Below, piece by piece: positions 1 through 64,000 of a stretch of DNA of 64,000 nucleotides (its first letter is position 1; each line of letters opens with the position of its first letter). A model generated the notes under the pieces. It was not told the DNA's origin, searched no databases, and was given only the letters and a program-made list of their open reading frames with translations. The stretch spans positions 1 to 64,000 of the forward strand of contig CATLOT010000006.1 of assembly GCA_950054155.1 (NCBI GenBank), read 5' to 3'. The position numbers and the translations under genes were made by a program. This stretch comes from an uncultured Bacteriovoracaceae bacterium (GTDB lineage Bacteria; Bdellovibrionota; Bacteriovoracia; Bacteriovoracales; Bacteriovoracaceae).

Positions 1-370
1 TAACCCCCATAAATTTCTTGATAAATGGCTGCATTTTGGTGGGCACGCAGATGGTAATGCCGATATTCTCGCTGTTGCCCGCCGTGAAGTTGAAGAAGAA
101 TCTGGCTTAAGTGATTTTGACCTTGCTTATGATGGTATTCTTAGCGTTGATGTGCACCCTATTCCCGAAAACCCTGCACGGGGCGAGCCTGCGCATCATC
201 ATTTTGATATTATTTATTTGTTCAAATTGCGCGAAGGTGCAGATGAAACACCTGCCATTAGCGATGAATCTGCCGCGCTAAAATGGGCGGCGTGCGATGC
301 GCTTGAACAGTTTTCCCTTGAAACACACCTACAATCTGCGCTAGATAAAGCCATAAAGTTATTGGCCTAA
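1..370 (+). CDS. Nudix hydrolase, 5'-truncated by window edge
   Basis: The frame is open from base 2 to the stop at 370, so the N-terminus lies outside the window; 122 residues are visible. A Nudix box is readable near the start as GGHADGNAD followed by RREVEEESGL, matching the RExxEExG core that binds the metal and the diphosphate substrate. The upstream conserved Glu position is not obvious, as in the GGHxDG subgroup. A cytosolic enzyme cleaving a nucleoside diphosphate linked to another moiety is expected; the substrate cannot be read. It lies 23 bases before fluC. Codon style (GCG, GGC, TTA) differs from everything after about 1.3 kb, so it belongs to the foreign-looking segment. Confidence 0.8.
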   Translation, partial: NPHKFLDKWLHFGGHADGNADILAVARREVEEESGLSDFDLAYDGILSVDVHPIPENPARGEPAHHHFDIIYLFKLREGADETPAISDESAALKWAACDALEQFSLETHLQSALDKAIKLLA

Positions 371-393
371 TTTGGCCTAAAAGGATAAGAAAC

Positions 394-774
394 ATGCTTA
401 TGTGGTTAAGCGTTGCGGCGGGCGGCGCAGTTGGCGCGGTTTTAAGATATGGAGTAAATATTGCCTCTACCGCGCTTTGGGGCTTAAATTTCCCTATCGC
501 AACAATGATTGTCAATATTTTGGGGTCGTTCATATTAGGTACGCTTGCCGGCGTATTTGCCCATTACGGGCAGCCAAGCCATGAAATGCGCGGCTTTATT
601 GTCACAGGCATGCTCGGCGCGTTTACGACATTTTCAACCTTCTCACTCGATAGCGTCACCTTGTTTGAGCGCGGGGCATATAGCGCCTTTGCCTTTTACT
701 TGATCGGGTCAGTTACATTCGGCTTAATCGCATTTTTATGCGGGCAACATTTAATAAAGGTTATCCACCCATGA
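394..774 (+). CDS. crcB: Fluoride ion channel FluC/CrcB
   Basis: A 126-residue protein of full family length with four hydrophobic segments. Family signatures are GGAVGAVLRY near the N-terminus, the N-x-x-GSF stretch in the second helix and the GMLGAFTTFSTFS motif in the third. FluC forms a dual-topology dimer that exports fluoride across the inner membrane. Its stop overlaps the ATG of the following pseudouridine synthase (ATGA at 771-774), showing translational coupling. In Alphaproteobacteria crcB is commonly followed by rluC, which fits this order and supports an alphaproteobacterial origin of this end of the window. No fluoride riboswitch is seen in the 23 bases upstream. Confidence 0.93.
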   Translation: MLMWLSVAAGGAVGAVLRYGVNIASTALWGLNFPIATMIVNILGSFILGTLAGVFAHYGQPSHEMRGFIVTGMLGAFTTFSTFSLDSVTLFERGAYSAFAFYLIGSVTFGLIAFLCGQHLIKVIHP

Positions 775-1736
775 GCGGCGTCCAGAATATCATTGTAAGT
801 AAAGAAGAAAACGGACAGCGTCTTGACCGCTGGCTCGGTAAAAAAGGCGTGCCATTCTTTTTGGTTCATAAATTTTGTCGCTCTGGGCAGTTGCGCATTG
901 ATGGCAAACGCGCAAAAGCGGATGTACGTTTGGTCGAGGGGCAAAATGTGCGTGTTCCGCCATATACACCAAAAGACAGCACCCCGCATAAAGGGCCCGT
1001 AAAATTATCCGAAAAAGATCGCGCTTATATTAAATCCCTTGTTATTTATGACGACGGGCAAATCATTGCACTAAACAAGCCAAGCGGCCTTGCCACACAG
1101 GGCGGTACAAATATGAAACAGCATGTTGACCGTCTGTTAGTCGGTCTTGCTGATAAAGACGGTATTAAACCACATCTTGTTCACCGCCTCGATAAAGGCA
1201 CAAGTGGTATTATGGTGGTCGCTAAAAATCAAAAGTGTCATGAAGGCCTTGTTCTTCTCTTTAGTGATCATAATATTGAGCGCGAATACCAGGCACTCGT
1301 GATGAAGACCAAACTCGCCGCTGGAGCCGCTATCGAAACCACTCTAGGCCGTCACCCTCAAAATCGCCTCAAGATGGCAGCAGATGTTAAACAAGGAAAG
1401 AGGGCTAAAACCTTTTATAAGGTTCTTGAAAACCTTCCCACTTGCACTCACGTCTCCTGTACTCTTGAAACAGGTCGCACTCATCAGATTAGAGTGCATA
1501 TGAGTCAGATGCTTCAAGCGCCCATTCTTATGGATCCCCTATACGGAAGTCCAAAAGATCACCTCAACCGCTTACCCGCGCAGGTGAGCAGTTACTTAAA
1601 AGATTATCCCCACCCTCTACTTCACGCGAGAAAACTTGGATTTATTCATCCTATCACCAAAGAAGAACTTCTCTTTGAAAAAGAACCACCAGAAGTCTTC
1701 GCTCACACTTTAGAGCTTCTTAGGTCATTGTCGTGA
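771..1736 (+). CDS. RluA-family 23S rRNA pseudouridine synthase, apparently chimeric
   Basis: A 321-residue protein with an N-terminal S4 RNA-binding domain (residues ~10-70) and an RluA-family catalytic domain. The active-site block HRLDKGTSG holds the catalytic Asp, and ETGRTHQIRVH is the second conserved motif. The start at 771 is chosen over 738 because it gives the ATGA overlap with crcB. The first ~140 residues look like alphaproteobacterial RluC downstream of crcB. From the HRLD motif onward, sequence and codon use match the genes that follow, where rlu-pgeF is the usual pair. The ORF is intact, so it could be functional if real, but the switch inside a conserved motif is also what an assembly or amplification chimera would produce. 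RluC versus RluD cannot be decided. Confidence 0.85.
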   Translation: MSGVQNIIVSKEENGQRLDRWLGKKGVPFFLVHKFCRSGQLRIDGKRAKADVRLVEGQNVRVPPYTPKDSTPHKGPVKLSEKDRAYIKSLVIYDDGQIIALNKPSGLATQGGTNMKQHVDRLLVGLADKDGIKPHLVHRLDKGTSGIMVVAKNQKCHEGLVLLFSDHNIEREYQALVMKTKLAAGAAIETTLGRHPQNRLKMAADVKQGKRAKTFYKVLENLPTCTHVSCTLETGRTHQIRVHMSQMLQAPILMDPLYGSPKDHLNRLPAQVSSYLKDYPHPLLHARKLGFIHPITKEELLFEKEPPEVFAHTLELLRSLS

Positions 1737-2332
1737 AAATCATTTGGCAGTACCAATGGGAGCGATTTGATTTTAGTGTCTACGATGATCGTCCCGACTT
1801 TCACTTTTATGAAGTCAAGCAAGTGCATGGCAAAGATATTGCCACCACTCCCCTCCCTAGAGAAGAACTGGTTGAGGCCGATGGCCTCCTCTCACTTCAA
1901 GAGGAGCCCTGCCATCTTGCCATTAAAACCGCCGATTGTTTGCCAGTGGCCTTTCTAGGTCTTAAGGGCTGCGCCAATATCCACGCAGGCTGGCGAGGGC
2001 TTCATGCGGGGATCCTTCTCGATCCGTCCCTTAAAAAGCTAGAGCCTCAAAAAATCATTATTGGGCCAGCTATTCAAAGGGAATCCTACGAGGTTGGGGA
2101 AGAGTTTAGGGAGTATTTTTCCGCTTACCCCCAATGTCTGGTTAAAAATGACCAAAAATTGACCTTTGATTTGCCTGGAGTATGTGAAATTCAGCTCAAA
2201 AGGCATTATCATGGAAGTGAAATCATAAATTGTAATTTAGATACTTTTTCAAATCCTGAACTCAATAGTTACAGACGAAATCAGACGACTCGTCGTAATT
2301 ATAATGTTCTCAAAGTTATGAGGAAAAAATGA
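1733..2332 (+). CDS. pgeF: PgeF/YfiH multicopper-laccase-fold peptidoglycan editing or purine nucleoside enzyme
   Basis: A 199-residue protein starting at GTG 1733 and overlapping the stop of rlu by four bases. Signatures of the YfiH (Cu-oxidase_4) family are VKQVHG, ADGLLS, TADCLPV and ANIHAGWRG, with the Cys and His residues that form the zinc site. E. coli YfiH acts as a peptidoglycan editing factor, and homologues also act on purine nucleosides; which applies here is not readable. It is somewhat shorter than the ~240-residue E. coli protein. The rlu-pgeF pairing is widespread. It is followed with a four-base overlap by the VKOR-DsbA gene, so translation is coupled across three genes. Confidence 0.88.
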   Translation: MKIIWQYQWERFDFSVYDDRPDFHFYEVKQVHGKDIATTPLPREELVEADGLLSLQEEPCHLAIKTADCLPVAFLGLKGCANIHAGWRGLHAGILLDPSLKKLEPQKIIIGPAIQRESYEVGEEFREYFSAYPQCLVKNDQKLTFDLPGVCEIQLKRHYHGSEIINCNLDTFSNPELNSYRRNQTTRRNYNVLKVMRKK

Positions 2333-3489
2333 GCAAAGACCAAAAGCAAAGCTTCTATCAGGCAGCCCCCTTTAACACTAAAATCATGGGAGGCGTTGCC
2401 GCTGTCGCCATGGTGATCCTTTCGATCTACCTCACAAAACACTACTTTGACGTTAAGTTTCCTACAGGTCTCACTGGTGGTGGACTTTGTGATATCAACT
2501 CTTTCTTTAACTGTGATGTGGCCACCCACTCTCATCTCTCCAATATCGCAGGGGTGCCGATCTCCCTAATGGGCCTACTCATGGGACTCTTCGTTCTTGT
2601 CGGCTTCTTTTGGAAGGATGAAAAAGTTGAAGGTACTGTGCACCTTCTTTTATGGGTCAATGCCGTTGGTTGTATTGCACTCTTCTTCTTTAGCCTCATC
2701 GCCCTTGGCGGTCTTTGTCCTGCCTGTACACTTTACTACGTCTTTAGTTGGCTTGCTCTTTATGCTTTTCATCGCACCAGCAAGCTCATTGCTCCGGGCC
2801 CCGTTCCTGCCATAACGTACCTGGTTGCTTTTGGTATTATGTTTGGAAGTACCTATAGTTATGTTGCTGGAAAAGAAGCGAAGAATAGCGCTGCCAAGAG
2901 TAAGCTCGCTCAAAGTCTAACAACTCAATACGATAACCTTAAGAATCTTGGCGCCCCTGAACTGAAGTCAGAATTCCTTCTTGCCAATGTTGAGGGTGGG
3001 TTTGATAAAGCCCCAATTCGCATCACTAAATTTAGCGACTTTGAGTGTCCTGCTTGTCGCATGCTTTCTGAGAATCTTCACGAAGTCGCAAAGAAATATG
3101 CCGGTAAAATTGCTATTCAATACTTCTTTTATCCCCTTGATAGCAGCTGTAACCCTGAGATGAAGAGTGCTCTTCATCAAAATGCTTGTCAGGCAGCTTA
3201 CCTCGCGGCTTGTCTTCCCCAAAAATTTCCAGAAATTGAAGAGAAGATTTTCAACAATCAAGCGAACCTCTCTTATGATTGGATTCTTGGTGTGGCCAAA
3301 GAAGAGGGTGTTGAAGAATGTATGAAATCAAGCGCGACAAAGGAAAAAGTCGTAAGCTATATCAACGCCGCTAAGCCTTTTACAGTTCGCTCAACACCTA
3401 CTTTTCTTCTCAATGGTGTGAAGATTGAGGGTGTTCTTCCTGTTAGCCAACTTGAGATTCTCATCGATCATGTGCTACAGAAGCAGTAA
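2329..3489 (+). CDS. VKOR-DsbA fusion, disulfide-bond formation
   Basis: A 386-residue two-domain membrane protein. Residues ~20-180 form a VKOR-like bundle with paired cysteines C54 and C62 and the quinone-side CPAC motif at C130-C133. Residues ~215-386 form a DsbA/thioredoxin-like periplasmic domain with CPAC at C240-C243 and the cis-Pro region RSTPTF near the C-terminus. The fusion would let the VKOR half reoxidise its own DsbA half with quinone, replacing DsbB plus DsbA. It overlaps pgeF by four bases at its start and tatD by one base at its end. The order is consistent with Bdellovibrionota relatives (recollection, not a search). Many secreted proteins in this window are cysteine-rich and are potential substrates (inference). 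Confidence 0.88.
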   Translation: MSKDQKQSFYQAAPFNTKIMGGVAAVAMVILSIYLTKHYFDVKFPTGLTGGGLCDINSFFNCDVATHSHLSNIAGVPISLMGLLMGLFVLVGFFWKDEKVEGTVHLLLWVNAVGCIALFFFSLIALGGLCPACTLYYVFSWLALYAFHRTSKLIAPGPVPAITYLVAFGIMFGSTYSYVAGKEAKNSAAKSKLAQSLTTQYDNLKNLGAPELKSEFLLANVEGGFDKAPIRITKFSDFECPACRMLSENLHEVAKKYAGKIAIQYFFYPLDSSCNPEMKSALHQNACQAAYLAACLPQKFPEIEEKIFNNQANLSYDWILGVAKEEGVEECMKSSATKEKVVSYINAAKPFTVRSTPTFLLNGVKIEGVLPVSQLEILIDHVLQKQ

Positions 3490-4301
3490 TGGCTAAGAAG
3501 AAGCGCGAAATACCCCATTTTGAACTCCCCATTATCGAGACTCATTGTCACCTCGACTACCTTAAGGAACATCCTCTCTCTGAAATCTTAGAGAGAGGAA
3601 AAGCTGTCGGAATTGAAAAAGTCATCACGATCTCAGTGAGCCCTGATAACTTGGATACCGTCGTTTCTTTAACCTCAAATGATCCTTGCATTTTCGGCAC
3701 TCAGGGAATTCACCCCCATCAGGCAAAGAGCTTTAACGATGAGGTTGAAAAGAAGATTCGCGAAAACCTAAAGGCTAATGATAAGCTTCTCGCCGTCGGT
3801 GAGATCGGTCTTGATTTCTACTACAATAATTCAAAACGTGAAGAGCAACTTGAAGCTTTTAAGAGACAGCTTCAAATCGCTATCGACCTTGAACTTCCCG
3901 TCGTTATTCACTCTCGTGATGCCGATGAAGACACTATCGAAATTTTAAAAGAAATGGCCCCTCAAATGAAAAATAAGGGTGTCATCCATAGTTTCACCAG
4001 TGGCCCCGAACTCGCTCAAACGGCACTTGATCTAGGTTTTTGCCTTGGCTTCAATGGAATTATTACTTTTAATTCTGCTGAGAATGTACGAGAAATTGTC
4101 AGACTCTGCCCACTTGAGCGCATCCTTCTTGAAACCGATAGTCCCTTTCTTACCCCTGTTCCCTATCGCGGAGTGGAGAACGCTCCTTTTTATCTGCCTT
4201 TTGTGGCGGAAAAAATTGCCGCCATTAAAGACGTCGAAGTTAATGACGTCCTCTCCACGGCCTACCAAAATACACTGCAAACATTTTTTACTGGTTCATA
4301 G
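3489..4301 (+). CDS. tatD: TatD-family metal-dependent deoxyribonuclease
   Basis: A 270-residue TIM-barrel hydrolase. Metal ligands are visible in family order: THCHLD at the N-terminus, GIHPH, AVGEIGLDFYY with the bridging Glu, VVIHSRDA, VIHSFTSG and LLETDSPFL. TatD enzymes are cytosolic Mg-dependent 3'-5' nucleases involved in DNA repair and turnover. The ATG shares its A with the TAA of the preceding gene. It is the last gene of the rlu-pgeF-VKOR/DsbA-tatD run. A 59-base gap with a fresh Shine-Dalgarno follows before the lipoprotein gene. Confidence 0.93.
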   Translation: MAKKKREIPHFELPIIETHCHLDYLKEHPLSEILERGKAVGIEKVITISVSPDNLDTVVSLTSNDPCIFGTQGIHPHQAKSFNDEVEKKIRENLKANDKLLAVGEIGLDFYYNNSKREEQLEAFKRQLQIAIDLELPVVIHSRDADEDTIEILKEMAPQMKNKGVIHSFTSGPELAQTALDLGFCLGFNGIITFNSAENVREIVRLCPLERILLETDSPFLTPVPYRGVENAPFYLPFVAEKIAAIKDVEVNDVLSTAYQNTLQTFFTGS

Positions 4302-4360
4302 TTTCCTCTCATTGCTCTCTCCCTTAATAGTTCTAAAATAAGGACCAAGTGGAGGAACTC

Positions 4361-5599
4361 ATGAAACAAGCGCATATTTTAACTGTATCTTTAATGATTC
4401 TCATTTCGGGCTGCCTTAAAAAGAAAAATGAAGAAGCTCCAGCAACGGGAACGGGAAGTCGACCAGGGACAGGTACCACACCTACCCCAACACCTACTCC
4501 AGCGCCCGGTCGCTATGGCGTGATCTTTCAAACCCCCGTTAGCGTTAATGGCTCAGGTGCTCAAACAGGCTTGGGATCGGGACTCACAACCCTCGATAAC
4601 CTCTGCTCCACAGCGGCGACAAATAAAGGTCTCACTGGCACCTTTAAGGCCCTCGTTGGCGCCGGTAGTAGCCGCCGCGCTTGTACAAGTGCCAATTGCT
4701 CCGGAGGTCCCGCTGAAAACTCAAATTGGGTCATTCTCGGAAAAACAGAATTTAGAAGAGAAGACAAAGCCACTGTCATTGGAACAACAACGGCTTCGGG
4801 TATTTTTAGTTTCCCTCTCACCAATAGCTTTACGGACTCTGCCGCTGATTATTGGTCGGGACTAAATGCCGATTGGACGGGCTCAGGTGCTCAGTACAAT
4901 TGTAATGCTTGGACTATCAACGACAACTCTCAAACAGCGAATCTTGGTGACACCGGTGTCGATACTAGTGCCTCTCTCTATACGGCCCAACAAGACTGTG
5001 ACCAAACAAACCCTGTCCTCTGTGTTGAACAAGTGGACCCTCCCGCTCAAGAAGACTACCGCATTATCTTTGCCACAGCGAATACCTACCAAGGCGGTTC
5101 GGGCTTTATTGGAATTAATGGCGTGAATGATTTTGATGGAATTTGTAGAAGTGAAGCTCTTCAAAAAGGTCTTATTTATAGTACCTATAAGGCCCTCATT
5201 TATGCCGATGATGAAACTGATCGCTATGCCTGTACAAGTGGTTTTTGTAGTGGTGGCATAGGAGAGAACGTTGGCTGGATTCTTGAAGCAAACACAGAGT
5301 ACCGAAGAGAAGATGGAACAACGGTTATCGGAACGTCTAATGCCTCTGCTATCTTTGACTTTCCTCTTGATAATGGAATCACTGGAAATGCTGGAGATAC
5401 TTACTGGACAGGGATTAGTAACACCTTCTCTTTCTTTAATATGTCTCAGAAGAACTGCTTAGACTTTGAGAGTAAAAGTGCTGGCGCAGAAGGATGGATC
5501 GGAAATGGAGCAGCGACAACAATTGCTGCCTTCAACGATGGTTCATCTGCAAGCTGTGCCACAAGTAGAAAAATTCTCTGTGTTGAGCAAGCCCGTTAA
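4361..5599 (+). CDS. Lipoprotein with two tandem DUF1554-like domains
   Basis: Start ATG 4361 is preceded by GGAGG at 4351-4355; a GTG at 4349 overlaps that Shine-Dalgarno and is rejected. The 412-residue product has a lipoprotein signal ending LISGC, then a charged and Thr/Pro-rich linker of TPTP repeats to about residue 50. Two homologous ~170-residue modules follow, each with an ACTS-x-CSGG block, a TEFRRED block, a TVIGT block and a terminal LCVEQ. This pattern resembles the DUF1554 (endostatin-like) domain of Leptospira surface proteins (recognition, not searched). The product is probably anchored in the outer membrane or periplasm; function unknown. A strong terminator follows at 5618. 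Confidence 0.75.
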   Translation: MKQAHILTVSLMILISGCLKKKNEEAPATGTGSRPGTGTTPTPTPTPAPGRYGVIFQTPVSVNGSGAQTGLGSGLTTLDNLCSTAATNKGLTGTFKALVGAGSSRRACTSANCSGGPAENSNWVILGKTEFRREDKATVIGTTTASGIFSFPLTNSFTDSAADYWSGLNADWTGSGAQYNCNAWTINDNSQTANLGDTGVDTSASLYTAQQDCDQTNPVLCVEQVDPPAQEDYRIIFATANTYQGGSGFIGINGVNDFDGICRSEALQKGLIYSTYKALIYADDETDRYACTSGFCSGGIGENVGWILEANTEYRREDGTTVIGTSNASAIFDFPLDNGITGNAGDTYWTGISNTFSFFNMSQKNCLDFESKSAGAEGWIGNGAATTIAAFNDGSSASCATSRKILCVEQAR

Positions 5600-5617
5600 G
5601 TTGTAAAGAACGCTTTC

Positions 5618-5648
5618 AAGCCGACTATTAAAGTCGGCTTTTTTATTT
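5618..5648 (+). terminator. Rho-independent terminator after the DUF1554-like lipoprotein gene
   Basis: A perfect 9-bp stem (AAGCCGACT at 5618-5626 with AGTCGGCTT at 5632-5640) and a 5-base loop are followed by TTTTATTT. It lies 18 bases after the lipoprotein stop and ends that transcription unit. Confidence 0.85.
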
Positions 5649-5662
5649 GTCGATAGGAAGGA

Positions 5663-6004
5663 ATGAAAACAATCCTTCCCCTGCTCCTTGTCCTTTGGAC
5701 GAATACCTTTGCCCAAGAAGTCTTTCTCATTGATGGTATTGAAAATCATCCTAATCGTGATGGTGTCTTCAATCTCCAAAGTCCGGATCATCCTGGCATT
5801 CAGGTGGACTGCGCAAGCTTCCTCTTTGGGATCACCTTAACGGATCAGCAGCGCAACGACTTTCTCTATCTCTACCAAAATGAGTGTCACTACATTGTTG
5901 AAACTTTATTTGAGTATCAAGACTTTAAGCAACCAGCTTGCTTAGGCCTTCATTTTAGTGGGAAAGATTGGCGGCTTTGGAAGTCAGACGGTGACTGTCC
6001 ATAA
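5663..6004 (+). CDS. Small secreted protein, unrecognised
   Basis: A 113-residue protein with a signal peptide (MKTILPLLLVLWTNTFAQ, cleavage after FA-Q). The Shine-Dalgarno AGGAAGG is at 5656-5662, directly before the ATG. The mature part has four cysteines (CASF, NECHY, PACLG and a C-terminal DCP), suggesting disulfides in the periplasm. No family is recognised. It starts only 15 bases after the terminator of the preceding gene, so a promoter must lie within or just after that terminator, or read-through occurs. Its 3' end overlaps the convergent gene on the minus strand by 50 bases. Confidence 0.65.
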   Translation: MKTILPLLLVLWTNTFAQEVFLIDGIENHPNRDGVFNLQSPDHPGIQVDCASFLFGITLTDQQRNDFLYLYQNECHYIVETLFEYQDFKQPACLGLHFSGKDWRLWKSDGDCP

Positions 6005-6914
6005 TCTTTTGATTGAGCTGCTTATTAAGCCCCTCTTTTAAATTCTCGCGAAGATTTTTTAAATTAACCGCATTCATTAAAGTGCGGTTTATTTTTTCAA
6101 AGACAAGAAACTGAACTTCAGTATCTTCTTCTAATTGATTATGTCCCATTTCAAAGAGCTCATTATCGACTTTGGTTTGGTTCTTTTTACGCGCAATATT
6201 GGGACCATCATTAAAGAGTGAGTCCTGATCACTAATGATATTATAATTCTCCCTTACATTTTGAGGAATCACATCATTATCAGTGCCAATAGAATCCATC
6301 GTGACTAAAAGATCGACTCTCCTAAAGCCATGCTCAACAGAGTTGAGTTTATTCACGACATCCACCGCACTATCGCCTCCCATCCCATGACCGACAAGAA
6401 TCACGGGCTGAGTGTGAGGCCTAGTTTTAACAGCATCAATTACTTTATCAGCCTCAGACCAACTAAAGACTTCCGCACCAGGAATATTTTTGGCCATCCC
6501 TGTAAGGCCCTTACTTTCATCGCGAAAGGGGTTAAAGTGAAATCCATTGATAAAAAAGATAGCGGGCTTATTAACCCGAGTGATCTCTTTTCCCTCTATT
6601 GTCTTTGATTCCTTAACCTCAGCGAGATCGGGAACGGGGACATTTGGAGCGCCAATTCCAACGGTATTCAATACACTTGAACCAACAGAGCGCACGAGAG
6701 CTCCTCCTGCTTGAGAGAGCAGATGCTTTCCCGCATCCTTAGTTTCAGTGATTTTATCCTTAACCTTATTCTTTACTTTATCGGCGGCATTTTCTTTTAG
6801 CTCGCCCGCCTTGGTGGCATCAGCAAGCTTTTTGATGCCCTCAGAAGCGGTAGGCCTTCGATTGAGGTAATCGCTCTTATTCTTGTAATGGACAATGGAG
6901 TTTCCGGTTTTCAC
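5955..6914 (-). CDS. Alpha/beta-hydrolase-like protein lacking the nucleophile serine
   Basis: A 319-residue protein from a GTG at 6914, preceded directly by AGAAGG; no ATG offers a better start. Residues ~25-75 are a lysine/alanine-rich helical region and no signal peptide is seen. Residues ~115-250 look like an alpha/beta-hydrolase core: IFFINGFHFNP for the oxyanion strand and PVILVGHGMGGDSA for the nucleophile elbow. The expected GHSMGG reads GHGMGG, so residue 177 is Gly where the catalytic Ser should be; the codon is GGG on the coding strand. It may be a non-catalytic or lipid-binding member. Its 3' end overlaps the convergent small gene by 50 bases. Confidence 0.65.
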   Translation of the reverse strand: MKTGNSIVHYKNKSDYLNRRPTASEGIKKLADATKAGELKENAADKVKNKVKDKITETKDAGKHLLSQAGGALVRSVGSSVLNTVGIGAPNVPVPDLAEVKESKTIEGKEITRVNKPAIFFINGFHFNPFRDESKGLTGMAKNIPGAEVFSWSEADKVIDAVKTRPHTQPVILVGHGMGGDSAVDVVNKLNSVEHGFRRVDLLVTMDSIGTDNDVIPQNVRENYNIISDQDSLFNDGPNIARKKNQTKVDNELFEMGHNQLEEDTEVQFLVFEKINRTLMNAVNLKNLRENLKEGLNKQLNQKIMDSHRLTSKAANLSH

Positions 6915-7087
6915 CCTTCTATTTTATTATGCACAGAGACAAATAACACGCATCGGCAAGAGTCTCCAACCAAATAGCCCTCAAAACCTGAGTAAAAGGC
7001 TCTCATACGGGTATTTAGAGTGTCATCCTGTGCCTATTTGTGTTAGAAAAGGCTCACTTTCTTTATAAATTTCAGGAGTTTGTAGCT

Positions 7088-8104
7088 ATGACAAAAATTA
7101 GAGTTGCTATCAATGGCATGGGACGCATTGGCCGTACCCTTCTTCGCGAAAACTTTTCTCGCAACGACCTTCCTTTTGAGATTGTTGCTGTTAACAACCC
7201 AGGGACTCCAACTCCTTATATCCACCTCATCAAATTTGATTCAGTCCATGGACGTTTCCGAGGAAATATCGAATATAACGAAGGTGAGAATTCTTTCAAA
7301 GTTAATGATAAGTCGATCAAGTTCTATAACTTCAAAGATCCTTCTGAAGTGCCATGGGCTGCTGACAAAGTTGATATCGTTATTGATTCTACTGGAAAAT
7401 TCAAAGACAAAACTTCCCTTGGTCTTCACATGGGTGAAACAGTAAAGAAAGTTGTCATGTGTGCTCCCGGTAAAGACCTTGATGGGACTTTTGTTATGGG
7501 TATTAACCATACTGACTATAGCCATGCAGATCACCACATTGTGAGCAACGCTAGTTGTACAACTAACTGTCTCGCTCCTGTTGCAAAAGTTCTTAACGAC
7601 AACTTCGGTATCGTTAATGGTTTTATGACAACTGTTCACGCTTACACTTCTGATCAAAAGATTCTTGATAACAGCCACCGTGACCTGAGAAGAGCACGTG
7701 CAGCTGCGATGAGCATGATCCCCACCACAACAGGTGCGGCTAAGTCTATTGGTGTTGTTATTCCAGAACTTAAAGGAAAACTCGATGGTATTTCTGTAAG
7801 AGTACCAACTCCTAATGTTTCAATGGTAGACCTCACTGTGAGACTGAAAGAAACAGCCACTATTGAAGAAGTTAATAAAGCCCTTACGGAAGCTGCTAAA
7901 GGCGCTCTTAAAGGTGTTCTTAAAGTTGAAACGACTCCCCTCGTAAGTGAAGACTATATGGGAATGAGAGAGTCTTCATGTGTTGACCTTGAACTCACAA
8001 ACCAAATTGAAGATATGATCAAAGTTATTGCATGGTACGACAACGAAGCTGGTTTCTCTAACCGCGTACTTGATCTCGTAGGCCACATGGCCTCTCAATT
8101 CTAA
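7088..8104 (+). CDS. gapA: Glyceraldehyde-3-phosphate dehydrogenase
   Basis: A 338-residue enzyme oxidising glyceraldehyde-3-phosphate to 1,3-bisphosphoglycerate in glycolysis. It shows the Rossmann motif INGMGRIGR, the active-site SNASCTTNCLAP with catalytic Cys, the downstream THAYTSDQ segment and the C-terminal WYDNEAGFSNR. ATG 7088 is chosen because CAGGAG lies at 7073-7078; an upstream in-frame codon at 7040 precedes the Shine-Dalgarno and is not credible. It heads a gapA-pgk-tpiA glycolytic run, 10 bases before pgk. The 170-base upstream region should carry the operon promoter, but I cannot identify convincing -35/-10 boxes. Confidence 0.97.
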   Translation: MTKIRVAINGMGRIGRTLLRENFSRNDLPFEIVAVNNPGTPTPYIHLIKFDSVHGRFRGNIEYNEGENSFKVNDKSIKFYNFKDPSEVPWAADKVDIVIDSTGKFKDKTSLGLHMGETVKKVVMCAPGKDLDGTFVMGINHTDYSHADHHIVSNASCTTNCLAPVAKVLNDNFGIVNGFMTTVHAYTSDQKILDNSHRDLRRARAAAMSMIPTTTGAAKSIGVVIPELKGKLDGISVRVPTPNVSMVDLTVRLKETATIEEVNKALTEAAKGALKGVLKVETTPLVSEDYMGMRESSCVDLELTNQIEDMIKVIAWYDNEAGFSNRVLDLVGHMASQF

Positions 8105-8114
8105 GGAAAATTTA

Positions 8115-9299
8115 ATGGCGCTTCACTTTATTGATGAAATTGATGTTTCAGGTAAGCGAGTGGTGGCCCGCTTTGATTTCAACGTTCCTTTAAAAGACGG
8201 TAAAATCACGGACCCCACGAGAATCGAAAAAGCTCTTCCAACAATTAAGATGATTCTTGATGGAGGAGCAAAGAGTTTGGTTCTCATGAGTCACCTTGGT
8301 CGCCCTAAAGGTGAAGCCAAACCTGAATTTTCCCTTGAACCTGTTGCCACCTATCTTGCTGAAAAACTTCAGCAAGATGTTGTGCTTACGGAGTCCTGTA
8401 AAGACAAGGGCATTAAAACGCTTCTTGAGCTTCCCGGTACTAAAATCGTTCTTCTTCAAAATCTTCGCTACCACAAAGAAGAAACCGAGAATGATAACGA
8501 ATTTGCACGAACTCTTTCTCAGTACGGTGAAGTTTACGTGAATGACGCTTTTGGTGCTGCTCACAGAAAGCACGCTAGTACCTACGGTATAAATGCTTTC
8601 TTTAAGAAGACTGCTGTTGGTGGTCTTTTAATGAAGGCTGAAGTCAATGCACTTCAAAAAATTGTAGACCGTCCTCAATCTCCTTTTGTCGCCATTGTCG
8701 GCGGAGCAAAAGTAAGTGATAAGATTAAAATTATCGACGCTCTTCTTTCAAATGTTGATAGTCTCCTTATCGGTGGAGCGATGGCCTACCCCTTTCTCAA
8801 GGCTCAAGGTCACGAAGTTGGAAAGTCGCTTTGCTCTGACGATGACGTGAAACTTGCAAAGTCCATTCTTGCCCAACCAAGTGCTCGTAAAATTGTTCTT
8901 CCTGTAGATCATCTCGCTTCCACTGAGTTTGGTGGAAAGCCTCAAATTGTCAGCGATGTTAAGCTTACCGAAGAGCTCATGGGTCTTGATATTGGTGAGT
9001 CGACACTCGCACTTTTTAGACAAAAACTCTCTGGCGCTAAAACAGTTCTTTGGAACGGCCCAATGGGGCTCTTTGAAAATAGTGACTATGCAAAAGGTAC
9101 TTTTGGAGTGGCCCAAATTCTTTCTGAACTTGATAATGCTTTCACCCTTGTTGGTGGTGGTGACTCTGTCGCAGCAGTTAATAAGAGTGGGCTTGCTGAG
9201 AAAATGAACCATGTTTCAACAGGTGGGGGCGCAAGCCTTGAATTTATTGAAAATGGTAGTCTTCCAGGGGTTCAGGCCTTAAAATTTGGAATTAACTAA
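8115..9299 (+). CDS. pgk: Phosphoglycerate kinase
   Basis: A 394-residue monomeric kinase of normal length that transfers the acyl phosphate of 1,3-bisphosphoglycerate to ADP. It has the N-terminal substrate signature RVVARFDFNVPL, the LMSHLGRPKG block, VNDAFGAAHR, the IVGGAKVSDK segment, WNGPMGLFE and the C-terminal GGGDSVAAV nucleotide-binding loop. AAGGAAAA (8104-8111) just before the ATG acts as ribosome-binding site. It is cotranscribed with gapA (10-base gap) and tpiA (23-base gap). Confidence 0.97.
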   Translation: MALHFIDEIDVSGKRVVARFDFNVPLKDGKITDPTRIEKALPTIKMILDGGAKSLVLMSHLGRPKGEAKPEFSLEPVATYLAEKLQQDVVLTESCKDKGIKTLLELPGTKIVLLQNLRYHKEETENDNEFARTLSQYGEVYVNDAFGAAHRKHASTYGINAFFKKTAVGGLLMKAEVNALQKIVDRPQSPFVAIVGGAKVSDKIKIIDALLSNVDSLLIGGAMAYPFLKAQGHEVGKSLCSDDDVKLAKSILAQPSARKIVLPVDHLASTEFGGKPQIVSDVKLTEELMGLDIGESTLALFRQKLSGAKTVLWNGPMGLFENSDYAKGTFGVAQILSELDNAFTLVGGGDSVAAVNKSGLAEKMNHVSTGGGASLEFIENGSLPGVQALKFGIN

Positions 9300-9322
9300 G
9301 CCTTAATAAAGAGAGAAATGAG

Positions 9323-10078
9323 ATGAAGAAGTATATTGTTGGTAACTGGAAGATGAATCAAACTCTGGCCAATATCGACGACTTCTTCTCTTCCCTAAAA
9401 ATCAAAGATTCGAAATGTGAGGCATGGATCGCACCTCAGACTCTTCATGTGGCAGAGCTCCTCAAGCGCAGTGAAGGTGCTCCCTTTAATCTCGAAGTCG
9501 GTGTTCAAAATATTTGTGAACACGAAAGTGGTGCTTTTACCGGTGAAACTTCTGCAGTCACTGCCAAGGACCTCGGTGCTGGCTTTACCCTAGTCGGCCA
9601 TAGTGAAAGACGAAGCCTCTATAACGAAGATGATGATCTTCTCAATAAGAAGCTTCACTCTGCCCTCAAGTCTGGACTGACTGTCATCTTCTGCATTGGT
9701 GAGCAACTTATTGAAAGACAAAATGGAATGACCAACGCCGTTTTAAAGAATCAACTTATTGAAGGCCTTGAAGGTATTAATGCCAATAGCTTTAATGATG
9801 GACAACTTCTCATTGCCTACGAGCCTGTATGGGCGATTGGCACCGGTGAAGTTGCAACGCCTGAGCAAGCCCAAGAGGCCCATGCTCATATTCGCGCGGT
9901 TCTCGCCGTTGAGTTGAGACTTGAAAATAAAACTATCCCCCTTCTCTACGGTGGCTCCGTTAAGCCATCTAACGCTGCAGGTCTTTTATCCCAGAAAGAT
10001 ATTGACGGGGCTCTTGTTGGGGGCGCCAGCCTTAAGGGCGAAGACTTTTCAAAGCTTTGTGAAATCGCTTCTTTGTAA
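9323..10078 (+). CDS. tpiA: Triosephosphate isomerase
   Basis: A 251-residue TIM barrel interconverting dihydroxyacetone phosphate and glyceraldehyde-3-phosphate. Key residues are visible: the N-terminal GNWKMN with catalytic Lys, VGHSERR with catalytic His, the YEPVWAIGTG block with catalytic Glu and flexible loop, and LYGGSVKPSN plus GALVGGASL for phosphate binding. It starts 23 bases after pgk with GAGAG upstream. The three-gene glycolytic order is common. A 103-base gap follows before secG. Confidence 0.97.
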   Translation: MKKYIVGNWKMNQTLANIDDFFSSLKIKDSKCEAWIAPQTLHVAELLKRSEGAPFNLEVGVQNICEHESGAFTGETSAVTAKDLGAGFTLVGHSERRSLYNEDDDLLNKKLHSALKSGLTVIFCIGEQLIERQNGMTNAVLKNQLIEGLEGINANSFNDGQLLIAYEPVWAIGTGEVATPEQAQEAHAHIRAVLAVELRLENKTIPLLYGGSVKPSNAAGLLSQKDIDGALVGGASLKGEDFSKLCEIASL

Positions 10079-10115
10079 AAACAATAGGTTATATTAGTTT
10101 CCCCTCTAACCTTGC

Positions 10116-10144
10116 TTGTCAAAAAAGTGAAATTTAGGTACTTA
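10116..10144 (+). promoter_or_regulatory. Possible sigma70 promoter for secG
   Basis: TTGTCA at 10116-10121 is separated by 17 bases from TACTTA at 10139-10144, in the gap between tpiA and secG. The -10 match is only moderate. No terminator is seen after tpiA, so secG may also be read through from the glycolytic operon. Confidence 0.3.
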
Positions 10145-10181
10145 TGACTATTAGTTTTTTGAATTTAAAGGATGCATCCCA

Positions 10182-10553
10182 ATGATCACCACCCTTATGA
10201 TTTTCCAAGTTGTTATTACCCTCCTCCTTATCGTTTTGGTTCTTCTCCAATTTGGTAAAGGTGCGGAAGCTGGTCTTTTTTCTGGCGGTGGTGAAAGCCT
10301 TATGACAGGTGCTCAGCAAGGTAACTTTCTAAGTAAAGCAACCGTTGTTATCTCTGTCCTCTTTATGGCCAACTGTATTCTTCTCTCTAAGCTTCAAGCT
10401 GATAAAGCGGGTACTTCTCTTCTCGACGATGAGACTCCTGTAGCAAGACCACTTAATAGTGATGCTCCTCTTGGCACAACGACGCCTGCGACAGAAGAAA
10501 CAAAAACCGAAGCTGCTCCTGAAACAAAAACGGAAGCAGAAGAGACGAAGTAA
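10182..10553 (+). CDS. secG: Preprotein translocase subunit SecG
   Basis: A 123-residue inner-membrane protein with two hydrophobic segments (residues ~2-22 and ~52-70) joined by a Gly-rich loop containing LLQFGKGAEAGLFSGGG, which is characteristic of SecG. SecG is the accessory subunit of the SecYEG channel. The C-terminal ~40 residues are a low-complexity Thr/Glu/Ala tail with repeated ETKTEA, longer than in E. coli SecG. Placement directly after tpiA is a common bacterial arrangement. Four bases separate its stop from the next ATG. Confidence 0.9.
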   Translation: MITTLMIFQVVITLLLIVLVLLQFGKGAEAGLFSGGGESLMTGAQQGNFLSKATVVISVLFMANCILLSKLQADKAGTSLLDDETPVARPLNSDAPLGTTTPATEETKTEAAPETKTEAEETK

Positions 10554-10556
10554 TCT

Positions 10557-11702
10557 ATGAAGTTTGAAACGGTAGAACTCATCAAGAAAGAGTTCCACCA
10601 CTTGGACACTATCTTTTTTAATAGTGCCTATTTCGGACCTTCTCCTTACAGCGCCAAACAAAAAGTTAGCCGAGCTCTTCAAAAAGAGCTCGATCCCTCA
10701 TTCTATAATTACAATACGTGGATGGGCATACCTGAAAGAGTGCGTGAGCAAATCGCAACTCTCTTAGAGTGTAGTCCTGATAATGTCATGCACACCACTT
10801 CCACAAGTGATGTGATCAACATTATCGCCAATGGATTTAAGTTTGAAGCTGATGATGTCGTCTGTGCCATCAATCAAGACTATCCTTCAAATGTATTGCC
10901 ATGGATGCGTGCCCAAGAAACAAGAGGTGTGAACTTTAAACTTCTTGAGCTTAAAGACGAAGTCGTCCCGACGGCAAAGTGGCTCGCAGAGAATCTTCCT
11001 AAGAATTGTCGTGTCTTTGATATGTCCTATGTGACTTTTGATACGGGTAAGAAAATGGATATCCTCAGTATTGGAAAACTTTGCCAAGAGCGAGGAATCT
11101 TCTTCATTGTTGATGCCACTCAAGCACTGGGTGGGATGAAAATCACTAAAGAAGAGCTTGATGTTATCGATGTTCTTGCCTGTAGCTCCTACAAGTGGAT
11201 GTTAGGACCCTATGGTCATGCCTTTGCTTACTTTTCTGACAAGGCCATCGAACTAGTTTCTCATCAAGCGGGAAATTGGATCAACTCACCCAATTCAAAG
11301 GTTGTTTATAACCTTCTTGATTACACCACTGAAACTCTTCCTGGTGCTCGCAAGTTCGATCGCGGCCAAGCGGCCAATATGCTCGCAAATGCTTGTCTCG
11401 AAGCAGGACTTGAGTTCTTAACAGCGGTGGGTCTTGATGAAGTTCAAAAGCATAACAATGCTCTTCGCGACTATTTCTTAGAAAACTTCCCTAAGAATAA
11501 GTTCAATGTCATTACACCTAAAGACCACATGGCCAATATTCTTTGCCTCAAAGCGACGACCTCTGATCCGCTTAATTTAGAGCGAGAGCTTAAGTTTAGG
11601 AATGTCGATGTGAGTATTAGACAGGGCAATATTCGTCTGAGCTTTCATATTTTTAATAATAGAGATCAGGTGAATGAGCTTATTCGCGCACTCGATATCT
11701 AA
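10557..11702 (+). CDS. Class V PLP-dependent aminotransferase family protein
   Basis: A 381-residue fold-type I PLP enzyme. The N-terminal FNSAYFGPSP, the HTTSTSDVIN cofactor-phosphate segment, the VDATQALGGM block with the PLP-binding Asp, and SSYKWMLGPYG with the Schiff-base Lys match class V aminotransferases of the cysteine desulfurase / isopenicillin-N-epimerase-like group. The mobile Cys loop of true cysteine desulfurases is not evident, so the substrate is not assigned. It follows secG by three bases and is probably cotranscribed. Its stop overlaps the stop of the convergent HD-GYP gene by four bases. Confidence 0.8.
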   Translation: MKFETVELIKKEFHHLDTIFFNSAYFGPSPYSAKQKVSRALQKELDPSFYNYNTWMGIPERVREQIATLLECSPDNVMHTTSTSDVINIIANGFKFEADDVVCAINQDYPSNVLPWMRAQETRGVNFKLLELKDEVVPTAKWLAENLPKNCRVFDMSYVTFDTGKKMDILSIGKLCQERGIFFIVDATQALGGMKITKEELDVIDVLACSSYKWMLGPYGHAFAYFSDKAIELVSHQAGNWINSPNSKVVYNLLDYTTETLPGARKFDRGQAANMLANACLEAGLEFLTAVGLDEVQKHNNALRDYFLENFPKNKFNVITPKDHMANILCLKATTSDPLNLERELKFRNVDVSIRQGNIRLSFHIFNNRDQVNELIRALDI

Positions 11703-12844
11703 GACGCCTTCTTCTTCACCTTACCAAAACCTTGCTCTTCCTTATCAAGAAAGTCACTTCTTTGTATTTTAGGAGCTGACTTTTGTAGCGGAAGAATATT
11801 CTTTGGCTGGCAAGGATCAAAGTCATCAGGCAATTCAATATGACTTTTCCCTTCTAAGACAACATTGACGTTTTTGCGAAAGATTTCAAAAATTTTGGGG
11901 TCAATCTTACGACCAACAGAGCGGGCCATCACTTCGATAGCGTCGGCAGTGGGAAGAACCTCGTGGTACGAGCGCTTTGTCGTGATGGCATCATAGAAGT
12001 CTGCAATGGCCGTAATACGAGCGAGAACACTGATCTCCTTACCCTTTAGACGATTCGGATATCCTGTTCCATTAAAGTTTTCGTGATGCTCCCCAATGAC
12101 TCTTTTTATCAAGTCAAAATTAATTTCATCATGGCTACACTGATGCTCATTTAAAAGCTCCCTACCATATTCAGGGTGCTTCTTAATCACTTGAAAATCA
12201 TCTTCACTTAATTTGCCAGGATTATTAATAATACGTGTGTCTATTTTGACCTTTCCAAGATCATGGAGAAGGCCTCCCATTCCGGCCATCAACAGCTCAA
12301 ATCGCCCAGCATCAGGCTTGAGAGCTTTTAGGATTGAAATGGAATACATCGCGACATTAATGGAGTGATCATAAGTGTAGAAGTCATGAAAAGAGAGGTC
12401 AGCAATAAGATTTTGAACCTCCAAAATACTATAGTCCTGAATAACATCCACCATCGACTCAACGGAGTCACGACAGCCTTGGATGGCTTCATCAAGAACC
12501 TCATTTGAAAACTCATGGCCTTCATCAAATAGAGACTCGAGGTATTGGATTGCGGAGTCTTTTATAACTGCTGCTTTTTCGACATCTGCAGCACCTTCAA
12601 CGACCCCTAAACTTTTAAGGTAAAGTTCACGCTCATCTTCTCTTACGTAGAGTTGATAGTACTTATCCTTAAAAGTATGTAAGTCTTCAGAGTTGAGGAT
12701 ATTTTCTTTTTTAAAAATTTTTACGAACTTTTCACGGCTAGCATGAGTTGAAGAATTGATATAAAGATCATATGGCAATTCCTTGTCCAGTAAAACTAAA
12801 CCAAAGGAAATTGAAAAGTAGCTATAATCTTTATTTTCTTTCAT
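11699..12844 (-). CDS. HD-GYP domain protein, probable c-di-GMP phosphodiesterase
   Basis: A 381-residue cytosolic protein. The C-terminal HD-GYP domain (residues ~150-340) has YDHSINVA, LLHDLGK (the HD metal site), the GEHHENFNGTGYP segment with the GYP signature, and ITAIADFYDAITTKRSY. Such domains hydrolyse c-di-GMP. The N-terminal ~130 residues are an unassigned sensory-like region. It lies 74 bases downstream of the Ser/Thr kinase gene on the same strand with no terminator between, so cotranscription is likely. HD-GYP proteins are linked to motility and predation switches in relatives (general knowledge). Its role here is inferred. Confidence 0.88.
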   Translation of the reverse strand: MKENKDYSYFSISFGLVLLDKELPYDLYINSSTHASREKFVKIFKKENILNSEDLHTFKDKYYQLYVREDERELYLKSLGVVEGAADVEKAAVIKDSAIQYLESLFDEGHEFSNEVLDEAIQGCRDSVESMVDVIQDYSILEVQNLIADLSFHDFYTYDHSINVAMYSISILKALKPDAGRFELLMAGMGGLLHDLGKVKIDTRIINNPGKLSEDDFQVIKKHPEYGRELLNEHQCSHDEINFDLIKRVIGEHHENFNGTGYPNRLKGKEISVLARITAIADFYDAITTKRSYHEVLPTADAIEVMARSVGRKIDPKIFEIFRKNVNVVLEGKSHIELPDDFDPCQPKNILPLQKSAPKIQRSDFLDKEEQGFGKVKKKAS

Positions 12845-12918
12845 AAAACAGTCACTAACCTATCGGTTCCGTGACCTATCCCCGTTAATACTATTTTCCT
12901 TATAAGATGCTGAAATTA

Positions 12919-15390
12919 CTAATCGAACATCCAACTAAAGGCTTTTCTCGACTTGATGAAGTTAAGAACATTCTCGACAGTCCCCTTTTCGGGCTCAATG
13001 GGCGCAGTAGGTTCTTCTTCTTCCTCAAGCTCATCAAGCTTAGAAGCGAGAGAGCGCTGGAGTTCAAGAGCTTCAGCTTTTTTCTTTTCTTCCTTGGCCT
13101 TAGCTTCCTCAGGAGAATCTTTCTTCTCTAAAAGAGCATTCATTTGAGCCTTTAAGCGAGCAAGCTCCGCTTCTGTGTCTCCTAATTCCTCTTCAATTGT
13201 GGCGCCTTCCTCTCCTGCCAGAGCAGAGGACTCTTTGGCTTTAGGCTGAGCTGCTTCACTCTTCTTTTGCTCATTAACTTCTTGTCCATCTTGAGTCGTT
13301 TCGCCTTTTGCTATTTCAGCTTGTGAAGTCTTACGATTTTTTTGCGCTAATTCTTCAAGAATACGACTTTTCTCGGCTTCATTTATGGTGACTTTCTTCT
13401 TGAGAGTTAGCTGTTCCCTTTTGTCTTCCTTTTGGGTTGCTTTTCTTTTATTTTTAAGCTTTTTTAAGAATTCATTATTCTTCTTACTTATAACCTTACG
13501 AGGCTGACGCCTAGGCTTCTCCTCTTCATAAGTTTGTACTTGTTGCACAGGTTCAGTTGCACCACCTATAACTTTTTTTATAGCTTCCTTTTGAAAAAAG
13601 CCAATAGCTATAATAAGGGCCATAAAGATGAGGCTTCTATGCTCTTGCAGAGGATTATTGGGTTTTACATAGTCGTCGTCATCCTCCCCCTTAAGCATGG
13701 CGGCGAGAGCTTTTTGCTCTTTCCTCATATTCTTTTGAGCAGCAGAATTCCCAGGCTTCTTTGCTTTCTTTCTTTTTCCGATGAGAGAATCAATACCTTT
13801 CTTCCCACTCTTGGCTGAAACTGAAACTTCTTCAAAGCCGAAGTCAAAGACGACCTCTTTACTTTTACCACCTTGGTTAGCGGCTTTTTCTTTTTGACGC
13901 TTTTGAAACTCTTTGTAGTTTTGAATCTTTTCAACGATATCACTAATTGAATATTGACCAAATTCTTTAAATTTTTCTAAATCCTTTTCATAAGAAGACT
14001 TAAAGAGACTTGTCATGAGGTCTGCAATATCAGACTCATGAAAGTCAGGATAGAGCTGATAGAGAGTTTTCATCAAATGTTTATTAAAGTCTTGCATGTC
14101 CTTATAACGATTAGAAGGATCACGACTTAAGGCCTTCATGATGATTTTATCAAGTTCTTTTGGGACCTCTTTATTCTTTGAACTAGCAAGTTTGGGTTCA
14201 CACTTAAGAATCGTTTTGAGAGTTGATATCTGGTCATGCCCCGTGAAAGTCTTATCACCAGTAAGCATTTCCCATAGGGTAAGGGCCACCGCAAATTGAT
14301 CATAGCGATGATCAATTTTCTTACCTTCTAAATATTCAGGTGCAAAGTAATTAATCTTCCCTTTAACTGTCCCCTCTTCTTCTTTTTGAGAGTTGGTGTC
14401 TGCTTTTGCAATGCCAAAGTCAATAACCTTTACGTAACCCTCATAGCTCACCATTGCATTATGAGGAGAGATATCTCGGTGAACGATATTATACTTTTTG
14501 CCAGTTAGTTTATTGGTAAAATTATGGGCGTAATGAAGGGCTTCACACATTTTTGAAGCGATGAAAATACACATTGGAACAGGAAGAGTTTTTCCTTTCT
14601 CCTTAAGCTCATCGATAACATCCATTAAATCCTTTCCATGAATGTATTCCATGGAAACAAAGAGATTCTTACCAATTTTCCCATAATCAAAGGTTGTGTT
14701 GATATTAGGATGGTTAAGACCGAAAGAGACCTTAATTTCATCAATAAACATCTGAACAAAGTCCTCATCTTCTGAGAACTTCTCTTGAACCATTTTTATC
14801 GCAACCATTTTATCCGCTTCGTCCCCTTCTCCAAGGTAACGAGCGCGACAGACCTTAGCCATCCCACCATCAACGAGGTGGTCGAGTAAGAAGTAATTGC
14901 CATGAATTTGCGGGTACTCATGTCCCTTATTATTGAAGATAGGATCATTAACGAGGGCCTTATCATCCTCAGTAAGAATCTCCATATCATCGCCATCAGA
15001 GCCATCACCTTCGCCAGCAGCAGCCTCCTGAAGCGCCTTTAGAGTCTCACTATCATCCTTCTTTCCATGATGAGCCGCTCTGTTTTTCTTCGCCTGCTCT
15101 TTAGCATGTTCAAGGACACTCTTCTTTGCAATTTCACCATCAAGATCAAGGGAGAGCCCTGTGATGTCGAGGTCATCTTGATCAGGTTCAAGATCCTCTT
15201 CTTTAAAGATATCGGTTTTGGTTGTCTCTTTATCACTTCTCCAATCATTACCAACATCAAACTCGAGTTCCTCGAGTTCGCTAACATCTTGTGAATTTTC
15301 CTTTTTTAGAGCTCCCATAACACCATCTTTATCGACACTTTTGAAGGAAAAGATAACAGGAATCTGCGTACCAGAACCAATTTCACTCAT
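12919..15390 (-). CDS. Membrane-anchored Ser/Thr protein kinase with charged extracytoplasmic tail
   Basis: An 823-residue protein. Residues 1-160 are acidic and probably disordered. A Hanks-type kinase domain spans ~165-440, with ATP-anchoring K199 (VAIK), HRD at 304-306 in HRDISPHN, DFG at 324-326 and an APEYLEG activation-segment end. A linker is followed by a short hydrophobic segment at ~585-600 (SLIFMALIIAIGFF). A long Lys/Glu-rich coiled-coil-like tail to residue 823 has RR, KK and EEEE tracts. All catalytic residues are present. The P-loop is unusual (VDGGMAKV rather than GxGxxG). It is upstream of and probably cotranscribed with the HD-GYP gene. No Shine-Dalgarno is seen; a hairpin lies just before the start. 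Confidence 0.88.
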   Translation of the reverse strand: MSEIGSGTQIPVIFSFKSVDKDGVMGALKKENSQDVSELEELEFDVGNDWRSDKETTKTDIFKEEDLEPDQDDLDITGLSLDLDGEIAKKSVLEHAKEQAKKNRAAHHGKKDDSETLKALQEAAAGEGDGSDGDDMEILTEDDKALVNDPIFNNKGHEYPQIHGNYFLLDHLVDGGMAKVCRARYLGEGDEADKMVAIKMVQEKFSEDEDFVQMFIDEIKVSFGLNHPNINTTFDYGKIGKNLFVSMEYIHGKDLMDVIDELKEKGKTLPVPMCIFIASKMCEALHYAHNFTNKLTGKKYNIVHRDISPHNAMVSYEGYVKVIDFGIAKADTNSQKEEEGTVKGKINYFAPEYLEGKKIDHRYDQFAVALTLWEMLTGDKTFTGHDQISTLKTILKCEPKLASSKNKEVPKELDKIIMKALSRDPSNRYKDMQDFNKHLMKTLYQLYPDFHESDIADLMTSLFKSSYEKDLEKFKEFGQYSISDIVEKIQNYKEFQKRQKEKAANQGGKSKEVVFDFGFEEVSVSAKSGKKGIDSLIGKRKKAKKPGNSAAQKNMRKEQKALAAMLKGEDDDDYVKPNNPLQEHRSLIFMALIIAIGFFQKEAIKKVIGGATEPVQQVQTYEEEKPRRQPRKVISKKNNEFLKKLKNKRKATQKEDKREQLTLKKKVTINEAEKSRILEELAQKNRKTSQAEIAKGETTQDGQEVNEQKKSEAAQPKAKESSALAGEEGATIEEELGDTEAELARLKAQMNALLEKKDSPEEAKAKEEKKKAEALELQRSLASKLDELEEEEEPTAPIEPEKGTVENVLNFIKSRKAFSWMFD

Positions 15391-15397
15391 GTTATTT

Positions 15398-15433
15398 TAG
15401 GGACTTACAAGTCTTACTCTAAGTAAGTCCCTA
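15398..15433. promoter_or_regulatory. Terminator-like hairpin between divergent kinase and protease genes
   Basis: An 11-bp perfect inverted repeat (TAGGGACTTAC at 15398-15408 with GTAAGTCCCTA at 15423-15433) is followed on the plus strand by a run of eight T. No plus-strand gene ends here; the kinase start is only eight bases away on the minus strand. It could attenuate transcription into the protease gene, or fold in the 5' leader of the kinase mRNA and affect translation. Confidence 0.5.
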
Positions 15434-15485
15434 TTTTTTTTACAAAAAAACAACTACTGACTATGGGTTAGGCTAATATCCGGCA

Positions 15486-16499
15486 ATGAAAACTTCACTC
15501 CTTTTAGCCCTATGCCTTCTCTCTTCTTCAATCCTTGCTTCCCTTGGAAGACCTCTTCAAAATGACCTTATCCCGGCAGGAGTGTGCCTTATTACTCTTG
15601 AAAAATCCGATTCGGGGGAGCAATTTCATTGCACCGGCTCTCTTATTTCAACGGCTCATATAAAAACGGCTGGTCACTGCTTAGAACAAAGCAAGGTCAT
15701 TCAAGTTAATTGCCGCGAGCAAGAGAGAAGTCGCTTTAAAGAAGTTCAGCGTTTTTCAGCTTATAATCATCGTCTCCTGCAAAGAGAGGAGACCAACCGC
15801 TGGTTTGATCAAGCTATCATCCACTTGGAAAAAGAAATTCTTCTACCAACTCTGGAATTAGTCAAAGAAAGGGCCCGTCTTGAAAAAATCCTTCCTTCTT
15901 TTGAAGCATGTGCAATCGCCGGTTATGGATTAAGTGAAACTCATAGCGCTCAAACAGGTCATCTCAAAGGAGTGCTTGTTCCCCCACAAACTCTCAACAT
16001 TCGTGACCAACTCATCTACGCCGAAGGACAGTATCTGTATGAACTACTCCCTGGAGACTCCGGTAGTGGCCTCATCTGTTATTCACAGGGAAAGTGGTTT
16101 GACTTAGGTACTGCAAGTGCTCACGACTGGGACCACAATAGTCTTTTTGCCCCTAACTTTTTGGCTAAGACCTTATTTAATCAATTTGTCTTAAAGAGTT
16201 TCTCTCCCTCTAACTCTACAGGGCTAAGAATGGAGACAAGTCATCAAAACTCCTTAAGTCTTGAAGGAGAACTTTATCTCCTGCCTTATTCTAAAATAAA
16301 AACAACTGGTGGAATCCGCTACAATGGAGACCTTGAGGGTCTAAGAGTAGAAATACTTGATATTCTCTCTCAAACAGAAGTTCTTGCGCGAATTCGCGTT
16401 AATCAATCGAGTCGCTTTTTCCTCTGCGAAGAAGAATTTCTTTGTTATGGCACCCTGACGGAAGGTATAATCAGCATTAATGATTTAACTCAAAAATAG
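15486..16499 (+). CDS. Secreted trypsin-like serine protease
   Basis: A 337-residue protein with an N-terminal signal peptide (hydrophobic to about residue 19, ending SILAS). The chymotrypsin-fold triad is complete: H64 in TAGHC, D108 in WFDQAI and S192 in PGDSGSG. Several Cys near these sites suggest disulfides. The first ~235 residues form the protease. The C-terminal ~100 residues (from about FVLKSF) are an extra domain with no recognised family and its own FLCEEEFLC motif. It is expected in the periplasm or outside the cell. It is divergent from the kinase gene. No Shine-Dalgarno is obvious before ATG 15486. Confidence 0.85.
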   Translation: MKTSLLLALCLLSSSILASLGRPLQNDLIPAGVCLITLEKSDSGEQFHCTGSLISTAHIKTAGHCLEQSKVIQVNCREQERSRFKEVQRFSAYNHRLLQREETNRWFDQAIIHLEKEILLPTLELVKERARLEKILPSFEACAIAGYGLSETHSAQTGHLKGVLVPPQTLNIRDQLIYAEGQYLYELLPGDSGSGLICYSQGKWFDLGTASAHDWDHNSLFAPNFLAKTLFNQFVLKSFSPSNSTGLRMETSHQNSLSLEGELYLLPYSKIKTTGGIRYNGDLEGLRVEILDILSQTEVLARIRVNQSSRFFLCEEEFLCYGTLTEGIISINDLTQK

Positions 16500-16509
16500 T
16501 GTCGATTGA

Positions 16510-16779
16510 TTGCAGAAATTAAGAAAAATCACCATTTGGACCCTGTGTCCCTTTCTTATCCTCTATATCTTAGTAGGGCTTGCGTACCAGTCTTCTCACA
16601 ACCGTTCAAAAGTTTATCCCTTTTCTGATTGATTTCTCTTTTCCTATGTCAACACCCAAGGAGAAGTCTTCGACCTCAAGTATAGTGATAAAACGGGAAA
16701 GACTCACTATCTTCTCGAACAGCTTACAGGAAAGAAGGATAAGGAAATCAGTTATAGATTTCTTTTATTCTCTTTTTGA
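16510..16779 (+). pseudogene. Remnant of a small membrane protein gene, broken by an in-frame TGA
   Basis: The frame from TTG 16510 translates to a short basic start, a hydrophobic helix (LCPFLILYILVGLAYQSS), then VYPFSD, an in-frame TGA at 16630-16632, and FLFSYVNTQGEVFDLKYSD. The TGA sits where YPFSxWxLFSYV-type membrane proteins carry Trp, so a TGG-to-TGA change is the simplest reading. There is no ATG and no Shine-Dalgarno, and the frame ends at 16777-16779 inside the convergent gene. It starts 10 bases after the protease stop. It could instead be read-through or a sequencing error, but truncation at the 3' end also suggests decay. Confidence 0.5.
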
Positions 16780-17536
16780 GTTCTCTTATAAGAGCATACT
16801 TCTTTTTTCGGTCCTTACACTTATAAGACCGATTGCTCACCTCAATTTCATAGACTTGGGTACGATAAGATTGCTCCTTTTTAATTTCATCTAAACTAAG
16901 ATCCTGATAAGCCACTTGCTCGAGACTTTTCAATATATCCTTTAGAATCATTTCACGGGCCTTAAAACTCTCACTATCACATGTCTCAGCGAATGACTTC
17001 TTTGCGACTGAAGAGAAGAGGATCTCCTCAAGCCCTTCTTCAAGAATGCTGAATTTTTGGCTCTCCTCTTCTTCTTGATAACAGCGATAATATTTTAAAT
17101 GATGAAAGCAAGATGCTTCATTTGAGCCACTTATGCGACAAGAGCGGCTCTTTCCATATTGATCAAGCATCTCCTCATAACTCATTATTTTGTAGCCATC
17201 TTTTGTCGCCATACCATGTTTGGCAAAAATAAGGTCATCTTCAAGGTGGATGAAACCATGGACTTCGGCTTCATCACTGTAGAGTCTGCCAACATCTCCA
17301 CGCTTGGGATTCTTTATTTCTTCGCAATTTTTCTCAAGAAGGTAGAGCCACTCCTCAGGATGGGTGAATCTAAGATTCTCCACGACACCAGCAGCATAAA
17401 GCGCTCCATTCCAGCAATTAGGTCCTGATATATGAGAGGATGATCCAGCGAGAGAGAGGGAGTTTTGGGCCATCCCCTCATTTATCAGTAAAATAAGAAT
17501 AAGAGAGAGGGTCTTTTTAAACGTATAAAAGGACAT
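16748..17536 (-). CDS. Secreted NlpC/P60-like cysteine peptidase candidate
   Basis: Start ATG 17536 gives a 262-residue protein with a signal peptide (MSFYTFKKTLSLILILLINEGMAQ). A longer in-frame extension to 17629 would cross the ssb terminator and is rejected. The mature N-terminus has SGPNCWNGAL followed ~50 residues later by KRGDVGRLY and HGFIHL. This Cys...GD...H order resembles NlpC/P60 or CHAP amidases, which cleave cell-wall peptides. The C-terminal ~130 residues are helical, charged and unassigned. The family call is tentative since only short motifs are visible. It is convergent with, and overlaps, the remnant at 16510-16779. Confidence 0.5.
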   Translation of the reverse strand: MSFYTFKKTLSLILILLINEGMAQNSLSLAGSSSHISGPNCWNGALYAAGVVENLRFTHPEEWLYLLEKNCEEIKNPKRGDVGRLYSDEAEVHGFIHLEDDLIFAKHGMATKDGYKIMSYEEMLDQYGKSRSCRISGSNEASCFHHLKYYRCYQEEEESQKFSILEEGLEEILFSSVAKKSFAETCDSESFKAREMILKDILKSLEQVAYQDLSLDEIKKEQSYRTQVYEIEVSNRSYKCKDRKKKYALIRELKKRIKEIYN

Positions 17537-17617
17537 GAGTGATTCTAACAGAACGCTGCTTGTAGCAGGGTCACGCTTGTGAAATTTATAGGCCCTGTCC
17601 ATTTTCAAGACATAAAA

Positions 17618-17641
17618 AAACACCCTCATAAGAGGGTGTTT
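17618..17641 (-). terminator. Rho-independent terminator of ssb
   Basis: A 10-bp perfect stem (17618-17627 with 17632-17641) and 4-base loop. In the minus direction it is followed by a run of seven T, starting 38 bases past the ssb stop. On the plus strand the trailing T run is short, so it acts mainly for ssb. Confidence 0.85.
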
Positions 17642-17678
17642 TCACTATAATTCCCTGTTGTTGTGAGGGGATTATTTT

Positions 17679-18146
17679 CTAAAACGGGATATCATCAGCT
17701 GTGAAATTTGAATCAGTTGAAATATCGTATTCCTGATTCATCACGCTGTCGTTTTGAGGCATCATTTGGTTGTACTGGTCATTTGAAGCTTGTCTTGGTT
17801 GCCCCTGTCCAGCCGTTGCATTACCTCCAAGAAATTGAATATTTCTTGCGTTAATTTCTGTTGTGTAGCGCTTTTGTCCTTGCTTATCTTCCCACTGACG
17901 AGTTTGAAGAGAACCTTCAACGAAAGCCTGACGACCTTTTGCAAGGTATTGGTTACAAAGCTCAGCAAGCTTTCCCCATACGACAACTCTGTGCCATTCT
18001 GTTTTCTCTTGTTTCTGTCCACTCTTGTCAGTCCAAGATTCACTTGTTGCAAGAGAGAAGTTGCAAACTGCTGAACCTGATGGTGTGTACTTAAGTTCTG
18101 GATCTTGGCCTAGACGACCGATAAGCATAACTTTGTTAATACTCAT
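17679..18146 (-). CDS. ssb: Single-stranded DNA-binding protein
   Basis: A 155-residue protein with an OB-fold (residues 1-110: [47 protein letters not shown]), a Gln/Asn/Pro-rich linker and the acidic tip DDIPF that recruits repair and replication partners. ATG 18146 is selected because AGGAG lies upstream with proper spacing and residue 1 then aligns with the family; a longer in-frame start at 18176 adds an unrelated decapeptide. It binds and protects single-stranded DNA as a tetramer. It is monocistronic, ended by the terminator at 17618-17641. Confidence 0.96.
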
Positions 18147-18231
18147 AGAGCATGTCTCCTGTTTTTCCTTCACCAACGGAACAAAACTTGAGAATCCGCT
18201 GATGACAGTGTGTTGTTTGAAACTTCAACAT

Positions 18232-18249
18232 ATCCTTAACGATAAGGAT
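18232..18249. promoter_or_regulatory. Inverted repeat upstream of ssb
   Basis: A perfect 7-4-7 dyad (ATCCTTA at 18232-18238, TAAGGAT at 18243-18249) lies 86 bases upstream of the ssb start. Its position suits an operator. It does not match a LexA box that I recognise. Confidence 0.25.
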
Positions 18250-18329
18250 TTAGAAGAATCATTTTCTAGCATTTTCTCTTGCAGACTGTGAATGTTACTG
18301 GAGTTGATTAAGTATTTAAAATAACGAGA

Positions 18330-18758
18330 CTAGAGGGCTTCGGTTTGAACTTCTGGGGAACTTTGAGGAGCATTCTGAGACTGCTGCCCTGCCCAAAACT
18401 CAGCCACGCGTGCCCGTGCCACCTTCACATCTCGCTTGTACCAAGAGGCATCAAAGCCACAGTGAGGACAGGGAACTTCCTTGCTAAAGAGCAGTCTTCT
18501 TACCCCTTCAAAAGCGAGCCATATAGGAAAGAAAGCAAAGAGTCCCTTAAGACCTGCCCATGGAAAGCTAACTGCCACAATGAAGCCTGTCACAAGGACA
18601 ATTTGAACGTAGTTAATCGCACTTAAGCGGTGGCCCGTTGTAATAACCCTCTCCGTTCGGCACAGAGGACAAAAGAAATGCATTGCCGCTTTTTTATAGC
18701 GGTAAGGCCTTCTTTCAAGGGGCTTCCAGTCTTTTATACGATTTGATCCTAGGTCCAC
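18330..18758 (-). CDS. Zinc-ribbon membrane protein, conserved hypothetical
   Basis: Read from GTG 18758, a 142-residue protein. It has two CxxC pairs (FFCPLCRTER at about residues 27-36 and VPCPHCGFDASW at about 95-106) flanking two hydrophobic segments (INYVQIVLVTGFIVAV and LKGLFAFFPIWLAFEG). The cysteines probably bind one zinc. The basic C-terminus (YKRDVKVARARVAEFW) is helical. The start is chosen because AGGAGG lies at 18763-18768 and a TATAAT -10 box just upstream; the longer in-frame extension to 18917 would place the promoter inside the gene. Function unknown; the layout resembles conserved uncharacterised Bdellovibrionota proteins (recollection). Confidence 0.65.
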   Translation of the reverse strand: MDLGSNRIKDWKPLERRPYRYKKAAMHFFCPLCRTERVITTGHRLSAINYVQIVLVTGFIVAVSFPWAGLKGLFAFFPIWLAFEGVRRLLFSKEVPCPHCGFDASWYKRDVKVARARVAEFWAGQQSQNAPQSSPEVQTEAL

Positions 18759-18774
18759 GTGTCCTCCTAACACC

Positions 18775-18780
18775 ATTATA
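18775..18780 (-). promoter_or_regulatory. Consensus -10 box for the zinc-ribbon gene
   Basis: The minus strand reads TATAAT at 18780-18775. Transcription would start near 18768, right at the AGGAGG ribosome-binding site of the GTG-started gene, giving a leader of only about 10 bases. No consensus -35 box is visible; a perfect hairpin occupies the spacer region. Confidence 0.45.
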
Positions 18781-19034
18781 GCAAGGGCGTTTCGCCCTTT
18801 TGAGAGGGAAGGAATTACCCGAGAAAGACCAGGAGACCGCCCTGCGACGGCCCCTGGGAGAAGCATCTTGTGAAAGAAAGGATAGTAGAGTCCTTTCTCA
18901 GTGGAAAAGTGATGCAAGATGGGAATTCCGAATTCAGCTAACGTGCCGCCTCCCCGCCCTCGGCTTCAACGGGGAGCAGCATTTATATTTCAAAAGCTGT
19001 TCCATTCCAAAAGCCCCCACATTCAAGGAGTTAG
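18781..19034. other. GC-rich, hairpin-rich intergenic region; candidate structured RNA or leader
   Basis: No credible gene is present in 254 bases. Stacked inverted repeats are visible: a 7-bp stem with 3-base loop at 18783-18799; CCAGG (18829-18833) pairing with CCTGG (18853-18857); CATCTTG (18864-18870) pairing with CAAGATG (18915-18921) and enclosing an 8-bp hairpin (18875-18882 with 18891-18898); and a CTCCCCG/CGGGGAG pair near 18950-18980. It is more GC-rich than adjacent spacers. It matches no RNase P, tmRNA, SRP or 6S signature I can recognise. It precedes the TadG-like gene on the plus strand and the zinc-ribbon promoter on the minus strand. Confidence 0.35.
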
Positions 19035-21923
19035 ATGGATTCGTTGACCATGACTTTTGACCCTAGTAGCATTAAGACACTAATCTACTCCCCTACTATG
19101 GACGGAAAAATAGCACCAAAAGGGCACACTCCAGACTCAATAAAAAAGGCGAAGAACTCCTCTTGGCAGGAGCGTGGTCAACTTTCTATTTTCATGGGCA
19201 TGTCCCTTCTCGTGGTCATGACTTTTATCGCTTTTGTCGTCAATGTTGGCCTCTTCGTTAAGGCTAAAATTAATCTGCAAAACTCAGTTGATGCTGCAGC
19301 CTTTTCAGGAGCAGCCGTCCAAGCACGTCAACTCACTAATATGGGTTATCTGAATTGGGAAATTCGTAACACCTATAAAGAATGGCTTCTTAAATACTTT
19401 GTTTTTGGCAATGTTGGCCTTGATGCGACAACGACAATTGATGGTAACGAGCCACCGGCATCAGGGGGATGCAATGGCGGTATTCCTTTAAATCCAGGCG
19501 GTATGAATTTTCGTCTGCGCCAATTTAAAGGCTCAACTTGTGACTACTATGAAAGCGCCGTCTACGATCATTACAATGTTCCTAGCATTTGTATTCACTT
19601 TGGTTCCAATAATAATATCTGTGAAATTGTAACCCTTCCTGGTCTTCCTCGCTTTCAAACCACTGGCCTTCCTGTTGTCGAAGAACAGCATACCGCTTTC
19701 CTTAACTCCATCGTACAAACGAAAGCAAACGACTGCACCAGTCGATCTGATGTCAACTTAGGTGCGGCCATGATGTGGACCTATGGCACGGGCAATGCGG
19801 ATCTCATGCCAGGAGTTCCCGAGATTGCAGCGGATCGCGTGGGCGCATGGGTTGAGTCCCTCGAGCTTGCTCTTCGCATGAGAAATCTTGAGGCCATCGT
19901 TAACTTTCCTCCCCTTGATCAGTCCATTTGTCGTAACCCCGCCGGCTCACCTATTCCTTGTGTGAGTATTGATGACATCAATAATAATGGAAACTCACTT
20001 CCCTTTAATGAGCGACCCTCTAAAGCTTTTTGGAGTGCTTATCGCAATCTTAGTGGTGGTGCCTTTAAAGAGAATAATGACAGTAACGATTTTGCGGGAA
20101 GTTTTCGCTTGCGTGAAATTCCACCAACTCCTTTTATCGCGCAAGAAAACTCTCTTAGTGGCTTCCTTATCCCCTCATCGAGTTCCCAAGCCTTTGATAA
20201 GTACTACGTCGACCTCAAGGTTATTCCCGTAAACTACGCGCTCTTTTACACAGCCTTCTTTGCTCAAACTGGAAGTACTTTTAAACCAAGTAATCCAAGT
20301 ATCAATGCCACCCCTGAAGCCGAATGTGGCGGAACGAAGGCAGCTCTTCCCGTCCCTGGTTACATCACAGGCTTTATTAAGAACCCAGAAGTTGTCACTT
20401 ATTACGCTGTTGAAGGCTCTGCTGAATTTACTGGCCTCTTCTACCCTTTCACTGATCGCGACGGCATCACTTTGAGTGCTTACTCGGCAGCAAAACCTTT
20501 TGGCGGGAGAATTGGACCAGCTCTTTTTAATGCCGGCTTTGATGGGGCTGATAATACAGTCGTCACAACTCGGGCGGACAAAGCGCTAAGTTCTAACTAT
20601 GTCAGTGCCTTTGATACAGCAGGCCTACCTGATCCCACGACACCAGCAGGTGTTAATACTCTCATTAGTGGTGGTTACCCCATTCCTACAATTCAAGACT
20701 TTTGGGTCAATGGTGCCACGTCTGCCGTTGTTGGAGGAAACCCTGTTATTAATGGGAATACTGGCTTTGGCGTCCCTAATCTTATTTATGATTTTGGCTC
20801 CTACACTGAAATTCAAGACCTCGGCTTTCAAGCAGCGACTCCGGTTAATCAACTTAAGAATGCGACCAATGACAGTGCTGCTTACCTTCAGCCCGTTCCC
20901 GAGAGAAATTATGGTCTCTACGACAAGGAGCAATTTCGAAAATTTGCTGCTAATAAAGTCGGTGGCGCTGGAGCGATTTTCTCAACCCAAGATGTCGCTC
21001 AGAGTATTCACAATGTGCGAAGGGCCACCCGCTATGAGGCTCTAAACTACATGATCCCCTTTCTCGATAATGGTGGTCCTAACTCTCTAAAACTTGATCA
21101 CAATAGTTATGTTCAATTAGCTCCTGGCCTGCCTGCTGGTGCGGACCCGACAAATACTTTTACTTATCAACTTTTTGCTCCGATCTATGGAAGTGAAACC
21201 CTTTACACCAATGTCGCAGCCATTACAGAGACAATAAATAACTACATTACTCAAAACCAAGCAGCGATCGACACTTACCTCAACTCTCTCAAGCAGATTG
21301 CAGAAGGCATGAGAAACCAGGCTTCAACTTCAGGGGATGCTTATGTGACTGCTGCGAACTCGATTTATCCCCCTGATACAGAACCCTTAAAGCCGACCTA
21401 CCCCGAGGGTGACCCTAGATGTAAAGATCTTGCCATGGCCCAAAAGATTGCAATGTTCTTCAGTGTCGCCCCCACCGGATGTGGAATTAGACCCCTCTCA
21501 GAGAACACGACAGAGTACTACAACACCGCCTCAACCAATCCCAATAAGCTAGGCGCTAACCTCTATCAGTACTACTACACCACTTCTTGGAAAGAACCGA
21601 CCTTTGGCTACTCAGCCGAGGGGATGTCTGCCTATCGTCCAGGTCCTCGTCAGGGAGCCGATATTGATGGAAACTCTGGCTCCCCCTTTACAGGAAGCAC
21701 CCTTTTGGCCAAAAGGAATTTCTATTCAACAAAATTCATCCCAATTAAGCTCGTTACAAATGGTTCGGACACTTATTCAGGGGGCACCAGTTTAGGTATT
21801 TTTATGGATGTCGCCGATGACTCAGGGAATACGCGAAGTGACCTCTTTCTTGGAGGTTTTCCGATGCGCAACACCATTGATACTACCGAAGTCGAGCGTT
21901 ACGGCAATCCTCCACCATTTTAG
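19035..21923 (+). CDS. TadG/TadE-like membrane-anchored protein with very large extracytoplasmic region
   Basis: A 962-residue protein. After a ~47-residue cytoplasmic stretch comes RGQLSIFMG and one transmembrane helix (residues ~52-75), then AKINLQNSVDAAAFSGA. This helix-plus-DAAA pattern is the TadE/TadG N-terminal signature of Flp pilus assembly proteins. The remaining ~870 residues are rich in Asn, Gly, Pro and aromatic residues with scattered Cys and no recognised domain. The start has AAGGAG four bases upstream. It is far larger than TadG of classical tad loci and no other tad genes are in the window. It could be a surface or pilus-tip-like component (inference). Confidence 0.7.
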   Translation: MDSLTMTFDPSSIKTLIYSPTMDGKIAPKGHTPDSIKKAKNSSWQERGQLSIFMGMSLLVVMTFIAFVVNVGLFVKAKINLQNSVDAAAFSGAAVQARQLTNMGYLNWEIRNTYKEWLLKYFVFGNVGLDATTTIDGNEPPASGGCNGGIPLNPGGMNFRLRQFKGSTCDYYESAVYDHYNVPSICIHFGSNNNICEIVTLPGLPRFQTTGLPVVEEQHTAFLNSIVQTKANDCTSRSDVNLGAAMMWTYGTGNADLMPGVPEIAADRVGAWVESLELALRMRNLEAIVNFPPLDQSICRNPAGSPIPCVSIDDINNNGNSLPFNERPSKAFWSAYRNLSGGAFKENNDSNDFAGSFRLREIPPTPFIAQENSLSGFLIPSSSSQAFDKYYVDLKVIPVNYALFYTAFFAQTGSTFKPSNPSINATPEAECGGTKAALPVPGYITGFIKNPEVVTYYAVEGSAEFTGLFYPFTDRDGITLSAYSAAKPFGGRIGPALFNAGFDGADNTVVTTRADKALSSNYVSAFDTAGLPDPTTPAGVNTLISGGYPIPTIQDFWVNGATSAVVGGNPVINGNTGFGVPNLIYDFGSYTEIQDLGFQAATPVNQLKNATNDSAAYLQPVPERNYGLYDKEQFRKFAANKVGGAGAIFSTQDVAQSIHNVRRATRYEALNYMIPFLDNGGPNSLKLDHNSYVQLAPGLPAGADPTNTFTYQLFAPIYGSETLYTNVAAITETINNYITQNQAAIDTYLNSLKQIAEGMRNQASTSGDAYVTAANSIYPPDTEPLKPTYPEGDPRCKDLAMAQKIAMFFSVAPTGCGIRPLSENTTEYYNTASTNPNKLGANLYQYYYTTSWKEPTFGYSAEGMSAYRPGPRQGADIDGNSGSPFTGSTLLAKRNFYSTKFIPIKLVTNGSDTYSGGTSLGIFMDVADDSGNTRSDLFLGGFPMRNTIDTTEVERYGNPPPF

Positions 21924-21996
21924 ACTTGATAGCCCTAACTTAGGTTAGCTATACTGCAAACAATTAATCTTTGTTCCAATCAACCAAGGATTCGAC

Positions 21997-22911
21997 GTGG
22001 CAAAAAAAGCAGCAAAAAAGAAAGTAACGAAGAAAACAGCTAAGAAGAAAGTTGCAAAGAAAGCGACTAAGAAAGTAGCGAAGAAAACAGCAAAAAAGAC
22101 AGCTAAAAAGAAAGTCGCCAAGAAGGCCACGAAGAAGAAAACAGCTAAAAAGAAAGTAGCTAAGAAAGCGACTAAGAAAAAAACTGCTAAGAAGAAAGTA
22201 GCGAAAAAGAAAGTAGCTAAGAAAGCGACTAAGAAAAAAACTGCTAAGAAGAAAGTAGCGAAAAAGAAAGTTGCCAAGAAAGCGACTAAGAAAAAAACTG
22301 CTAAGAAGAAAGTAGCGAAAAAGAAAGTTGCCAAGAAAGCAACGAAGAAAAAAACTGCTAAAAAGAAAGTCGCCAAAAAGAAGGCAACTAAGAAAAAAGT
22401 AGCAAAAAAGAAAGTTGCCAAGAAAGCGACCAAGAAAAAGGCTGCTAAAAAGGTAGCGAAGAAGCCTACAAAGAAAGCTGTCTCAAAAAAGCCAACGAAA
22501 GCCGATCTTGAGGAGCAAAAACGCTTAGCTCGTGAAGAAGCGATCAGAAAGTACAAAGAAAAGAATCAGCCACAAATTGATGCTGAACTTCTTGAAAGTG
22601 CTGAGCCTGAGGAAGAAGAGAAAGAAGAAGTTCAAGCTGTTGCCGTTGAATCAGATGGCCCTGAGCAAGCAATGGGTCTCAATCCTGCTGGTGAAGGTGC
22701 AGATCGCGCCAAGAATGATCCTCCAACGACTCCTAAACTTAGCGAAGAAGTTGATCCTGAAGAGGATGATTCTCGTGAAGGTGAATACGCCTTTGGTTGG
22801 GGCTATAGTGACGCCTTTGACAAACCAGATGAAGAAGAGGAGCCTGAGATTCTCGACGAAGATGAGCTCTATGCTCGTGGTCTGGACAAAGAAAACAAGA
22901 CAGAATCATAA
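21997..22911 (+). CDS. Histone-H1-like lysine-rich repeat protein
   Basis: A 304-residue protein from GTG 21997 with AAGGA at 21986-21990. Residues 1-~165 are almost only Lys, Ala, Val and Thr in KKxAKK repeats like eukaryotic H1 tails and the chlamydial Hc2 or Bordetella BpH2 proteins, so nucleoid DNA binding is likely. Residues ~165-200 are a charged helix (DLEEQKRLAREEAIRKYKEK). The last ~100 residues are strongly acidic with FGWGYSDAF, a polarity switch that could allow self-interaction or regulation. The DNA carries 57-bp tandem repeats that make the length prone to change. A glutaredoxin gene follows after 17 bases. Confidence 0.8.
   Translation: MAKKAAKKKVTKKTAKKKVAKKATKKVAKKTAKKTAKKKVAKKATKKKTAKKKVAKKATKKKTAKKKVAKKKVAKKATKKKTAKKKVAKKKVAKKATKKKTAKKKVAKKKVAKKATKKKTAKKKVAKKKATKKKVAKKKVAKKATKKKAAKKVAKKPTKKAVSKKPTKADLEEQKRLAREEAIRKYKEKNQPQIDAELLESAEPEEEEKEEVQAVAVESDGPEQAMGLNPAGEGADRAKNDPPTTPKLSEEVDPEEDDSREGEYAFGWGYSDAFDKPDEEEEPEILDEDELYARGLDKENKTES
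22171..22341 (+). repeat. Three 57-bp in-frame tandem repeats within the H1-like gene
   Basis: Units at 22171-22227, 22228-22284 and 22285-22341 are nearly identical, each encoding 19 residues (TKKKTAKKKVAKKKVAKKA). Diverged copies flank them on both sides. The unit keeps the frame, so unit gain or loss would only change protein length. Confidence 0.85.
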
Positions 22912-22928
22912 GAACTGGTGCTGAAGAT

Positions 22929-23183
22929 ATGCCTAAACTTGAACTATTTAAATTTGATGCATGTCCCTTTTGCCTTAGGGTTATGGGCCTCATAGAGGAA
23001 CTTAACCTTAAGGTTCAGTACCAAGATATCCAAATGGACTCTGCCGCATTACAAAGACTTACTGGCGATACGGGTAGACGTACCGTTCCCTGCCTTTACA
23101 TCGACGGTACCCCCATGTTCGAATCTGCTGATATCATGATGTGGCTTCGAGATAATAGTGACAAATTAGAGAAAAACTCCTAG
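22929..23183 (+). CDS. Glutaredoxin / GST N-terminal-domain protein
   Basis: An 84-residue thioredoxin-fold protein. It has the redox motif CPFC at residues 12-15 in FDACPFCLRV, the cis-Pro segment TVPCLYIDG and a GST-N-like end ESADIMMWL. It is probably a cytosolic glutathione-dependent oxidoreductase. It follows the H1-like gene by 17 bases and is probably cotranscribed with it, although no functional link is evident. Confidence 0.88.
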   Translation: MPKLELFKFDACPFCLRVMGLIEELNLKVQYQDIQMDSAALQRLTGDTGRRTVPCLYIDGTPMFESADIMMWLRDNSDKLEKNS

Positions 23184-23209
23184 GTTAGCCTTCTAGCAGG
23201 GAGTTAATT

Positions 23210-24520
23210 GTGGAAGTACGCGATCCGGTTCACGGTTCTATTCATATTTTAGATGAAGAAGTCTCTGTTATCAGGGCGCCTTTCTTCCAACGCCTTCGAA
23301 ATATCAAACAACTTGGATTCTCTGAATACGTCTTCCCCGGTGCTACTCACACACGTTTTCTCCACTCTATTGGAGTTATGAACGTTGGGGATCGCGCTTT
23401 TGATAAGCTCTTTGGCCACCTTGAAAAGAGTGCTGAGCTCATGCGAATCAAGGAGACCTTTAAGCTTGGCTGTCTTCTCCATGACATTGGCCACGCTCCT
23501 CTCTCTCATACAACCGAAGTGGCCATGCCCAATCTTAAAGAATTGGCCATTCCCTCAGAGTTTCTCTCTGGTGATGACCTCACCACAGATCGTCGTGCTA
23601 CTCATGAGGACTATACTATTAAGTCGATTGCTGATAGTTCATTCTCTGAGAGTTTTAAGCAACTTGAAGAGAGCTTTGGTGTGCAAAGAAAGCATGTTGC
23701 TGATCTTATCCGCGGAAAAACAACGGACCCTAAGTACTTTACCTACGAAGGGGTTAACTACTTTCCACTCCTTCATCAATTGGTTTCAAGTGAACTCGAT
23801 TGTGATCGCATGGACTACCTCTTAAGGGATAGTTATTTCTGTGGTGTTAGCTATGGTGGTTATGACCTCGACTGGCTTCTTGATAATCTTGAAGTCTGTG
23901 TTGAAAATGATAACGCCTATCTTGGAATAACAGAGAGGGCCGTGATCACTTTTGATGATTTTCTTCTCAGCCGCTACCATATGTTTGTTATGGTCTACTT
24001 TCACTATCGTGCAGTTTGCCTCGAGCAACTTCTCTACAAGTACTTTGAGACCAGCCCTGGTGAGTATTCCATTCCCGCAGATATTGAAAAATATATCGAA
24101 CATGATGATCATTTCCTTATGAAGATCATGCGAAACTCTAAGAACCGTTACGCAGGAGAAATTGTTCGCAACGAAATCCCCGCCAAGGTTTATGAATCCT
24201 TTAACGATGATCAGCTTAAAAACCTTACCAACCTTCAAAACTTTTTTGAAAAAGAGAATATTGAGTTTATCCGCTGTTCATCAAGAGGACGCCTCTCTAA
24301 GTACTACGAAGATCATCTTGACCAAAGTGAAAATCTTTACCCTATGAAGGTCGTCAGAAAGTACTTTGGTAGTGATAAGAAAGAGACTTTTAGTATAGAT
24401 AAGGCGACCGAGCTCTTTCAAAAGTTCTCTAAAAGCCATGAAATCAACCGACTCCACTGCTACACTCAGAATTTGAGTCCTGCTCAAATTAAAGAAGTTG
24501 AGCGGATGGCCCGCCTGTAA
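23210..24520 (+). CDS. HD-domain phosphohydrolase, SAMHD1/dNTPase-like
   Basis: A 436-residue protein beginning at GTG 23210 with AGGGAG upstream. The N-terminal IRDPVHGSI-type start (here VRDPVHGSIHI), FQRLRNIKQLG, ATHTRFLHSIGV, LLHDIGHAPLSH and RATHEDYT give the full H...HD...D metal site of the SAMHD1/YpgQ-like group. Members hydrolyse dNTPs or other nucleotides; the substrate is not readable. LDCDRMDYLLRDSYFCGV is the conserved C-terminal segment of the catalytic core. Residues after ~320 form the usual helical C-terminal region. It is cytosolic. It follows the glutaredoxin gene by 26 bases. Confidence 0.88.
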   Translation: MEVRDPVHGSIHILDEEVSVIRAPFFQRLRNIKQLGFSEYVFPGATHTRFLHSIGVMNVGDRAFDKLFGHLEKSAELMRIKETFKLGCLLHDIGHAPLSHTTEVAMPNLKELAIPSEFLSGDDLTTDRRATHEDYTIKSIADSSFSESFKQLEESFGVQRKHVADLIRGKTTDPKYFTYEGVNYFPLLHQLVSSELDCDRMDYLLRDSYFCGVSYGGYDLDWLLDNLEVCVENDNAYLGITERAVITFDDFLLSRYHMFVMVYFHYRAVCLEQLLYKYFETSPGEYSIPADIEKYIEHDDHFLMKIMRNSKNRYAGEIVRNEIPAKVYESFNDDQLKNLTNLQNFFEKENIEFIRCSSRGRLSKYYEDHLDQSENLYPMKVVRKYFGSDKKETFSIDKATELFQKFSKSHEINRLHCYTQNLSPAQIKEVERMARL

Positions 24521-24530
24521 AAGAGAAACC

Positions 24531-24561
24531 GGGGTAAGTAAAACACTCAACTACTTTCCCC
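24531..24561 (+). terminator. Imperfect hairpin after the HD hydrolase gene
   Basis: GGGGTAAGTA (24531-24540) pairs with TACTTTCCCC (24552-24561) with one mismatch, 11 bases after the stop. There is no T run after it, so it may stabilise the 3' end rather than terminate alone. Confidence 0.3.
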
Positions 24562-24576
24562 CTTCAACTTTCGCTC

Positions 24577-24594
24577 GGTATTAGAGATAATACC
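24577..24594 (+). promoter_or_regulatory. Inverted repeat in the translation-initiation region of the next gene
   Basis: GGTATTA (24577-24583) and TAATACC (24588-24594) form a perfect 7-bp stem ending four bases before ATG 24599. No Shine-Dalgarno sequence is present. It may be a DNA operator or an RNA hairpin affecting initiation. Confidence 0.35.
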
Positions 24595-24598
24595 CTTT

Positions 24599-25306
24599 AT
24601 GAATAAGATCTTGCTCTACACTCTGCTGATCCTTCTTTTTTTGGGATTATCAAAATCATTCTCGCCGTCTTCGCAGAAGACGTCATTTGTTCAAACAAAA
24701 CTTGATCTTCCAAGCCTGACGACGGGAGCCCCTGTCTCTATCGTTCTTACTGATGCCTTTGATGCTGGCTTTTTGATTAAGACCTACTACCTAAAACTTA
24801 AAATTGTTCATGGCTTTAAACAACCAGAGACCTTAGTCGTGAGAACGAATAAGAAATTTTATAGAGAAAACAAAGATAACGTAGGAATGAGTCTTTTTAG
24901 ACGTATGGAAAGAGAGAATAAAGAATCCCTCACCCCTCTTCCTCCAGGAAGTATTTATGTAGGTGACCCTGCCTTTGGGGCCTGGCGCTACCACAATTCA
25001 GGAGAAAGACGATGGCATTTTCATCGCGTCTATCGTCACTTTGCTCGCCAATTCTACTGGGGGGATTATCGGCCTAATTATGATTTTTTTGAAAAGCTTA
25101 AAATTCACCAAAAGAATGAGCAGCCCTTCTACGGCCTCAATGGTGAATTTGGCACAAAAGGTACTCTAACTGAAGGGCTCTATAAAAAGAGCCCCTATCG
25201 CGATGTCGGTGTTCGACTGAACTTTCTTGAAAATTTAAAGCGCTATATCTCAATCCCAAGTTGGAATATTGAAGTTAAAGAAGCTAATGATGAGGTTAAA
25301 GGATGA
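24599..25306 (+). CDS. Exported or membrane-anchored protein, unrecognised
   Basis: A 235-residue protein with an N-terminal hydrophobic segment (MNKILLYTLLILLFLGL) that is a signal peptide or anchor. The mature part has no Cys and is rich in aromatic and basic residues in the middle (GAWRYHNSGERRWHFHRVYRHFARQ is 25 residues long; key parts are GAWRYH, RRWHFHR and FYWGDYRP). No family is recognised. Its stop overlaps the ATG of the DUF350-like gene by four bases, so the two are translationally coupled and probably work together at the membrane. There is no Shine-Dalgarno before the ATG; a hairpin sits there instead. Confidence 0.6.
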   Translation: MNKILLYTLLILLFLGLSKSFSPSSQKTSFVQTKLDLPSLTTGAPVSIVLTDAFDAGFLIKTYYLKLKIVHGFKQPETLVVRTNKKFYRENKDNVGMSLFRRMERENKESLTPLPPGSIYVGDPAFGAWRYHNSGERRWHFHRVYRHFARQFYWGDYRPNYDFFEKLKIHQKNEQPFYGLNGEFGTKGTLTEGLYKKSPYRDVGVRLNFLENLKRYISIPSWNIEVKEANDEVKG

Positions 25307-26211
25307 ACGAATTATTCGATAAACTTATTTTGAGGATGGTCTTTGCCCTCTTCCTCTGCCTAACTCTAGTCCTCTATCGATTTGTTCATCACCTTATTTA
25401 CCCCAGTAATAAAGGTCATATCTTTAGTAAGTTCTACCCGTCAAAGAACTCTGCGGAATCACTTCACTTCTTTAGTCGTCTCTTGGGAATTGGTATTGTC
25501 TTCAGTGAATTTCACTTTGATCTCGACCAGGGCTTTCTCTTTGCTGTTATTGATTTTCTTATTCGTGCCGTTGTCGGCTTCTTAGTTTACCTCGTAAGTC
25601 TTTATACCGTTGAAAGCATTGTTCTTTATAACTTTGATTATCACGATGAGATCGTTAAGAGGCGAAATATGCCCTATGCTCTTATCGGCATCGCCCATGC
25701 GCTTGGGGTCTCTTTTGTTCTCAAGGTCATTCTCGCCATCTCAGGAAGTTCACTTATTGTGCTCCTCTTCCTTTGGCTCTTTGCTCTCGTGCTCATTGGT
25801 TTTGCAACCAAGACTTTCCCTGTCATGAGTAAGCTTTCTTTTAATAGGCTTTTGATTCAGCAAAACCTAGCTGTCGCCGTGTCCTATTTCGGCTTCTTTG
25901 TGGGCTGGTCACTTATTATCGCCTCTTCCGTCAATATTCCGATGGAGGGAATCAAGTGGTACACAATCCAAGTTATCCTCAAAATACTCCTCTCTTTGAT
26001 TATGCTGCCCATTTTCATCAAAGGAATTAAAGTGATTTTTAATATCAATGATGACTTTGGGAAACTTGTGAAGGAAGAGAATCAACAGGACAATAGTAGT
26101 GTTGAAACTGGCTACGGCATCCACGAAGGAGCTGTCTTCTTTACTGCTTGCTACTTTACCATTGTGATTACAGGTAAGATTAATTTTGAAACATTCTATC
26201 CCACATTTTAA
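25303..26211 (+). CDS. Polytopic membrane protein, DUF350-like
   Basis: A 302-residue protein with about seven to eight hydrophobic segments. It reads as two similar halves, each with paired helices. The conserved-looking YGIHEGAVFFTACY near the C-terminus resembles DUF350 (YjfL/UPF0719) segments with a glycine-and-glutamate start to the helix. The family call rests on this pattern only. The start overlaps the upstream unknown gene by four bases, and a rhodanese-like gene follows after 13 bases, so the three form one unit. Function is unknown for the family as a whole. Confidence 0.5.
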   Translation: MNELFDKLILRMVFALFLCLTLVLYRFVHHLIYPSNKGHIFSKFYPSKNSAESLHFFSRLLGIGIVFSEFHFDLDQGFLFAVIDFLIRAVVGFLVYLVSLYTVESIVLYNFDYHDEIVKRRNMPYALIGIAHALGVSFVLKVILAISGSSLIVLLFLWLFALVLIGFATKTFPVMSKLSFNRLLIQQNLAVAVSYFGFFVGWSLIIASSVNIPMEGIKWYTIQVILKILLSLIMLPIFIKGIKVIFNINDDFGKLVKEENQQDNSSVETGYGIHEGAVFFTACYFTIVITGKINFETFYPTF

Positions 26212-26224
26212 AAGGACTTAAATT

Positions 26225-26737
26225 ATGGATCTTAAATTTTTTCAAATGCTTGAGATGATCAATAATCGCCTCAGTAATATTGAGAAGAATATTTCAAGAA
26301 TTGACGAGAAAATTGATTACTCAATAACTCTTCAAAGAAATCACCTGATCCGTATTAAGAATGGTCAAGATATTGATGATTCCATGATTCTAATGGGACG
26401 TCCCTACAACGATCTCCCTCCACAAAGAGCATTCCAAATCACGATGGATAACGATATGGACTTTATGCTCCTTGATGTGAGCCGCTCAGAGTTTCCCCAA
26501 GATGAGAGAATAGAAGGGAGTATCTCTATTCCCTTAGAAGAGCTTGAAAGTCGCCACCTCGAAATTATAAGCAAAACAACACCTATTCTTGTCATTAGTG
26601 AACAAGGCCTACGCTCGATTCAAGCTTGTGAGCTCCTCGTGAAAAAAGGCTTCTTCAATCTTAATAATGTGAGTGGTGGTCATGAGTTTTGGCCAGGAAA
26701 GAGAGGCCAACGAAAAATTAGCTCTCTAGATCCTTAA
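26225..26737 (+). CDS. Rhodanese-like protein with Ser in place of the catalytic Cys
   Basis: A 170-residue cytosolic protein. Residues 1-45 are a coiled-coil-like helix (MINNRLSNIEKNISRIDEK). Residues ~65-160 form a rhodanese domain: FMLLDVSRSEF for the CH2A strand, IEGSISIPLEEL, then VISEQGLRS where the active loop normally reads C-x-x-G-x-R-S, so position 125 is Ser, and GGHEFWP at the end. Sulfur transfer is therefore unlikely and a binding or signalling role is more plausible. AAGGACTTAAATT before the ATG gives a ribosome site. The stop overlaps the stop of the convergent marR gene by four bases. Confidence 0.75.
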   Translation: MDLKFFQMLEMINNRLSNIEKNISRIDEKIDYSITLQRNHLIRIKNGQDIDDSMILMGRPYNDLPPQRAFQITMDNDMDFMLLDVSRSEFPQDERIEGSISIPLEELESRHLEIISKTTPILVISEQGLRSIQACELLVKKGFFNLNNVSGGHEFWPGKRGQRKISSLDP

Positions 26738-27189
26738 AGCGGGAGCTCATTATTACGTGAACTTGAAATCTTCACGTGAAAGTTTTTAAGAAGATGTTGA
26801 ACGCGGTCAAGCTCAACTTCGCCTAGGACCTTAGCGTAATTCTTTTCGATGACATCAATGCATTCAAAGAGATTGAGCTTAAACTTCTCTCCATACTCGG
26901 TAAGAAAAATATTTTGCTCACGCTTATCACGGGGGTTAATTCGTCTTTCAATATAGCCACGCTTTTCAAGCTCATTGAGGTGACTTGTCATCGTCTGCTT
27001 CTTAAGTCCACAGGCACGACCCACCTCTTTAATCGAAGGGCCTTCATTCTCGCAAACATAGAGAAGCACCTCTAAGAAACTAGGTCTTAGATCTGTAAAT
27101 CCTCTTTGCTGTAATGAATCGAGAAGCTCAGAACTGTAGCCGCGATAGATTCTTTTAAGAAGACTGCCAATGTGCGAAATCTTTTTCAA
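26734..27189 (-). CDS. MarR-family transcriptional regulator
   Basis: A 151-residue winged-helix dimer. The DNA-binding core reads EGPSIKEVGRACGLKKQ (helix 2 to recognition helix), TMTSHLNELEKRGYIER and the wing NPRDKREQNIFLTEYG, all characteristic of MarR. The start is TTG 27189 with AGGTGAG just upstream; no ATG is available. Two palindromes at 27204-27222 and 27232-27244 lie immediately upstream and are likely its own operators. Its target other than itself is unknown; the convergent DUF350/rhodanese cassette is the nearest candidate. Confidence 0.88.
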   Translation of the reverse strand: MKKISHIGSLLKRIYRGYSSELLDSLQQRGFTDLRPSFLEVLLYVCENEGPSIKEVGRACGLKKQTMTSHLNELEKRGYIERRINPRDKREQNIFLTEYGEKFKLNLFECIDVIEKNYAKVLGEVELDRVQHLLKNFHVKISSSRNNELPL

Positions 27190-27203
27190 GTGCTCACCTC
27201 TAT

Positions 27204-27244
27204 TAGTCTGTATTTCAGACTATAATTAAAAGTTACCTTGTAAC
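27204..27244 (-). promoter_or_regulatory. Two palindromes upstream of marR, probable operators
   Basis: TAGTCTG-TATTT-CAGACTA (27204-27222) is a perfect 7-5-7 dyad. GTTAC-CTT-GTAAC (27232-27244) is a perfect 5-3-5 dyad ten bases further from the gene. Both are within 60 bases of the marR start, the typical place for MarR autorepression. Confidence 0.55.
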
Positions 27245-27260
27245 GCACAAGAGAGCAAGA

Positions 27261-27527
27261 TTAACGCTGTGATTCCTTAAAGTATTTCTCAAGGGGAAGT
27301 CTAAGTTCTTCAACTTTCAGATAATCAGCAGCACTCTTTTTCTCTCTAATTTCCTTATTTTCTAGGCCTTGATACCAAAGAGAGAGCCTGATTTGTGATA
27401 AAACTCTTCTGTCTTCCTCTTTAAACGAGTCCGCCGCTCTTACAGCCGACTGCATAAAAATAGCCAAAAACAAGGTGAAAACAAATAATTTGCCGACAAG
27501 TGAAGCGATTTTAGACGATTTATTCAT
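27261..27527 (-). CDS. Small secreted protein, unrecognised
   Basis: An 88-residue protein with a clear signal peptide (FVFTLFLAIFMQSAVRA, cleavage before ADSF). The ~56-residue mature part is highly charged and helical (EEDRRVLSQIRLSLWYQG, REKKSAADYLKVEELR) with no Cys. AGGGAG lies eight bases before ATG 27527. It sits 68 bases downstream of rodA on the same strand and 71 bases before marR. No function can be assigned. Confidence 0.6.
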   Translation of the reverse strand: MNKSSKIASLVGKLFVFTLFLAIFMQSAVRAADSFKEEDRRVLSQIRLSLWYQGLENKEIREKKSAADYLKVEELRLPLEKYFKESQR

Positions 27528-27595
27528 GTGTAACTCCCTAAAAATAGGTTAATCCAAATAGTCACCCTATAAAGGTGCAAAGGAAGTGCCAGTTA

Positions 27596-28708
27596 CTAGA
27601 AGAGATTTCTCGCATTTGAAATTGATGTCGCAAGACCTATACAAATTCCAAATGTCATCAGACTTGAACCTCCATAACTCATCAGAGGCAGAGGAAGCCC
27701 CACAATGGGCATCAGACCCATAACCATCCCCATATTGATGAAGGTGTGCCAGAAGAAGAGGGCCATCAGTCCAATGGCCACAATTGAATCAAACATGCGC
27801 GGCACCGACTGACTCAACCAAATAAAACGAAAGAAGAGGATGAGGTAAAGGGAAATAAGAATAAGGCTTCCAATAAAACCATGCTCTTCATTGAAAATAG
27901 AGAAAACAAAGTCAGTATGGTTTTCAGGAAGATAATTTAGAGAGGCTTGAGATGATTTGAGGTACCCTTTCCCAATAAACTTTCCACTTCCTATGGCGAT
28001 CTTTGATTGAATAGCATTGTAGCCGGAACCCCTCGCATCAGCACCAGGGTTGAGAAAGGTCACAATTCTCTTTCTTTGATATTCTTTAAGACCAAATTTA
28101 TACATCACTCCCCCACTGACGAGAGCCAGCACGGCCAAAATACCGATGGTCTTCCACTTGAGCCGACGATAGAAACTGATCACAAGAAAAATCAAAATCA
28201 CAAGAAGTCCCGTACCGAGGTCGGGCTCAGCGACAATGAGAACTGTCGGAACCATTACTAAGATAGCCGGGATAATCAATTCTTTAAAACCTAACTCTTT
28301 GTCAGGACTGGTTCGCGCATACCAACGCCCCAAAACGAGGACAACAGCTATCTTTGTAATTTCTGAAGGCTGAAGCCTAATAGGGCCAAGAAGAATCCAT
28401 CGCTGCGCCCCCATCCCCTTGTGACCGAGGACAAGAACTAAAACAAGGAGTGCGACGGAGACAGCATAGAAGAAGTAGCTGTAACGAAAGTAATTCTTTG
28501 GAGCAATGAAACTCACTCCTAGACCAACAACCATACTGAGGGCAAAGCGGACGGCCTGAACTTTAAATAACCCGGCCATAGTTTCAGAAGTTGAGGCATG
28601 GGTTGCAGAGTAGAGGTTAAAAACCCCCATAATAAAAATAGCAAGAGCAATACCAAAGAAAGTAAAATCATAGCGCTTAAAAAAGTCGACTAACGCCGTT
28701 CGATTCAT
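27596..28708 (-). CDS. rodA: Rod-shape peptidoglycan glycosyltransferase RodA (SEDS family)
   Basis: A 370-residue inner-membrane protein with about ten hydrophobic segments. SEDS signatures visible are GHKGMGAQRWILLGPIRLQPSE, which includes the W-x-x-x-G-x-x-x-QPSE block, VAEPDLGTGLL, the FIGKGYLKSSQASLNYLPE loop with NHTDFVFS, and GLPLPLMSYGGSSL near the C-terminus. RodA polymerises glycan strands for cell elongation with PBP2. Its ATG overlaps the TGA of mrdA. It is the last gene of the mreC-mreD-mrdA-rodA unit. Confidence 0.95.
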   Translation of the reverse strand: MNRTALVDFFKRYDFTFFGIALAIFIMGVFNLYSATHASTSETMAGLFKVQAVRFALSMVVGLGVSFIAPKNYFRYSYFFYAVSVALLVLVLVLGHKGMGAQRWILLGPIRLQPSEITKIAVVLVLGRWYARTSPDKELGFKELIIPAILVMVPTVLIVAEPDLGTGLLVILIFLVISFYRRLKWKTIGILAVLALVSGGVMYKFGLKEYQRKRIVTFLNPGADARGSGYNAIQSKIAIGSGKFIGKGYLKSSQASLNYLPENHTDFVFSIFNEEHGFIGSLILISLYLILFFRFIWLSQSVPRMFDSIVAIGLMALFFWHTFINMGMVMGLMPIVGLPLPLMSYGGSSLMTFGICIGLATSISNARNLF

Positions 28709-30714
28709 TCCTCACTCTCCCCTGTTTGAGAAAGTGAAGCCTCTTGTGCTTGAAGCGCTTCTTCGCGCTTCTTCTTGGCCTCTTCTTTTCTCTTTCTTTC
28801 CTGAAGCATTTTACGATACTCACGGCGCTGCTTTTCAGAATTCTTTGCGTGAGCTTCTGGCATATATTTCTTCATGTAAGTTGTAATGACATCCCTTACG
28901 ACTGGAGCTGCAGCACTTGAACCATGGCATCCGTGCTCTACAACCGCCGCAACTGCGACCTTCGGATTATCGTAAGGAGCGTAGCCAACAAAAATTCCGT
29001 GGTGACGGTCTTTATAAGGCATGTCTTCACAACGAGAAAAGAGTTCCTTACTGGACATAGAGCGTACCTGTGCGGTTCCTGTTTTCCCTGCCATTTCAAG
29101 CCCAATACCGCGATACCAATAAGCTGTTCCTCGTCTATTGTTCACAACTTCGTAAAGACCACGTTGAACTGCTTTCAAACTTTCTTTGGAAACTTCAACT
29201 TTACCGAGCTCTGTTGGCTTCGCTTCTTCAATAATTTCTCCGCTATTAGAAAAGATCTCTTTAATAAGATAAGGCTTATAAAGAGTCCCACCATTACCAA
29301 TTGTTGCGTAGGCCATCGCCAACTGAAGAGGAGTGGCCAGAACATAGGATTGACCGATAACACAAGAGAGTGTTTCTCCAAGCTGCCAATCTTCGCCTGA
29401 GCGTTTCTTTTTCCACTCTTTGGTCGGTATTAAGCCGGAAGTTTCTCTAGAGAGACTAATTCCTGTCTTCTCACCGAAACCAAACATTTTGGCGTATTTG
29501 GCAAGGATATCGATATCGAGTTGAGTCGCGATCTGATAGAAGTAAACATCAACTGATCTTCTAAGCGCCTTATAGACATTCGTAAGGCCATGTCCTCCTC
29601 TCTTCCAATCATGATAAACTCTTCGCCCAAGGCGATAGGTGCCACCACATTTGAGTTCTTGCTCAGCGGTCACAATCTTTTCTTCAAGAGCAGCAATCGC
29701 TGTGAAGGTCTTAAAGGTCGAACCAGGAGCGTAGTGTTCTTGAATCGTTCGGTCTCTCAGAGGATTGCGCTCATCATTAACAAGAGAAGACCAATATTCC
29801 TTTGTTAATCCCTTACTAAATTTGGTGGGGTCAAAAGCAGGGCGACTCACCATCGCGAGGATTTCTCCCGTATTCACATCAACTGCAACAGCACTTCCCA
29901 CTTTTTCTTCAAGAGCTTTAAAAGCGGCGATCTGCATGTCGCGATCAACGGTGAGGCGAATATTATTTCCTGGAACTGCTTCTTTATTTTCGATTCCACT
30001 AAAGAGAGCGTTAGAGCGAATATTTCGTCTCATCCTCCCTCTTGCATCGACTTCAACAAATTCAAAACCGTCGTCGCCTCGAAGTTGAAGATCAAACTTT
30101 TCTTCTATCCCGGCCTGCCCGATAAAGTCACCGAGCTTATAATCGTAGCCATCCCTATTGCGATAGCGAGGAAGCTGGCGCTGGTTAATCTCTGAGATAT
30201 AGCCAAGAAGGTGGGCTCCCGTTTCTCCATCTCTATATTCACGTGAGATAAAAGTCTGAACCCTGACCCCTGGCATTTTCGAATTTTCCGTCTCAATAAT
30301 ACTCACTTCCTTAAGCGAAATATTTTTCTTGATCGTGACTGGTCGATAGCGGGCTTGGCCTCTGTTTTTCTTAAGAATCTTTTCAATGTCGGCAACACTC
30401 ATTTCAAGAACATTAGCCAATTTTTTAAGAGTAAAAGTCTTACTCTTTAAGTACTGAGGAATAATAATGGCATCAAAGCGTGGAATATTATGAGTAAGAA
30501 GCTCCGAGTTACGACTAAAAATCATTCCTCTTGGTGCTTTTATAATTTCTTTTCTTAGCTGATTCTCAATAGAGAATTGATAGAAGAGGTCTCCCTGATA
30601 GATTTGCAGGTACCATAACCTCGCAAGGATGAGGATAAAACAACCGACTATGATATTTCCAATGAGATCGCCCCGCCCTTTGTGCTGGCGGACCAGATCA
30701 TCTTCACCAAACAT
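28705..30714 (-). CDS. mrdA: Penicillin-binding protein 2, elongasome transpeptidase
   Basis: A 669-residue class B PBP. A transmembrane anchor (residues ~18-38) is followed by the pedestal beginning APRGMIFSRN and containing VRVQTFISREYRDG. The transpeptidase domain has the catalytic S-x-x-K in YAPGSTFKTF, a SVD motif in LRRSVDVYFY and KTGTA in MAGKTGTAQV. The last ~45 residues are a Lys/Arg/Glu-rich tail (EKQRREYRKMLQERKRKEEA) that is not typical of E. coli PBP2. It cross-links new peptidoglycan with RodA during rod elongation. Confidence 0.95.
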   Translation of the reverse strand: MFGEDDLVRQHKGRGDLIGNIIVGCFILILARLWYLQIYQGDLFYQFSIENQLRKEIIKAPRGMIFSRNSELLTHNIPRFDAIIIPQYLKSKTFTLKKLANVLEMSVADIEKILKKNRGQARYRPVTIKKNISLKEVSIIETENSKMPGVRVQTFISREYRDGETGAHLLGYISEINQRQLPRYRNRDGYDYKLGDFIGQAGIEEKFDLQLRGDDGFEFVEVDARGRMRRNIRSNALFSGIENKEAVPGNNIRLTVDRDMQIAAFKALEEKVGSAVAVDVNTGEILAMVSRPAFDPTKFSKGLTKEYWSSLVNDERNPLRDRTIQEHYAPGSTFKTFTAIAALEEKIVTAEQELKCGGTYRLGRRVYHDWKRGGHGLTNVYKALRRSVDVYFYQIATQLDIDILAKYAKMFGFGEKTGISLSRETSGLIPTKEWKKKRSGEDWQLGETLSCVIGQSYVLATPLQLAMAYATIGNGGTLYKPYLIKEIFSNSGEIIEEAKPTELGKVEVSKESLKAVQRGLYEVVNNRRGTAYWYRGIGLEMAGKTGTAQVRSMSSKELFSRCEDMPYKDRHHGIFVGYAPYDNPKVAVAAVVEHGCHGSSAAAPVVRDVITTYMKKYMPEAHAKNSEKQRREYRKMLQERKRKEEAKKKREEALQAQEASLSQTGESEE

Positions 30715-30725
30715 ATGACCCCAAT

Positions 30726-31259
30726 CTAAACACTGTCACCAAGGGCCCTATCACTTTCTGTGCGCCAGATGGCATCGAGCACACTAAAAAAGAGAGGAGC
30801 TAGTAAACTAATAACGATACTCTCAGGAACAAAGCGCCAAAACTTCTCAACGATATAAGCGAAGCTTTCCTCGCGAATATAAAAGAGAATGGCGACGATA
30901 AAGAACCAGAGGAATTGAAACATCTGAGTAATAATAATGGTGATCACGCTTGAGGAGAGATGCAGAAGATCTTTTAAATAGCTGATCACAATACAAATCA
31001 TCACCCCTGCAATCGTACCCATTTCCCAGCCCTCAATTGTGAAGAAGCTGTGGGTATATTGAAGAATGAGAATGAAGAGACTTGTGTAGGGGCTCTCTAT
31101 TTTAAATCCTAAATAAAGCACGAGGAGCACATTAAAAGGAATTCTATATTTAGTGAGACCTAGCATCGGTAAAAGTGCTGTACTAAAAATCTCCAATACC
31201 ACAAGAATAAGTAAAGTAATCCCAAGAGGTCTTAGGTATTTAATCCAATCTCCTCTCAT
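30726..31259 (-). CDS. mreD: Rod-shape-determining protein MreD
   Basis: A 177-residue protein with five to six hydrophobic helices, the expected length, between mreC (four-base overlap) and mrdA (11-base gap). The sequence itself is weakly conserved, so the call leans on position and topology (ITLLILVVLEIFSTALLPML, VLLVLYLGFKIESPYTSL). It links MreC to RodA/PBP2 in the inner membrane. Confidence 0.85.
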   Translation of the reverse strand: MRGDWIKYLRPLGITLLILVVLEIFSTALLPMLGLTKYRIPFNVLLVLYLGFKIESPYTSLFILILQYTHSFFTIEGWEMGTIAGVMICIVISYLKDLLHLSSSVITIIITQMFQFLWFFIVAILFYIREESFAYIVEKFWRFVPESIVISLLAPLFFSVLDAIWRTESDRALGDSV

Positions 31260-32158
31260 CTCTTACTCCTAGCCTGTTTTTCACTATCTTCATCCATCTG
31301 ATCCAAGGCTTCCCACTCACGCTTTTTCTGCTCATCACCTTCTGCGACGAGGATAACGACTTCTTCAAGGCGGCCGAAATCTACAGCGGGCGTAATCTCA
31401 ACGTTCTGGGTAATTCCATAACTCTCTCTTTCAATGCGAGAGACTTTTCCCACACGAATTCCTTTTGGATAAATATTTCCAAGGCCCGATGTAATCACCA
31501 CATCCCCGAGAATAATAGGCTCTGCTCGAGAGACATATTTCATAATACTTTTTTCACTGTTGTAGCCCTCAACAATGCCGTGAGCACGCACCCTTTGAAT
31601 CAGCCCGTCCACCCGATTATTATTATCGAGGACCGTCAAAATATCGGCAAAACTATCAGTCAGACGATAAATATAGCCGACAAGGCCATTGGCCGTAATG
31701 ACAGGAGACTGTAGGGTCACCCCATCAGCTAGTCCCTTATTAATACGAATAACCCGAAAGTCACTTGAAGCATCCCAGGCGACAACCTGAGCAAGGATCT
31801 TCTTATAATCAACCCCTGTTCCGAATTGGAGAAGGTCTTTGAGGCGCTTGTTTTCGCGGCGCAACTCTTGAAATTGGGCGATCTCCCCTTCAAGCTCATC
31901 AATGCGCTTCTGATAGGAGACATTCTTCTTACTAGCGTTAATATTAACCACATAATGATCAAAGAAACTCGCAACCTCAGTGCGAATGCTAGTGAGACTT
32001 GTCTGTAGTGGAGCAAAACTATCAATTAAGATATTCTCAAAAGCAGATGTTTCATCCAATGTTTTGCTACGCTTCGCAACACCAACAAATGCAATGAGTA
32101 AAACTAGAATATTGAGGACCGCTTTTTGACGCCGCTCCTTGTCTTCGATAAGACGCAC
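31256..32158 (-). CDS. mreC: Rod-shape-determining protein MreC
   Basis: A 300-residue bitopic periplasmic protein. A basic N-terminus and one membrane helix (AVLNILVLLIAFVGVA) precede a coiled coil (residues ~70-105, KRIDELEGEIAQFQELRREN) and two beta domains with VDYKKILAQVVAWD, LQSPVITANGLVGYIY and VVITSGLGNIYPKGI, which are MreC signatures. The last ~30 residues are an acidic/basic extension. The gene is first in the unit; mreB, which usually precedes it, is absent, and a divergent ppiD-like gene lies upstream instead. Confidence 0.93.
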   Translation of the reverse strand: MRLIEDKERRQKAVLNILVLLIAFVGVAKRSKTLDETSAFENILIDSFAPLQTSLTSIRTEVASFFDHYVVNINASKKNVSYQKRIDELEGEIAQFQELRRENKRLKDLLQFGTGVDYKKILAQVVAWDASSDFRVIRINKGLADGVTLQSPVITANGLVGYIYRLTDSFADILTVLDNNNRVDGLIQRVRAHGIVEGYNSEKSIMKYVSRAEPIILGDVVITSGLGNIYPKGIRVGKVSRIERESYGITQNVEITPAVDFGRLEEVVILVAEGDEQKKREWEALDQMDEDSEKQARSKR

Positions 32159-32255
32159 GATACTAAACCTTTTCCTTCCCTAAAAACTGTTTCATAATGA
32201 TGATTCAATTTTAAGCTATTTAAAGCAGCTTTGTGAAATAAAAGGGTAAATAAAC

Positions 32256-33722
32256 ATGAGCAGTAATTTTCAAAAAACGACCAGTAATTTCTTTGTGACC
32301 TTTTTAATTGGTCTCATTGTCGTCTCATTCATGTTCACAGGATATGAATCCATGAAGGGTGCACCTAATGCCGTCGCCAAAGTGGGTAGTCATCCTATCT
32401 CCGCTCGTGAATACCAAAATGAGTACAATCGCCAACTCAACTTCTATAAGAATGCTATCTTTGGTGGCAAGGATCTCTCAAGTAGCGATATTGAGCGCTT
32501 TAAAATTAAGCAGCAAACTCTAACTAATCTCGTCCAAGGCAAACTTCAACTCATCTTTGCCGACAAGACGGGAACTGTTGCAGCTCCTGCGCAAATCAAA
32601 AAGATGGTTAAGGAGTTCCAATTCTTTCAAACCAATGGTCAATTTGATCTCAATAAGTATAAAGGACTTCTCGCAGCTAATGGTTGGTCTCCAAAAGAGT
32701 TCGAAGCCGATATGAGAAATCAAGTTCTTCGTGAAAGCACGATGAAGTACTTTCAAAACTTCCCCGTTAGTGACCGCTATATGAATGAAGTTGGACGCTT
32801 TAAAGAAATGCGCTACGACGCTACTGTTGCAGAGATTTCTCAATCAAGCCTTAGAAAATTTCTTCCGGTGAGTAAGACTGAAATTAAAGAGTACCTTGAA
32901 AATGAAGCAAACCTTGCGCGTACTGAGAATCGTTTCAAAGAAAGAAAATCGACGCTTGATAAGCCTGAACGAGTTCGCGCTTCTCACATTCTCGTTAAAA
33001 CAGAAAAGGAAGCAAAAGCTCTTGAGGGAAAACTCACAACCCGCAACTTTGCCTCTATGGCAAAGAAGCACAGTGTAGACACTTCTAATGCTGGCAAGGG
33101 TGGAACTCTTGGTACCTTTGGCCGTGGTCGTATGGTTCCAGAGTTTGAAAAAGTTGCCTTTTCTCAAAAGCCTGGAACCATTTCCAAAGCTGTTAAGACA
33201 CAATTTGGATACCACTTTATTCATGTTCAAAAGAAGGTTCCTGCCTTTAGTGCTGAGTTTAAAGACTTTCAAAACGATCTTGCTAAAGAAATGATCCAAG
33301 AAAGTAAAACAGAAGAACTTAAAGCACTTCACACTAAAGTTACTGAAGAAGTTGCTGCCGCCATCAAAGCTTACGATGAGAAAAAGCTTCAATCTCTAAA
33401 AGAGAAATACGGCTTTGCTCTTGATAGTAATATTCAATTCAATCGTTTTGAAGGTTCACTTGGGGACATTCAAATTCCAGCTGAGCAAAATAAAGAAATT
33501 TTTGATGGTCTTAAGGTGCAAGACCCCAATATGTTTACTTTTAACTTAAGCGACAAGAACCTTATTGTTTCCATTCAAAAGTCCTTTAACAAAGACCTTC
33601 CCGTCTTTGACCTCGAAAAGGAAAAAAATGGTCTTCAAATGGTTCTCTCTAACAAGATTAGAACTGATGTCTTAAAAACGATTGGAGATGATACTCCAGT
33701 TAAGCAATTTGTTGAGCTTTAG
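32256..33722 (+). CDS. PpiD/SurA-like periplasmic peptidyl-prolyl isomerase, membrane-anchored
   Basis: A 488-residue protein. One N-terminal anchor (FFVTFLIGLIVVSFMFTGY) is followed by a SurA-N-like chaperone helix region (residues ~35-200, starting NAVAKVGSHPISAREYQNEY) and a parvulin domain (~235-340: RASHILVKTEKEA, FASMAKKHSVD, GGTLGTFGRGRMVPEFE, QFGYHFIHV). The C-terminal ~150 residues complete the chaperone core. It probably assists folding of exported proteins. It is divergent from mreC (97-base shared upstream region) and eight bases upstream of a ferredoxin gene. Confidence 0.88.
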   Translation: MSSNFQKTTSNFFVTFLIGLIVVSFMFTGYESMKGAPNAVAKVGSHPISAREYQNEYNRQLNFYKNAIFGGKDLSSSDIERFKIKQQTLTNLVQGKLQLIFADKTGTVAAPAQIKKMVKEFQFFQTNGQFDLNKYKGLLAANGWSPKEFEADMRNQVLRESTMKYFQNFPVSDRYMNEVGRFKEMRYDATVAEISQSSLRKFLPVSKTEIKEYLENEANLARTENRFKERKSTLDKPERVRASHILVKTEKEAKALEGKLTTRNFASMAKKHSVDTSNAGKGGTLGTFGRGRMVPEFEKVAFSQKPGTISKAVKTQFGYHFIHVQKKVPAFSAEFKDFQNDLAKEMIQESKTEELKALHTKVTEEVAAAIKAYDEKKLQSLKEKYGFALDSNIQFNRFEGSLGDIQIPAEQNKEIFDGLKVQDPNMFTFNLSDKNLIVSIQKSFNKDLPVFDLEKEKNGLQMVLSNKIRTDVLKTIGDDTPVKQFVEL

Positions 33723-33730
33723 GAGACGTC

Positions 33731-33961
33731 ATGGCCGACAAAAGTGCCAAATGGGAAATGAATAAAGAGGGCAAGTATTACGTCGATGATCAGTGTATCG
33801 CCTGTGATGCTTGCGTCTTTGAAGCCCCAAATTTTTTCGAAATGAATGATGATGATGGCCATGCTTTTGTTAAGAAGCAGCCATCAACTCCTGAAGAGCT
33901 TCAACAGTGTGAGGATGCCCTTGAAGCCTGTCCAGTAGAGGCCATTGGAAACGACGGTTAA
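33731..33961 (+). CDS. Small ferredoxin
   Basis: A 76-residue acidic electron carrier. CIACDACVFEAPNFF holds a CxxCxxC triplet and the C-terminal EACPVEAI provides the last ligand, so one 4Fe-4S cluster is expected (3Fe-4S cannot be excluded). The protein is cytosolic and its redox partner is not in the window. The ATG has AGGAGA upstream. It is cotranscribed with the ppiD-like gene and ends right at a bidirectional hairpin. Confidence 0.9.
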   Translation: MADKSAKWEMNKEGKYYVDDQCIACDACVFEAPNFFEMNDDDGHAFVKKQPSTPEELQQCEDALEACPVEAIGNDG

Positions 33962-33985
33962 AAAAAAGGGGGATTTTCATCCCCC
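33959..33985 (-). terminator. Bidirectional hairpin terminator between ferredoxin and small secreted genes
   Basis: GGGGGAT (33968-33974) pairs with ATCCCCC (33979-33985) around a 4-base loop. On the minus strand it is followed by a run of T (complement of 33960-33967), so it ends the 34992-34019 unit. On the plus strand the trailing sequence is C/T-rich, giving weaker termination for the ferredoxin gene. Confidence 0.75.
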
Positions 33986-34018
33986 CCTCTCTTCCTGCTT
34001 TATCCTTATTATTCACAC

Positions 34019-34423
34019 TTAAGGAAAGCGAATAATATCTGCTATCGGTGTGTACTCTAGGCTTTTAATCATGGGAATAACTCTCATGCGCACACAGCTG
34101 CTGTAGCTTGAATCGACCTGAATTGTGAAAGACTCCTTTTCCTCAGTATTAATAATAAAAGTATCAACCTGAGTAATATGGGCTCCACAAACTGCAGGGT
34201 GAAAGAAGCGTGGTTTTTCAACAATACAAGAAACTGAAGTTGGAATTACATTTTCAGTAACAAGATTATTAATAGTGCGACTCCCTCTCACAGTAGCAGC
34301 TGTCAAAAGATTCCAGTCATTATCAGTACAAGGTTGAAAACCTGGGTTTGAAGGATCAATGGGTGTTGTCGCCATTGTTGTCGTTGCTGCGAGGGCCATT
34401 ACTAAAATCATCATTTTTTTCAT
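34019..34423 (-). CDS. Small secreted protein, unrecognised
   Basis: A 134-residue protein from ATG 34423 (AAGGAG seven bases upstream; an adjacent GTG at 34426 is less well spaced). The signal peptide MKKMMILVMALAATTTMA is followed by a mature domain of ~115 residues with four cysteines (PCTDN, VSCIV, AVCGA, SSCVR). It is predicted periplasmic or secreted, with two disulfides probable. No family is recognised. It lies 20 bases downstream of another small secreted gene on the same strand and is ended by the hairpin at 33959-33985. Confidence 0.65.
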   Translation of the reverse strand: MKKMMILVMALAATTTMATTPIDPSNPGFQPCTDNDWNLLTAATVRGSRTINNLVTENVIPTSVSCIVEKPRFFHPAVCGAHITQVDTFIINTEEKESFTIQVDSSYSSCVRMRVIPMIKSLEYTPIADIIRFP

Positions 34424-34446
34424 CACTCTTCTCCTTATTTAATTGA

Positions 34447-34992
34447 TTAGTTTTTAATTGCTTCTAATGCGATTACTTTAATTTGATTCTTTAAAAGACT
34501 TGCCGCTAGTTGCTGACGTCCACCTTTAGGATTCACTCTATGAGACACCCAACACCCTTGTGGTCCAGAGACAAGTTCCAAAGCACCGAGAAAGTCATCA
34601 GAGTTAAAGTCGTAGTCACGAGCGACACTTAAATGATCATTGGACTGAACTGGTCCAGGCATCATCATGCACACTACTGCTTGAAATTCACTTATAATTT
34701 CCGCTTGAGAAAGAGCGATAATATTATTTTTAAGCGTTGAAAGTGTGTGCTCACTCAGTTGAGTTGTGTAGAGGACAGGCAGTTGAACTTCATCTGGATG
34801 ATAGGAGAAAGTTCCTGAAGATACTGTCACCTTTGCACTTAGAAGACCGTCGTCCTCAAGGCTAGCCTCGATAACTTTAACAGTTGAGTTGCGGTAGTCA
34901 CCTTCACGGATAGCGAAGCGGTACTCTGAAATTGTCTTAGCAAAAGTTGATGTTGATCCAAAAAGTAAAAGTGCTAGTAAAAGGTTTTTCAT
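34447..34992 (-). CDS. Small secreted protein, unrecognised
   Basis: A 181-residue protein. ATG 34992 is preferred because GGGGAG lies six bases upstream; the in-frame ATG at 34998 abuts that site. The signal peptide is MKNLLLALLLFGSTSTFA. The mature protein is beta-rich, with two cysteines (VVCMMMPG, QGCWVSH). No family is recognised. It is first of two genes reading toward the 33959 terminator and divergent from the TIGR02147 regulator, which may control it. Confidence 0.65.
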   Translation of the reverse strand: MKNLLLALLLFGSTSTFAKTISEYRFAIREGDYRNSTVKVIEASLEDDGLLSAKVTVSSGTFSYHPDEVQLPVLYTTQLSEHTLSTLKNNIIALSQAEIISEFQAVVCMMMPGPVQSNDHLSVARDYDFNSDDFLGALELVSGPQGCWVSHRVNPKGGRQQLAASLLKNQIKVIALEAIKN

Positions 34993-35067
34993 TTTCATCT
35001 CCCCTTTGAGTGATTGTTATGTCTGAGGGAGGTATAGCTAAAGAAAGAATTTCAAAACAGATTTATT

Positions 35068-35110
35068 TAATTAATTACTATGATAAAATTTAAGTAATTA
35101 CTTAATTAAT
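35068..35110. promoter_or_regulatory. AT-rich imperfect inverted repeat upstream of the TIGR02147 gene
   Basis: TTAATTAATTACT (35068-35080) faces AGTAATTACTTAATTAA (35094-35110) in the shared upstream region of two divergent genes. The arms match imperfectly. It is a candidate operator or promoter region for the regulator at 35134. Confidence 0.3.
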
Positions 35111-35133
35111 ATTACCTAAGCCGCTGTTTTTAA

Positions 35134-35970
35134 ATGAAAAATACTGTTTTCGATTATCGAAATTATAAAAATTACCTCAATGAAAGAATTACAAACGCGC
35201 CGAGTAAAGGCCGTGGTTTAAAGAGAAAGATGGCCACCTTCCTAGGCTGCCAAACAGCTTTTATCAGTCAGGTCCTTAATCAGCACGTCAACTTTAGTCT
35301 TGAACAGACAATTAGGCTTAATGAGTTTTGGTCTCACAATCAGGAAGAATCTCGCTTCTTTCTTCTTCTCGTCCAATACGAAAGGGCTGGTACTCTAGAA
35401 TTACAGCAATTCTTTGAAGAAGAAATGCAACTCATCTTAAAGAAAAGAGAGAATTTAAAGGAGCGTCTTGATATTAAAGACAGTCTTGATGATAAGAACC
35501 AGCTGATTTACTACAGTGTGTGGTACTACGCTGCTGTTCACATATGCCTTTCTATCCCCGACTATCAAACACCTCGAAGAATAGCTCAATACCTAGGTCT
35601 CCCTCTTAAACAAATTCAAGAGGCCCTTGAGTTTCTCGTAGAAACGGGGCTTGCTCGTCAAAAAGGGAGTCGCTATGAGATAGGACTTACCCGCATTCAT
35701 CTTGATAAAACTAGTTTTCTTATTCGTCGTCATCACACGAATTGGCGCAATCAAGCGATATCAAGCATTGACCGCAATGAGCATGGTGATCTTCACTACT
35801 CAAATGTTCTCTCTATTAGCCGTGAGGATATTCCTCGGGTGAAAGAGATCTTTCTTAAGGCCGTTGAAGAAGCAAGAGAGATTATTAAAGTCTCTCCTGA
35901 AGAGGAAGTGCAAGTTTTAACACTAGACTTCTTCACTCTTAATAGCGATGGCACTTCACCTTTAGAGTAA
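35134..35970 (+). CDS. TIGR02147-family regulator-like protein (DUF4423)
   Basis: A 278-residue protein. The N-terminal VFDYRNYKNYLNERI, followed by KMATFLGCQTAFISQVLN (helix-turn-helix-like), then SLEQTIRLNEFW, matches TIGR02147, a family expanded in Bdellovibrio and Fibrobacter genomes. The C-terminal half (IPDYQTPRRIAQYLGLPLKQ, NWRNQAISSI, LHYSNVLSIS) is the DUF4423 part. It is a probable DNA-binding regulator, but its ligand and targets are unknown. It lies divergent from a secreted-protein gene and convergent (32-base overlap) with another, so local regulation of exported proteins is plausible. Confidence 0.8.
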   Translation: MKNTVFDYRNYKNYLNERITNAPSKGRGLKRKMATFLGCQTAFISQVLNQHVNFSLEQTIRLNEFWSHNQEESRFFLLLVQYERAGTLELQQFFEEEMQLILKKRENLKERLDIKDSLDDKNQLIYYSVWYYAAVHICLSIPDYQTPRRIAQYLGLPLKQIQEALEFLVETGLARQKGSRYEIGLTRIHLDKTSFLIRRHHTNWRNQAISSIDRNEHGDLHYSNVLSISREDIPRVKEIFLKAVEEAREIIKVSPEEEVQVLTLDFFTLNSDGTSPLE

Positions 35971-36637
35971 ACGAGACGGAGGTATTCCCCTCTTGAACCT
36001 TTTTATTAAAGAGTACACTTGGGGTTTCCTCTGCTGAAATTGGAGACTCTCCTAAAGCACAGCTAAGGGCTTGCCCAGTAAGCGTTGAGCGAGACTCACA
36101 AACTTCATAGCCAAAATGTTGAGCTTCTTCGTTATAAGTCATAGAGACCTTAAAGTAAGGTAAGGTCACAGCAGGCGAAATATCTAAAGGAGTAAGAACT
36201 GAGGAGTCAAACTGATTCCCTTCAATCAAGAAATGCTTCCAAGTGTCGGGGGTAAGATAGGAGTTATACTGACTTTGATTGAGAGTAAAAGCTCTTTTTG
36301 AGAGAAAGCTTACCTTCTTCCCACCATCAGAAATTAGACTAGCATTACATTGTAGCGAAAAGGGAAAGGGGGTTAAATCCTCTTGAATACGAGGTTGTGC
36401 CATAGGACTAACCAGGCGCCCACCACTTGACTCTGCTCCTTGAAAGAGCTTCTCAAGATCTTCAATATTAAGCTTTTGTTCAGGAATATCGAAAATAATA
36501 TCCTCTGGAATTTGACCTCGGCAGGCAACAGGCTCTTTTGAAAGACGGACTTCTAAAGAACTGCAATCAGGTAGCTGTGCCAACTGGGCCATTGAGGAAA
36601 ATGAGGACAAAATTAAAAGATAAGAAAGCTTTTTCAT
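35939..36637 (-). CDS. Secreted protein, unrecognised
   Basis: A 232-residue protein with a signal peptide (MKKLSYLLILSSFSSMAQLAQ). The mature part has seven cysteines (PDCSSL, VACRGQ, LQCNAS, YEVCESR, LSCALG, VKCHRY being visible) and beta-type composition. Its C-terminus ends in CHRY. No domain is recognised. The 3' end overlaps the convergent TIGR02147 gene by 32 bases. A palindrome at 36680-36694 lies 43 bases upstream of its start. Confidence 0.6.
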   Translation of the reverse strand: MKKLSYLLILSSFSSMAQLAQLPDCSSLEVRLSKEPVACRGQIPEDIIFDIPEQKLNIEDLEKLFQGAESSGGRLVSPMAQPRIQEDLTPFPFSLQCNASLISDGGKKVSFLSKRAFTLNQSQYNSYLTPDTWKHFLIEGNQFDSSVLTPLDISPAVTLPYFKVSMTYNEEAQHFGYEVCESRSTLTGQALSCALGESPISAEETPSVLFNKKVQEGNTSVSFTLKVKCHRY

Positions 36638-36679
36638 ATGATTTCCTGATGGTTTCGACGAAGCTTATTTATACCCCCA

Positions 36680-36694
36680 TTGAATGATATTCAA
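36680..36694. promoter_or_regulatory. Palindrome in the divergent spacer at 36638-36804
   Basis: TTGAAT-GAT-ATTCAA is a perfect 6-3-6 dyad between the divergent secreted-protein and papain-like genes. It may be an operator. The rest of this 167-base spacer shows only AT-rich sequence and an ACACT/AGTGT pair near 36715. Confidence 0.25.
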
Positions 36695-36804
36695 GGGAAA
36701 AAATGAAAAAATTACACTCTTAAAAGTGTCTAAAGAACGAACAGCCCCTAAAAATCATTCAATCAATTCTCTTTAACTTTATTCTCCATGATAGATTTCC
36801 CCCC

Positions 36805-37650
36805 ATGAAAACACTAACTCTTACTCTTCTTACGACACTTATTACTACTCCAACCTTTGCGAAACGCGACGATGATCACAATCGTGTACCGAGGATAAAG
36901 CTTAGGGCCGCAAATCACTGTTCCGACCTTCAAGTCGAAAATGTCGTTGACTGGTTCAAAGGGTATGAGGAAGTGAACTATCTCGATCAAAGAATTGGCA
37001 AAGTCTTTAATCAAGGCTCTGTTGGATGGTGTTTCACCTACACAGTCAGAGACCTCGTTCATTTTCAAACAGGTATTTCTCCTGAAATTGGCATGCTTGC
37101 CAAAGATTACTACACAGGTTTTGTGGGAACTATCACAGGACTCTTCAGTAATAATGAGGGCGGTTATACCTATAATAATCTCAAAAGAACCATACGAAAC
37201 GGACTATGTGAAAAGGGCAGTATAAATATGCTCGCCACTCCAAAAAATGTAGAGAAATTGAGCTGCAATACTCCAAAGATCAATATCAGTAGCTACGGTA
37301 AACCCTATAAGAAAACGGGAACCCACAAAGGCCGTGGCCATTCTCTTTACCCCCAGTTGGATCAGTATCTCTCCAATGGGCAAATGGTGGCCATTGCCTA
37401 TAATGCAAATGGACTTAGAAAAGATAAGTACCGTACTGACGGTTTTTTCTCTAAATATAATGCCAATCACGCCTCAACTATTGTCGGTCGCTATTTCGAT
37501 GAAGACACACAAAATTGTACCTACATCATTAGAAACTCATGGGGAACAAATTATAATTACGCGCTCAAAGGCAAGCAAAAAGACGGTTATCATACCATCA
37601 CTGAAAAGGACCTCTCTCAGAGTCTATCAGAGCTAACTGTCTTTGAATGA
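36805..37650 (+). CDS. Secreted papain-like (C1-type) cysteine protease
   Basis: A 281-residue protein with a signal peptide (MKTLTLTLLTTLITTPTFA). Catalytic residues of the papain fold are visible: Q70 in NQGSVGWC for the oxyanion hole, C76 as nucleophile, H222 in NANHAST and N244 in RNSWGTNY. The propeptide is very short, since mature-like sequence begins ~40 residues after the signal. Further cysteines (NHCSD, GLCEK, LSCNT, QNCTY) can form disulfides. Extracytoplasmic proteolysis is expected. It overlaps the next gene by ATGA, so the papain-like and metallo-type peptidases are coupled. No Shine-Dalgarno is seen before the ATG. Confidence 0.83.
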   Translation: MKTLTLTLLTTLITTPTFAKRDDDHNRVPRIKLRAANHCSDLQVENVVDWFKGYEEVNYLDQRIGKVFNQGSVGWCFTYTVRDLVHFQTGISPEIGMLAKDYYTGFVGTITGLFSNNEGGYTYNNLKRTIRNGLCEKGSINMLATPKNVEKLSCNTPKINISSYGKPYKKTGTHKGRGHSLYPQLDQYLSNGQMVAIAYNANGLRKDKYRTDGFFSKYNANHASTIVGRYFDEDTQNCTYIIRNSWGTNYNYALKGKQKDGYHTITEKDLSQSLSELTVFE

Positions 37651-38312
37651 AAATTGCTTTACTCGTAACATTAGCTTTTCTGCTCTCATTCTCGGCCCTT
37701 GCCCTCAGTACAGAACAAAGAGAGCAACTAAGAAGCGTTATCTCTGAAGTGGCCTTACGAAGTCACCCTGAAATCAGGAACCCAAATCTCTCAATAGATT
37801 TATACCCTATTGAGAATCCTGATTATTTTCTTGAATCTAACTTTCATATCCTTAAAAGAGTCATTTTCAAGCAAAAGAAATATCGTATTGGCGTAAACCC
37901 TAAGATTTTTCAAAACGATATCACACGCTCGGCGCTGATTGGTGTGATGGCCCATGAGCTGACCCACACAGAAGACTACGAGCAAGGCAGACTCCTTAAG
38001 GTCGCTTTTGTTTATGCTTTTGGCAAGAAAATGAAGAAGCGCTATGAGCGTTACACCGATATAAAAGTAGTATTTAAAGGGTATGCTCGTGAACTTAATG
38101 AATATAAGACATGGCAATACAAGCTTCTCTCTCCGGATGCTCTTAAGAAGAAGAAAGCTCAGTATCTCACTCCAGAAGAGGTCACCTTCCTTCAGCAAGC
38201 TATAGAGGATTTAAATGAAGAAAAGAGAGGACAGCTTCTAAAAGAACTTAAAAAGAAAACGCCTCTTAATCTTAAAGAAATGAAAAATAGAGTTCACAGT
38301 TTTCTTAAATAA
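37647..38312 (+). CDS. Secreted HExxH metallopeptidase-like protein
   Basis: A 221-residue protein with a signal peptide (MKIALLVTLAFLLSFSALA). The zinc-binding helix reads MAHELTHTEDYEQG with H103, E104 and H107. The third ligand may be the Glu or Asp a few residues later, so a gluzincin-like peptidase is possible, but no family is assigned. The C-terminal half is helical and Lys-rich. Its ATG overlaps the stop of the papain-like gene. A strong hairpin begins six bases after its stop. Confidence 0.6.
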   Translation: MKIALLVTLAFLLSFSALALSTEQREQLRSVISEVALRSHPEIRNPNLSIDLYPIENPDYFLESNFHILKRVIFKQKKYRIGVNPKIFQNDITRSALIGVMAHELTHTEDYEQGRLLKVAFVYAFGKKMKKRYERYTDIKVVFKGYARELNEYKTWQYKLLSPDALKKKKAQYLTPEEVTFLQQAIEDLNEEKRGQLLKELKKKTPLNLKEMKNRVHSFLK

Positions 38313-38339
38313 AAAAAGACCCCGCCTGCAAGCGGGGTC
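38311..38339 (-). terminator. Bidirectional terminator, closing the flagellar operon
   Basis: An 8-bp GC-rich stem (GACCCCGC 38318-38325 with GCGGGGTC 38332-38339), loop of six. On the minus strand a run of seven T follows, ending transcription 42 bases after flgE. On the plus strand CCTTTCT follows, giving weaker termination for the peptidase pair. Confidence 0.88.
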
Positions 38340-38380
38340 CCTTTCTCTTCAATTCGATTTTAAATCATCCTAATTTAAAA

Positions 38381-39661
38381 TTACCTCTTAATCTGAAGTA
38401 CTTCCTGTAGCATCTGATCAGAAGTTTGAAGAGTTTTCGCGTTAGCTGAAAAGTTTCTTTGTGTTTTCATGAGTTCGACGAATTCCGTAGCAATATCAAC
38501 GTTTGAAAGTTCAATTGACTTAGAAAGAATCTCACCACGACCAGACTCTCCGGGCTTACCCATCGACGCCTGACCAGACTTACGTGATTCTTTAAAGAGG
38601 TTTTTACCAACTTTGAAAAGTCCTTCATTATTTTCAAACTTTGCAACAGCGATTGAGGCAATACTTCGAGATACCCCGTTATCATAAACAGCTGTAAGAA
38701 TTCCATCATCGTTAAAGGATAGAGAACCAAGCGTTCCGGCAGTCGCTCCGTCTTGATTGTGACGAGCAACAGTGGAATCAGAACCGTACTGTGTCGTTGC
38801 ATCAAGTCCGTCGCCACCTTCAGCAATAGACTCACCCCAGCTGAACTTAATTTTTTGGCCAGGAGCTGCACCTTGATTGAAGTTAAATGAGTTCGATGTT
38901 TCTTGCTCTTCTTGAAGAACACCTTTGTCATTAAAGATAAGTTTACCAGCTGCCATCTCAACCATTTGACCAGCAACACCACCAGCTGCATCTTTTCCAT
39001 CAGCAAGGACACGGTAGTCCCAGTTATTATTTGCTGTCTTATTGTAATAAACAGTAACAAGTCGTGCTGTTCCCACATTGTCATAAACAGTCAGAGAGTG
39101 AGAGAAGTTGGAGGTCTCTTCTGGCTCAGCAATATTAAATTGCTTAACAGGAGCACGGGAATCGAGGTTCATACTGAAGTCTGCATTTTCGGTGGCAGCA
39201 GCGGGAATCGTTGTATTACCAAGTCTGATAGGGCCTACTTGATTAGTGATGTCGCCATCTTCATCAACCTTAAAGCCTTGAACTTTATAACCGTCACCAT
39301 TAACAAGGTAACCTTCTTTATCAAAGTTCATAGATCCATCTCTTGTGTAGCCATAACCAAAAGGAGCCTCGACTCTGAAGAATCCGTTTCCATTGAGGGC
39401 AAGGTCAGTAATTGACTCTGTACGAGCAACATCACCTTGATTCATAATGGCCTTAATGTGACCGAGCTTAACACCAGCACCGAGCTGATCACCACCGTCG
39501 ATCCCTTTAAGTGACTTAGCGAGCACATCTTGAAATTCAGCACGTGATGACTTGAATCCAAATGTACCAGCGTTAGCGATGTTGTCTGAAATGACGCTCA
39601 AACCTGATCCCATGGCAGATAGACCAGATACACCGATATTAAAAGAGCGTAAGATTCCCAT
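38381..39661 (-). CDS. flgE: Flagellar hook protein FlgE
   Basis: A 426-residue rod/hook/filament-axis protein. The N-terminus (FNIGVSGLSAMGSGLSVISD then NIANAGTFGFKSSRAEF) and C-terminus (VELMKTQRNFSANAKTLQT, MLQEVLQIKR) are the paired D0 helices of FlgE. The middle holds the FlgE D1/D2 beta domains. It polymerises into the hook outside the cell. AGGAGG lies before the ATG. It is the last gene of the operon, separated from the gene upstream by a 134-base spacer with inverted repeats, so it may also have extra control of its own. Confidence 0.96.
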   Translation of the reverse strand: MGILRSFNIGVSGLSAMGSGLSVISDNIANAGTFGFKSSRAEFQDVLAKSLKGIDGGDQLGAGVKLGHIKAIMNQGDVARTESITDLALNGNGFFRVEAPFGYGYTRDGSMNFDKEGYLVNGDGYKVQGFKVDEDGDITNQVGPIRLGNTTIPAAATENADFSMNLDSRAPVKQFNIAEPEETSNFSHSLTVYDNVGTARLVTVYYNKTANNNWDYRVLADGKDAAGGVAGQMVEMAAGKLIFNDKGVLQEEQETSNSFNFNQGAAPGQKIKFSWGESIAEGGDGLDATTQYGSDSTVARHNQDGATAGTLGSLSFNDDGILTAVYDNGVSRSIASIAVAKFENNEGLFKVGKNLFKESRKSGQASMGKPGESGRGEILSKSIELSNVDIATEFVELMKTQRNFSANAKTLQTSDQMLQEVLQIKR

Positions 39662-39795
39662 AGTGTCCCTCCTAGACGACTTGTATTCCCAAAAAACATT
39701 TACCTAGGATTTATCTCAAGGACGACAGCCTTGGGAATGAAGCCTCCGGAAAGGACCAGCTCTTTAATCCAGGTTCATGTAACCTTCTCTAAATT
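39662..39795 (-). promoter_or_regulatory. Spacer upstream of flgE with nested inverted repeats
   Basis: ATTCCCAA (39685-39692) and TTGGGAAT (39731-39738) form a perfect 8-bp pair around ~38 bases that contain CAAGG/CCTTG and the palindrome CCTAGG. The Shine-Dalgarno of flgE (complement of CCTCCT at 39668-39673) lies next to it. No clear sigma28 or sigma54 promoter is found. It may be a folded leader or intra-operon processing site. Confidence 0.4.
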
Positions 39796-40212
39796 TTAAA
39801 CCAATACTGTCGAGTCAATTTTTGTAAAAACATTCTCAGCAATATTTTCTTTATCAATGGCCGTCACAACTTTTTGATTGGCCACATCAACTATATAAGC
39901 AGCTTTATCTGTAATAACGAGTGAGTCTTGTCCGCCCTTCTCTTGAAGTTTATTAAAAGCAGAACGGAGTTTAAAAAACTCTTCGTTATCCATTTCCATA
40001 TTTCTCTCCTTCAGTCTCTTTGCCGCATGAACTGAAAGGGAAATAGGTTTTTCATTTTGCTTGGATGCCGGAGCAACGTGTTCCTGAAGGAGACTTTGAA
40101 ATTCACTATTATCAACCTTCTCACCTTTTAGGTTTTTCCCGATACTCTTATGCTTCGGAAGTTTCGAAACATTGGGGATGAGCATGTTGTTAATAGAACC
40201 GTTATTGGCCAA
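39796..40212 (-). CDS. Flagellar operon protein, TIGR02530-like
   Basis: A 138-residue protein starting at TTG 40212 with AAGGAT upstream. The C-terminal half (SLSVHAAKRLKERNMEMDNEE, in parts SVHAAKRLKERN, LRSAFNKLQEKGG, SLVITDKAAYIVDV) matches the TIGR02530 flagellar operon protein found between flgD and flgE in Firmicutes and Deltaproteobacteria-type operons. Exact function is unknown; it is probably a cytoplasmic hook-assembly factor. It lies 11 bases downstream of flgD. Confidence 0.8.
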   Translation of the reverse strand: MANNGSINNMLIPNVSKLPKHKSIGKNLKGEKVDNSEFQSLLQEHVAPASKQNEKPISLSVHAAKRLKERNMEMDNEEFFKLRSAFNKLQEKGGQDSLVITDKAAYIVDVANQKVVTAIDKENIAENVFTKIDSTVLV

Positions 40213-40223
40213 GTCTTTTATCC

Positions 40224-41108
40224 TTACTGGATGTTGTTCTTAATTTTATTATACGCATCATTTGCATTCGCATTCAATGCTTGATTTTTTTTGATATTTT
40301 TTGCCGCAGCGTGTTTTTGTTTAGGTTGAAAAAATGAATCAACATCACGAAGAGCAACCTTACGATTACCATCAACCGTTAACATGGTTTCCCCATTTTC
40401 GAAGGCAACTCCAGTCACAATCCCTTGAGCTTTTGTTTGCCCTTTAAAAGGCTGGTACTTATCATCGTATGCCTGAACATCAAAACGATAGTCGCCTTTC
40501 ACAGCACGAACTCCGTCCATTTGTTTTCCATTCCAAGTCACAGAATTTGTGCCGGCACCCATTGTGTCTTTATTAATTTGCGCAATAAGATTATTGGCCT
40601 TATCAAAAACTCTAATGGTGACATTCTGTGCAGGCTTGTCGAGAAAGAAAGGAAGGTCTACGCGCATGTCCTCACCATTATAAGGAACACTTGTTCCTTG
40701 AGTGTGAACAGCTTTACCAATAAAACTCGCCCCCATATATTTCAGTTGCTGAGTATTATTGGCCTGGGCCTTATCCATTTTTGTATTCATATTTGTCATT
40801 TGCTCAAGTTGAGCAAATTGCGCCATGTCCGCAGCAAACTTCTTTTGATCCATTGGTTTAAGAGGATCTTGATTTGCTAACTGAGTGGAAAGGAGCTTAA
40901 GAAAAGCATTCTTATCGAGACGATTGTGCTGATCTTTATCGACAAACTTCTGTTCCTGCTTAGCACCAGCGATATCGTTTAAAACTTCCCCAACATTTGA
41001 ATTACGACGGCTATTAGGATTAACAGCCTCCCCTCGCGCAGGACCATTATACTTGCTGATCTTAGCAAAATTATTCTGGGGTTGATTTGGATTTCCAATT
41101 CCTGGCAT
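40224..41108 (-). CDS. flgD: Flagellar hook capping protein FlgD
   Basis: A 294-residue protein. The conserved N-terminal segment FLKLLSTQLANQDPLKPMDQ (residues ~68-88) and MAQFAQLEQMTNMNTKM identify FlgD. The C-terminal half (VDLPFFLDKPAQNVTIRVFD, NSVTWNGKQMDG, GDYRFDV) is the FLG-FN3/Tudor-like cap domain. It is exported and sits at the growing hook tip to add FlgE. It is flanked by fliK and the TIGR02530 gene, the expected order. The C-terminus is longer than in E. coli and Lys/Asn-rich. Confidence 0.94.
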   Translation of the reverse strand: MPGIGNPNQPQNNFAKISKYNGPARGEAVNPNSRRNSNVGEVLNDIAGAKQEQKFVDKDQHNRLDKNAFLKLLSTQLANQDPLKPMDQKKFAADMAQFAQLEQMTNMNTKMDKAQANNTQQLKYMGASFIGKAVHTQGTSVPYNGEDMRVDLPFFLDKPAQNVTIRVFDKANNLIAQINKDTMGAGTNSVTWNGKQMDGVRAVKGDYRFDVQAYDDKYQPFKGQTKAQGIVTGVAFENGETMLTVDGNRKVALRDVDSFFQPKQKHAAAKNIKKNQALNANANDAYNKIKNNIQ

Positions 41109-41118
41109 TACTTATTCC

Positions 41119-42456
41119 TTAAGCACTCATCATTTGTTCTTGAGCTTGTTGCCACATTTGTTGACGACGCTCACGACCCTGATCTCTTTCAGAAGAGAAT
41201 TGTCTTTGTCCCTGTTGACTATTTTGAGAAAACTCACCGCGCCCTTGTGATTGACCACCTTGATCATTCATTTGAGAGCGATTTTCTCCAAAAGCGAGAA
41301 ACTCTTTTTGACCCACTAATTTAAAATCGGAAACCTTTACTCCGTTTTGAGTAAGGGATTTTAAAAGCTCTGTTTCATTCTCTGCAAAGAACTGTTGGCC
41401 TTGACCAGTGAGAGTTTGAATTTCAAGATCAACTTGCTGGCCTGGTCCTGACTTAGTGGCATTGATTCTAAACTGCCCTAATTCATCATGATTTACGACA
41501 AGGTCAATAGAGTCCTGACCTGCGACATAGGCTTGCTCAATATAATTACTCACCTGATTAACAAGTTCCGTCTTATTCGTACTTTGAATTTGAGAGAGGT
41601 TCACGATATTGGCTTCTTTTGAAGCCATTTGCATACCACTATCGCCTCTATCAGACTGACTCAAGATTTGGGCGAGCTCAGAATTGACTTGGCTACCTTT
41701 TCCAATGAAATCAGAACCTAAAGTCTTCACCTCACTTCCCTTTGTCGCTTTAATTTCTTCACTCTTTGAGGAAGTCATTGCAACTTGAGGACGTGCTACT
41801 TTAATTAAGCGGTCATTTACGATTTTATTTTCTTTTTGGTAGTGATTGACGGCTGCATTTGTTTTTTGAATGCGAGGAGCACCAGAAGCATCTGCGACAA
41901 CACGTTTACCATGGAGGGCTTTTCTTTGAGCTAAGAAGTCTTCTGCTGATTTGATATTTTCTTTTGGTGCCTTTCTTGGACCATCAGTTGTTTTTAAATT
42001 TTCAGATTCTGTTAAAGCTTCTGTTTGGGAATTTAATCTAAGGGCCGAAACTTCTGTCTTCTTTTGAATCTGAGATTCTTGAGAAAGTTTACTTACTATA
42101 TCTTGAGGCTTTATTTCTTGCCCATCAGCATCAATAAACTTTTGACCGTCAAACTTAAGTGACTTAAGAAGGTCCTTCCCTTCGCCACTTTCAAATTTCT
42201 TAAGAAGCTGCTCTTCTCCTGTAAGTTCAGTGTCACCACTCTTCTCTTTAAAGAATGCGAGAAGATCATCAGCACTTATTTCTTCAAGTGCTCCCTCTGA
42301 AGCTAGGATCTGAGAGAATTCATTTTTATTTTCGTGACCTTCAAGAAGTTTTCCAAGAGCACCAAGACCCGCCCCGGCATCTTTCTTGCCAGCACTAGCG
42401 TTTACTTGTCCAAGTAACGCCATTAAGTCTGTTTTATTTTGTGCGCTTTTAAGCAT
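41119..42456 (-). CDS. fliK: Flagellar hook-length control protein FliK
   Basis: A 445-residue protein. Residues 1-~300 are low-complexity, rich in Gln, Ser, Glu and Lys, as in FliK rulers. The C-terminal Flg_hook domain is visible as DSIDLVVNHDELGQFRI, VDLEIQTLTGQGQQFF and LLKSLTQNGVKVSDFKLV. The extreme C-terminus is Gln/Arg-rich (GREFSQNSQQGQRQF-like and ERRQQMWQQAQEQ). It measures the hook and triggers the FlhB export switch. The call relies on this domain and position between the motE-like gene and flgD. Confidence 0.88.
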   Translation of the reverse strand: MLKSAQNKTDLMALLGQVNASAGKKDAGAGLGALGKLLEGHENKNEFSQILASEGALEEISADDLLAFFKEKSGDTELTGEEQLLKKFESGEGKDLLKSLKFDGQKFIDADGQEIKPQDIVSKLSQESQIQKKTEVSALRLNSQTEALTESENLKTTDGPRKAPKENIKSAEDFLAQRKALHGKRVVADASGAPRIQKTNAAVNHYQKENKIVNDRLIKVARPQVAMTSSKSEEIKATKGSEVKTLGSDFIGKGSQVNSELAQILSQSDRGDSGMQMASKEANIVNLSQIQSTNKTELVNQVSNYIEQAYVAGQDSIDLVVNHDELGQFRINATKSGPGQQVDLEIQTLTGQGQQFFAENETELLKSLTQNGVKVSDFKLVGQKEFLAFGENRSQMNDQGGQSQGRGEFSQNSQQGQRQFSSERDQGRERRQQMWQQAQEQMMSA

Positions 42457-42496
42457 TTCTTCCTTTCGTCTTTAGTTTACGACACACATTGTCACA

Positions 42497-43069
42497 CTAG
42501 TATTTTTTCATACTCATGAACTGTTTTTGAAGTCGGGCAGATATTTCCTTATCCATAGAGTTAAAAATCTTTGAAACCTTCTCTGGAGGAAGATCACCCA
42601 AGATTTTCACACTAATATCAACATCTTGAACGGAAAGCACATCGGCTGCACTTTGTGGCCTCATGCCAGAAATGACATCAACCATGTGCCGGACTCTTTT
42701 ACTCTGGTTTTTATCGTGCTCATCAAGACAACCAAGAAGCTTTGAACTTTTCTGTTGAAAGCCCTTAAGCTTGCTCGTCAGGTCCTTTTCACTCTCTCTT
42801 AATGACTCTTCCTTTTTTTGAATTTCAAGCTCTCTCAGTTCAATAGAGCGCTCTTTCTTCATCAACTCTTTTGTGAGCTGAACGATACTTTTGTTCTTAT
42901 ATTTTGAAAGGCGATTTTCAACTTCCTTATTAACAGCATCAAGGAATTCTTTTTCAGTATAATTTCTTTTCACAGGCGCAGGTTTATTCTCGGCTTCTTG
43001 AGAAAAGGAAAACGCTGACAGTGCAGCACAGACAATGAATAAGGCCAATTTAATATTTAACAATTTCAT
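42497..43069 (-). CDS. MotE-like flagellar chaperone (MgtE-N domain)
   Basis: A 190-residue protein with an N-terminal hydrophobic signal or anchor (LALFIVCAALSAFSFS), a long coiled coil (residues ~40-120, with ELMKKERSIELRELEIQKKE) and a C-terminal MgtE-N-like segment (MVDVISGMRPQSAADVLSVQ, VKILGDLPPEKVSKIFNSM). This architecture is MotE, which in other bacteria helps stator protein MotC in the periplasm. It overlaps fliJ by four bases at its start. MotA/B are not in the window. Confidence 0.75.
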   Translation of the reverse strand: MKLLNIKLALFIVCAALSAFSFSQEAENKPAPVKRNYTEKEFLDAVNKEVENRLSKYKNKSIVQLTKELMKKERSIELRELEIQKKEESLRESEKDLTSKLKGFQQKSSKLLGCLDEHDKNQSKRVRHMVDVISGMRPQSAADVLSVQDVDISVKILGDLPPEKVSKIFNSMDKEISARLQKQFMSMKKY

Positions 43070-43521
43070 AATGAATGCCCTTTAAAGTTGCGTCTCATTG
43101 AGATCACTTCTTCAATTTCTTCCATTTCTTTTTTATCGCGCTCTTTTCGCCATTTTTCTTTATCACTTTCTTTCATGCTATCAATGACCTTGCTCTCTCC
43201 CATCGCTTTACTGACTTCGGCAAGTTTCTTTTGATATTTCTTCTCTAAGCTATAAAGTAAGTTTTCCTGATTTTTAATATCTTCGCGTTTTGCTTGAATA
43301 AAATAGGGAAAGAATCGAGCGAGCTGACCATCAGCTTGGGACTGAAGAGTGGCTTCCTGACTTAAGTAGGCTTCTCTTATCTCTTCATTAAGTTGAATAA
43401 TTCTATTTTTAACGGCAAGAACCTCGCCGTTAATCTTGCCAAGTTCGACTTTAAGTTGCTCTTCCTTAAACTTTCTGATTTTAAGGAGACCTTCAAGCTT
43501 AAATTTAAACTTCTTTGCCAT
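43066..43521 (-). CDS. fliJ: Flagellar export chaperone FliJ
   Basis: A 151-residue almost entirely coiled-coil protein (KFKLEGLLKIRKFKEEQLK, VELGKINGEVLAVKNRI). Length, position right after fliI and the FKLEGLLKIRKFKEEQ start typical for FliJ support the call. FliJ couples the FliI hexamer to the export gate and recycles chaperones. The call rests on context as much as on sequence, since FliJ is poorly conserved. Confidence 0.85.
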   Translation of the reverse strand: MAKKFKFKLEGLLKIRKFKEEQLKVELGKINGEVLAVKNRIIQLNEEIREAYLSQEATLQSQADGQLARFFPYFIQAKREDIKNQENLLYSLEKKYQKKLAEVSKAMGESKVIDSMKESDKEKWRKERDKKEMEEIEEVISMRRNFKGHSL

Positions 43522-43523
43522 AA

Positions 43524-44882
43524 TTAATTACCTGCCTCAGCTGAGGTCGCACCTTCAGCTTTTCTTGCGAGTTCAACCATTTGGTCAAAGAGATCTTCAA
43601 TCGTGAGGGCTTCGCCCATATCCTGCATTTGACGCATAAGTTCCATCAAATCATCATAGATCGTAATCGCTTTATCTACCTTAGGGTTACTGCCATGAGA
43701 GTAAGCCCCCACGTTAATAAGGTCTTCATTCTCACGATAAGAGGCCATTAGATCCCTGAGATGGGAGCTGACGATACGATGCTCTCGTGTGACAACTTTA
43801 TTCATTACCCTTGAGAGAGACTGAAGAATATCAATCGCTGGGAATTGATTTCGACTGGCCAGCTCTCGGCTCAAGATAATGTGACCATCACTAATCGCTC
43901 GAACCGCGTCTGCAATAGGTTCATCCATATCTCCCCCTTCAACGAGGACTGTATAGAGACCTGTAATACTGCCTGAGTCGGCTTTGGTACCCGCACGCTC
44001 CATTAATTTAGGGAGGCGAGCAAAGACACTTGGGGGATAACCTTTTTGTCCAGGAGCTTCACCGGAGTTGAGGCCAATTTCACGATAGGCCATCGCAAAT
44101 CGCGTAATAGAGTCCATCATAAGAAGAACATCGTATTGTTGATCTCTAAAGTATTCCGCAATCGTCGTTGCCGTGTAAGCCGCTTTAGCCCTAATAAGAG
44201 GTGATTGGTCAGAGGTAGCAACAACAACGACAGAGCGCTTGAGACCCTCTTCACCTAGGTCATTTTGGATAAATTCAAGGACCTCACGCCCCCTTTCTCC
44301 GATAAGGGCTATCACATTAATATCAGCACTCGTGTTCTTAGCAATCATCCCCATCGTGACTGATTTACCAACACCTGAGCCCGCCATAATGGCCATACGC
44401 TGACCTTTACCAGCGGTCATAAAACAATTGATAGCATGGATACCAGTATCAAGAGACTCTTTGATCGGGGGACGCTTAAGAGGATTAAGGGCTTCTCCAA
44501 ATATAGAGCGCACTTCCCCTTCTCCGTGAATCGGACCTAAGTCGTCAATCGGATTGCCCTGAAAATCAACAACGCGACCTAACATTTCATAACTAATTTT
44601 CAGGTGTGTTGTTAAATCCTTTAAATAAACCCTTGTTTCACTATTTATGCCTGGAAGTTCTTCATAGGGCATACAAAGACAACGATTTCCCTTAATAGAG
44701 ACGACCTCGCCAAGACTGCGCTCACCGAACTCTGTCACAAATTCGACGTTAGCACCAATGACCGCTCGGCTTAAATTAACTTCAAATATGACACCATTAT
44801 TACCTACGACCTTACCAATTTTTTGATAGGGAGTTTGGTATTCATAAGCTCTGTGAATAGATTCTAAATTAAGACTCATCAC
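43524..44882 (-). CDS. fliI: Flagellum-specific export ATPase FliI
   Basis: A 452-residue F1-beta-like ATPase. Walker A is MAGSGVGKSVTMG, ALIGERGREVLEFI follows, and LLMMDSITRFAMAYREIGL contains Walker B. The YPPSVFARLPKLMERAG segment is shared with FliI and SctN. It hydrolyses ATP to drive type III export of rod, hook and filament subunits. The start may be GTG 44882 or ATG 44879; both overlap fliH by 11-14 bases. It is located between fliH and fliJ as expected. Confidence 0.96.
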   Translation of the reverse strand: MMSLNLESIHRAYEYQTPYQKIGKVVGNNGVIFEVNLSRAVIGANVEFVTEFGERSLGEVVSIKGNRCLCMPYEELPGINSETRVYLKDLTTHLKISYEMLGRVVDFQGNPIDDLGPIHGEGEVRSIFGEALNPLKRPPIKESLDTGIHAINCFMTAGKGQRMAIMAGSGVGKSVTMGMIAKNTSADINVIALIGERGREVLEFIQNDLGEEGLKRSVVVVATSDQSPLIRAKAAYTATTIAEYFRDQQYDVLLMMDSITRFAMAYREIGLNSGEAPGQKGYPPSVFARLPKLMERAGTKADSGSITGLYTVLVEGGDMDEPIADAVRAISDGHIILSRELASRNQFPAIDILQSLSRVMNKVVTREHRIVSSHLRDLMASYRENEDLINVGAYSHGSNPKVDKAITIYDDLMELMRQMQDMGEALTIEDLFDQMVELARKAEGATSAEAGN

Positions 44883-45735
44883 CTTCCTCTAAATCGAAAT
44901 TAGGAACTTCGTGATCACTTTCATCAGTACCTAAACCAACTTGTTCAAAGAGACGAGAAAGAGCATAGAACTGCTCTTTGAGGGAGCCATTAATTATTCC
45001 GTTGTCACTTTCAACAACGACGCCTTTGCCAGGAATATCATAATCAACTTCAACTCTAACGTTATTAATATCACCTAACTTCTCTTGGAGAGCTTCAAGA
45101 ACATCTGGCATCTGCTCAAATGAGGTTGGATCAAGTTGAACAAGGACATTACTTTTCACTTGAAGCTCATTTATGAGTTTTTCAAGCAGTCTTAAGATGT
45201 ATTCTCCATCATCTTTAAGTTCTCTCAAAATAATCCACTTCGTAAGAGTCTTAAGAGTACGGTAGACATTCTGCTTCTCATCTTGAATAAGATCAGCTTG
45301 TTGCATGAGAACTTTTTCAATAAGACCATTAAGAGCTTCTACTTTCTGATCAACTTCGGCACGTGTTTGGCGAAAGACCTCTTCTTGCCCATCTTTATGA
45401 CCTTTTTCAAATCCTTCTTTGTAAGCCTGATCTTGAATACGAGCGAGTTGTTTTTCAACTTCCTCTTGAATAAGGCGCTGTCGTTCTAGTTCCTCTTGGC
45501 GGTTCATTCCCCTGTGTTCACGAACGATGGGAGCGATTGTGAAGTTCTTTTCCTTCGCATGGCTACGCTCAATTTTAATCGTGCGCTCATGTTCTTGAAC
45601 ATTGCGAATTTGGCCTTCTTCTAGAGGTTGAAACTCAAAACTCGTCAAACCTTTTTCAGCTTCAGAATCATCAAAGAGAGGCTGGAATTCGTAATCCGAA
45701 ATTTTGTCTTTGAGTAAGTCCTGTAACTGCTTCAT
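44869..45735 (-). CDS. fliH: Flagellar assembly protein FliH
   Basis: A 288-residue protein. A long charged coiled coil with glycine spacing (residues ~95-140, KEGFEKGHKDGQEEV) and a C-terminal FliH/V-ATPase-E-like domain (VLVQLDPTSFEQMPDVLEAL, KGVVVESDNGIINGSLKEQF). It negatively regulates FliI and docks it to the C-ring. It is longer than E. coli FliH by ~50 residues, mainly N-terminally. It is positioned between fliG and fliI. Confidence 0.9.
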   Translation of the reverse strand: MKQLQDLLKDKISDYEFQPLFDDSEAEKGLTSFEFQPLEEGQIRNVQEHERTIKIERSHAKEKNFTIAPIVREHRGMNRQEELERQRLIQEEVEKQLARIQDQAYKEGFEKGHKDGQEEVFRQTRAEVDQKVEALNGLIEKVLMQQADLIQDEKQNVYRTLKTLTKWIILRELKDDGEYILRLLEKLINELQVKSNVLVQLDPTSFEQMPDVLEALQEKLGDINNVRVEVDYDIPGKGVVVESDNGIINGSLKEQFYALSRLFEQVGLGTDESDHEVPNFDLEEGDES

Positions 45736-45755
45736 TCACAATCCTTTTTAATTTC

Positions 45756-46787
45756 TTAAACAAGCGCGTCGCCATCTCCACCGCGAGAGATAAAGGCTTT
45801 TCCTTGTGACTCAAGATCCTTACATTTTTGTACAATTTCAGCTTGAGCCTTCTCAACATCAGAGAGTTTTGTCGGTCCAAGAGCATCAAGGTCTTCCATG
45901 AGAAGAGTCGCTGCCCTATTAGACATATTCTTAAAGAGCTTCGCACGAATTTCATCAGGTGCCGTTTTAAGAGCAATAACAAGCTTCGCATTATCAACTT
46001 CTTTAAGAAGAGACTGAATCCCTCTATCATCAACGTAAACAAGATCTTCAAAAACAAACATGAGTTTTCTAATTTCTTCTGCAAGCTCAGGATCTTTCTC
46101 CTCAACTCGAGACATGATATTTTTCTCAGAATTCTTATCCATGAGGTTAAGCATGTCTGCAATCGGTTCAACACCACCAAGCTGATTGGTATCAATTGAG
46201 CCAAGTGTACTGAGTTCTGTCTTAAGAACATCATCAAGCTGAGCAATAAGTTCTGGTGAAACGTAATCAAGGTTAGCAACCCTAAGAACAACCTCTGCCT
46301 GGAGTCCCTCTGGAAGACGTCTTAGAACATCAACTTTTCTCTCTGGATTAAGGTGGGCCACAATAAGAGCAATTGTCTGCGGGTGTTCATTGATAAGAAA
46401 GTTTGCAAGTGTTCTCGTATCAACAAGTTCAAGTGATTCAAGAGTATTCGAAGTCCCAACATCAACAATCTGACCAAGGAGCTGTTTCGCTCTATCTTCA
46501 CCAAGAGCATTAACAATAAAGTCACGACCACGGTTATCACTAAAGAGAAGATCATTTTCTTCATTGAGCTGAGTGTAGAACTCTTCCAGAACTCTTTTAA
46601 TCATCCAAATAGGAGCGCGGTTAACACTCGACATAGCGTTAATCATTCTCTTAACGTCATTATCTCGCATATGTTCAAAGATCAGTTGAGTGGTATCAAC
46701 CCCTAGCGAACTAAGCAAAATAGCCGATTTGTCCTGACCGGACAAAAGGCTATATTCGACTTCTGGATCTAGATTCTCACCGGCCAC
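45756..46787 (-). CDS. fliG: Flagellar motor switch protein FliG
   Basis: A 343-residue protein from GTG 46787 with AGGAGAGG upstream. Domain order N-M-C is visible: SGQDKSAILLSSLGVD, the middle EHPQTIALIVAHLNPERK (EHPQ motif), and the C-terminal charged torque helix region (KLVIALKTAPDEIRAKLFKN). Torque residues Lys, Asp and Arg fall in this helix as in other FliG proteins. It forms the rotor face that contacts the stator and determines rotation direction. It is located downstream of fliF. Confidence 0.95.
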   Translation of the reverse strand: MAGENLDPEVEYSLLSGQDKSAILLSSLGVDTTQLIFEHMRDNDVKRMINAMSSVNRAPIWMIKRVLEEFYTQLNEENDLLFSDNRGRDFIVNALGEDRAKQLLGQIVDVGTSNTLESLELVDTRTLANFLINEHPQTIALIVAHLNPERKVDVLRRLPEGLQAEVVLRVANLDYVSPELIAQLDDVLKTELSTLGSIDTNQLGGVEPIADMLNLMDKNSEKNIMSRVEEKDPELAEEIRKLMFVFEDLVYVDDRGIQSLLKEVDNAKLVIALKTAPDEIRAKLFKNMSNRAATLLMEDLDALGPTKLSDVEKAQAEIVQKCKDLESQGKAFISRGGDGDALV

Positions 46788-46812
46788 GTTGACCTCTCCT
46801 CTTTAACGCCTC

Positions 46813-48504
46813 TTAGGCAATCTGTTTGTCCGACTCAGTAGAGTGGATCATTTCATGAATAATTTGAGCTGCTTTTGATGGATTTGCTTCTACGAGAGAG
46901 ACAATCTTCTCACGGAGCATATTTCCTTCAATTTTCTCTGGATTAATCTTCTCTTCCATTTGAGGGAGAGCATCTTCAAGACCAGGTAACTTTTGGTTGG
47001 CCTGTACTCTTTCAAGCTCTTCAAGAGTTTTAGGGAGGAAGTCCTCTACCGACTCAACAGTATTGTCTGTAATCCATTGGATAAAGGGGCGGACAACAAG
47101 AAAGAAGAAGAGTGAAATCGCCAATCCGATAGTAAGATACTTAATAATATTCTTAATCAGTTCACGGTTCGCTTTTTCACGAAGGAGAGCTTCAATCGCT
47201 TCAGTATCTTCTTTTGCGAACTCCATATTCTTAATGACAAGATTATCGCCTCTTCTATCACTTAGACCAATCGTGCTTGAAACAATCGCTGAAAAGTTTG
47301 CAAGATCAGCTTCACTCCAAGGCTCGTAGCGCATTTTGGTCTTCCCATCTTCAGTAAGAACCGGATTTCCTTCAGCATCAACAACGGGCACGCGACGCCC
47401 ATCAATCATCACAGCGGCTGTCACCTTTTTAACACCAGCAGTTGGCTTCTTTGACTTAGTTACTTTTGAGGGAACATTGTAGTTACGAGTCGTTAATTTC
47501 TTATCAACATCATTACGTGTCTCTGGAATTCCAGGCTGAGGTGTTTCTCCTGGAAGATTAGAGCGCGCTCCAGGGATTCCCTGAGGACTTGGACGAGAGC
47601 CGTTTAACTTTTGAGAATTCTCTACTTCAGAGAGGACGGCCTTATTCTCTTGATCATAGGTCGTCTCAGTAGAAACTGACTCAGTGAAGTCCATATTAAC
47701 GCTTACCTTAGCGATAACTTTTCCCTGCCCTACTACTTTTGAAAGAATCTCTTCAATTTGATTCTCATATTGAGTGTTCATTTTCTGCTCAAGGGCCACT
47801 CGATTAGCAGTGTAAGCAGTCATCGCATCGCCAATATTATCGGAAAGCTTCTTTCCTCGTGCATTAAGAATGACGACATTCTCTGGGCGCATACCATCAA
47901 CAGAACTTGAAACAAGCTGTCCAACGCCTTTAATCTCAGCCTCAGTAAGGCTAACTCCACGATCAAGTTCAATAACAACAGAAGCCGTTGGCGCTTTCTT
48001 CTCAGTAACGAAAGGACTACTCTCAGGGATGGAGAGGTGAACACGAGCTCTCTTGACTCCACGAATATACTTAATCGTTTTAACGAGCTCACCTTCTAGG
48101 GCCCGCTGCTTATTGACCTTTTGAACAAATGAAGTCGTTCCGAAAGATTGCTTATCAAAGACTTCATAACCAACTGTTCCGCTGAAGTTCACTCCTAAAG
48201 TTGCAATCTGTAAACGCCACTTATTAACCATGTCTTCTGGAATTTTAATGGTTTTACCGTCATTAACGACCAATTTAGGGATATTCTTCTCTTCAAGAAG
48301 CACTTGGATTTTTTGCGAATCTTCTTTGTTAAGGTCCGTATAGAGGACTTCATAACGAGTATCTGTCACCCAGATGATCATACTGATCATCGCAGTCACA
48401 ATGAGAAGCGACGTTCCAACAAGTCCTACTTTCTTGTTGAAGTCCAATCCCATGAAGAACTCTTTAAAATTGCGAAAGACCTTTTCGATTAGTTCTTGCA
48501 CCAT
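46813..48504 (-). CDS. fliF: Flagellar MS-ring protein FliF
   Basis: A 563-residue protein with two transmembrane helices, N-terminal (VGLVGTSLLIVTAMISMIIW, about residues 27-46) and C-terminal (YLTIGLAISLFFFLVVRPFI). YscJ-like ring-building motifs lie between: LGVNFSGTVGYEVFDKQSFG, VHLSIPESSPFV and ASVVIELDRG. The C-terminal cytosolic tail contacts FliG. Full family length. It is the first-built structure of the flagellar basal body. It lies between fliE and fliG. Confidence 0.95.
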   Translation of the reverse strand: MVQELIEKVFRNFKEFFMGLDFNKKVGLVGTSLLIVTAMISMIIWVTDTRYEVLYTDLNKEDSQKIQVLLEEKNIPKLVVNDGKTIKIPEDMVNKWRLQIATLGVNFSGTVGYEVFDKQSFGTTSFVQKVNKQRALEGELVKTIKYIRGVKRARVHLSIPESSPFVTEKKAPTASVVIELDRGVSLTEAEIKGVGQLVSSSVDGMRPENVVILNARGKKLSDNIGDAMTAYTANRVALEQKMNTQYENQIEEILSKVVGQGKVIAKVSVNMDFTESVSTETTYDQENKAVLSEVENSQKLNGSRPSPQGIPGARSNLPGETPQPGIPETRNDVDKKLTTRNYNVPSKVTKSKKPTAGVKKVTAAVMIDGRRVPVVDAEGNPVLTEDGKTKMRYEPWSEADLANFSAIVSSTIGLSDRRGDNLVIKNMEFAKEDTEAIEALLREKANRELIKNIIKYLTIGLAISLFFFLVVRPFIQWITDNTVESVEDFLPKTLEELERVQANQKLPGLEDALPQMEEKINPEKIEGNMLREKIVSLVEANPSKAAQIIHEMIHSTESDKQIA

Positions 48505-48513
48505 CAGCTCCTA

Positions 48514-48885
48514 TTACACCTGAATCTTCATTACTTCACGATACGCCTCTAAAACTTTCTGGCGAATTTGATTCATGCTCTTAAACGCAATTTCCGCTTG
48601 CTCTACTTGAAGCATGGTTTCGTGAATATTCTTATTTTCTCCCGTCACTAACTTTTGAATAGAGTCGTTAGCTTTATTTTGGAGTTGATTTACTTCTGAT
48701 ATTGAATTGGCGAGAAAGTCACCAAATGTTTCGTGACCCTTACTCTGTGGAGTTGGACTAATACCATCAAGCTCATTGACCCACTTGAAGTCTTCCACAG
48801 CATCCATCTTAGCGGAGCGAGTCCAGCTCTTTGCATCATAGCGATTAAGGATGTCGTGTATATTTCCTACTGATTGAATGGCCAT
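48514..48885 (-). CDS. fliE: Flagellar hook-basal body complex protein FliE
   Basis: A 123-residue protein. The C-terminal half (FGDFLANSISEVNQLQNKAN, HETMLQVEQAEIAFKSMNQI, RQKVLEAYREVMKIQV) is the FliE signature. It connects the MS-ring to the proximal rod. It is located between flgC and fliF, the usual order. GAGGACGAA precedes the ATG. Confidence 0.93.
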   Translation of the reverse strand: MAIQSVGNIHDILNRYDAKSWTRSAKMDAVEDFKWVNELDGISPTPQSKGHETFGDFLANSISEVNQLQNKANDSIQKLVTGENKNIHETMLQVEQAEIAFKSMNQIRQKVLEAYREVMKIQV

Positions 48886-48914
48886 TTCGTCCTCCTGACT
48901 TAATTAAGGCCTAC

Positions 48915-49355
48915 TTAATTTCTTCCAAGCTCCAAGGCCTTCATGGCCATCGACTTTGTTGTATTCATTGCACTAATATTGGCTTCATAAGCACGAGAAG
49001 CGGAAATCATATCCGCCATTTCTTCCATTACATTAATATCGGGATAAGCAACATAACCCTGATCATTGGCATCTGGGTGATCGGGTTCATATTTTAAAAC
49101 TGGTGGCTTATCTGATGAGATTACTTCAGTTGCATGAACTGATTGGGCCTTCTCATCGAGCTCTCCTTCCAGGATGTCACTAAAGCTTTCACGAGCTGGC
49201 TCACTTCCAAAGACAACTTCCTTCTTGCGATAAGGACCACCCTCAGGTGTACGTGTTGTCTGAGCATTAGCGATATTAGAAGAGATCGCTCCCATACGTT
49301 TTCTGTTGGCTGCAAGACCTGATGAACTAATTTTTAGACTTGTTAAAAAATCCAT
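48915..49355 (-). CDS. flgC: Flagellar basal-body rod protein FlgC
   Basis: A 146-residue rod subunit. The N-terminal ISSSGLAANRKRMGAISSN and IANAQTTRTPEGGPYRKKEV and the C-terminal VMEEMADMISASRAYEANIS are FlgC/rod-family hallmarks. It is a proximal rod component in the periplasm, with normal length. It follows flgB by nine bases and precedes fliE. Confidence 0.95.
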   Translation of the reverse strand: MDFLTSLKISSSGLAANRKRMGAISSNIANAQTTRTPEGGPYRKKEVVFGSEPARESFSDILEGELDEKAQSVHATEVISSDKPPVLKYEPDHPDANDQGYVAYPDINVMEEMADMISASRAYEANISAMNTTKSMAMKALELGRN

Positions 49356-49364
49356 TTGTTACTC

Positions 49365-49772
49365 CTAGCGGTCAGATTGAACAGCGTATTTCAACATACC
49401 CAGTTTCTTGTTTAAGAGTTGAACAGCGGCATCATAGAGAATTTTATTTTCAACCATTTTTGCCATCTCTTGTTCACGATCAACGGTGTTTCCATCTTCA
49501 GAAACCACGCCATTACTATCTTCATAAATTTCCGGCTCGAGGTTATTAAATCCCCCATTGCCGACATCAAAGTGCTCAGGATCTGCGGTATTCATTTGCA
49601 TTTCTCCATCCACATCAAGAGCACGAGCAAGCGCGGCTTCAAAATCAACGCGCTTTGCTTTGTAACCGGGTGTATCAGCATTGGCGATATTACTGGATAT
49701 AACTTCTTGACGCATCTGGCGGAAGTTGAGCGAAGCCGCCAAAGCTTTCATCGTTTTATCGTTAATGTTCAT
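49365..49772 (-). CDS. flgB: Flagellar basal-body rod protein FlgB
   Basis: A 135-residue proximal rod subunit. ATG 49772 is chosen because AAGGAG lies five bases upstream; a longer frame to 49814 adds an unrelated stretch. The motif ISSNIANADTPGYKAKRVDF and the C-terminal MVENKILYDAAVQLLNKKLG identify FlgB. First structural gene of the flgBC-fliE run, located 56 bases after the activator-like gene. Confidence 0.95.
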   Translation of the reverse strand: MNINDKTMKALAASLNFRQMRQEVISSNIANADTPGYKAKRVDFEAALARALDVDGEMQMNTADPEHFDVGNGGFNNLEPEIYEDSNGVVSEDGNTVDREQEMAKMVENKILYDAAVQLLNKKLGMLKYAVQSDR

Positions 49773-49828
49773 AATAACTCCTTTGCTCACCACCCGATTA
49801 AAAGTGGAGGTCAATCTTTTCCTTAGTC

Positions 49829-50758
49829 TTATCTAAGGTTTACGAAATATGCGTTCCCATCAGAACGATACTCGTTAATTTTATTTCTAAGTGTTCTAAT
49901 AGAAACACCAAGAATTTTAGCTGCTTGTGTTCTATTTTCACTTGTGTGGATAAGTGCCTTTTTAATAAGAAGTTTTTCCGCTTCTTTTAAAGACATTAAA
50001 CGAATCCCTTCGTTGTCATCTTCACTAATCATGTTCACAGCCTTCTTTTCACCGATTTCAAGATCAGTTTCTGTTAACGAAGAACCGTTACAATTTGCAA
50101 CAGAGTTTTCAAGAACAGTGCGAAGCTCATGAACATTATGAGTCCAGTAGTGACCAAGAATTTTTTCCATTGCCGACTGATCAATAGAAATTGAACGGCC
50201 ACCGCTAAATTCATTAACAAAGTGCTGGGCCATCATTTCAAGATCATGTGTTCTCTCTCTAAGTGGACTTAGACTTAAAGTGTTGTTACTTACAAGAGTG
50301 TAAAGCCCACGATAAAAGCGACCTGATCCAACAAGCTTTGAAAGATTCTTAGTTGTTGTCGCGATAATACGAACATCAATATCGTAATCTTCTAATTCAG
50401 TAATAATTTTATGAAGTTTCTTTTGGAACTCATCTTCTAGACCATCAACATTTGCGAAGACAACTGTACCCTGGTTAGCTTTCTCAAGAGCTCCCTTATT
50501 AAAACGGCCATCCTGATCTCTCCAGCCAAGGATAGCGTTTTCAACTGCTTTCCCTTCAGCTGAACAATCGACCATTTCAAATGGCTGTCCTGTTCTATTT
50601 GAATTTTCGTGGATAAAACGAGCTAAAGTTCTTTTTCCAACACCTGCTTCGCCCGCAATGAGTACTGGTGCTTTAGTGACTGAAACATTAGATGCAACAC
50701 TCACTGCCTTTTGTACCTTTGGATCTCTTCCAAATAGCTCAACATTTACCGTTTCCAT
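49829..50758 (-). CDS. Degenerate sigma54-activator-like AAA+ protein with Fis HTH
   Basis: A 309-residue protein from ATG 50758 (AGGAGG five bases upstream). It lacks any receiver domain. The AAA+ core keeps a Walker A (GEAGVGKR at residues 36-43) and downstream arginine-finger-like and sensor parts (RIIATTTKNL, FYRGLYTLVSN, SPLRERTHDLEMM). Two essential elements are missing: the GAFTGA sigma54-contact loop is absent between VDCSAEG and ANQGT, and Walker B, normally FLDE, reads FANV (residues 101-104). The Fis-type helix-turn-helix (NRTQAAKILGVSIRTLRNKI) is intact. It sits between the TPR gene and flgB in the flagellar operon. It may be a DNA-binding or structural regulator, not a sigma54 activator (inference). 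Confidence 0.8.
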   Translation of the reverse strand: METVNVELFGRDPKVQKAVSVASNVSVTKAPVLIAGEAGVGKRTLARFIHENSNRTGQPFEMVDCSAEGKAVENAILGWRDQDGRFNKGALEKANQGTVVFANVDGLEDEFQKKLHKIITELEDYDIDVRIIATTTKNLSKLVGSGRFYRGLYTLVSNNTLSLSPLRERTHDLEMMAQHFVNEFSGGRSISIDQSAMEKILGHYWTHNVHELRTVLENSVANCNGSSLTETDLEIGEKKAVNMISEDDNEGIRLMSLKEAEKLLIKKALIHTSENRTQAAKILGVSIRTLRNKINEYRSDGNAYFVNLR

Positions 50759-50797
50759 TTGACCTCCTGTCAATTCTGCCCTCCTGGGCCGGTTCTT

Positions 50798-53476
50798 CTA
50801 TATTGTTCGCTCTTTAATCGCCATCAATGATAGCTCTGATCTCACCAATTCTTTAATCGATCCAGGAACATCTTGATCCTGAAGGATTTTCTCAAAAAGC
50901 CCTTTCGCTTCCTGAGGCTTATTATTCTTTGCAAGAGACATGCCTAAAAGGTAATTCAAGCGTCCTCTATAATCAGTCGTCTTATAATTCTCTAAAAACT
51001 TCTTTGCTTTCGGCTCTAATAAAAGCCATGACTTAGGAGTTGCTTTCCCTGCCAAAATCTCAATAGAGAGGTATTCTAGCCTCTCACGCATAGACTTCAT
51101 AAATGGATTTTCTGGAGCATAATTTCTGGTGTCGGCCAAAATGGCATCAGTGACATTTTGGAACTTCTCAAATTCGCCCTGTTGATAGAGAGAATCTGTG
51201 TATTTATTAATCATCCCAGCAAGTTCCATGGGATCAAAGATGGTCTGCCTCTTTTGAGAAGAAAGATAGCGCTCAAAATCTTTAGAGGCCTCTTTATAAT
51301 CCTTTTTAGCATAGTGAGCGAGGGCACGGTAATAATGAGGCTGGTTGCTCTTTGGAGCACGCTTAGCAATGGCGTTAGCCCCTCTTCTAACAAGATTCCA
51401 GTTTTTAAGATGGATATTCTTAACCACATCAAGCTCAAGTAGCATGGTTTCCGGATCTTCTGTAGATTGGCGCTTTACCCAGAGAGGGAAAGTGCGATTA
51501 GGTGTCTTTGCTAACTTTTTAAAGCTAGCATAAACATCATCAAATCCTTCATATAACCCGAGTTTTAAGTAACTCTGACCAACAATAAAGTTCATGAAGG
51601 CATCGTTTGCAACCTTTTTCACATAACGGTCTTTAAAACGATTCCATGTTTTCACAACCTTTGAATACTCACTTTGCTGAAAGTCACGAAGAAGGATGCC
51701 ATAAACGATTTCTGCTCCATCAGCCTCAAAAACACGTCTCTCTACTTTTTTAAGAGAACTAAGTGGGAGGGCTGCTAGATAGGCCATACCCTTCTCGTAT
51801 TCTTTATCAACAATAAAGGCCCTTAGACGCACTAGCCAGAGAAGCTTCTTAACATCTTGAGAAAGCTTAATATTCTCATCGATATCAAGAAAGACACGAT
51901 TTTCAAGAGCACTCTCATCCAAACGCTTTGCTCTGACACTTCTCAGGGCAGCGTAGCGAATTCGTGCCTCTGCACTAATAAGCTTATCCTGTGAGCGGTT
52001 GATCGCATTCTTATAGAGAACAATCGTCTCTTTAATATCTTTATTTAAAATCTCAAAAGCCAGTGCAATTCTCAAGCGTGCGTGACTAGAACGCGAATGA
52101 TAAGAGTGTTGAGTGATAAAATCGTCAAATAGTTTGATAGCCTTCTCATACTGAGCTTGGCGAAAATAAGTCTCTGCTATATTGAAGAGGATTGACGGTG
52201 CAATAGGCTTAGCAAGACCCGCTTTATTGGCCTCATATATAGCGAGAACCTTCTTCATATTACCCATCTTATGATGAACAAACATTTCATAAGCAATAAG
52301 CTTACTTCTTTGGATAATCTTGCGAATCGTTTTCTCTTTCATTACCTCGCCGATCTTCTCGACTTGGTTGAGACCCGCTAAGTTATAGAGAATGCTCTCA
52401 GCTGCATAAGAGCTCTCTTCATAATCAAAGTTTTCCTTACTAGAAACATAGAGTCTTTTCGCGACAGTTAGTCCTTCTACGAAGTCTCCATTTTGCTGAT
52501 AATAAACAAGGAGGTACTTGTAAATTGCCTTTTGCAGATCATAGTTCTTAGTACGGCTTCCAATACTTGAAAGCATATTGATCGCCATCTTTAAGGGCTC
52601 TAAGTTTCCACCTGCGATATTGTCCCTTAAAATAGCATTAGCCTTTAAGTACTCAATAAAATTAACTTCTGTATCCGCCCCATATTTCTCTCTAAAGAGC
52701 TTTAGCGACTTGTACATGAGGCCATACTTCTTTTTACGATAAAGATTAATCGCTAACTGAAGATGGGCTTCTTTATCATCTTTAGAGTAGTTACGATTCG
52801 TGATAGGGTAAAAGTGCTCAGGAGTCTTCGTTCGAATATCAAAAGTACTTGGAAGATCTGGACCTAAAGAGCTGTAATCCCAAACAAAAGAAGCTCCATA
52901 ACGATAATCACGATAATTGGGATTTCTCACAATTGTTTTTTTAAGAACTGGAGCTTTCTTAACGACTTTCTTTTTCTTAATAACCGGTCTTTTTAGGACA
53001 GGGGGAATTTCTTTCTTCTTTTCAGACTTCTTAACCACTTTCAAAGCAGCTTTTTGCTCTTTTAGGGCTTTTTCATCCTCACCTTCTTTCCAAAAGTCGA
53101 AGACATGTTTTTGATCACGGTCACGATAGAAATTGAACATCTCGACATTTTGATCGGCTAATTGAACTTCAATTGTGGAGACATTGGTCTTCTTATTAGG
53201 ACCTAAGAACGTAACCTTGGAAATATATCTTGGCATGCTTGAGACGCGAGAAAATTCACTCTTAAGTGTTTCATAGAGCTTAGAGTTTAAAGTTCTTAAA
53301 AGTACTCTATTTCCCCTTTTATCGATAATAAGATTGTTTTTAGAGGTAAAGACATTCCAGCGCAAATGAGTCTTTGCGACCTCTTGCTTTAAAACAGCTG
53401 CATAACTTTCCACGGGATAAAATGTACTCCCGAAAATTACTGCAAGTGTCAAAACTTTGATGAACGACTTTGTCAT
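50798..53476 (-). CDS. Large TPR-repeat exported protein at the head of the flagellar operon
   Basis: An 892-residue protein with a signal peptide (LTLAVIFGSTFYPVESYAA). Residues ~35-120 form a short beta domain (FTSKNNLIIDKRGNRVLLRT). Residues ~135-175 form a basic Lys/Pro-rich linker (KKSEKKKEIPPVLKRPVIKK). Residues ~225-890 are a series of helical tetratricopeptide-type repeats (for example ALAYFRQAQYEKAIKLFDDF-like units: ETYFRQAQYEKAIKLFDDF, RALAHYAKKDYKEASKDFE). It is a probable periplasmic scaffold. It is the first gene in the operon, 39 bases upstream of the AAA+ gene. No close family is recognised; a flagellar or pilus-type assembly role is inferred from position only. Confidence 0.7.
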   Translation of the reverse strand: MTKSFIKVLTLAVIFGSTFYPVESYAAVLKQEVAKTHLRWNVFTSKNNLIIDKRGNRVLLRTLNSKLYETLKSEFSRVSSMPRYISKVTFLGPNKKTNVSTIEVQLADQNVEMFNFYRDRDQKHVFDFWKEGEDEKALKEQKAALKVVKKSEKKKEIPPVLKRPVIKKKKVVKKAPVLKKTIVRNPNYRDYRYGASFVWDYSSLGPDLPSTFDIRTKTPEHFYPITNRNYSKDDKEAHLQLAINLYRKKKYGLMYKSLKLFREKYGADTEVNFIEYLKANAILRDNIAGGNLEPLKMAINMLSSIGSRTKNYDLQKAIYKYLLVYYQQNGDFVEGLTVAKRLYVSSKENFDYEESSYAAESILYNLAGLNQVEKIGEVMKEKTIRKIIQRSKLIAYEMFVHHKMGNMKKVLAIYEANKAGLAKPIAPSILFNIAETYFRQAQYEKAIKLFDDFITQHSYHSRSSHARLRIALAFEILNKDIKETIVLYKNAINRSQDKLISAEARIRYAALRSVRAKRLDESALENRVFLDIDENIKLSQDVKKLLWLVRLRAFIVDKEYEKGMAYLAALPLSSLKKVERRVFEADGAEIVYGILLRDFQQSEYSKVVKTWNRFKDRYVKKVANDAFMNFIVGQSYLKLGLYEGFDDVYASFKKLAKTPNRTFPLWVKRQSTEDPETMLLELDVVKNIHLKNWNLVRRGANAIAKRAPKSNQPHYYRALAHYAKKDYKEASKDFERYLSSQKRQTIFDPMELAGMINKYTDSLYQQGEFEKFQNVTDAILADTRNYAPENPFMKSMRERLEYLSIEILAGKATPKSWLLLEPKAKKFLENYKTTDYRGRLNYLLGMSLAKNNKPQEAKGLFEKILQDQDVPGSIKELVRSELSLMAIKERTI

Positions 53477-53851
53477 AGAGATGAAACTTCCTGTCTCATT
53501 GGGTCTCTTGGAAACCCGATTATTGCTCGCGGTAAAACTCTTCCTAAGTCTTCCGTCTTCTCTATTCTACCAATTCTGGGATAAAAAAAAAGGAATTATT
53601 TGCTCACAGGAACAAAATTCCCCGTCGGCACTTTGACATCAGGCTAACTTGTCAAAACCTAGTCATTACGAAAGAGTTTTACTCAAATAATAGCTATTTA
53701 CGAGCTCTTTACTCCATTAAGCAGTAAATCTCTTTGAATAAAAGCATGTCTAAAGTTTTGACAGTCAAAACTAAAATTACAAGGGTTATTACTTTTAACC
53801 GGCAACTAAAAGATAATAAATTGTGTTTGATTAATTTTGAGGAGAAATTAA
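53477..53851. promoter_or_regulatory. 375-base divergent intergenic region
   Basis: No gene is seen. It must hold the promoter of the flagellar operon on the minus strand and that of the 53852 gene on the plus strand. No convincing sigma28 or sigma54 promoter is recognised on either strand. It contains a 19-bp palindrome (listed separately), another copy of its half-site at 53651-53658, and an A-run at 53582-53591. Confidence 0.4.
53754..53772. promoter_or_regulatory. Perfect 19-bp palindrome, candidate operator
   Basis: AGTTTTGAC-A-GTCAAAACT (9-1-9) lies 80 bases upstream of ATG 53852 and overlaps a TTGACA -35-like hexamer. Its half-site GTCAAAAC recurs at 53651-53658 and 53448-53455. The regulator that binds is unknown. 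Confidence 0.5.
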
Positions 53852-54550
53852 ATGAGATTACTAAGTCCGTATCTATTAACCCTAGCCTTATTCACATCAT
53901 TATCAGTGCATGGTAGTACAAACTTATCCTCCAATACCATGAATAAGATAAATAGATCATTGAACTACAGTTATGAGGAATGTTTTGATAATTGTGATCT
54001 TCTTGCATCTGAAATGAGGAATCATAAGAAGATTATTTTTGAAAGAAAGGAATCAGTTTGCCAACAATATAAAGATGGATATTACGTAAGTGATTACAAG
54101 TGTAAGTCTTTGACCTTCTATTTGACCGGAGGGAAGAACTCAAATGGGTACTCTTGTCTCTTAAAGACAGAGGAAGTTTATAATATTGAAAAAAAAGGGA
54201 AACCAAAAATTATGAGCTCTCGCTGGGGACTTTTTAATCCGGTAACATTTCTATACTATAGGAACGAATTCCCAAACTTTAAGCACTTATCAATTAATCA
54301 AAAGAAAGGAAAGTTTCATCCTAGAACACAGATTAACCTAAGCAATAAAGCCGTTGTTCTTTTAAATAAAGAAAGTAGTTATGAAATAGAGTTATCAATC
54401 AAAGTTAATTCTGAAAATGTAAATGTAAATTATAAAGATATGTATAGAGAATGTATTGATACCAGAGAAGACTGGACTGGTCATGAGTACTGTAGAAAAC
54501 TTGGTAGCTTAAAAACTAATGATAAGGACGACTGCTCATTTAATAAATAA
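53852..54550 (+). CDS. Secreted AT-rich outlier protein, unrecognised
   Basis: A 232-residue protein with a signal peptide (MRLLSPYLLTLALFTSLSVHG) and a strong ribosome site (GAGGAGAAATTAA before the ATG). The mature part has ten cysteines, with a patterned start (SYEECFDNCDLLASE), VCQQYKD, YKCKSL, SCLLK, MYRECIDT, YCRKLG and DDCSF, indicating disulfides. Codon use is unlike its neighbours: much more AAA, ATA, TTA and AGA and fewer CTT/CTC, so it may be horizontally acquired. No family is recognised. It is isolated between a palindrome-bearing promoter and a bidirectional hairpin. Confidence 0.65.
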   Translation: MRLLSPYLLTLALFTSLSVHGSTNLSSNTMNKINRSLNYSYEECFDNCDLLASEMRNHKKIIFERKESVCQQYKDGYYVSDYKCKSLTFYLTGGKNSNGYSCLLKTEEVYNIEKKGKPKIMSSRWGLFNPVTFLYYRNEFPNFKHLSINQKKGKFHPRTQINLSNKAVVLLNKESSYEIELSIKVNSENVNVNYKDMYRECIDTREDWTGHEYCRKLGSLKTNDKDDCSFNK

Positions 54551-54572
54551 TAACTACGAGAAAGTGATTTGT

Positions 54573-54618
54573 GCTAAAACGTAATTTTTTGACTCCTAAA
54601 AAAACTCCTCGTTTTAGC
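54573..54618. terminator. Convergent-gene hairpin, candidate bidirectional terminator
   Basis: GCTAAAACG (54573-54581) and CGTTTTAGC (54610-54618) pair perfectly; inside, TTTTTT (54585-54590) can pair with a run of A (54598-54604). It separates the convergent genes at 53852 and 54614 and overlaps the stop of the latter. The T and A runs lie inside the stem rather than after it, so the terminator call is uncertain. Confidence 0.45.
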
Positions 54619-56176
54619 TAAAGGTATTATCCATCAGGCCCTTCTTCTTCATTTTTTCAATAAGAGTAGTTCTATTCATATGAAGAAGCTTTGAGGCCTG
54701 ATTCTTATTCCCTCCCGTCAGTTCTAGAGCTTGAACGATAAGAGAATCTTCAATTTCTGAAAGTGTTTTCTTAAGATCAAGGCCTGCGTCTGATAGAGAG
54801 ATAAGGCCGTTATAAGCTTGTTGTTGCTTATCAGGGCGATGATGGAGGAACTTCGCTGGAAGGTCAGAAACTTTTACAGTGTTTCCACCACGGAGAATAA
54901 CGAGACGTTCAATAAGGTTTTCAAGCTCACGAACATTTCCTGGCCAATCATAAGTGAGGAGGATTTCAAGAACATCATCTGCAAAGTCGATATTATTTCT
55001 TCCATCAGCAGAAACGAAGCGAGAAAGGAAGAAGCTAATCAGTAGCGGTATATCTTCTCTTCTATCTGCGAGGGCAGGAAGTTGAACGGGGATGACATTA
55101 AGACGATAAAAGAGGTCTTCTCTAAAGTTATTGTCAGCTACGGCCTTTTCAAGATCCCTGTGAGTCGCCGTAATGATGCGAACATCAATAGGAGTCGTGC
55201 TATTGGCACCAACTCTTTCAATTTCACGATTTTGTAAAACACGAAGTAGCTTTACTTGAAGGAGAAGAGGCATATCACCAATTTCATCAAGAAAGATCGT
55301 TCCTTGATTGGCCATTTCAAAGCGCCCCTTGCGGTCACTTATAGCCCCTGTAAAAGCCCCTTTAACGTGACCAAAGAGTTCTGACTCAAGAAGTTCTCCA
55401 GGGATAGCTCCACAGTTAACACTTACAAGATCGTTCTTTGAACGTGGACTTAAAAGGTGAATGGCACGAGCGACAAGCTCCTTGCCTGTCCCAGAGGGAC
55501 CATTGATAAGAATAGTCGAATCACTGGCGGCGACTTTAGAAATACGCTCAAAGACTTGCTTCATGTGATGAGAGCGTCCAATCATGCCACAGAAGACATC
55601 GTCTTCTTTAGGAGACTCAAGTGTGACTTTAGTTGAATAAGGCCCAAGAGGCGCCTTTTTAACGGCGTCACTCTCTTGCTGCTTTTTAGCTTGAGTCAAC
55701 TTCTCTTTAGGAATGCCAAGCTTAAGAGTTAGGGCTTTTACAACCAAGTCACTTAGAACCTCAAGCTCAAAAGGTTTGGTGAGGTAGTGAAATACACCTT
55801 TCTTAGTCGCCATAATAGCAGTTTCAATCGAAGCAAAACCTGTCATGACGATGGAAACAAACTCCAAACCCTTCTCTTTAAGAAGGTCAATAAGAAGAAG
55901 ACCATCAGTGCCTCCCTCATTAAAGCTAATATCTGAAACTAAGCAAAAGGGCTGCATATCAGGATTTGAGAGCTTTTCTTTTTGAAGGTACTCAATACAA
56001 CTATTGGGGTTATCAAAGAAGACAACTTCAAGTCCAAGAGACTTCTTAAGGTAACGTTGCACGGCCCGACCAAGGATCTGGTCATCCTCTACAAGGTAAA
56101 TCGTTGGAAGCGGTTTTTCTTGAATCTGCCCATCTTCACTTTCAAAAGTGGCGTGCAAAAAGTCGAATTCTTTCAC
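54614..56176 (-). CDS. NtrC-family sigma54-dependent response regulator
   Basis: A 520-residue protein from GTG 56176 with AAGGGA nearby; a longer TTG start at 56248 is not supported. An N-terminal receiver domain (LVEDDQI acidic pocket, phosphoacceptor Asp in LVSDISF, VMTGF and LTKPF) is followed by an AAA+ domain with Walker A GPSGTGKE, complete GAFTGA loop (HVKGAFTGAI), Walker B FLDEIGD and the arginine-finger region, then a Fis HTH (GGNKNQASKLLHMNRTTLI). It activates sigma54 RNA polymerase when phosphorylated; the sensor kinase is not in the window. The intact GAFTGA contrasts with the degenerate protein at 49829. Confidence 0.92.
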   Translation of the reverse strand: MKEFDFLHATFESEDGQIQEKPLPTIYLVEDDQILGRAVQRYLKKSLGLEVVFFDNPNSCIEYLQKEKLSNPDMQPFCLVSDISFNEGGTDGLLLIDLLKEKGLEFVSIVMTGFASIETAIMATKKGVFHYLTKPFELEVLSDLVVKALTLKLGIPKEKLTQAKKQQESDAVKKAPLGPYSTKVTLESPKEDDVFCGMIGRSHHMKQVFERISKVAASDSTILINGPSGTGKELVARAIHLLSPRSKNDLVSVNCGAIPGELLESELFGHVKGAFTGAISDRKGRFEMANQGTIFLDEIGDMPLLLQVKLLRVLQNREIERVGANSTTPIDVRIITATHRDLEKAVADNNFREDLFYRLNVIPVQLPALADRREDIPLLISFFLSRFVSADGRNNIDFADDVLEILLTYDWPGNVRELENLIERLVILRGGNTVKVSDLPAKFLHHRPDKQQQAYNGLISLSDAGLDLKKTLSEIEDSLIVQALELTGGNKNQASKLLHMNRTTLIEKMKKKGLMDNTFS

Positions 56177-56315
56177 TATGTTCCCTTGTTGATGCCCTGT
56201 CTCCGGTGGGCGTAGGAAAATCGTAGCGAAACACTCAGACAGTGTCAATTTATCGACACCCGGAAAAAGAGTCCGAGGAGAAAATACAGTTATTCTAAGG
56301 GGTTATTCAAAATTC

Positions 56316-56555
56316 CTAAATCGCGCGCACAGCATCATCCAGCCACTGTGCCGAGCGCTCAGGACTGCCTGCGATGATGTAATAGACAAGAAAGAGGAAG
56401 TTTACAAAGGCACTTGAAAAGAAAACATAGGACACCCAGCGCACTTCTTTAATCCAATAGATGTATCCAAATTGCATGCAAATGATAATGCAGGGAATAG
56501 ACCAAAAAGGAATATAGCGAAAGAGGAAGTAGAGGGTATCAAAGATAGCGGTCAT
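56316..56555 (-). CDS. Small membrane protein, unrecognised
   Basis: A 79-residue protein with two clear transmembrane helices (FWSIPCIIICMQFGYIYW and VSYVFFSSAFVNFLFLVYYI) and an N-terminal amphipathic start. Short C-terminal cytoplasmic or periplasmic tail (SPERSAQWLDDAVRAI). It lies 65 bases downstream of metK on the same strand and upstream of the response-regulator gene. No family is recognised. Confidence 0.6.
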   Translation of the reverse strand: MTAIFDTLYFLFRYIPFWSIPCIIICMQFGYIYWIKEVRWVSYVFFSSAFVNFLFLVYYIIAGSPERSAQWLDDAVRAI

Positions 56556-56620
56556 TCTAAAATTATAAGCCCCATCACAAGGATGGGGCCATAACTAATT
56601 CAATTTCTCAGGGTCACTCT

Positions 56621-57775
56621 CTAAAAGCGAGCTTTAAGCTCTTCAAGCTTATCAAGCTTTTCCCAAGGAAAGATATCACGACCAAAGTGTCCATAAGCAG
56701 AACTTGCACTATAGATTGGCTTAAGAAGATCAAGCCTTTCAATAATCGCCTTAGGTCTCATATCAAAGATCTCATTCACAGCTTGAGTAAGCTTAGCATG
56801 ATCAACCTTTTCAGTTCCGTAAGTATCTACAAGAAAACTCATAGGCTGAGCAACGCCAATAGCGTAAGCAACCTGAACAAGAGCTCTGTCTGCAAGACCA
56901 GCGGCCACGATATGCTTGGCTACGTGACGAGCAGCATAGGCTGCAGAACGGTCAACTTTCGTTGGATCTTTACCAGAGAAAGCACCACCACCGTGAGCAC
57001 CATGGCCACCGTAGGTATCAACGATAATCTTACGTCCCGTAAGACCACAGTCACCCATTGGACCACCAATAACGAACTTTCCTGTGGGGTTAAGCCACAT
57101 TTCAGTGTTGTTATCGATAAGGTCAGTAGGAATAACTTTATTAATGACTTCTTCTCTGAGCAATTCCTTGATCTGAGCTTGGGTCATCTCTTCAGCATGC
57201 TGAGTAGAAATAACAATATTCTTAATACGAGAAATTTTACCATCAACATACTCAGCAGAAACTTGAGTTTTACCGTCAGCACGAAGAAGTGGAGCTGGTC
57301 CCTTCTTTCTAATTTCAGTAAGTCTCATCGCAAGCTTATGAGAGAGGTCAATTGTGTAAGGCATGAAGTTATCAGCTTCATTAACAGCGTAACCAAACAT
57401 CAGACCCTGATCGCCAGCGCCTTGATCTTTATGATCGCCTTCACCTTCGTTCACACCCTGGGCAATGTCAGGACTTTGCTTATCAAGAGCAACAAGTACA
57501 CTACAAGTGTTGCAGTCAAAGCCTTTATCAGAGTGATCGTAACCGATGTCACGGATCTTATTTCTCACAATTTCTTGAAAATCGACTTGAGCCTTTGTCG
57601 TGATCTCACCTGCAATAACGGCCATCCCCGTTGTGATCATTGTTTCACAAGCAACACGTGAAGCAGGATCCTGCTCAAGCATTGCATCAAGAATAGCATC
57701 AGAGATACCATCGGCCATCTTATCAGGATGTCCTTCAGTTACAGACTCAGAAGTAAATACGTAGTTTTTTAGCAT
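56621..57775 (-). CDS. metK: S-adenosylmethionine synthetase
   Basis: A 384-residue enzyme making SAM from methionine and ATP. ATG 57775 is chosen because GGGAG lies seven bases upstream. Motifs are [13 protein letters not shown] (N-terminal), the ATP-binding [12 protein letters not shown], the active-site loop region and [20 protein letters not shown]. Full length and all known catalytic segments are present. It is the main methyl donor source of the cell. No SAM riboswitch is seen upstream. Confidence 0.97.
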
Positions 57776-57861
57776 GGGCAACTCCCTAAATAAAATTTGC
57801 TAAATAAATAATACACTAATGATCGATACTACCTTTTAACACACGAAGGGACAACTTTCTT

Positions 57862-59580
57862 TTACGGTGTTGGCTCGAAATAACGAAAATAGTGAGGGTT
57901 TCTATAAGAGAAAACTTCTTTGGTTTTGGTATTGAGAACATAGACATCATCATCGACCTCTATCACCTTCATTCTCACACCATTGATATCGTTAAAGTGG
58001 TAACGATAGTTGTAATCGCCGGCTTTGTATCTCTTCAATACGAAACTCTTCTTCTTTTTAAGAGGCACACCAACACGCTCAGGAACAGAACGATAGTCAC
58101 TCCATATCTTTTCCATACTTATTCTTCCGAGCATACTGGCACGGGAGAAATAACGAACCCCATTAAATTGCTTCTCTTTCTTTTTAAGGCCTTCAACAGC
58201 GAGTTTTAAGTTAGTCTTTCTCAGCCTCTTACCAATACGCGTTTGATCAGGGCAGAAAACACGGACAGCTCCATGGATGAAATAGTAAGTGAAAGAAAAC
58301 TCCCCTTCTTTAAACATAACATTAAGCCAAGGATGATCCTTGATGCTTGTCTTCTTATTTTCTGAAACCAAGTAGTCAAAAAGCCAGTCAGTAGGAGGGA
58401 TAAAGTTATACTTCTTATTCTTTACACGATTGAGCACGACCTGAATGACATCGCGACGGTCAAGTGCGTGGGGACCATCAATGCCTCCCACTTCATTAAA
58501 TAGAGTTGTGATGAGGACGTAGAGTGCTTGATGAATCGCCGGCTTTGATGCCCAGTACTGATAAACCAATTTATGCCGACTAAGAACAAAGTCTTTGAGT
58601 TCAGCGCGGGCTTTATTTTGGAGTTTTATCAGCTGATCACCGGTTTCAAACTTCTCTCCAACCTTGACCCGGTTATTCTTCATCGATTTATAAAACTCAA
58701 TCATATTCTTGGTGCGCTCTTCCCATTCCTCAAAGCGCATCGCTTGACGCTTTGGCCCTCGCTTAAGTTGTTTCTCTAACCCATAGAATGCACTGGCGAG
58801 ATCGTAGCGAACTTCTTCAGGAATAAACTCAGGATTATCCTTCATTCTCAAGGTTAGAGTATCAAGCATTGCCCTTAAAAAGCGGTCACTATGGCTACGA
58901 TTGGGATTTTGAGCACCGTCTTGAACTATTTTTCGATAGAAATAAACTTCATTAGCCCGTTGTTTTTCGAGAGGATCGTCACTTCCTTTGACTTCATCGT
59001 AATTTTCCCGCAATTCAAAATGATCTACGGGATAGCGATAACTTGTGAGGAAGGGAACCTTTTTAAGAAAATCGAGGAACTTCTTCTTAAAAGAAAGAAA
59101 TAAATACTTTGATTTATTTTTAACTGAGATGCGAATAGTATCATCTTCAGACTCTTCAAAGGTTTCCTTATACTTTACTAATTGTTCGACGTCCTCTTCT
59201 AGTGACTTAAGTTCCTTCTTTAGCTCATTGAAATTTTCAATCTTGAGTAAGCTCTTTCTTTGATTTTGAATCCATTGCTGCTTTTTTAAAAGCTCAGGGT
59301 AAAAGCGATTCAATGTCTTTCTGTCTAATTCATCTTTTATCGTTTTGGGCAGATAATATCCACTGCCCTGAAACTCTCTAAAAAGAGTCCAAAACTTTTC
59401 TTCAGTCCCTGGTTTACAGAGAGTTTTGGTAAAGTCCTGATGATATTTATTAAAATCTGAAAGGACACTTTTCTCTTGAGTGTGGAGAATCTTTCTCAAA
59501 GCTTCAAATTCTTCTCCTCTCGCCAAAATAGACGTGTGAAAGCAAAGAAAAATAAGAAGAATTAGAGAAGACTTAATCAT
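57862..59580 (-). CDS. Secreted protein with SleB-like cell-wall hydrolase segment (tentative)
   Basis: A 572-residue protein with a signal peptide (SLILLIFLCFHTSILARG). Residues ~30-330 are helical and highly charged with no family match. Residues ~355-470 include LITTLFNEVGG and RRDVIQVVLNRVKN, which recall the E-x-x-G...VAAVVLNRV pattern of SleB/Hydrolase_2 lytic transglycosylase-like proteins. The acidic residue in NEVGG would be the catalytic candidate. The remainder is unassigned. Its ATG overlaps the stop of mpl by one base, consistent with a role in cell-wall turnover. The call is tentative. Confidence 0.5.
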   Translation of the reverse strand: MIKSSLILLIFLCFHTSILARGEEFEALRKILHTQEKSVLSDFNKYHQDFTKTLCKPGTEEKFWTLFREFQGSGYYLPKTIKDELDRKTLNRFYPELLKKQQWIQNQRKSLLKIENFNELKKELKSLEEDVEQLVKYKETFEESEDDTIRISVKNKSKYLFLSFKKKFLDFLKKVPFLTSYRYPVDHFELRENYDEVKGSDDPLEKQRANEVYFYRKIVQDGAQNPNRSHSDRFLRAMLDTLTLRMKDNPEFIPEEVRYDLASAFYGLEKQLKRGPKRQAMRFEEWEERTKNMIEFYKSMKNNRVKVGEKFETGDQLIKLQNKARAELKDFVLSRHKLVYQYWASKPAIHQALYVLITTLFNEVGGIDGPHALDRRDVIQVVLNRVKNKKYNFIPPTDWLFDYLVSENKKTSIKDHPWLNVMFKEGEFSFTYYFIHGAVRVFCPDQTRIGKRLRKTNLKLAVEGLKKKEKQFNGVRYFSRASMLGRISMEKIWSDYRSVPERVGVPLKKKKSFVLKRYKAGDYNYRYHFNDINGVRMKVIEVDDDVYVLNTKTKEVFSYRNPHYFRYFEPTP

Positions 59581-61016
59581 TATTGTAATTCATCCACAAA
59601 AGAGGACTTCCAAAGACCAAGACAGGTGCCATTACTCAAAACTAAAAGTAGGGATTCTTCGTTGGCGATCTCATTGATTTTCTCACGAAGCCCCTCAAGA
59701 CTGTCACAGATAACAGCACTTCTTCCCTTTTGCTTAAGAAAGAGAGCGATCTGTTCATAATCAAGATTTTCTGCTGATTTCACTGTGGTTGCTCGCTCAG
59801 GTTTTGCAAACACCACTTCATCTGCGCCCAGGAGAGCAGCTGCAAACTCATCCTGAAAAATATTACTTCTCGCCGTCGCACTATTGGGCTCTAAGATGAC
59901 TTTTATTTTCTTATCAGGATACTTCGTCTTTACTGCTGCGATAGTACAATCGACGCTTCTTGGATGGTGAGCAAAGTCATCAATGACAGGTGCGCCTTGA
60001 TAAAGGCCTCGAAGCTCCTGACGCCGCTTTACAAATTCCAAATTTTTGACAGCTTCCTGAACAGCACCAACCTCATGGCCCTCACTCAAAGCAAAGAGAA
60101 TGCATGTCGTAAGGTTGAGGATATTATGCTCTCCCACAACATTAGTCTTAAATTGAAACCATTGATTTTCATAACGAACTTCAAACTCGGATCCTGCATG
60201 ACTTTGAGTTATCTTTCGGGGACCAAAATCAGAGCGTGAACCATAGCGATGCCAATGGCAATTTGAGAATTGAACCATTAAATCTTCAACGGCAGCATAA
60301 TCACTATTGGCAATAGCGACTCCCTTAAGCTCCTCAAGGACAGGATGGAACTCTTTTTTAATATCTTCAATATCTGTAAAGATATCAGCATGATCAAATT
60401 CTAATGACGTTAAAATAAGGTGGTTAAGAGTATAACTTCTAAACTTTGATATCTTTTCAAAATAAGCTGAGTCGTACTCATCTGATTCAATGAAGAAGTA
60501 AGGTGATTGACCAAGATAGGATGAATTCTCTCCCTCTAGAACCCCACCAATAAAATAACCTGGATCATGGCCTAGAGCTTTAAAGACCTGTGACATAAAA
60601 TAAGTCGTCGTCGTTTTTCCGTGAGTACCGGCAATGCCAACAACATTTTTATCATGAAGGACAAAGGCACCCATTACTGCAGGAAAACTGCAAAATGGTG
60701 TTCCAATTTCCTCGAGGCGCCTGGCATCCTCCCCATTACGAGGGACAACATTTCCGACAACAATGAGATCAAATTCTTTGAGCTTATCCCAATCGAAATC
60801 TGCAAGATTATGAAGAGGTATTCCTGTCTTCTCAAGATAAGTGGACATCGGAGGAAAGAAGTTGAGATCACCGCCCTCGACATCGTAACCACATTCGCGC
60901 AAAAGGCAGGCAGCAGCACCCATGCCGGTACCGCAAATACGATAGAAGAAAATTTTCTTTATCTGATTCTTCTTATTAATCAGACCTTTTAAGTCAAGTT
61001 TATGATTCAGATTCAA
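59580..61016 (-). CDS. mpl: UDP-N-acetylmuramate:L-Ala-gamma-D-Glu-meso-DAP ligase
   Basis: A 478-residue Mur-ligase-family enzyme that reattaches recycled tripeptide to UDP-MurNAc. TTG 61016 is the start, with AAAAGGATA upstream and no better codon. Motifs are CGTGMGA for the N-terminal nucleotide fold, GTHGKTTTTYF (P-loop), YFIGGVLEG, the Mpl-type SDEYDSAYFEKISKF and DDFAHHPRSV. The DEYDSAYF block distinguishes Mpl from MurC. It scavenges peptidoglycan peptides in the cytosol. It lies between a serine-hydrolase gene and the SleB-like gene, forming a peptidoglycan-related run. Confidence 0.93.
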   Translation of the reverse strand: MNLNHKLDLKGLINKKNQIKKIFFYRICGTGMGAAACLLRECGYDVEGGDLNFFPPMSTYLEKTGIPLHNLADFDWDKLKEFDLIVVGNVVPRNGEDARRLEEIGTPFCSFPAVMGAFVLHDKNVVGIAGTHGKTTTTYFMSQVFKALGHDPGYFIGGVLEGENSSYLGQSPYFFIESDEYDSAYFEKISKFRSYTLNHLILTSLEFDHADIFTDIEDIKKEFHPVLEELKGVAIANSDYAAVEDLMVQFSNCHWHRYGSRSDFGPRKITQSHAGSEFEVRYENQWFQFKTNVVGEHNILNLTTCILFALSEGHEVGAVQEAVKNLEFVKRRQELRGLYQGAPVIDDFAHHPRSVDCTIAAVKTKYPDKKIKVILEPNSATARSNIFQDEFAAALLGADEVVFAKPERATTVKSAENLDYEQIALFLKQKGRSAVICDSLEGLREKINEIANEESLLLVLSNGTCLGLWKSSFVDELQ

Positions 61017-61089
61017 AGCTTATCCTTTTTCAAATTCATCTTCATTCTAGTAAACCCTAGTGATGAAATGCAATCATGAAAAAGTTAGC

Positions 61090-62013
61090 CTAACTCCAGA
61101 GAATTTCGCCTAATTCGCGACGAAGACGATTCAGCTCCTCTCTGTGAAACCAATATTTTTTAGTGGCATTCGTAAGAAGAATCCATCCCATGCCACTTTC
61201 AGCATCAATCCAAAAACTTGTCCCCGTGAAACCGAGATGACCAAAAGTCATAGGAGGACAGCCAATTCCAGCAAGACTTGAAGACGAATCACTTACGGTA
61301 TCAAATCCGTGGAGAAAGCGCTGTTGTCGCTTTTCTTTAAAAGCCGCTTGCATTTTGTCGAGAATTTCAGTTTCCTCTTGAAGGTTTAAGAGAGAGCGAT
61401 AAAGTCCATTTAAGGTAGAAAAAAGACCTGCATGGGAGCAAAACCTGTTAATTTTGAAGCAATTGTCATCATTTACTTCACCTTGAATACTATCACCTTG
61501 GCGAAAACCAGTGACCGGGCAATAAGCTTCCTCTGGTAAGTTCTTCCAATAACAAAGTTCTGAGTCCCAATAGAAAGAACACAAATCCTTAAGATTTTTA
61601 CCGGTCTTCTTTTCAATTTCGAGCATCAAACGAAGAAAGGAAAGATCTGAATAAAGAGTTTCCCCCTCTTTAATTGCATAACTCTCAACAGTCTGACGCC
61701 AGGATTTACGCCCAAGAATGGCCCAGCGAGGTAGAGAGCCTCGGTGCTCAAGAAGAAGGTTCAAAGATTCATCAAAGAGAGAAGGCTCCTTCGCCCATAA
61801 TGCTCCCATCGTGAGAGGTTTGGTTAAGGAAGCGAGGTCATAGTAAAAGAAATCGAGCTTCTCTTCACTTCCTTCATGAAACTCAATGGTTTGGCACTCG
61901 CCCTTTTTAAGATTAAAGAAAGCAAGACCAAGATGATCAAAGTCCTGACGGGAAAGTGAGTGGCGAATGCTATTATTCGCCACTGCTATCTTCTTTTTTA
62001 GTTGATCACTCAT
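61090..62013 (-). CDS. Beta-lactamase/transpeptidase-like serine hydrolase
   Basis: A 307-residue protein with the serine-hydrolase S-x-x-K motif in YDLASLTKPLTM, a YSD motif (TLYSDLSFL) in place of Y-x-N, and HLGFTGTSFW where K/H-x-G is expected. This pattern is class-C beta-lactamase/esterase family. No signal peptide is seen, so it is probably cytosolic. It may act on peptidoglycan fragments, consistent with adjacent mpl (73-base gap), or be an esterase; the substrate cannot be read. It follows ppdK by four bases. Confidence 0.8.
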   Translation of the reverse strand: MSDQLKKKIAVANNSIRHSLSRQDFDHLGLAFFNLKKGECQTIEFHEGSEEKLDFFYYDLASLTKPLTMGALWAKEPSLFDESLNLLLEHRGSLPRWAILGRKSWRQTVESYAIKEGETLYSDLSFLRLMLEIEKKTGKNLKDLCSFYWDSELCYWKNLPEEAYCPVTGFRQGDSIQGEVNDDNCFKINRFCSHAGLFSTLNGLYRSLLNLQEETEILDKMQAAFKEKRQQRFLHGFDTVSDSSSSLAGIGCPPMTFGHLGFTGTSFWIDAESGMGWILLTNATKKYWFHREELNRLRRELGEILWS

Positions 62014-62017
62014 CGCC

Positions 62018-64000
62018 CTACTGATTTTTAAGAGCAGCCTGAGCCGCCGCTAATCGGGCAATTGGGACACGAAAGGGACTACAGCTTACGTAATCGAGAC
62101 CATTTCTATGGCAAAACTCAATTGAGCGTGGCTCTCCTCCATGTTCACCACAGATTCCCATATGCATCGAAGAGTTAGTCTTTCTTCCTTCCCTCACAGC
62201 ATGGGAAACAAGGAAGCCTACCCCTTCTTGATCCAATGATACAAAGGGATCTCCCGCCATTAATTCTTTATTTTGATAATCGGGAAGAAACTTACCGGCG
62301 TCATCACGTGAAAGGCCATAAGTAGTCTGCGTAAGGTCATTCGTTCCAAAAGAAAAGAAATCAGCATGATCGGCAATCTGTGCGGCCGTAATCGCGGCCC
62401 TTGGAAGCTCGATCATGGTTCCAATTTTCGTTTCCACTTCAATGCCAGTTGATTTGAAAACTTCAGCTAAGATGTTTTCAGTTTCTTTTCTTAGAAGCTT
62501 CAATTCACCGGCAAGACCAACGAGAGGAATCATAATTTCAGGCTTCACCACAACACCACTTTTTTGAGACTCACAAGCTGCTTCAGCAATAGCTCTCACT
62601 TGCATGCGATAAATCTCAGGGTAAGTCACGGCGAGACGACAGCCTCTATGCCCAAGCATGGGATTAAACTCATGAAGTTTTTCCGCACGCTTTTCCACTT
62701 CTTCAATATCAATACCAAGGTGCTCGGCAAGTTCTCTCTTTTCATGCTCTTGATGAGGAAGAAACTCGTGAAGAGGAGGATCAAGGAGGCGAATGTTAAC
62801 GGGCTTTCCGTCCATCGCCTTAAAGATTCCAAGAAAGTCTTCTCTTTGAAAAGGGAGAAGTTTTTCTAAAGCCTTTTCTCTGTGGGCCTGATCTTGAGCA
62901 AAGATCATCTCGCGTACAGCAAGAATCCTCTCTGCTTCAAAGAACATATGTTCTGTTCGACAGAGACCAATTCCCTCAGCACCAAACTTAAGAGCAACTT
63001 CTGAATCCTCTGGATTATCAGCATTTGTGCGGATTCCAAGAGTTCGATACTCATCAGCCCATCTCATAAAACTTGCGAATTCATCACTTATCTTAGCGGC
63101 GATAGTAGGAACGATCCCCTCCATCACCTCACCGGTACCACCATCAATTGTAATAGGGTCACCATCACTAAAGACTTTACTTCCAACAGAGAGAGTTTGA
63201 GAGCCATAGTTGATATGAAGGTCACTACAACCGGCAACACAAGGCTTACCCATCCCACGCGCAACAACGGCAGCATGAGAAGTCATGCCCCCACGGGCCG
63301 TCAGAATTCCCTCAGCGGCAATCATTCCCGTAATATCTTCAGGGCTCGTCTCTTGACGAACGAGCATCACTTTTTGCCCCTCTTCTGCTCTTTGAGCGGC
63401 ACTCTCACTTGTAAAACAAATTATTCCCGATGCAGCCCCAGGCGAAGCCGGTAGTCCAGATGTTAAGACATTCTTTTCGGCCTTAGGATCAAGTGTCGGG
63501 TGAAGGAGCTGATTAAGATCTTCAGGGTTTACTCTAAGGATCGCCTCTTGCTTATTCAAAATGCCTTCATTTACGAGGTCAGCAGCGATTTTTACAGCAG
63601 CTGCCGCCGTTCTCTTACCGTTACGGGTTTGGAGAATATAGAGGTTCCCTTTTTCAATGGTAAATTCGATATCTTGCATGTCTTTGTAGTGCTCTTCAAG
63701 ACTTTGATAAATATCAACAAGCTTATCGTATGTTGGTTTTTGAACCTCTTCTAAGGTTTTTAAATTCTTATTCGATTCATTCTTTGAGTACTCGTTAATG
63801 GGTGCTGGAGTTCTAATTCCCGCCACAACATCTTCTCCCTGAGCATTCATCAGATACTCACCAAAGAAAATCTTCTCACCGGTGCTGGGATCACGAGTAA
63901 AGCAAACACCTGTTCCCGAGTCTTCTCCCATATTTCCAAAAACCATCGACTGAACATTAACAGCTGTTCCCCACTCATGGGAAAAATTATTAATCTCGCG
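62018..64000 (-). CDS. ppdK: Pyruvate phosphate dikinase, truncated by the window edge
   Basis: A C-terminal portion of 660 residues; the first ~220 residues of this ~880-residue enzyme lie beyond the window edge and the frame is open to base 64000. Visible parts are the ATP-grasp domain (FGNMGEDSGTGVCFTRDPST), the phosphohistidine swivel with GGMTSHAAVVARGMGKPCV (catalytic His), and the PEP/pyruvate TIM barrel with GLCRTEHMFFE, RLLDPPLHEFLP, FFSFGTNDLTQTTYGLSRDD and the catalytic CGEHGGEP. It interconverts pyruvate plus ATP plus phosphate with PEP, AMP and pyrophosphate. It is the first gene of the serine-hydrolase/mpl run in the minus direction. Confidence 0.95.
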   Translation of the reverse strand, partial: REINNFSHEWGTAVNVQSMVFGNMGEDSGTGVCFTRDPSTGEKIFFGEYLMNAQGEDVVAGIRTPAPINEYSKNESNKNLKTLEEVQKPTYDKLVDIYQSLEEHYKDMQDIEFTIEKGNLYILQTRNGKRTAAAAVKIAADLVNEGILNKQEAILRVNPEDLNQLLHPTLDPKAEKNVLTSGLPASPGAASGIICFTSESAAQRAEEGQKVMLVRQETSPEDITGMIAAEGILTARGGMTSHAAVVARGMGKPCVAGCSDLHINYGSQTLSVGSKVFSDGDPITIDGGTGEVMEGIVPTIAAKISDEFASFMRWADEYRTLGIRTNADNPEDSEVALKFGAEGIGLCRTEHMFFEAERILAVREMIFAQDQAHREKALEKLLPFQREDFLGIFKAMDGKPVNIRLLDPPLHEFLPHQEHEKRELAEHLGIDIEEVEKRAEKLHEFNPMLGHRGCRLAVTYPEIYRMQVRAIAEAACESQKSGVVVKPEIMIPLVGLAGELKLLRKETENILAEVFKSTGIEVETKIGTMIELPRAAITAAQIADHADFFSFGTNDLTQTTYGLSRDDAGKFLPDYQNKELMAGDPFVSLDQEGVGFLVSHAVREGRKTNSSMHMGICGEHGGEPRSIEFCHRNGLDYVSCSPFRVPIARLAAAQAALKNQ

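Follow-up and report, generated by a model that had tools for sequence, protein, structure and literature searches.

The closest described systems are the RluD-type pseudouridine synthases (RluA family, TIGR00005) of the same genus, the RluC-like synthase of the alphaproteobacterial MAG ARS11 (NZDE01000012.1), and the chimeric contig ends of short-read metagenome assemblies (PMC8172020). The RluD-type locus of the genus is recovered in residues 139-321 of the frame at 771-1736 and in the pgeF and VKOR-DsbA genes on the same contig (C6), and in MinD/FlhG-like and DnaJ/HTH genes on a second contig (C55), but residues 1-134 on C6 are not those of the host. The ARS11 synthase is 100% identical over residues 1-138 and lies in the same Nudix-crcB-rluC order; the window departs from it at residue 143, however, and identity over residues 139-321 is 33%. 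As in the chimeric contig ends, a foreign tip is joined where both genomes are alike; in contrast to them, the parents on C6 belong to distant groups (Alphaproteobacteria and Bdellovibrionota) and the reading frame stays open by chance.

A mosaic frame at the start of contig C6

The window, that is the whole stretch of DNA analysed (64,000 bases), corresponds to bases 1-64000 of C6 (139,876 bases), window base 1 being C6 base 1. The host draft genome consists of 61 contigs and 3.52 Mb, and is rated 99.91% complete and 1.38% contaminated. The mosaic gene sits at the very start of C6; because the window starts at C6 base 1, the foreign DNA forms the tip of the contig, whose end truncates the Nudix gene. 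Features are listed below.

1..1197, + strand: alphaproteobacterial DNA forming the foreign tip (3' portion of the Nudix gene, crcB, and rluC as far as codon 142); aligns without gaps at 98% identity to ARS11 NZDE01000012.1 (locus L044, 2231-3427)
2..370, + strand: Nudix hydrolase, truncated by the contig start, alphaproteobacterial (PF00293); the full gene in L044 encodes 185 aa
394..774, + strand: crcB/fluC fluoride channel, alphaproteobacterial (PF02537); near-identical in L044
771..1184, + strand: 5' half of the spurious hybrid, coding for residues 1-138 and derived from an alphaproteobacterial RluC-like synthase; protein identity 100% to L044, 91% to L045, 75% to L046
1177..1197, + strand: junction word TTGTTCACCGCCTCGATAAAG, encoding (V)HRLDK; the last exact run common to the window and ARS11 ends here
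1198..1736, + strand: 3' part of the host rluD-type pseudouridine synthase; over residues 139-321, identity is 70-82% to five congeners and at most 33% to ARS11 and its relatives
1733..2332, + strand: pgeF, host (PF02578; TIGR00726 under its cut-off); position as in congeners
2329..3489, + strand: VKOR-DsbA fusion, host (PF07884 and PF13462); position as in congeners
3489..4301, + strand: tatD, host (PF01026)

The open frame 771-1736 encodes an RluA-family pseudouridine synthase of 321 aa with PF00849 and TIGR00005; the TIGR00005 score is 213.7 bits (curated cut-off 192.7; residues 12-317), a threshold that a chimera of two family members passes too. The frame was aligned at the protein level with five orthologues from the same genus and identity was read by bins. 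Residues 21-134 are 10-29% identical to the congeners (10-33% over residues 1-134), against 63-93% between one congener and another; residues 135-140 are 67% identical in the five-congener alignment, and residues 141-321 reach 57-98% per bin, like the congeners among themselves. The original prediction had proposed that the two halves be compared separately: residues 1-138 go to ARS11, and residues 139-321 to the five congeners, with the three alphaproteobacteria at 33% or below in the latter part. The gene at 771-1736 is thereby confirmed as a true mosaic within the assembled sequence. Among the relatives' orthologues searched, none matches both halves well and none has the hybrid form; no single Bdellovibrionota protein with crcB upstream is the best match of both. 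A separate crcB belonging to the host lies on contig C49, and nothing close to the crcB of C6 turned up in the searched genomes of relatives (best identity 42%).

Breakpoint and alphaproteobacterial source

Bases 1-1197 align with ARS11 in ungapped register with 25 scattered mismatches. Similarity collapses from 1198-1203 on (31 mismatches within 1201-1250), which places the junction near 1197/1198 and narrows down the range of about 1180-1260 predicted beforehand. With ARS11 and two alphaproteobacterial relatives, the match to window 1-4301 stops at 1202-1212. The join falls at VHRLDK, a conserved motif of the family, as had been anticipated.

A switch of codon style within the gene had also been predicted and is borne out: codon-usage log-likelihood ratios are positive for the Nudix gene (+13 nats), crcB (+24) and residues 1-138 (+16), and negative for residues 139-321 (-23), pgeF (-27), VKOR (-61) and tatD (-35), the sign flipping inside the one gene at 771-1736. 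Codon usage alone is a blunt locator of the breakpoint, its best position being 1142, 55 bases before that in the DNA. The G+C content carries no signal near the join (0.44-0.49 on either side).

The 5' part had been described as alphaproteobacterial, with a Nudix-crcB-rluC arrangement. The same order is found intact inside a 546-kb contig of ARS11 (Alphaproteobacteria bacterium, MAG; NZDE01000012.1), with 98% DNA identity over 1-1202, after which ARS11 continues into its own rluC. Only synonymous differences from ARS11 were seen in residues 1-138; the corresponding protein of JASBUS010000045.1 is 91% identical and that of a Micavibrio MAG 75%. Related DNA in these two further alphaproteobacterial MAGs (79% and 70%) matches to the same end point. 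Because identity to ARS11 is 98% and not 100%, the source would be another strain, of the ARS11 species or one close to it, and we infer that it co-occurred in the sample. In a check for wider contamination, DNA neighbouring the ARS11 locus was found in the host genome only at C6:1-1202, save for a 112-base match of 72%. By its naming, ARS11 appears to come from the Tara Oceans Arabian Sea set, for which assembly was by Megahit and Minimus2 (PMC5769542); no argument is built on this provenance.

Bases 1177-1197 are identical to ARS11, and relatives of the host and other family members share 5-11 bases with ARS11 in register there. It is plausible that TTGTTCACCGCCTCGATAAAG (1177-1197) is a word of about 21 bases shared by both parents at the VHRLDK join; as the host's own stretch upstream of the join is unassembled, its carriage of all 21 bases is something we infer.

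The host rluD 5' half on contig C55

The host genome was searched with the 5' part of the rluD of one congener. This query matched the minus strand of C55 at 3-317, with 65% identity (5.9e-38). C55 comprises 9,633 bases, and its rluD frame is open to the first base, ending ...EDEHLLIINKAAGMVV. This 5' half is 58-65% identical to the congeners. Upstream of it lie a DnaJ/HTH gene (63-82% identical to congeners) and a MinD/FlhG-like gene (92-98%), in the order of the congeners; both names were read from the sequence and not obtained by family search. In two congeners (G005, G006) the order is MinD/FlhG-like ATPase, DnaJ/HTH protein, rluD, pgeF, VKOR-DsbA, so that C6 agrees with the congeners downstream of rluD but not upstream of it. 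Judged by the congeners, the gap from the C55 edge to VHRLDK on C6 amounts to about 32 codons (about 96 bases). One high-scoring 5' half and one high-scoring 3' half of rluD are present in the genome, with no second good copy of either. C55 should therefore adjoin C6: with the host's 5' half on C55, the gene is one ordinary rluD split between C55 and C6, the latter carrying a foreign tip of 1.2 kb from a marine alphaproteobacterium.

Farther along C55, a mannose-6-phosphate-isomerase-like frame is found, likewise named by reading.

Origin of the join

The hybrid at 771-1736 is almost certainly an assembly (de Bruijn-type) chimera at a contig tip and not a real gene. An artefact had been judged at least as likely as recombination; the true 5' half on C55, together with a C6 5' half from an ARS11-like genome, decides for the artefact. 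Assembly from k-mers can yield paths that are present in no genome. In one study of short-read assemblies from a mock community, chimeric sequence was always at contig ends (PMC8172020); false k-mer paths and contig-end chimeras both fit the case of C6. The metagenome assembler would have strayed from the host sequence within rluD, where the codons for VHRLDK are conserved, with a short word common to the host rluD and the rluC of the co-occurring alphaproteobacterium as the presumed exit, and the path would then have run about 1.2 kb through the second genome until the contig end. The host rluD would now be divided: its coding sequence as far as NKAAGMVV lies at the C55 start, about 32 codons are unassembled, and the remainder is on C6 from about 1180. 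Homology of the two genes, and a shared word that falls in the same frame in both, would explain why the frame of 321 aa is intact. As expected of such a chimera, the foreign stretch reaches the contig end (C6 base 1; ARS11 identity 1-1197), and both parents are present elsewhere unjoined (intact rluC in ARS11, the rluD 5' half on C55, intact rluD in congeners). A real hybrid would be recognised by absence of the original 5' half or by presence of the hybrid in relatives; the 5' half is on C55.

Real homologous recombination after transfer, by which the host gained the alphaproteobacterial Nudix-crcB-rluC 5' DNA and with it a functional hybrid synthase plus an additional fluoride channel, is very improbable. 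It would account for a hybrid frame intact across the full length of the family (TIGR00005 residues 12-317) and for the position of the join in a conserved motif, a place where crossing over could leave function intact, but the host's rluD 5' half, with ancestral order kept, breaks at the C55 edge and has no other partner in the genome. The foreign piece, moreover, extends as far as the contig end, still has the codon usage of a contemporary genome to which it is 98% identical, and differs from ARS11 only synonymously in residues 1-138.

A laboratory chimera, made by template switching during PCR or whole-genome amplification and not by the assembler, is given just as little weight. Template switching takes place at short shared words too and could thus produce a similar join, but a 1.2-kb in-register foreign tip at a contig end combined with a split host gene is the pattern that an assembly graph error generates, and one amplification chimera would have to reach enough coverage to prevail. 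That a true recombinant synthase between distant bacterial groups exists in one strain, with the ancestral gene (C55) in other strains and an assembly mixing both, is no more probable than either of these.

An assembly chimera is not novel biology; C6 illustrates clearly how a chimeric contig end produces a reading frame that is intact but false. The case shows that misassembly can start from a conserved catalytic motif and, even in a highly rated draft genome, leave behind a hybrid gene that looks plausible and intact, along with what seems to be horizontal transfer of a fluoride channel. Users of this genome should discard C6:1-1197 and regard rluD as one gene divided over C55 and C6.

Minor observations concern the relatives of the foreign piece and the remainder of the window. 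Micavibrio includes predatory alphaproteobacteria. A near relative of the foreign piece (L046) is a Micavibrio MAG, and both parents of the chimera may be predator lineages; no argument is built on this. At window 4349-5599, a frame encodes a lipoprotein-like protein in which a Gly/Thr/Pro-rich linker precedes two repeats that resemble each other, each of about 150-180 residues.
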